Below, piece after piece: positions 1-19,712 of a DNA stretch of 19,712 bases. Made by a program: the position numbers and the translations under genes. The notes under the pieces are model-generated. The model was not told where the DNA came from, made no database searches, and saw nothing but the letters and a program-made list of their open reading frames with translations. The DNA is from Theionarchaea archaeon (GTDB taxonomy: Archaea; Methanobacteriota_B; Thermococci; Methanofastidiosales; SZ-28-30). Each line of letters begins with the position of its first letter. Position 1 is the stretch's first letter. The DNA lies in contig JACVGT010000023.1 of the NCBI GenBank assembly GCA_018992685.1, forward strand, positions 1 to 19,712, written 5' to 3'.

Positions 1-83
1 TTGAGGAATTTCAGCTAGTCTTCTCTATTCTTGACGAAATTGAGGATAGTATCCGAAGAAGTGATGAAACTGAGATGTGGTGA
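1..83 (+). CDS. C-terminal end of a two-TM family membrane protein (partial, 5' end outside window)
   Basis: Bases 3-83 read in frame as 26 residues ending in TGA; the gene begins before the window. The peptide EEFQLVFSILDEIEDSIRRS is almost the same as the C-terminus of the gene ending at 3460: 21 of the last 26 residues match. This is therefore a third member of the paralogous family that also includes the gene at 1716. The function is unknown. The similarity continues past the stop codon into non-coding DNA, so the whole 3' end was duplicated, not just the coding part. The call rests on this match; nothing can be said of the missing N-terminal part except that its paralogs carry two membrane segments there. 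Confidence 0.7.
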   Translation, partial: EEFQLVFSILDEIEDSIRRSDETEMW

Positions 84-310
84 ATACATTCAGATTGATT
101 TCCCCCCGGTCAGGCATGAACGGTCTCGGTATTCGTCACTGGACAGTGCTGAAGACAGGAATTCCCACGACATGGAGTTCACAGATCTATTCAACCGCAG
201 CTGAATTCCCAGAGGCCATGAAAGAAGAGCTACATATAGGAAAAGTATTTATGCCTTCTTCCGTTCCGTTTCATAAGGCCTTGTGATGAAAGAGAGAGGA
301 GAGAATAATA
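84..310. other. Intergenic stretch with duplicated 3' flank and promoter region
   Basis: No convincing gene. Bases 127-168 match bases 3507-3548 at 34 of 42 positions with no gap, at a similar distance after the stop codon of a paralogous gene (44 versus 47 bases). A reading frame is open here, but its counterpart at 3507 is cut by TAA TGA, so the shared segment is probably non-coding. The right part holds the TATA-like element and ribosome binding site of the beta-propeller gene. Confidence 0.5.
243..254 (+). promoter_or_regulatory. TATA-like box upstream of beta-propeller gene
   Basis: The sequence AAGTATTTATGC resembles an archaeal TATA element. A transcript starting about 25 bases downstream would have a leader of roughly 35 bases ahead of the ATG at 311. 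That leader contains the purine-rich GAGAGGAGAG ribosome binding site at about 294-303. Seen in sequence; start site inferred. Confidence 0.35.
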
Positions 311-1711
311 ATGAGACCTAAGACTGTTAATCTGGGTTTGACGCTCATGATCCTCATGCTACTCATTGAAAGCACGATGGCATCAGGGGAGTTTAACGCA
401 GTGCAGGATCACTTTGGAGCAGCCATCTACGAAGATATTGTTGTATGGATAGCGATGACTAATAAGAGCGAAAACATCCATGGCTATAATCTTACCACCA
501 AGCAGGTATTCCAGGTCACCACACAAAAAGGCCCTCAAGAGTTTCCTGCGATCTGCAAAGATATTGTTGTGTGGATGGATTACAGAGATGGAAATTGGAA
601 TATTTACGGGTATAACCTAACTACAGGACAAGAGTTTCCAGTAGTCATTGCGAAGGGCGACCAAATGGATACCGTAATCTATGAGGACATTGTGGTGTGG
701 GCAGACAACAGGAATGGCAACTGGGACATTAATGGGTACCATCTATCTACTGGAGAAGAATTCTTCTTGAACCGGCCGGAGTCGAATCAGATGAGCCCTG
801 CAATCTATGGGGACGTTGTGGTATGGGCAGATGACAGGACTGGTGACTGGGATATCTATGCCTACAACATGTCGACAGGAAAGGAAATTCAAATTGTCGC
901 AGCTCCTGGAGATCAAAAAGTTCCAGAGATTTTTCAGGACTTCATTGTGTGGGAGGACAACAGAGATGGTGAATGGGACATCTATGGATATGATCTGGCT
1001 GCACACGAAGAGGTTCCCATATCAACTAACTCAAGCAGCCAAAAACTGGGGGGAATCTATGGAAACATAGTCATATGGACTGATGATAGAAATGGCCACT
1101 TCGACATCTTTGGATACGACCTGGTTGAGAGAGAAGAATTCTCAATAGTAATCAGTCCCGACAACAAAACGATGCCAGCAATCTATGGAGACACCGTGAT
1201 CTGGAGTGATGCAAGGAATGGCAACTGGGACCTGTATGGGTCTTCGTTATCTGGAGGAGAGGAATTCCGGATTACAGGTGAAGACCAGCAAGCTCACAAA
1301 GACGAGACAGAAGACTTAGAAGCAGAATATCTTGTCCTCGAGGCCTACCATCTGGAAGGAGCTACCCTTACCGTTTGCTTCCAGAATAGGCTGGATACAG
1401 AAGCCACTGTAACCAGCGAGTACAAGAATGATTCATTAATCACTTCCCAGCTGCAAGAAACTCTGGAGGGGAATGCCCGGAATTGCTTTTCACTACATGG
1501 TGCGTATGCAATTGGAGACAAAGTCACCTTGCTGACTGAGAAAGGGACAATACTTTCATTTACCGTGAATCCAGAGGAGGTGGAGACTCCATCCGAGATG
1601 AATACACCCACTAACCTCATCTTCCTGATACCTCTTCTGGTGGGGGTCGTTATTATCGTTTTCATCATATCAAGGAAAAGGTGGAAGAATGCAAATAGTC
1701 TCATGAGGTAG
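311..1711 (+). CDS. Secreted, C-terminally anchored seven-bladed TolB-like beta-propeller protein
   Basis: Residues 1-25 are a Sec-type signal peptide (hydrophobic run LGLTLMILMLLI). Residues 35-328 are seven tandem units of 42 residues with the pattern IYxDxVVWxDxRNGxWDIYGYxLxTGxE, enough for a closed seven-bladed TolB/WD40-type propeller. A beta-rich domain of about 100 residues follows, then a C-terminal membrane segment (about residues 439-459, LIFLIPLLVGVVIIVFII) with a basic tail. The protein should therefore sit on the outer face of the cytoplasmic membrane with its propeller exposed. Several N-x-S/T sequons (NKS, NLT, NMS, NDS) would allow archaeal N-glycosylation. Such propellers usually bind proteins or polysaccharides; the ligand is unknown. 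A GGAG ribosome binding site precedes the ATG. The next gene starts only 4 bases after the stop, so the two are probably co-transcribed. Confidence 0.85.
   Translation: MRPKTVNLGLTLMILMLLIESTMASGEFNAVQDHFGAAIYEDIVVWIAMTNKSENIHGYNLTTKQVFQVTTQKGPQEFPAICKDIVVWMDYRDGNWNIYGYNLTTGQEFPVVIAKGDQMDTVIYEDIVVWADNRNGNWDINGYHLSTGEEFFLNRPESNQMSPAIYGDVVVWADDRTGDWDIYAYNMSTGKEIQIVAAPGDQKVPEIFQDFIVWEDNRDGEWDIYGYDLAAHEEVPISTNSSSQKLGGIYGNIVIWTDDRNGHFDIFGYDLVEREEFSIVISPDNKTMPAIYGDTVIWSDARNGNWDLYGSSLSGGEEFRITGEDQQAHKDETEDLEAEYLVLEAYHLEGATLTVCFQNRLDTEATVTSEYKNDSLITSQLQETLEGNARNCFSLHGAYAIGDKVTLLTEKGTILSFTVNPEEVETPSEMNTPTNLIFLIPLLVGVVIIVFIISRKRWKNANSLMR
413..1294 (+). repeat. Seven tandem 126-bp (42-residue) propeller-blade repeats
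   Basis: Seven units in exact register, each 42 residues, run from residue 35 to about 328 of the propeller gene. The conserved core in each is I-Y-x-D-I-V-V-W followed by D-x-R-x-G-x-W-D-I-Y-G-Y. Units 1 and 7 are the most diverged at their edges (unit 1 lacks the DxRNG loop; unit 7 has lost the YGYxL ending), as expected for terminal blades. The DNA units have clearly diverged, so this is an old expansion. Confidence 0.85.
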
Positions 1712-1715
1712 ATCT

Positions 1716-2480
1716 ATGATAAGTGACAGAGAGCCATTCTTGCTGAAAAATGGAAGGAAAATATACCGTGCAGGCCTCGCATTACTCTTCACTTTGTTTC
1801 TGGTCTTACTGCCGCTATTCATCGTATTTCAATTTCAGAATCAAAATATCTCGGACCTTCTGGGGATTCTATTTATCGTACTGCTCCCTTTGGGCATAAT
1901 GGTGACATTCTCTGGTTCTGCTTTCTCTAACCTGTGTGCAATAGTCAGCCGACTCCCCGACGGTTACGTATTGAAGAGTTTTGATCCACTTCGCCTCCGG
2001 GTAGAGATAACTGATGCCAAAAGGATTCAAACCATCCAGTATCATGCATTGGCAGCCCCGTACTCTTTCTATTTTTATGCACGCCACTTGATATTGCTCA
2101 ATATTGATATTCCTCCTGAATACTATCAGATATGGACTCCCATCTCAGGATACAGGCATGAACCCAGGCTAAATCGTTATGATTTTCTGTCTTATATTCG
2201 ACCACATGGACTGGCAAGACTCTCTTCTGGTACTTGTTCCTCGACCCAGAAAGACATCCTTTTTGATGCAGATCTGATGGAACAAGTTCCACACCTTCAC
2301 ACAGCAGCAAATGCAATTTCCCCTCTTCGGAGAGTTGGTATAACATCAGTGAAAGGAACTCCTATTATTCTGGCTCTCCTCGCTCAGGAGGTAGAACCTT
2401 CCCATATCATTAAGACCATGACGCTACTGGAGCAGATAGCGCAAGAACTGGAAAGGATAATGCTCCCCAATGAGAAATAA
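1716..2480 (+). CDS. Two-TM membrane protein, paralog A
   Basis: 254 residues, not a family I recognise. Two hydrophobic segments lie near the N-terminus (about residues 20-42 and 47-70: GLALLFTLFLVLLPLFIVF and LLGILFIVLLPLGIMVTFSG). A soluble region of about 180 residues follows. It is paralogous to the gene at 2750: both have PYSFxxxxR, then a PPExYQxW motif, a later R-x-x-G-I/L segment, an I-x-ALL stretch and a helical C-terminus. The ATG at 1716 has a GAGGT ribosome binding site 7 bases upstream, and only 4 bases separate it from the propeller gene, so coupled expression is likely. The small ORF at 2470 overlaps its last codons. The soluble domain probably lies in the cytoplasm (basic residues precede TM1 and both termini would be inside). 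Function unknown. Confidence 0.75.
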   Translation: MISDREPFLLKNGRKIYRAGLALLFTLFLVLLPLFIVFQFQNQNISDLLGILFIVLLPLGIMVTFSGSAFSNLCAIVSRLPDGYVLKSFDPLRLRVEITDAKRIQTIQYHALAAPYSFYFYARHLILLNIDIPPEYYQIWTPISGYRHEPRLNRYDFLSYIRPHGLARLSSGTCSSTQKDILFDADLMEQVPHLHTAANAISPLRRVGITSVKGTPIILALLAQEVEPSHIIKTMTLLEQIAQELERIMLPNEK

Positions 2481-2625
2481 AGGTGATCCCGTTAAAAAAA
2501 TCCTTAACTCCATAGTACTTGCCAACGCAGTGCTCGATATATCATGGATGATTGGAAGCTCATTCTTTGTCTCGTGTATTTCGGTCTGGTGGAAGTTTAG
2601 GCAATCCAAGAAGACCCTTCAGTAG
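2470..2625 (+). CDS. Small single-TM membrane protein (51 residues)
   Basis: An ATG inside the last codons of paralog A (overlap 11 bases) opens a frame of 51 residues ending in TAG. The product starts MRNKGDPVKKILNS, has a hydrophobic stretch of about 25 residues with several aromatic residues (about 14-41, including SSFFVSCISVWW), and ends with a basic tail KFRQSKKTLQ. This looks like a small membrane protein and not a random frame. The ribosome binding site is weak (GGAAAGGAT about 12 bases upstream), but the overlap fits translational coupling to paralog A. I recognise no family. It could still be a chance ORF in an otherwise empty 270-base stretch. Confidence 0.45.
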   Translation: MRNKGDPVKKILNSIVLANAVLDISWMIGSSFFVSCISVWWKFRQSKKTLQ

Positions 2626-2678
2626 TGGCTGGTTCATGTGATCAGTCCTCCCTCTCTTCATAGCCTGGCAAAGACAAC

Positions 2679-2689
2679 CTTATTAACAT
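2679..2689 (+). promoter_or_regulatory. TATA-like box upstream of paralog B
   Basis: The sequence CTTATTAACAT is a modest TATA-like match. Transcription would begin near 2708. That removes the possible GTG start at 2690 from the transcript and favours the ATG at 2750, which has its own Shine-Dalgarno-like GGGAGTGATC. Confidence 0.3.
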
Positions 2690-2749
2690 GTGAAGAAGAA
2701 AGAGATCGAAAAAGGATGGAGGACAGCTGATGTTCTGGGAGTGATCAGA

Positions 2750-3460
2750 ATGAAGAGAAGACTATTCACAATAAGACATTGGCGAATCTACAAAGGTATG
2801 GGTATATGCCTCATAGTATCCTTCTTTTGTTCAATCCCAGTTATCACTTTCTACTTGGGGCTCGACACAGCTCCAGCAGTAATCATATCATTATTACTTT
2901 TCGCAGGATGGCAGCTTTATTACCAGGGATCAGCAGCAGAAGCTTTTTCGAGATTATTCTATCCCTTTGAAGATGAAATTAAATTTGACTGGATAAGATT
3001 TATTATTTCGACACAGAAAGAGTCAATTCTCTACCATTTTAGTTCTAGCCCATATTCTTTCTGGATTCATTTCAGATACTCCATTCCGCTAGAGGATGCT
3101 CCCCCTGAACACTATCAGGTTTGGAAAGAGACTTCATGGCCCTCAAGAATAAGGGTATCTCCTTACAGCCTCAGAGAATATCTCCTGCTTAATCGAAAAT
3201 GGCAACTTCTACTTCAGGAATTGGAAATCATAGATAAGCTAGCTGACACAGTTAGCGACGAACTCAGGCCGTATTTCCCGAGAGAAGAGATTTCTATTGC
3301 CTCACTCCGACACATTGGTCTTGCAAGGAGAGCCAACAAGAATATCTTGATAGCGTTGCTCACCACCGATGCCTCACTTGAAGAATTCCAGCTTGTTTTC
3401 TCTATTCTTGATGAAATCGAGGATAGAATACGGGGAAGTAATGAACCCGAAACTTGGTGA
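2750..3460 (+). CDS. Two-TM membrane protein, paralog B
   Basis: 236 residues from the ATG at 2750. A GTG at 2690 would add 20 residues, but the ATG has a better ribosome binding site (GGGAGTGATC) and gives an N-terminus aligned with paralog A (HWRIYK against GRKIYR). Two hydrophobic segments (KGMGICLIVSFFCSIPVITF and PAVIISLLLFAGWQLYY) are followed by a soluble domain with PYSFWIHFRY, PPEHYQVW and a helical C-terminus EEFQLVFSILDEIEDRI. It is paralogous to the gene at 1716 and, even more closely at the C-terminus, to the fragment at base 1. It is probably an integral membrane protein with a cytoplasmic C-terminal domain. I do not recognise the family. It seems to be its own transcription unit, since 125 bases separate it from the small ORF upstream. 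Confidence 0.75.
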   Translation: MKRRLFTIRHWRIYKGMGICLIVSFFCSIPVITFYLGLDTAPAVIISLLLFAGWQLYYQGSAAEAFSRLFYPFEDEIKFDWIRFIISTQKESILYHFSSSPYSFWIHFRYSIPLEDAPPEHYQVWKETSWPSRIRVSPYSLREYLLLNRKWQLLLQELEIIDKLADTVSDELRPYFPREEISIASLRHIGLARRANKNILIALLTTDASLEEFQLVFSILDEIEDRIRGSNEPETW

Positions 3461-3791
3461 GTACGTCTAGTTCCAACCCAGTTCGCTGGTTGCGTATTAA
3501 CACTCCCGGTATTCGCTAATGAGGAGTACTGAAGGCAGGAATTCCCACAAGGTTGGAATGCGATCAGAATAATTCTTGTACCATATCAAGAAAAAGAATA
3601 GTGTCTTGCTCAATCCAGAGACAGAACCGTCTCCATATAGATGAATACCATCAAGTGACATAGATTTATTCGAAACTCGGTGGATAATTAAGAACCTCGT
3701 TTCCAGGTCTCCTGATTCGAATCATTGACAAGGGTTCTATACATCTACCATGTAAAGCAAAAGACTAAAAACAGCTTTCGTAACGTATACC
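3461..3791. other. Intergenic stretch, 331 bases, partly duplicated from bases 84-200
   Basis: No gene seen. Bases 3507-3548 repeat bases 127-168 (34 of 42 identical, ungapped). The rest is AT-rich with stops in all frames. A perfect 10-base palindrome GATTCGAATC lies at 3714-3723. A weak TATA-like CTATACA at about 3737-3743 may serve the racemase-like gene, giving a leader of about 25-30 bases. Confidence 0.5.
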
Positions 3792-4466
3792 ATGCATCTC
3801 GGTCTCTTAGTTCCTTCTTCAAACACTGTCATGGAAGAAGAACTATCCCAGTATGTGATCGTTCACTCCACCAGGATTGCCCTTAGAACAGTGGATGAAA
3901 TATCTCTGAAAAACATGAATACAGAAATAGAAAAAGCAGTTCAACTGCTCAAACTGCTCACAGATTGTAATCCCGCAGTTATTGTATACGGTTGTACCTC
4001 TGGCAGTTTTGTAGAAGACATTAGGAAGTCCTTTGCTGCTACCACTATCCCCGTGATCACGACGTCGGAAGCAGTAGTCAACGCTCTCAAGGCTCTTCAA
4101 GTGGGATCAGTCTCTGTAGGAACTCCCTACACTGACGCAATAAACCAGAAAGAAAAGGCTTTTCTGGAATCTCATGGATTCACTGTTTCAGATATTAAAG
4201 GATTGAACCTCACAGACAATACAGAGATAGGAAAGCAGGAAACAGCTTACGAGCTGGCAAGATCTCTTAAAAAGGCAGATGCCATCTTCATAAGCTGCAC
4301 GAATTTCAGAACCTTTAATGTGATACAGAAGTTGGAAGATGGACTGGGGATTCCAGTCATATCCAGCAACTCAGCAAGTTTATGGGGGGCACTCACTGAT
4401 TCAGGCGAAAAAGCGGAAATAAAAAGCATATCTGGTCTGGGCAGACTATTGGAGGAATTACCGTGA
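3792..4466 (+). CDS. Asp/Glu-racemase superfamily protein, maleate isomerase / hydantoin racemase-like
   Basis: 224 residues, full length for the maleate cis-trans isomerase and arylmalonate decarboxylase branch of the Asp/Glu/hydantoin racemase superfamily. The N-terminal LLVPSSNTVME motif is typical of that branch. Both catalytic cysteines are present: Cys68 in YGCTSGS and Cys169 in SCTNFRT. Two cysteines mean isomerase or racemase chemistry is possible, whereas arylmalonate decarboxylases keep only one. It is the first gene of an operon: its TGA overlaps the GTG start of hyuA by 4 bases. In this setting it probably isomerises the substrate or product of HyuA/HyuB, for example racemising a hydantoin-like ring. 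Exact substrate unknown. The ATG has no obvious ribosome binding site. Confidence 0.85.
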   Translation: MHLGLLVPSSNTVMEEELSQYVIVHSTRIALRTVDEISLKNMNTEIEKAVQLLKLLTDCNPAVIVYGCTSGSFVEDIRKSFAATTIPVITTSEAVVNALKALQVGSVSVGTPYTDAINQKEKAFLESHGFTVSDIKGLNLTDNTEIGKQETAYELARSLKKADAIFISCTNFRTFNVIQKLEDGLGIPVISSNSASLWGALTDSGEKAEIKSISGLGRLLEELP

Positions 4467-6367
4467 TTGTAGGATCTGATGTGGGCGGTACCTTTACTGA
4501 TACAGTATTTGTATCTAAGGGCGAGATTAAGGTTTCGAAAGTGCCCACTACACCCCACGATTTTGCAGAAGGAATTATCAAGGGGATAGCCAAGGTTACC
4601 ACTGAGTATGACACATTGGTTCACGGCATGACGGTGGGAACGAATGCCGTTCTCCAGAGGAAGGGGGCCAGGGTGACTCTCATCACGAATAGAGGATTTA
4701 CCGATGTTTTGGAGATTGGGAGGCAGAACAGACCATCGCTCTATGATTTTTCAGTAGACCGCCCCCCTCCTCTGGTTCCCAGAGACAGGAGGATTGGGGT
4801 TACGGGTCGAATCAACCATAAAGGCGAAATACTGGAAGATTTGGAAGAACATGATATGGTTCTCCCCAAAGAGACTGAGTCAGTGGCAATCTGCCTTTTA
4901 CATTCGTATGCTAACCCTGTTCATGAGCAAAAGATACAGTCCATGATTTCTTTACCTACCTGTATCTCCAGTGACGTCCTCCCTGAATACAGAGAGTACG
5001 AACGGATGTCAACCACTGTCATTAATGCGTATCTGATGCCTGTTATTGACAGGTATCTGTCTCGGTTGGAGACCACGATTTCTGACAGGCTATTAGTCAT
5101 AGAATCGTCTGGAGGAGTCATGACTGCTCACGCAGCCAGAGGAAAGCCGGTACATACGGTGCTATCTGGTCCTGCAGGAGGTGTCATTGCTTCTCAAGTT
5201 GTGGGTGACATCATAGGGTTAAAGAAGTTGATCACCCTGGATATGGGGGGAACCAGTACAGATATTTCAGTAATTAAGGGTGAACCCATCATAACGACGG
5301 AAGGGTCAATAGAAGGATATCCTTTGAGAATCCCCATGATAGATATCCACACCATTGGGGCAGGCGGAGGAAGCATAGCCTGGCTGGACGAGGGAGGTGC
5401 TCTACGGGTGGGCCCAGTGTCTGCAGAAGCTGTCCCTGGCCCTGCGTGTTACGGGAGAGGAGGAGATTTGCCCACGGTGACTGATGCCAATTTGATCCTG
5501 GGCAGACTGGGCAGAAAGCTGGGAAATGAGCTGACGCTGAATGTGAATCTAGCCAAGAAGGCAATGGATGTCTTGCGTGAGAGGACGGGGCTTGATCCTA
5601 TAGAGCTGGCTTCTGGAATCATTAAAGTTGCCAATGCTAATATGTGCCAGGGTATCAGGGTGGTTTCTGTGGAACGAGGGCATGATCCCCGGGATTTTGT
5701 TTTGCTAGCGTTCGGAGGAGCAGGTCCCCTGCATGCCTGTGAGTTGGCCAGTGAACTGTCCATCCCCCGGGTGCTGATTCCTGTGTATCCTGGAGTTTTT
5801 TCGGCCCTTGGAATGGTGGCAGCGGACATAAAGCACGAATTTGTGGTGACTAGAAAGATGAGTCCTGAACAGGACACGGGACCTGTATTTGACGATCTAG
5901 AGAAAAAAGCAGTTGGAGTCCTGAAGAAAGAGGGCGTTTCAGAGGACAGAGTGATGCTGCAGCGATTCATCGATACCCGGTACTGTGGTCAATCCTATGA
6001 GCTCCGAATTCCTGCCGAAAATGTGGTGCAGAGGTTTCATCAAGCCCATCATGCACTGTATGGATACAGTGATGAGACAGCCCCCGTGGAATTTGTTAAT
6101 TTCAGAGTCGTGGGCATAGGCAGGCAGCAGAAAATTGCACTGCCTCGAGTGGAAAAAGGAAGGGGAGAACCGTTACCAGGAGAGACCCGGACATGCTTCT
6201 TTGGCGAATTTGTGGAGACTCCTGTATTTGAAAGAGACATCTTGCAAAGCGGTCACTGTCTTAAAGGTCCTGCTGTCATTGACGAAATGGAATCTACCAT
6301 CCTCATTCCCCCTGGATGGAGAATGACCGTGGATGACCATGGTAATCTCCTTGGAGAGGTGACATGA
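4463..6367 (+). CDS. hyuA: Hydantoinase/oxoprolinase A subunit (N-methylhydantoinase A family)
   Basis: 634 residues, close to the family's usual 650-700. The order of motifs is right: the N-terminal ASKHA phosphate-binding loop GSDVGGTFTD (residues 4-13), TVGTNAVLQRKGARV (about 58-72), SSGGVM and SGPAGGVIASQ (about 214-242), DMGGTSTDIS (260-269), GAGGGS (299-304), PGPACYGRGG (about 324-333) and FGGAGPLHACELA (about 417). The family couples ATP hydrolysis to opening of a cyclic amide (5-oxoproline, N-methylhydantoin) or, in acetone/acetophenone carboxylases, to substrate activation, acting with HyuB. The GTG start at 4463 sits in a GTGA overlap with the upstream stop and has GGAGG at 4451-4455. 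HyuB follows with a 4-base ATGA overlap. No carboxylase gamma subunit is adjacent, which favours ring hydrolysis. Substrate not decidable from sequence. Confidence 0.93.
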   Translation: MIVGSDVGGTFTDTVFVSKGEIKVSKVPTTPHDFAEGIIKGIAKVTTEYDTLVHGMTVGTNAVLQRKGARVTLITNRGFTDVLEIGRQNRPSLYDFSVDRPPPLVPRDRRIGVTGRINHKGEILEDLEEHDMVLPKETESVAICLLHSYANPVHEQKIQSMISLPTCISSDVLPEYREYERMSTTVINAYLMPVIDRYLSRLETTISDRLLVIESSGGVMTAHAARGKPVHTVLSGPAGGVIASQVVGDIIGLKKLITLDMGGTSTDISVIKGEPIITTEGSIEGYPLRIPMIDIHTIGAGGGSIAWLDEGGALRVGPVSAEAVPGPACYGRGGDLPTVTDANLILGRLGRKLGNELTLNVNLAKKAMDVLRERTGLDPIELASGIIKVANANMCQGIRVVSVERGHDPRDFVLLAFGGAGPLHACELASELSIPRVLIPVYPGVFSALGMVAADIKHEFVVTRKMSPEQDTGPVFDDLEKKAVGVLKKEGVSEDRVMLQRFIDTRYCGQSYELRIPAENVVQRFHQAHHALYGYSDETAPVEFVNFRVVGIGRQQKIALPRVEKGRGEPLPGETRTCFFGEFVETPVFERDILQSGHCLKGPAVIDEMESTILIPPGWRMTVDDHGNLLGEVT

Positions 6368-7989
6368 TGGATGCTGTTACTCTTGAGATACTGCGCTGTT
6401 CTCTTCAGTCAGTGGCTGAAGAAATGGGGGCAGCTTTGGGGAGGACAGCATTCTCACCCAATATCAAAGAGAGGAAGGATTTTTCTTGTGCCGTATTCGA
6501 TGATAATGGAAGAATGGTATCCCAGGCTGAACACATCCCAGTCCACCTCGGCTCTATGCCCCTGTCAGTAAAGGGGGCTCTAAAGGAATTCGACTTTGAG
6601 GAAGGAGACATCATCATTTTGAATGATCCCTACTGGGGAGGTACCCATCTCCCAGATATCACGTTAATAGCACCCATTTTCTGTGGAGATTTACTAGGAT
6701 TTGCAGCCTGCAGGGCCCACCATGCTGATGTCGGTGGAAAGGCACCCGGGAGTATGCCTGGTGACTCCAGAGAAGTATTCGAAGAGGGTGTGATCATACC
6801 ACCTGTGAGACTGTACCGGGGGGGAGTACTGGATACAGATATTCTGCGCCTCATATTACGAAATGTGAGGACTCCAGATGAGAGGAAAGGCGATTTGAAG
6901 GCCCAGTATTCTGCGTGCCAGATAGGAAGGAAACGCATTGTGGAATTGGTTGAGAAATATAGTAGACAAACAATGGCAGAAGCATTTGAAGAAGTAATGG
7001 ATTATTCTGAAAGGAGAATGCGCAAGAAGATTGCAGAATTCCCTTCAGGGGAGTATGCTGCTGAAGACTTCATGGACAATGACGGGGTTACAGATAGCCC
7101 GGTGAGAGTTGCAGTTACTTTGAAAATTGGTGGACGTGGAAAGGGAGAAGAAGGGATTGCGTGTGATTTCACTGGAACTGACCAACAGACACGCGGGAAC
7201 ATCAATGCAGTGTATGCAGTGACGGTGTCCTGCGTGTACTACACGGTACGGTGTGTCACAGACCCAGGGATACCTCCCAACGAGGGATGTTACCGACCGG
7301 TGACCATCACCGTGCCTGAAGGATGTTTGTTACACCCACTTCACCCGCATGCAGTATCTGCAGGGAATGTGGAGACATCCCAGAGGATCGTGGATGTATT
7401 ACTCAAAGCATTTTCCAAGGTTGCACCTGAGAAAGTGATTGCTGGCTGTCAGGGGACCATGAACAATGTGACCATTGGAGGCACGTTCTGCGGACAGTCT
7501 TTTGCTTACTATGAGACTATTGGAGGCGGTATGGGTGCCCGTCATGATAAGGATGGTATTGACGGTGTCCACACTCACATGTCCAACACGTTGAACACTC
7601 CAATCGAAGCTCTGGAAATGAGTTATCCTTTTCTCGTGACAGAATACTCTTTGATTAATAATTCAGGGGGTAGGGGCAGGTTCAGAGGGGGGCTGGGAAT
7701 CAAGAGGGGGCTCGAGGTTCTGACTGATTGTACTGTATCCATACAGAGTGAGAGAAGGAAATTCGCTCCCTATGGGCTTTTTGGTGGTGAAGAGGGGAGG
7801 AGTGGTAGAAATTTGCTCATGAGGGCGGGAAATGAGCTAGAGTTACCGTCCAAGACCACATACGAGTTGTTGAGGGGTGATATTATCAGAATTGAAACTC
7901 CAGGTGGCGGAGGATATGGAAATTTCGAGGAGAGACCTGAAGAACTGCGATTGAAGGATGAAAGGGAGCACAGGATGACACAGTTCTAG
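6364..7989 (+). CDS. hyuB: Hydantoinase/oxoprolinase B subunit
   Basis: 541 residues, normal length. Typical HyuB features are all visible: DAVTLEILRCSLQSVAEEMG at the N-terminus, the NDPYWGGTHLPDITLIAPIF segment (about 88-106), a CRAHHADVGG motif (about 118-127) with metal-ligand-like histidines, QIGRKRIVELVEKY, DFTGTDQQTRGNIN (about 267-280), HPHAVSAGNVETSQRIVD, the glycine-rich ETIGGGMGARHDKDG with the following HTHMSNT, RGRFRGGLGIKRG, and the terminal ETPGGGGYGN. It forms the catalytic complex with HyuA. The start overlaps the hyuA stop (ATGA). A second ATG at 6367 is equally possible, with GGAGAGGTGA just upstream. Last gene of the operon; the arginase-like gene lies 221 bases on and has its own TATA box. 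Confidence 0.93.
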   Translation: MMDAVTLEILRCSLQSVAEEMGAALGRTAFSPNIKERKDFSCAVFDDNGRMVSQAEHIPVHLGSMPLSVKGALKEFDFEEGDIIILNDPYWGGTHLPDITLIAPIFCGDLLGFAACRAHHADVGGKAPGSMPGDSREVFEEGVIIPPVRLYRGGVLDTDILRLILRNVRTPDERKGDLKAQYSACQIGRKRIVELVEKYSRQTMAEAFEEVMDYSERRMRKKIAEFPSGEYAAEDFMDNDGVTDSPVRVAVTLKIGGRGKGEEGIACDFTGTDQQTRGNINAVYAVTVSCVYYTVRCVTDPGIPPNEGCYRPVTITVPEGCLLHPLHPHAVSAGNVETSQRIVDVLLKAFSKVAPEKVIAGCQGTMNNVTIGGTFCGQSFAYYETIGGGMGARHDKDGIDGVHTHMSNTLNTPIEALEMSYPFLVTEYSLINNSGGRGRFRGGLGIKRGLEVLTDCTVSIQSERRKFAPYGLFGGEEGRSGRNLLMRAGNELELPSKTTYELLRGDIIRIETPGGGGYGNFEERPEELRLKDEREHRMTQF

Positions 7990-8168
7990 TCACGGATAGG
8001 AGGGAATTGGGAACTGCACAGTGGAAAGAAAAGGAAAAAAAGGAGCTGAGGGTCCCTCATTTATCATGAAACACATCCAGGAATGATGATATCCAAAAGG
8101 AGAATACACGGGTTGGTCAGAAAATCTTGATAAGTGATCATATTTGTGACGTGAAGACTCAAAGAATA
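7990..8168. other. Intergenic stretch with a 13-base palindrome
   Basis: No gene. A perfect odd palindrome TGAGGGTCCCTCA lies at 8047-8059, after a purine-rich run. It might be a protein-binding site or part of the hyuB 3' end. As an RNA hairpin its loop would be too tight unless the stem frays. No clear U-run terminator. Confidence 0.3.
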
Positions 8169-8178
8169 CGTTTATATG
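8169..8178 (+). promoter_or_regulatory. TATA box of the arginase-like gene
   Basis: CGTTTATATG is a good archaeal TATA match. Transcription should begin near 8198-8200. This excludes the upstream in-frame TTG (8127) and makes the ATG at 8187 unlikely, leaving the ATG at 8211 with a very short leader. Confidence 0.5.
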
Positions 8179-8210
8179 TTGGTGGAATGAAATCACAGGC
8201 GAGTGTTTGC

Positions 8211-8975
8211 ATGAATAACCGCTATATTGTAACACCTTACTTCCTTGATGAGGATTTGCCACAGCTCGAGGAACTTCTCCAACCCGGGTGGCTTCTCAAC
8301 AAGCCCTGCCCTGGTGAAGGGGACACAATGACCCGAATGTCTGTGGTGGCTGAATCACTGGCTGGCTGCGTTGTGGATGCCCTGGCAAAAGGGGAAAGGC
8401 CGGTGAGCATTGCTGGCGATTGCTGCACTACACTGGGAGTTCTGGCCGGGCTGCAGAGAACAAATATTACTCCTGTTCTGATATGGTTCGATGCACATGG
8501 AGATTTCAACACATGGGAGACAACGCCCAGTGGATTTCTGGGAGGCATGCCCCTGGCAATGATAGCAGGCCGGGGGGATCAGAAGCTTGTTGAAGCTGTC
8601 GGATTTCGCAACTTACCGGAGGAAAAAGTAGTTCTCGTTGGTGCACGTGACCTGGATCCAGGCGAAAAGGCAGCAGTAGAAGGTTCTGCAATTCATTTTG
8701 TTTCGGATCCAAAATCCCTCCCGGACTATCCAGTGCCAGATGGCCCCCTGTACGTTCACTTTGACACAGATGTGGTTGATCCCAGAGATGCACCTGCCAT
8801 GAGTTACCGCGCTGAAGGAGGTCTCTCAGCTGGTGAATTGAGAGAGGTGTTCCGTTATCTCTCTGAGACAGGAAGGATAGTAGCAGTTTCTCTTTCCAGC
8901 TGGAATCCACGCATGGAGGGGGCTGACCAATCAAGACGGACGTGTATGGACTTACTGAAAACGCTCGTAGAGTGA
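8211..8975 (+). CDS. Arginase/ureohydrolase-fold protein with altered active site
   Basis: 254 residues, somewhat short for the arginase/agmatinase/formiminoglutamase fold (about 280-310). Core metal motifs are visible: AGDCC (residues 68-72), FDAHGDFNT (93-101, ligands D94, H96, D98) and FDTDVVDP (184-191, ligands D185, D187). In arginases the first motif is GGDHS, and its histidine binds manganese; here that place is Cys71. The Glu before the late NP motif, which reads the guanidino group, is absent (SSWNP at 229-233). So it is unlikely to be a true arginase or agmatinase. Hydrolysis of a formimino, ureido or similar C-N bond is possible. The start at 8211 was chosen from the TATA position; ATG 8187 would add 8 residues. 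It follows the hyu operon, so it might process the ring-opened product (inference). Confidence 0.8.
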   Translation: MNNRYIVTPYFLDEDLPQLEELLQPGWLLNKPCPGEGDTMTRMSVVAESLAGCVVDALAKGERPVSIAGDCCTTLGVLAGLQRTNITPVLIWFDAHGDFNTWETTPSGFLGGMPLAMIAGRGDQKLVEAVGFRNLPEEKVVLVGARDLDPGEKAAVEGSAIHFVSDPKSLPDYPVPDGPLYVHFDTDVVDPRDAPAMSYRAEGGLSAGELREVFRYLSETGRIVAVSLSSWNPRMEGADQSRRTCMDLLKTLVE

Positions 8976-9137
8976 AAAATGATTGGTTATATCATGGAGT
9001 TCCTTGATCGCGAGAGCACTTTTCTCGTCATGAGAGAGTAGAAACAGATGCTCTGATTAGATGATCAATTCGAATTCTGAACCAGAAACTTGACTGAGAC
9101 ATCCTAAAAGATAAGGGTAAAAGAAAAAAGAGAAAAA

Positions 9138-9824
9138 TCATCGTACCAATCCAGAGGCATCTCGCACCAATCCAGAGGCATCTCGCACCAATCCAGAGGC
9201 ATCTCGCACCAATCCAGAGGCATCTCGCACCAATCCAGAGGCATCAGAAGGATTCTTGGTATTATCAGCTCGATTTTCAAGAGTATCTGCTCTCGCTTCA
9301 AGATCCGCCTTGTTCATCAGGTTCTGGAGATCCTTTTTCTTCACTGGATCTGACATCAATTCAGAAACGTCTCTTACAAGCCCAGATGCATCTCGTACCA
9401 GACCCGAAGCGTCTCTCACCAGTCCAGAAGCATCTCGTACCATGTCAGAAGTTTTTCCAGCTTTGGCCAAGTTAACATACCTCCTCATTGACAGTGCAAA
9501 CCTGGAGTTCTCTATGAAAAGTAGCCGAGCTTTCTTCGCCATGTCTTTGTACTTTTGAGCTATAGCCTGGTTTGGCACCGACCCAGGGGCGCCCCGTACC
9601 AGTCCAGACGCATCTCGTACCAGTCCAGACGCATCTCGTACCAGTCCAGACGCATCTCGTACCAGTCCAGACGCATCTCGTACCAGATCAGAAACACTGG
9701 GAGGTATTTTTCCAGAATCTAGAACTGCAGCACATTCCCTCACTGCGTCATCAATCTCCAGAACTGTTTTGTCAGCCTCTTGATTTGCCTTGGATTCCGC
9801 AAGGACAACATCTTTTGGAAACAT
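9138..9824 (-). CDS. Heptapeptide-repeat (DASGLVR) protein, unrecognised family
   Basis: 228 residues, no signal peptide or membrane segment, so probably cytoplasmic. Twelve exact copies of DASGLVR lie in three blocks: four at about residues 50-77, three at 131-151, and five at 194-228, the last ending right at the stop codon. Half-repeats flank the first two blocks (SDLVR, GAPGSVP, SDMVR, DVSELM). The linkers are predicted helical: an N-terminal 45 residues, a middle segment with QKYKDMAKKARLLFIENSRF, and a charged segment with NKADLEARADTLENRAD that itself looks coiled-coil-like. On a helical wheel A, L and V of each heptad fall on one face and D, R, S, G on the other, so the blocks could form long amphipathic helices or coiled coils; a beta-solenoid is the alternative. 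The start has a strong AAAGGAGGG ribosome binding site. Monocistronic. I do not recognise a family and assign no function. Confidence 0.85.
   Translation of the reverse strand: MFPKDVVLAESKANQEADKTVLEIDDAVRECAAVLDSGKIPPSVSDLVRDASGLVRDASGLVRDASGLVRDASGLVRGAPGSVPNQAIAQKYKDMAKKARLLFIENSRFALSMRRYVNLAKAGKTSDMVRDASGLVRDASGLVRDASGLVRDVSELMSDPVKKKDLQNLMNKADLEARADTLENRADNTKNPSDASGLVRDASGLVRDASGLVRDASGLVRDASGLVR
9141..9245 (-). repeat. Block 3: five tandem 21-bp units encoding DASGLVR
   Basis: On the minus strand the unit is GATGCCTCTGG followed by ATTGGTGCGA. The five copies are identical except for one synonymous change in the last (GTA for GTG). The near-perfect identity points to a recent expansion or to gene conversion. 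The array runs straight into the TGA stop. Confidence 0.95.
9372..9434 (-). repeat. Block 2: three 21-bp units, same peptide, diverged codons
   Basis: The three units encode exactly DASGLVR but differ pairwise at 4 to 6 codons out of 7, all synonymous (for example GAT/GAC, GCT/GCA, TCT/TCG, GGA/GGT/GGG, CTG/CTT, AGA/CGA). This is an old array held at the protein level. Confidence 0.95.
9594..9677 (-). repeat. Block 1: four tandem 21-bp units encoding DASGLVR
   Basis: On the minus strand the unit is GATGCGTCTGG followed by ACTGGTACGA. The copies are identical except for a final CGG arginine codon in the last one. The codon choice (GCG, CTG, GTA) differs from block 3 (GCC, TTG, GTG), so the two blocks were homogenised separately. 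Confidence 0.95.
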
Positions 9825-9857
9825 AAATCGCCCTCCTTTACTGCAATTTGTATCATT

Positions 9858-9872
9858 GCGCCGTCGTGGCGC
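9858..9872 (-). promoter_or_regulatory. GC hairpin in the leader of the heptapeptide-repeat gene
   Basis: GCGCC-GTCGT-GGCGC would form a 5-bp all-GC stem with a 5-base loop in the presumed leader, 34 bases before the ATG, between the TATA candidate and the ribosome binding site. It might influence translation or be a protein site. Seen in sequence; role inferred. Confidence 0.3.
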
Positions 9873-9940
9873 TCACATTTTCTCTCGTTGCCATCTTAAG
9901 AACATTTCGGTGTACTTTTCTTACCCGTAACCATTTTTTG

Positions 9941-9950
9941 GTTTATACGA
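9941..9950 (-). promoter_or_regulatory. TATA-like box of the heptapeptide-repeat gene
   Basis: On the minus strand TCGTATAAAC is a reasonable TATA element. Transcription would start near 9918, giving a leader of about 90 bases that includes the GC hairpin and the GGAGGG ribosome binding site. Confidence 0.4.
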
Positions 9951-10004
9951 CAAAAGTAAAAATCTAAACCGGAGACTGCGGCCACTGACTTATGTAAGCT
10001 CCCG

Positions 10005-11906
10005 CTACTTTCTGGCGAGTAACTGTCTCTTGAGAAATACGACAGCCACAAGCGACGCGACGTACCCCAGTCCAAAGAGCACTCCCTGCAGCAACAAGAA
10101 ATACAATGCCATCAAGGTCAAGACAAAAAAGAATGTTCCCCAGATTATATCAATTACCACACCAGAGTTCACGATCAGCCTTTCCAGCAAAAAAAAAGCT
10201 GCAACAAGAATGATTACACCCGAAAGCAGCCCCAGAATCCACGGACCACACACACCAAGAAGAATCCACCGCAACTTGTACCCGATGAGCAGCAGCTCAT
10301 ACAGGAGATAGCCAAACCCTATGAAAGATCCGATCACAGGCACGAAATATAGATAATAAACAGTCCTGGGATTATTTTTCTTTAAAGAGCGTATTTTCGT
10401 TGCGCATGTGACAATACCCCACCCCACAACTCCTGCCATAATGCCAGTAACCAGGGCTGCAGTTTGGGATGCGAGATCCCTTACATTCTCAATTTCTCTC
10501 ATGATTTCAGGAACATCCTCGGGAGGTGCAGTCGTCAGATCTGACCTGAATCCCGAACCATAACACAGAAACAGGCTCCACCAGGATTCCTGTTCTACCT
10601 CGGTCAACAACAGCTTTGCAGAATATGCGTGGGGAGGGACTAGTTGAAACCCGTATGTCTTCAGAATGGCATACACGTCCTCTCCCTTGTCCAGGGCGTT
10701 CACAACATAGTCTAGTGAAGAGTCCCTTTCTCGTGCAAGTATCTGCAACATTTGCTGTACCGTCTCATGTCCGCAGGTGCGGTCAATCTCATAGATGACG
10801 TACATCCCCTTGTTATACTTGGCATAAATCAGAGCTTCCTGTTTATCTGTCAGTCCCAGCCCGTACCGCGTAGAAGTAACATCCGTCATTTCGCCATATT
10901 GCCTTTCATATGTCTGGAAGTACGATTCCTGGTTGGGGATGAAACCCTCAGGAAGGGGAGGAGCAAGCCTGATTACCACCTCATTCTGAAAGTAGCTGGC
11001 CATGCCCTCTTCCAGGTACCGCGGAAAGTCACCAATATAGGAATGGATGAGTTCGTGAGTCAGAAACTCCGAGGGGTAGGATGATGTATTGTTAATCAGG
11101 ACGTTGATTCTTCCCAGTCCAACATACTCTGCTGCAGCCCACGTATCTTCTTCCTTGCCCAGGCTTATCTCAAAATGGTGATATTCAGGAGGGGTAGCCG
11201 TTTCATCGAGGAATATGGGGAACGTTACTTTCACAAATTTTTCGATGTCCTCAGTAAATACTTCCGCTTTCCTGGGGTACGTGACCTCAAAGGAATAATC
11301 TTCATAGGAAAATATTCTGGATGCAGTATCTTCATAATCGATTCCCTCTTGAAGCTCATAGGGTAGAATCACGGAGGCGTCCTTGTCCAACTCAAAGGAG
11401 AAAATCGTTCTGTCCTCCATTCGCGTGATCTCTGGAGTGGGCGATGCCCTGGACGTTGCCGTGATTCCGGTCAGAGGAACAGAAATTCTGACTGAGGTCG
11501 TATCTGTCAGGTTAACAATGTTGTAAAGGTATTTTCCTGTAACGGGTTTGCCTGTTCCAGACGTAATGAACCAGTATTCCGCTGTAAAATGGTAAGGGGC
11601 GATGATTGGATGAGGGAAAACTACGTTAATCTTTCTATAAATGTTTTTTCCAACGATGATATTTTCACGTAGTTCATAATCGAGTTCCTTTTCATCATCG
11701 AAAACGCGAAGACCTCCATATGACAATGCTAAGGTTAGAATCTCGAATTCAGCCAGCCCACTGGTGGTCAAGGTATATTCCTGGGTGACATTGATTCGGT
11801 CTTCACCAATGGAGGGCTCAATGATGATGAGGGTATGTGAGGCATCTTGTGTTGCTCCCGGTGTGAGCAACAGCAGTACAAAGAACGGGATTATCCAGCG
11901 CTTCAT
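10005..11906 (-). CDS. Secreted/membrane zinc peptidase, Peptidase_MA-like, with C-terminal polytopic membrane domain
   Basis: 633 residues. Residues 1-19 are a signal peptide (WIIPFFVLLLLTPGATQ). About 20-230 is a beta-rich extracytoplasmic region with several N-x-S/T sequons. The catalytic site is THELIH (283-288) followed by FPRYLEEGMASYF: two histidines and catalytic Glu285, with Glu300 of EEG as the probable third zinc ligand. The short spacing between HExxH and EEG fits the Peptidase_MA-type gluzincins and not classical M1 aminopeptidases, which have 18 residues between. From about residue 470 there are four or five hydrophobic segments (ALVTGIMAGVVGWGIVTC, YFVPVIGSFIGFGYLLYELL, GLLSGVIILVAAFFLLERL, FFFVLTLMALYFLLLQGVLFG). 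The peptidase domain should face outside. Substrate unknown. The start lies about 26 bases downstream of a TATA box, so the mRNA is probably leaderless. Confidence 0.82.
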   Translation of the reverse strand: MKRWIIPFFVLLLLTPGATQDASHTLIIIEPSIGEDRINVTQEYTLTTSGLAEFEILTLALSYGGLRVFDDEKELDYELRENIIVGKNIYRKINVVFPHPIIAPYHFTAEYWFITSGTGKPVTGKYLYNIVNLTDTTSVRISVPLTGITATSRASPTPEITRMEDRTIFSFELDKDASVILPYELQEGIDYEDTASRIFSYEDYSFEVTYPRKAEVFTEDIEKFVKVTFPIFLDETATPPEYHHFEISLGKEEDTWAAAEYVGLGRINVLINNTSSYPSEFLTHELIHSYIGDFPRYLEEGMASYFQNEVVIRLAPPLPEGFIPNQESYFQTYERQYGEMTDVTSTRYGLGLTDKQEALIYAKYNKGMYVIYEIDRTCGHETVQQMLQILARERDSSLDYVVNALDKGEDVYAILKTYGFQLVPPHAYSAKLLLTEVEQESWWSLFLCYGSGFRSDLTTAPPEDVPEIMREIENVRDLASQTAALVTGIMAGVVGWGIVTCATKIRSLKKNNPRTVYYLYFVPVIGSFIGFGYLLYELLLIGYKLRWILLGVCGPWILGLLSGVIILVAAFFLLERLIVNSGVVIDIIWGTFFFVLTLMALYFLLLQGVLFGLGYVASLVAVVFLKRQLLARK

Positions 11907-11927
11907 GGAGAGGGTTGGGTCTTACTC

Positions 11928-11936
11928 ATAAAAAAG
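11928..11936 (-). promoter_or_regulatory. TATA box of the zinc peptidase gene
   Basis: On the minus strand TTTTTTATG is centred about 26 bases before the ATG at 11906, which suits leaderless transcription. It belongs to a divergent promoter region shared with the gene at 12005. Confidence 0.45.
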
Positions 11937-11974
11937 GTTTCCGTCAGATGGGCGAGGCAGGCATCAAGGGAAAG

Positions 11975-11984
11975 AAATTTATAG
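11975..11984 (+). promoter_or_regulatory. TATA box of the B-box-like membrane protein gene
   Basis: AAATTTATAG is centred 25 bases before the ATG at 12005. This placement argues for a leaderless mRNA starting at that ATG and against an upstream TTG start at 11915. Confidence 0.55.
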
Positions 11985-12004
11985 GACACTTCCTTACACA
12001 TACC

Positions 12005-12589
12005 ATGAACTGCTATTACCATCCTGACAGGACTTCTGTGGCTCAATGCTTTACCTGTGCGAAAAATCTGTGTTCAGATTGTGTGGTCATGAAGGAAGGC
12101 CGTACCTACTGCAAGGAGTGCTTAGGCACGGGTGAATCTTCCATAGAGATGCAGCAGATACTCATACCGGGCCTCATAGGTGGCGTTGTTGGAGGTATTC
12201 TTTCAGTCGCTCCGGTAATCTCAATTCTGAATTGCGTTCTTTGTCTGTGGATCGTGGTGGGCGGAGCGCTTGCAGTATACATTGCGAAACGTTGGAGCAA
12301 TATCAAAGGAAAGATATCTACAGGGAAAGCAGCTCTGACAGGAGCGATTTCCGGGTGTGTGGCCGCTATCATCATTGTAGTAATTCAGTTCTTCAGTGTT
12401 GGGGATTTTCGATCATTGCTTCAGGAAGCAGCATACACTCCCGAGGTTAGGGATGCTTTGAGAGAGGCAGGAATCACTCTTGAGGAAATTGCAGGGACAC
12501 TAATTGTCCTCACTGTGCTGATTATGGTAGTTGTGCTTGCTCTGTTCGGTGCACTGGGAGGAATCATCTCGAATGAGATTAAGAAGTAA
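12005..12589 (+). CDS. B-box-like zinc finger membrane protein
   Basis: 194 residues. The first 40 carry a cysteine/histidine pattern C3-H6-C14-C17-C22-C25-C36-C39 (CYYHPDR, CFTCAKNLCSDC, YCKEC), a treble-clef or B-box-like zinc-binding module often found at the N-terminus of archaeal membrane proteins. About four hydrophobic segments follow (LIPGLIGGVVGGILSVA, CVLCLWIVVGGALAVYIA, ALTGAISGCVAAIIIVVIQF, LIVLTVLIMVVVLALFGALG). The zinc module is likely cytoplasmic and may mediate protein contacts. Function unknown. An upstream TTG would add 30 residues, but the TATA box lies within that extension. The last 17 bases overlap the DUF2085 gene, so the two are co-expressed. Confidence 0.78.
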   Translation: MNCYYHPDRTSVAQCFTCAKNLCSDCVVMKEGRTYCKECLGTGESSIEMQQILIPGLIGGVVGGILSVAPVISILNCVLCLWIVVGGALAVYIAKRWSNIKGKISTGKAALTGAISGCVAAIIIVVIQFFSVGDFRSLLQEAAYTPEVRDALREAGITLEEIAGTLIVLTVLIMVVVLALFGALGGIISNEIKK

Positions 12590-13010
12590 GGTGCTGGCTG
12601 TCGTGGGTGCATGGTGTCTGGTCATCGCATTGACACCTCTAATGAGAGATAGGTTCCCTGCGGCCTCTGGATTCCTGTATTTATTTTTTTCTCCTATTTG
12701 CCATCAACTCCCTGAAAGATCCTTTTATATCGTGGGCCATCAACTCCCTGTGTGCGCAAGGTGCACAGGCATCTATCTGGGCGCTTTTGTGGGCAGCCTC
12801 ATTGCGTCCGAAACCCCCCCTTCGAGATGGGTTTTGATGGTGGCCATCTTTCCACTACTGCTGGACGGAGGCACTCAGCTCCTGTTCAGAGAAAGCACCA
12901 ACACTCTGCGATTGGCTACAGGACTGGCTGCAGGATGTGTGGCATCATTCTATGTGTACGCAGGACTCTGCCGATGGAACTACGCCAAGAATGAGAAATT
13001 GCAGAGATGA
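12573..13010 (+). CDS. DUF2085 membrane protein
   Basis: 145 residues. The conserved DUF2085 signature is plain: SPICHQLPERSF, then GHQLPVCARCTGIYLGAFVG, with paired cysteines and histidines that suggest metal or cofactor binding near a membrane face. About four hydrophobic segments are visible (VLAVVGAWCLVIALTP, GIYLGAFVGSLIA, WVLMVAIFPLLLDGG, LATGLAAGCVASFYVYAGL). The ATG at 12573 lies within the last codons of the upstream gene, with GGGAGG at 12556-12561. Function of the family is unknown. Confidence 0.85.
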   Translation: MRLRSKVLAVVGAWCLVIALTPLMRDRFPAASGFLYLFFSPICHQLPERSFYIVGHQLPVCARCTGIYLGAFVGSLIASETPPSRWVLMVAIFPLLLDGGTQLLFRESTNTLRLATGLAAGCVASFYVYAGLCRWNYAKNEKLQR

Positions 13011-13031
13011 TATGCTTCTGTGTCTTACAGG

Positions 13032-13056
13032 TGAATGAGTTCAAGGCATTCATTTT
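13032..13056. terminator. Possible terminator hairpin between convergent genes
   Basis: TGAATG and CATTCA form a 6-bp stem around a 9-base loop and are followed by TTTT. It lies between the DUF2085 stop (plus) and the UPF0179 stop (minus). A short stem and short T-run make this only suggestive. Confidence 0.3.
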
Positions 13057-13059
13057 GGA

Positions 13060-13476
13060 TCAGATTCTCTTCACTGCAACCTGATTCATCTTCTTTTTCT
13101 TACAGGGGGCTTCTCCCAGCACTTCTGCAATTTGGACTTTATCGCCCTTTTTCAGGCCCACAGGCATACAGGCCTCCCCGAGTTCGCACCCACCGCATTC
13201 GGGATTATACGTTATGCTCATTCCTTCAAAAGCCAGTCTTGATTCAATAAACAGAACGATCTCTGGCTCACTGACCTCCACCACGGTCACAGTGCCCCCC
13301 AAGTTGCACGCGTGCTGAATATTCTTGATCTCAGTGATGGTATATCTTCTCCCCTTTTCCAGGTTTTCAATGCAGGTGTTTTTCAGACGGCATTTCCTGC
13401 ACTCTTTGGGAGTCTCTCCCTGGTGAATGAATGTGTACCCTTTCCGCGCAATTGCGGAAGGAACAAGCGTAATCAT
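13060..13476 (-). CDS. UPF0179 family protein
   Basis: 138 residues, the normal length of this archaeal family. Cysteines lie in two groups: CRKCRLKNTC (about 23-32) with a later C at about 57 (ACNLGG), and CGGCELGEACMP (about 93-104), which could bind metal or an iron-sulfur cluster. The C-terminus is lysine-rich (CKKKKMNQVAVKRI), suggesting nucleic-acid binding. Its ATG directly follows the TGA of egsA with no gap, so it is co-transcribed and translationally coupled. The function of the family is not known to me. Confidence 0.88.
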   Translation of the reverse strand: MITLVPSAIARKGYTFIHQGETPKECRKCRLKNTCIENLEKGRRYTITEIKNIQHACNLGGTVTVVEVSEPEIVLFIESRLAFEGMSITYNPECGGCELGEACMPVGLKKGDKVQIAEVLGEAPCKKKKMNQVAVKRI

Positions 13477-14514
13477 TCAAATGACACCTGTGGTTTCAGC
13501 CAGCGCCTTGGCTGCCTTCTTTGTTATCCCCTGTTCTCCAAGGATTGTATATCGTTCCCGAAGGTTGTGACACATGGTCAGAGCTTCCACAACGGTATCT
13601 GCGTCAACTCCCAGTTCTTCACCCGTTGTGGGAGCACCGATATATTTTAGAACATCTCGCACTGACTTCCAGTCTGCGTTGTGCAGATACATCATCATGA
13701 TGGCTCCGGCCCCGCATTGTTCCCCGTGAAGGGCCTTTGAACCCAGAAGATCAAGAGCATGTGAGAACAGGTGCTCTGATCCAGAAGCCGGGCGGGAACT
13801 CCCAGCAATGCTCATGGCAACCCCCGAAGACACCAACCCCTTGAGAACAAGACGAGCTCCTTCATCAGGGGCTTCCTTTACGGTACGGGCGTTCTCAATT
13901 ACCAGTTTCGCACTCATCATGGACAGAGCTGCAGCGTACTCGCTGTAGTACTCGCCTTTGAGACGATGAGCCAGTTCCCAATCTCTCACTGCTGTATAAT
14001 TTGAGATGAGATCGCTGCATCCTGCAATGAGCATTCTGCGGGGTGCCTTTTCTACGATTGCCATGTCAATGACGATACATAAAGGGGCGTGGGCGTGCCT
14101 GGATTTTCCCTTTTCTTCTGCTTCCTTCGACAGCAAGAAGGAGAGTGCCTGACTACTCAGACTGTCGTTGGACGATGAAGTGGGAACACTGATCCAGGGG
14201 ACATCTGCCCAGGAAGCGGCAAGCTTGGAAGCGTCCATGATCTTTCCACCACCTGCTCCGATCACCACGTCGTTGTGGTTTTCCCTTACGTACTGTTCGA
14301 TTTTTTCAACCTCGGAGAGAGTTATTTGTTCAATAGTGAGAACATTTGCCTGAATTTCCCTTTCTATTCGGGATGCGGCAATGTTGTAGGTCAGAGGGCC
14401 AGAGATGATAAGAGGATCATGAAATCCAAACCTGTTGATTATTTCACCCACCTTGGAGAGAATGTTCTTTCCTAGGAGCACTTCCCGGGGGAATTCCATG
14501 AAATGAATATTCAT
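13477..14514 (-). CDS. egsA: sn-Glycerol-1-phosphate dehydrogenase
   Basis: 345 residues, the usual length. It reduces dihydroxyacetone phosphate to sn-glycerol-1-phosphate with NAD(P)H, the first step that fixes archaeal membrane lipid stereochemistry, in the cytoplasm. Visible motifs: the nucleotide-binding GAGGGKIMD (86-94), VPTSSSNDSLSS (110-121), AGCSDLISNYTAVRDWELA with zinc ligand D168, SRPASGSEHLFSHALD with H248 and H252, and LHGEQCGAG with zinc ligand H263. The ATG at 14514 has GGTGATC just upstream, complementary to the 16S 3' end. Two TATA candidates precede it. The next gene (UPF0179) begins at the base after the stop. A strong marker that the window is archaeal. Confidence 0.96.
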   Translation of the reverse strand: MNIHFMEFPREVLLGKNILSKVGEIINRFGFHDPLIISGPLTYNIAASRIEREIQANVLTIEQITLSEVEKIEQYVRENHNDVVIGAGGGKIMDASKLAASWADVPWISVPTSSSNDSLSSQALSFLLSKEAEEKGKSRHAHAPLCIVIDMAIVEKAPRRMLIAGCSDLISNYTAVRDWELAHRLKGEYYSEYAAALSMMSAKLVIENARTVKEAPDEGARLVLKGLVSSGVAMSIAGSSRPASGSEHLFSHALDLLGSKALHGEQCGAGAIMMMYLHNADWKSVRDVLKYIGAPTTGEELGVDADTVVEALTMCHNLRERYTILGEQGITKKAAKALAETTGVI

Positions 14515-14544
14515 GCGATCACCGTAGAATATGAAGACATTTAC

Positions 14545-14552
14545 CTAATAAA
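14545..14552 (-). promoter_or_regulatory. Proximal TATA-like box of egsA
   Basis: On the minus strand TTTATTAG (inside AGGTTTATTAGG) is centred about 35 bases before the ATG. It would give a leader of about 9 bases that cuts close to the GGTGATC ribosome binding site. Confidence 0.35.
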
Positions 14553-14598
14553 CCTTTCTTTTGCCAGATGGTGCAATGTACAAGGGCTTTCTATTTTC

Positions 14599-14608
14599 TT
14601 TTATATAG
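14599..14608. promoter_or_regulatory. Strong TATA-like element between egsA and the EamA gene
   Basis: TTTTATATAG (plus) or CTATATAAAA (minus). On the minus strand it would give egsA a leader of about 64 bases. On the plus strand it points into DNA antisense to the EamA gene. The minus-strand use is more economical; orientation is not settled by sequence. Confidence 0.35.
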
Positions 14609-14666
14609 AGATATGATTTTCGGTAATAAATACGTGCAGTAGTGCCATAGATGTATCGTGAAAATC

Positions 14667-15512
14667 CTAAAAAAGAGCCAGAATGACGATACCCAGAAGT
14701 GTCAGAGCTGCAGCACCATAGTGATGGACGTGCAGCATTTCAGCCATGATAAGTCTGGCCAGCACTAGAGTGACGAAAGGGTAGAGGTTTGAAAAAGCGG
14801 TAACGATAGAGACGTACCCGTAGCTCATTGCACTGTAGAAGAGAAGACTTCCAAGACAGAAGAAGATAACACTGATCTCAGCATCACGGTCGAATTCGAT
14901 GGAATGAACCCTGCCGCCTTTCATCCACCAGTACGGAATCCATAGAGAGGGACCCAAGATTGCATAAATCCCTGCATATGTCAAGGGTCCCACCAGGGTG
15001 ATGGACACTTTGGTCATAAGGGAGCTCAACCCCCACATGACAACACAGAGAGTTGCCATAAGCAGCCAGGGGTGACTTCCCATTTCCTGCCCTGTGGGTT
15101 CATAGGACAAGAGGGACACACCTGCAATGACCAGAATCACGGCAAGTATCTGCAAGAAGGTCAGTGGTTCATGAAGAAAATAGACAGCCAGGATAACGGT
15201 GACAAATGGGTAGGAGGCAGTAACAACACCCACTATGGAGATTTTCTGCCGTTCTACAGCCTCGAAGAAGAAGATGTATCCCAGGGAAGAGAGAATGGCT
15301 GCAGCACTACAGTACAGCACTTCCCGAAAGTGCACCAGCGTCCTCGCAGCAAACAGCACCCAGGCTCCTCCGTAGACGGCCATCATGGTGATGGAGAGCA
15401 GGAGCAACATTCCTCCTGAACCCAACCGGGATGTCCCTTTCTTCGTAAAGACCTGACCCGCACCATACAGGACTATGGTGAGGGTGACGAGTGGAACCCA
15501 CATGAGTGACAT
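14667..15512 (-). CDS. EamA (DMT) family transporter
   Basis: 281 residues with about ten hydrophobic segments arranged as two EamA repeats. The first half contains YGAGQVFTKKG and ends near FLHEPLTFLQILAVILVIAGVSLL; the second has the matching MWGLSSLMTKVS and ends with LARLIMAEMLHVHHYGAAALTLLGIVIL. The family exports or imports small metabolites across the cytoplasmic membrane; the substrate cannot be inferred. The start lies about 26 bases after a TATA box, so its mRNA is probably leaderless. It faces the Hsp20 gene divergently and appears to be a single-gene unit; 152 bases separate it from egsA. Confidence 0.9.
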   Translation of the reverse strand: MSLMWVPLVTLTIVLYGAGQVFTKKGTSRLGSGGMLLLLSITMMAVYGGAWVLFAARTLVHFREVLYCSAAAILSSLGYIFFFEAVERQKISIVGVVTASYPFVTVILAVYFLHEPLTFLQILAVILVIAGVSLLSYEPTGQEMGSHPWLLMATLCVVMWGLSSLMTKVSITLVGPLTYAGIYAILGPSLWIPYWWMKGGRVHSIEFDRDAEISVIFFCLGSLLFYSAMSYGYVSIVTAFSNLYPFVTLVLARLIMAEMLHVHHYGAAALTLLGIVILALF

Positions 15513-15532
15513 TGGAACAGCTACCAGACTAT

Positions 15533-15546
15533 CTTAAAAAAGGTTG
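15533..15546 (-). promoter_or_regulatory. TATA box of the EamA transporter gene
   Basis: On the minus strand CCTTTTTTAAG is centred about 26 bases before the ATG at 15512, consistent with a leaderless transcript. Confidence 0.45.
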
Positions 15547-15596
15547 ATATTCATGTGAAGAAAATCATCAAAGGAATTCATTCATGAAAGGATAAT

Positions 15597-15606
15597 GTAT
15601 TTAAAT
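15597..15606 (+). promoter_or_regulatory. TATA box of the Hsp20 cluster
   Basis: GTATTTAAAT is the best TATA match in the window, preceded by a BRE-like purine stretch (GAAAGG at 15586-15591). Transcription would start near 15628, just before the GAGGTG ribosome binding site. This excludes the ATG at 15595 as the start of the Hsp20 gene. A palindrome TTCATGAA at 15581-15588 lies just upstream and could be an operator. Confidence 0.6.
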
Positions 15607-15639
15607 TTCGGGGGGCTATGTCGAGCAAGAGGTGTTACT

Positions 15640-16092
15640 ATGGCAAGAGATTTTTTTGAAGAGATGAGAAAACTAAGAGAAGAGATGGATCGGTTATTCG
15701 GTGAGTTCAATGAGAGGATCTATTCTGGAGAACGATTGCTCCCTGTCCCGGGAGAGAGACTGCCTGCAATGAGGACTGCAATTGCAGACATACAGGAAAC
15801 AGATGAGGCCGTCATTGCCACTGTGGAACTCCCCGGGATGAAAAAGGAAGACATTTCATTGAATCTGACGGAAACCAGCCTGGAGGTCAAGGCTGAAATG
15901 AAGGAAGAATCAAGAGAAGAAAAAGAAGGATTCAAGTCCTACAGAAAGAGATATTCAGGATTCTACAGACGTATACCCCTTCCTGCAGTCATTGAGCCTG
16001 AAAAGGTCAAAGCCAGCTACAGGAATGGAGTTCTTGAAGTGAAGATGCCAAAAGCAGAGAAAGAGAAGAAGAAGCAGATCTCCATAGAGTAG
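15640..16092 (+). CDS. Hsp20 / small heat shock protein
   Basis: 150 residues, typical size. An N-terminal helical arm (MARDFFEEMRKLREEMDRLF) is followed by the alpha-crystallin domain (about 45-140), with VIATVELPGMKKEDISL, a YRRIPLPAVIEPEKVKASY stretch and the family hallmark NGVLEVKMPK. The C-terminal ISI matches the I-x-I anchor used in oligomer assembly. It acts as an ATP-independent holdase in the cytoplasm. The ATG at 15640 was chosen because GAGGTG precedes it and the TATA box occupies the longer frame. The PPC gene starts 37 bases on, across a T-rich tract (16095-16114) that could act as a partial terminator. Confidence 0.93.
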   Translation: MARDFFEEMRKLREEMDRLFGEFNERIYSGERLLPVPGERLPAMRTAIADIQETDEAVIATVELPGMKKEDISLNLTETSLEVKAEMKEESREEKEGFKSYRKRYSGFYRRIPLPAVIEPEKVKASYRNGVLEVKMPKAEKEKKKQISIE

Positions 16093-16094
16093 AT

Positions 16095-16115
16095 TTGTTT
16101 TCTTCTTTCTTTTTA
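16095..16115 (+). terminator. T-rich tract after the Hsp20 gene
   Basis: A pyrimidine tract with TTTT, TTCTTTC and TTTTT runs follows the Hsp20 stop. Archaeal RNA polymerase terminates at such U-runs without a hairpin, so part of the transcripts may stop here before the PPC gene. Confidence 0.35.
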
Positions 16116-16129
16116 CGAAGGTGAATGCA

Positions 16130-16540
16130 ATGCAGTATACAAAAAAGGAACACGTGATCGTAGTGCGCCTCTTTAAAGGAGAAGAGCTCATTGAGTCTGT
16201 AAAGAGCGTGTGCATCAAGGAGAAGATTTCATCTGGCAGGGTACAGGCCATTGGTGCTGTCCAGAGGGCCATTCTCGGGTATTTTGATACAGAAGAGAAG
16301 CAATACCTCAAATTTGAGTGCAAGGGAGAAGTAGTGTCATGCATGGGCAATATTGCAGAAAGAGATGGAGAGCTCGTGGTACACGCGCATGCTGTCATAA
16401 GTGAAAAGGATGGCACCTGCAAGGGTGGTCATGTGTTCAGTGCTGAGGCTTCTGCAACTCTGGAGATTTTCATCGAGTCTGTTCCCGGGCTTGCCAGAAC
16501 ACTCGACAAAGAGACAGGACTTTTCCTCCTGAACCTATGA
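16130..16540 (+). CDS. PPC/DUF296 domain protein
   Basis: 136 residues, the full length of a single PPC (plants and prokaryotes conserved) domain. The domain signature is visible: VVRLFKGEELIESV near the N-terminus, GRVQAIGAVQRAILGYFD, then VHAHAVISEKDGTCKGGHVF, where the histidines of HAH and GGH form the usual metal site. Prokaryotic members are trimeric; some are thought to bind DNA, and their role is unsettled. The start at ATG 16130 has AAGGTGA upstream; the in-frame GTG at 16121 is part of that site. Its TGA overlaps the ATG of the radical SAM gene (ATGA), so the two are coupled. Confidence 0.9.
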   Translation: MQYTKKEHVIVVRLFKGEELIESVKSVCIKEKISSGRVQAIGAVQRAILGYFDTEEKQYLKFECKGEVVSCMGNIAERDGELVVHAHAVISEKDGTCKGGHVFSAEASATLEIFIESVPGLARTLDKETGLFLLNL

Positions 16541-17466
16541 AAGAATTGGAATCCTGTCAGTTATGTGAGTGGCGGTGTAAGGTCAACAGGGTATCTGGTG
16601 AGACTGGAGTCTGCGGGGTTGGGATACCTAGAGTAGCATGTTCCATGTTGCATCCAGCACCTCCCGCAAGTTTCGATGCGTTCATGGAAGGGTGCAACTT
16701 TACCTGTTTGGGCTGCCAGAACTATGCCATTTCCATGTTGCAGGAACGAGGAGAATATATTCCCCCTGTGGAGTGGGCAGAACTGGGAACAGCTGCCTTG
16801 CATTCTGCACAGGGACGGCGGATTGGGGCTGATAGACTGTTTTTCACTGGCGGGGAGCCCACCTGTTCATTGCCCTGGGTGGAGGCTGCAGCCGAATCTG
16901 TGAATACAAAGGTGAACTTTGACACCAATGGATTCATGACCGAGCAGTCACTGGAGAGGATACTTTCATTCTCAGATTCTATCACTTTCGATATCAAGGC
17001 CTTTACTCCTGAGGTGCATCAAGCGTTGACTGGTGCACCGGTGGCTCCCGTTCTGAGAAATGCGAAATACCTCGTTGAGCGTGCCCTTGAGAAGGTGTAT
17101 GAGTTCAGGGTTTTGGTGATGCCCGGATTGATGGCAGAAGCCATCGATGTTGCCCGATTCCTGGCAGACCTCTCTGAAGATTCCCCTTTGCTGTTCCTGG
17201 CATTCAGGCCCAATTTTATGCTTGACAAAGCACGTGGAAGTACTACAGAAGAAATGGAGTCAGTGGTAGAAGCTGCACGGAACTGTGGACTTCGTGAGGT
17301 AACCTGGGCAGGATCGCCAGATATTCCTGGTGAAAAAGAAGGTATTGTCCATTTCATGGAACTGGCATCACGAGCAGGCTGCCACAAAACAAGGAAAGGT
17401 CAACCCCGGGTTTGCACCTGCAGGGACTGCACAGCGAAATCCTACGTTCCCCAGAGGAAAACCTAG
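16537..17466 (+). CDS. Radical SAM protein, pyruvate formate-lyase activating enzyme-like
   Basis: 309 residues. An N-terminal cysteine set (C7, C10, C14, C26: CQLCEWRCKVN, GVCGVG) precedes the radical SAM cluster motif C53-x3-C57-x2-C60 in GCNFTCLGCQNY. FFTGGEPT supplies the SAM-binding GGE, and NFDTNGF and FDIKAF fit the rest of the barrel. A cysteine-rich tail (CTCRDC) suggests an extra metal site. Members of this PflA-like group carry a 4Fe-4S cluster and make a 5'-deoxyadenosyl radical; the target here is unknown, and no glycyl-radical enzyme is in the window. It overlaps the PPC gene by 4 bases. Its TAG overlaps the TAG of the opposite-strand phosphoesterase gene in one CTAG. Confidence 0.9.
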   Translation: MKELESCQLCEWRCKVNRVSGETGVCGVGIPRVACSMLHPAPPASFDAFMEGCNFTCLGCQNYAISMLQERGEYIPPVEWAELGTAALHSAQGRRIGADRLFFTGGEPTCSLPWVEAAAESVNTKVNFDTNGFMTEQSLERILSFSDSITFDIKAFTPEVHQALTGAPVAPVLRNAKYLVERALEKVYEFRVLVMPGLMAEAIDVARFLADLSEDSPLLFLAFRPNFMLDKARGSTTEEMESVVEAARNCGLREVTWAGSPDIPGEKEGIVHFMELASRAGCHKTRKGQPRVCTCRDCTAKSYVPQRKT

Positions 17467-18197
17467 ACCAATCTTCCGAATTCCACCATATCCCCTTCTA
17501 CAACGGCATAGTTTCCATACTTCAGCGCCCCTGGATTCACAGCAAGGGTGGTCTTAATCCATTCCGAGTTTTGGGCATTGTGAGCATGACCACAGATCAC
17601 ATACTCTGGACGGAGAAGATCCACCAGGTAATTCACAACATCAGATCCTTTTTCCTGACCATCTTCACAGCTGAGAGAAGATATTGGAGGAGAATGGGTA
17701 ACAAGAATGCTGATTTCCTTGCCAGAAAATGGTTTCATGGCTTCTATGACCGTTTCCTTTGGATACTGGAGTACAAATGTCATTTCTTCTTGTGCCTCTG
17801 TGAGTTCTCCCCCAAAGCCAGCAATGCAAATGGGAGTTTTCACCAGTATCTGGTGCACGAGTCTGGGTTGAGGACATGCCTGGAGAAACCGACTCTCAGG
17901 TGCATCCATGTTGCCGGGTACAACAAAGTATGGTATCTTGATCCCATCCAGGAATGAAAAAAAAGCATGATAAAACTGAAGATCTTCTTTTTCTTCTCTT
18001 TTTATGCTGTCTGTTATCTCGGGTGTTCTACCCTCGTCTCGCGCCTGTAGCCACTCATCGCCGCGGTTGTGGCCTTTAACAATATCCCCTGAAAACGTGA
18101 TGATATCAGGTGAAATCAAGCTGATCTTGGCCTTCAGCAAGTCCAGAACATGGGTGGCACCATGAAAGTCGGACAAGGTAAGTATTCTCACAGTCAC
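17463..18197 (-). CDS. Calcineurin-like metallophosphoesterase
   Basis: 244 residues. The five motifs of the metallophosphoesterase fold appear in order: LSDFHG (D10, H12), FSGDIV (D38), VPGNMD, VTHSPP and CGHAHN. GNMD has Met where GNHD is commonest, but GNMD also occurs in small archaeal and bacterial members. It is a two-metal cytoplasmic phosphodiesterase or phosphatase; the substrate is unknown. The start chosen is GTG 18197, which overlaps the TGA of the creatininase gene (GTGA) and has AAGGAGAG 6 bases upstream. A GTG at 18215 would add 6 residues but lies on that ribosome binding site. It is co-transcribed with the upstream creatininase-family gene. Confidence 0.88.
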   Translation of the reverse strand: MTVRILTLSDFHGATHVLDLLKAKISLISPDIITFSGDIVKGHNRGDEWLQARDEGRTPEITDSIKREEKEDLQFYHAFFSFLDGIKIPYFVVPGNMDAPESRFLQACPQPRLVHQILVKTPICIAGFGGELTEAQEEMTFVLQYPKETVIEAMKPFSGKEISILVTHSPPISSLSCEDGQEKGSDVVNYLVDLLRPEYVICGHAHNAQNSEWIKTTLAVNPGALKYGNYAVVEGDMVEFGRLV

Positions 18198-18913
18198 TTC
18201 ACTCTCTCCTTGCACAGCAGATCTTTCAAGGGAGTTTCTTTCATGTAGGCTATGGTCTGCTTGAGTTGATTGACAGCATCTTTGTACAGCACTTCTCCTT
18301 TCCCTTTGGTAGCTCTGGTGGGCCTCCCCACTGTTCCGTCATCAGAGAAATCGATCGTATCATACCATATAATCGTCCCGTAAAGAGGAGGTGACCATCC
18401 AGAGGTATTGTCTTTCGCCCTCTCCATGTGTACCAAATGCTCGTAAAGGAACAGATTCAATGATGTTTCGCCTGAACCGGCATGCGCATCTTCTTCCTTG
18501 CAGGCTTTCCACCACTCATGGAGCGCCACAAAAACTCCCTGTTCTCTCATTTTCATCCCTGCCTGAAGCAAGGGAAACGTGTTGCCTCCATGGCCATTAA
18601 CGATAAGTATTTTCCTTATTCCGTGGTACTGCAGAGACTGGCAGATTCCCAGAACATACTCCTGGAGTACGTGGGGAGAAACCCAGAGGGTTCCCGGGAA
18701 TTGTCTGTGATGTTCTGAATGTCCCACAGGAATGGTGGGAGTGATGATAGCTTCTTCTCTTACCCCTGCAGCAAGCCGTTCTGCAATTAAGTGATCTGTT
18801 CCCAGTGGGTTCTGGGGTCCATGCTGTTCTGTAGACCCGACAGGAATGACAGCCACAGTGTCTTCTGTTATTATATTTTTTAGGTCGAACCAGGATACTT
18901 CTCTCAACATCAT
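18194..18913 (-). CDS. Creatininase-family amidohydrolase
   Basis: 239 residues, normal for the family. Metal-binding motifs: PVGSTEQHGPQNPLGTDH (E29, H31, D40), VGHSEHHRQFPGT and NGHGGN (about 106-111). Creatininases proper have NGHYEN, where the Glu is a ligand; NGHGGN is typical of other branches, such as the archaeal riboflavin/F420 pathway deformylase ArfB and MftE-type peptidases. I therefore think ArfB-like or another amidohydrolase function is more likely than creatinine hydrolysis, but cannot prove it. The ATG at 18913 (or 18910 next to it) has GGTGATT just upstream and a TATA box further up; longer versions from 18982 would include that TATA box. First gene of a two-gene operon with the metallophosphoesterase. 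Confidence 0.87.
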   Translation of the reverse strand: MMLREVSWFDLKNIITEDTVAVIPVGSTEQHGPQNPLGTDHLIAERLAAGVREEAIITPTIPVGHSEHHRQFPGTLWVSPHVLQEYVLGICQSLQYHGIRKILIVNGHGGNTFPLLQAGMKMREQGVFVALHEWWKACKEEDAHAGSGETSLNLFLYEHLVHMERAKDNTSGWSPPLYGTIIWYDTIDFSDDGTVGRPTRATKGKGEVLYKDAVNQLKQTIAYMKETPLKDLLCKERVK

Positions 18914-18942
18914 GAAATCACCATGATGACTCCTCTCTGAGC

Positions 18943-18951
18943 ATATAAAAA
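18943..18951 (-). promoter_or_regulatory. TATA box of the creatininase-phosphoesterase operon
   Basis: On the minus strand TTTTTATAT (within CCTTTTTATATGC) would place the start site near 18921, a few bases before the GGTGATT and the ATG pair at 18913/18910. Confidence 0.55.
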
Positions 18952-19256
18952 GGTTCAGATGGTTGGATATGGTCGACACCACCTCAAGGACTTTGGATAG
19001 AGTATACCCTAGAACCTTCCTTCTCGGTGAGGAGAAAAGGCTCCCACCCGGAAAAGGGCGTTCCAGCCGTGTCCTGCGACAACCGTAATTCGAGGGCGTA
19101 ATGAACCCTTTCTTTCAACAAAGAACAAATGGAATAATAATGGCTCCTAGAATTGTGAGAACGTTATGATACTTCCCTACTAATCAAAATTAGTGTTAAA
19201 TTCCCTATTACGATCGTGAGAGTATTTTCTGAGTCTGCAATGAGAATGCCTCGTAC
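18952..19256. other. Intergenic stretch, about 300 bases
   Basis: No gene or RNA recognised. Bases 19021-19036 can form a small hairpin (TTCTC and GAGAA around GGTGAG). A better one is ACTAAT-CAAA-ATTAGT at 19179-19194, 63 bases downstream of the minus-strand gene stop. The rest shows nothing I can interpret. Confidence 0.4.
19179..19194 (-). terminator. Inverted repeat downstream of the molybdopterin-domain gene
   Basis: ACTAAT and ATTAGT form a perfect 6-bp AT-rich stem with a 4-base loop. It lies 63 bases after the stop at 19257 on the minus strand. It could be a processing or terminator element, but the stem is weak. Confidence 0.25.
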
Positions 19257-19712
19257 TTATTCGATTTTGATTCCCTTCAAGTTCATTATTCCAAGCTCTG
19301 GGATGCAGAATCCAAAATCATAAATCAGAGTGAGGTTCATGTCCCTTATCTCCTGCAGAGAGTACGTATGACGCCCTTCTCCCGTAACAAAGATTATGGT
19401 GGTAGCATTCTCTTTACTGATAGCCTTGTCCAGCACGAATACCAGGGGAACCTCACGATACGTGTTGGACAGGACGTCTTCCAATCCATAGTACAAGTTC
19501 AGGTCCCGGGGCGAAAAGGTCAGCAGGTTGAACACGTCCCCATATACAGAAAAGGAAGTCTCCTTATCCACGAATTCTACAATTCTCAGATACTTGAGCC
19601 AGTTGCATTTGCACCCATAGGTAGGGTCGACAATGATCTTCAAGGGACCCCCGTCTTCCTCGCCAATGGGATTCCCTTCTTTCCTGTATGCCAGAATCAC
19701 ATCTACGCTGTA
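19257..19712 (-). CDS. Molybdopterin oxidoreductase-like protein, C-terminal part (5' end outside window)
   Basis: The frame is open to the window edge, so the start is missing; 151 residues are visible. The segment GGPLKIIVDPTYGCKCNWLK followed by YLRIVEF resembles the end of a sulfite-oxidase/YedY-type molybdopterin-binding domain, where GGPxRLVVP, YGxK, W and IEF recur. The next part starts again like such a domain (FSVYGDVFNLLTFSPRDL), has NATTIIFVTGEG and YSLQEIRDMN, and ends with PELGIMNLKGIKIE, a weak copy of the same ending. So the protein seems to carry two tandem domains of this fold. The second is short and shows no cysteine at the expected cofactor place near its start, so it may not bind the cofactor. 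Localisation and substrate cannot be told without the N-terminus. Confidence 0.5.
   Translation of the reverse strand, partial: YSVDVILAYRKEGNPIGEEDGGPLKIIVDPTYGCKCNWLKYLRIVEFVDKETSFSVYGDVFNLLTFSPRDLNLYYGLEDVLSNTYREVPLVFVLDKAISKENATTIIFVTGEGRHTYSLQEIRDMNLTLIYDFGFCIPELGIMNLKGIKIE

Follow-up and report, generated by a model that had tools for sequence, protein, structure and literature searches.

A gene in the window (the whole 19,712-nt stretch of Theionarchaea DNA that was analysed) encodes a 228-residue protein built on the heptapeptide DASGLVR and belongs to a genuine protein family, so far found only within a single genus of uncultured Theionarchaea. Selection maintains the DASGLVR peptide of this family despite turnover of the units that encode it. 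The explanation that best covers the findings as a whole, and which we regard as reasonably probable, is that of a lineage-specific soluble cytoplasmic protein, a single-chain bundle of three helical hairpins that would serve as a rigid adaptor or scaffold.

Gene organization and expression signals

Twelve exact copies of DASGLVR account for 84 of the 228 residues (12 x 7) and lie in blocks of four, three and five, starting at residues 50, 57, 64 and 71, at 131, 138 and 145, and at 194, 201, 208, 215 and 222, with the final copy directly adjoining the stop codon. This arrangement had been described in an earlier, sequence-only reading and was confirmed on the minus-strand ORF. Tandem Repeats Finder called arrays at 9141-9245, 9362-9442 and 9595-9686 of the window, and degenerate heptads were seen around the blocks (SVSDLVR 5' of block 1, GAPGSVP 3' of block 1 and DVSELMS 3' of block 2). 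As the same reading had held, the protein carries neither a signal segment nor any stretch reaching the transmembrane threshold. The features of the gene and its flanks are as follows.

9117..9137, minus strand: T-rich run right after the stop codon, candidate archaeal terminator; conserved CTTTTTTCTTTTAC in the ortholog
9138..9824, minus strand: heptad-repeat gene, 228 aa; ORF with an ortholog and paralogs, dN/dS 0.16
9141..9245, minus strand: heptad block 3, five exact DASGLVR, residues 194-228, predicted helix 192-224; the ortholog has four
9267..9347, minus strand: variable helix B, residues 160-186, proposed outer helix of hairpin 3 (AlphaFold2)
9372..9434, minus strand: heptad block 2, three exact DASGLVR, residues 131-151, within predicted helix 125-156 (Tandem Repeats Finder, AlphaFold2)
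9459..9569, minus strand: variable helix A, residues 86-122, proposed outer helix of hairpin 2, net charge +7 (AlphaFold2)
9573..9593, minus strand: GAPGSVP, decayed additional heptad, predicted loop in the model; missing from the ortholog in the alignment
9594..9677, minus strand: heptad block 1, four exact DASGLVR, residues 50-77, within predicted helix 42-77 (Tandem Repeats Finder, AlphaFold2)
9717..9815, minus strand: variable helix N, residues 4-36, proposed outer helix of hairpin 1 (AlphaFold2); 48-50% identity with the paralogs
9831..9836, minus strand: ribosome binding site GGAGGG, from the sequence; same in the ortholog
9858..9872, minus strand: stem GCGCC-n5-GGCGC within what is presumably the 5' UTR; retained in the ortholog, with a weak folding signal (z -1.7 and -2.5)
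9895..9910, minus strand: candidate BRE/TATA (CCGAAA TGTTCTTAAG) within the conserved upstream block; promoter reading by eye

The repeat gene is separated from a 633-aa gene by 180 bp, which hold a block nearly identical in the ortholog and containing CCGAAATGTTCTTAAG (BRE/TATA-like, by eye), the GCGCC/GGCGC stem and the ribosome binding site. The latter, which the sequence-only reading had called strong, lies about 6 nt before the ATG. A common CCGAAA-n-TTTATATA was likewise recognized by eye upstream of both paralogs. The gene is conserved and considered very probably expressed, and the earlier proposal of an expressed, cytoplasmic helical protein is supported to that extent. It should also be noted that the stem at 9858-9872 survives in the ortholog although the bases surrounding it have changed; no Rfam match was found in the window.

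Family members and selection

A whole-genome search recovered a syntenic ortholog of 84% identity in a second Theionarchaea genome of the same genus (G001), with a signal-bearing, multi-TM protein of 633-638 aa (weak Peptidase_M1 match) and an arginase-family gene as neighbours in both. Two paralogs of 51% identity are present in the window's own genome (G000), at C8:118-771 and C27:56673-57326, giving four intact genes in all, along with one broken copy, a fragment at the start of G001 contig C56 in which block 1 is frameshifted and the frame is lost after linker A. The sequence-only reading had proposed a search with the linkers alone and named homologs that conserve the linkers and vary in their count of heptads as the result that would support a functional repeat protein; such homologs were found in G001 and in the paralogs. 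Profiles of helix N only and of linker A only each recovered the same two genomes from the 115 of the phylum, with no convincing linker-profile match in the other 113, and hence the linkers, not the repeats alone, define the family. A linker-A match in a further genome (G037; E 0.0017, 24 residues, containing a stop) was read as chance.

No curated family scored above the cut-offs of Pfam (24; best 21.1) or NCBIfam (45; best 30.7), and PADLOC gave none, which bears out the earlier statement that no known family has this repeat. The matches to YtfJ, Syntaxin_2 and DUF6987 in Pfam, CGLAU_01105 in NCBIfam and tail and baseplate proteins in PHROG (E about 1e-4) were set aside as lying under the cut-offs or as generic coiled-coil matches. 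Plasmid tblastn matches were of low complexity, involving enterobacterial autotransporter repeats, and the one examined proved to be antisense to an S6 peptidase CDS. A viral origin was also rejected, there being no relatives in viral contigs (by protein, profile and two degenerate heptad patterns) or in phage records. The literature searched contained neither the string DASGLVR nor any account of an archaeal protein of this kind. The protein is rated as representing a new family of the coiled-coil bundle kind, with a predicted arrangement resembling a trimer of hairpins.

The four intact genes contain 33 perfect DASGLVR heptads in 24 distinct DNA versions, differing by synonymous changes only, and it follows that the peptide is what is kept. 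Between the window gene and its ortholog, dN/dS is about 0.16 for the whole gene, 0.04 for the repeats and 0.23 for the linkers, the whole-gene and linker values being safer as exchange among units may distort dS in the repeats; for the C8 and C27 paralogs the whole-gene value is 0.14. Unit copies are nearly identical at the DNA level within blocks 1 and 3 of the window gene, and in the ortholog blocks 1 and 2 share a 42-bp pair of units, which indicates that unit turnover and exchange are ongoing. Block 3 has five heptads in the window gene versus four in the ortholog, and block 1 of the window gene has one additional, decayed unit, while the predicted helix length stays at about 30-37 residues as the heptad number varies.

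Genomic context of the paralogs and of the window gene

In both C8 and C27 the paralog is the first gene of a 2.2-kb cassette, the two cassettes being 85% identical. It is followed in order by an S-layer-like protein (272 aa, signal/anchor, match to the S-layer outer domain PF05124 at E 1.6e-7), a membrane protein of 139-140 aa with two membrane segments, and a small putative regulator of about 92-99 aa, ribbon-helix-helix-like by eye and without a family match. G001 yielded no counterpart of the cassette's membrane gene or of its regulator gene. Related tyrosine recombinases with a C-terminal zinc ribbon are present at both loci (G000:C8:5502-6716 and G000:C27:49214-50416). An OLD-family ATPase/nuclease is also encoded near C8, as is a transposase near C27, and the two loci look like integrated mobile elements.

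Several other observations were made at these loci. At about 53.0-55.5 kb of C27 (L027:14982-15498 and 16989-17523) the 3' part of the cassette occurs a second time as a partial direct duplicate of 535 bp (92%), comprising the end of the membrane gene, the putative regulator and about 150 bp of non-coding DNA, and three small genes lie between the copies in the manner of inserted cargo. The apparently non-coding stretch of about 150 bp after the putative regulator (L026:2369-2519, L027:14976-15126 and 16983-17134) is 93-94% conserved versus 85% for the cassette genes, and may be a site of recombination or regulation. In addition, a direct repeat of 158 bp (98% identity) was seen at L027:4851-5008 and 8272-8429.

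Within the window, the conserved neighbour at 10005-11906 encodes a protein with a signal peptide, a gluzincin-like domain with an HExxH motif (HELIH), four C-terminal membrane segments and the weak Peptidase_M1 match. On the other side, a run of Asp/Glu racemase-type, hydantoinase A, hydantoinase B and arginase-family genes at 3792-8972 suggests a cluster for hydantoin or ureide degradation.

Predicted structure

AlphaFold2 models were built on two-row alignments of the window protein and its ortholog. The model of the window protein (pLDDT 83, pTM 0.84) shows helices at residues 4-36, 42-77, 86-122, 125-156, 160-186 (interrupted at 174) and 192-224, that is, six predicted helices of about 35 residues forming three hairpins, each of one variable helix and one DASGLVR helix. 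The same six helices were predicted for the ortholog with lower confidence (pLDDT 71, pTM 0.68), the N-terminal half of that model having a pLDDT of 48-71. An up-and-down six-helix bundle is well supported by these models, while the placement of the DASGLVR helices inside and the variable helices outside is only moderately so. Glycine disfavours helix and DASGLVR has one per heptad, yet the heptads are modelled as helical.

The sequence-only reading had placed A, L and V of each heptad on one face of a helix, and this is upheld by the periodicity analysis, in which DASGLVR is strongly amphipathic at 3.5 residues per turn with p < 0.001 versus shuffles for 10 of the 12 repeat helices in the blocks of the four proteins, the weaker values (0.015 and 0.024) belonging to block 3 of the two paralogs. 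The repeat helices of the window protein have a hydrophobic moment of 0.45-0.50 at 3.5 residues per turn (p < 0.001) and show the regular 3.5-residue hydrophobic periodicity by which coiled coils are generally recognized; no regular heptad was found in helix B (p 0.88). No homology was detected among the three variable helices, and since hhalign aligns the heptads only, a threefold descent of the whole module is not supported by sequence.

The further suggestions, that each block forms a stand-alone rod or a filament, or a phasin- or LEA-like surface helix, were not supported. The models are of a compact single-chain bundle in which each block is paired with one linker helix, and the repeats look like the core of the predicted fold and not an exposed module. 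What stands of that interpretation is a conserved amphipathic helical protein without a known family.

Structural comparisons

Foldseek with the window model returned a single match below E 0.001, with a poor TM-score. In a structural second look (VIA) the top row was a designed building block (8ga6, Z 17.4), followed by gp41 5-Helix constructs at Z 13-15 and rmsd 2.7-3.1, which provide the best non-designed match (3ma9, Z 15.0, rmsd 2.9 over 183 residues). For the ortholog model, 2xra comes first (Z 13.2), but fumarase cores, designed filaments and other bundles are level with it. In the trimer-of-hairpins cores (PDB 3ma9, 2xra, 3o42 and 7y9n), inner-type and outer-type helices alternate in one chain in the same order and direction as in the models, with an rmsd of 2.9-3.4 over 165-185 residues. 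Residues 42..228 of the window model align with 543..4581 of 2xra, a range that presumably starts and ends in HR1 (the numbering being read from general knowledge of gp41), and it is on this basis that the DASGLVR helices are assigned to the inner positions; the SARS-CoV-2 S2 5-helix construct 7y9n (918..4960) aligns in the same manner. This assignment is not firm, as helical bundles often reach a Z near 13-15 and the scores of fumarase cores and vinculin tails are only a little lower.

The likeness to gp41 5-Helix is one of arrangement only, the identity of 5-10% amounting to no sequence similarity, and the gp41 construct is engineered whereas the heptad-repeat protein is a natural single chain. 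Unlike class I fusion proteins, the latter is cytoplasmic, without signal, fusion peptide or membrane anchor, and identity as a surface-anchored fusion protein was rejected as it has no transmembrane or signal segment. The vinculin, talin and alpha-catenin rod and tail bundles share the up-and-down helical architecture but have no sequence relation to it (Pfam I_LWEQ, E 0.09-0.11, under the cut-off). The fumarase/aspartase superfamily core is a long-helix bundle of comparable Z, but it is only a fragment of those enzymes and there is no sequence family match. The sc-apCC-6 designs (PDB 8qae, 8qad and 9r1o) are similar in having six helices in one chain, near-identical heptads and small side chains, but their matches are not significant and the repeat protein has three repeat and three non-repeat helices. 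The authors of these designs described natural counterparts as mostly four-helix or hypothetical six-helix bundles (PMC11288890).

Proposed role and alternatives

In the proposed adaptor or scaffold, a module of about 72 residues would occur three times, each time with the variable outer helix first and then a DASGLVR helix comprising 4-5 heptads. The three near-identical DASGLVR helices would run parallel and pack through A, L and V as a constant core, with the three variable helices lying antiparallel outside it and carrying specificity. Heptad number would be altered by unequal exchange, while selection would preserve the peptide and hold each helix at about 30-37 residues. The two subfamilies share only 22% identity in outer helix A, against a nearly invariant DASGLVR core, and a constant core with diverging outer faces would fit an adaptor or scaffold binding partners through the outer helices. 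The chromosomal copy in the window may be kept vertically, with the other type moving in an integrated-element cassette with surface, membrane and putative regulator proteins. The wider statement, namely a natural single-chain pseudo-threefold six-helix bundle with a one-heptapeptide core, evolving by gain and loss of heptads per helix and having one copy on the chromosome and another on integrated elements with an S-layer-like surface protein, is put forward more tentatively.

It is also conceivable, if unlikely, that the blocks act between molecules, with open hairpins or helices swapping into coiled-coil oligomers, filaments or a sub-surface lattice. Identical heptads favour promiscuous pairing, the paralogs have S-layer-like and membrane proteins as neighbours, and the designed filament-forming bundle 8ubg is among the structural matches; however, both models close as one chain, with a high pTM for the window protein, and helix lengths match pairwise inside one chain.

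A seven-residue repeat fits a left-handed coiled coil, while lipid-binding helices typically have 11-residue repeats. The strict period of seven thus makes it improbable that this is an amphipathic helix protein of a membrane or granule surface (phasin-, perilipin- or LEA-like), in spite of the amphipathic repeat helices and the net charge of +7 of helix A. The repeat helices, moreover, have a net charge near 0 and a hydrophobic face of A, L and V only, a face which the model buries, and searches of Pfam, PHROGs and NCBIfam gave no LEA, phasin or lipid-droplet family. A six-helix alpha-helical barrel, with six equivalent helices in a ring around an open channel binding a small molecule, is likewise considered improbable: the small residues A, S and G of the heptad would suit it and designed barrels of six antiparallel helices in one chain are matched weakly (9r1o by sequence, E 0.047; 8qae by fold, Foldseek E 0.038), but neither match is significant, three inner and three outer helices agree better structurally, and helix B does not share the regular heptad. 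Lastly, a minisatellite open by chance in this frame, which the near-identical DNA copies within blocks and the differing heptad numbers of the orthologs might suggest and to which the sequence-only reading had said that a lack of homologs, transcripts and peptides, or broken frames at homologous loci, would point, is ruled out for practical purposes by three further intact genes conserving frame, linkers and heptads (against one broken copy), by the upstream block conserved in the other genome, by purifying selection (dN/dS 0.04-0.23) and by the encoding of one peptide in 24 DNA versions.

If the predicted fold of the preferred adaptor or scaffold is true, nature has built what protein designers build, using one idealised heptad for three helices of a single chain. 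It would then provide a test case from nature of how, within one chain, identical helices each pair with the correct partner and of how coiled-coil length evolves through the gain and loss of units, and a previously undescribed integrated-element cassette of Theionarchaea would link a cytoplasmic bundle to a surface protein.
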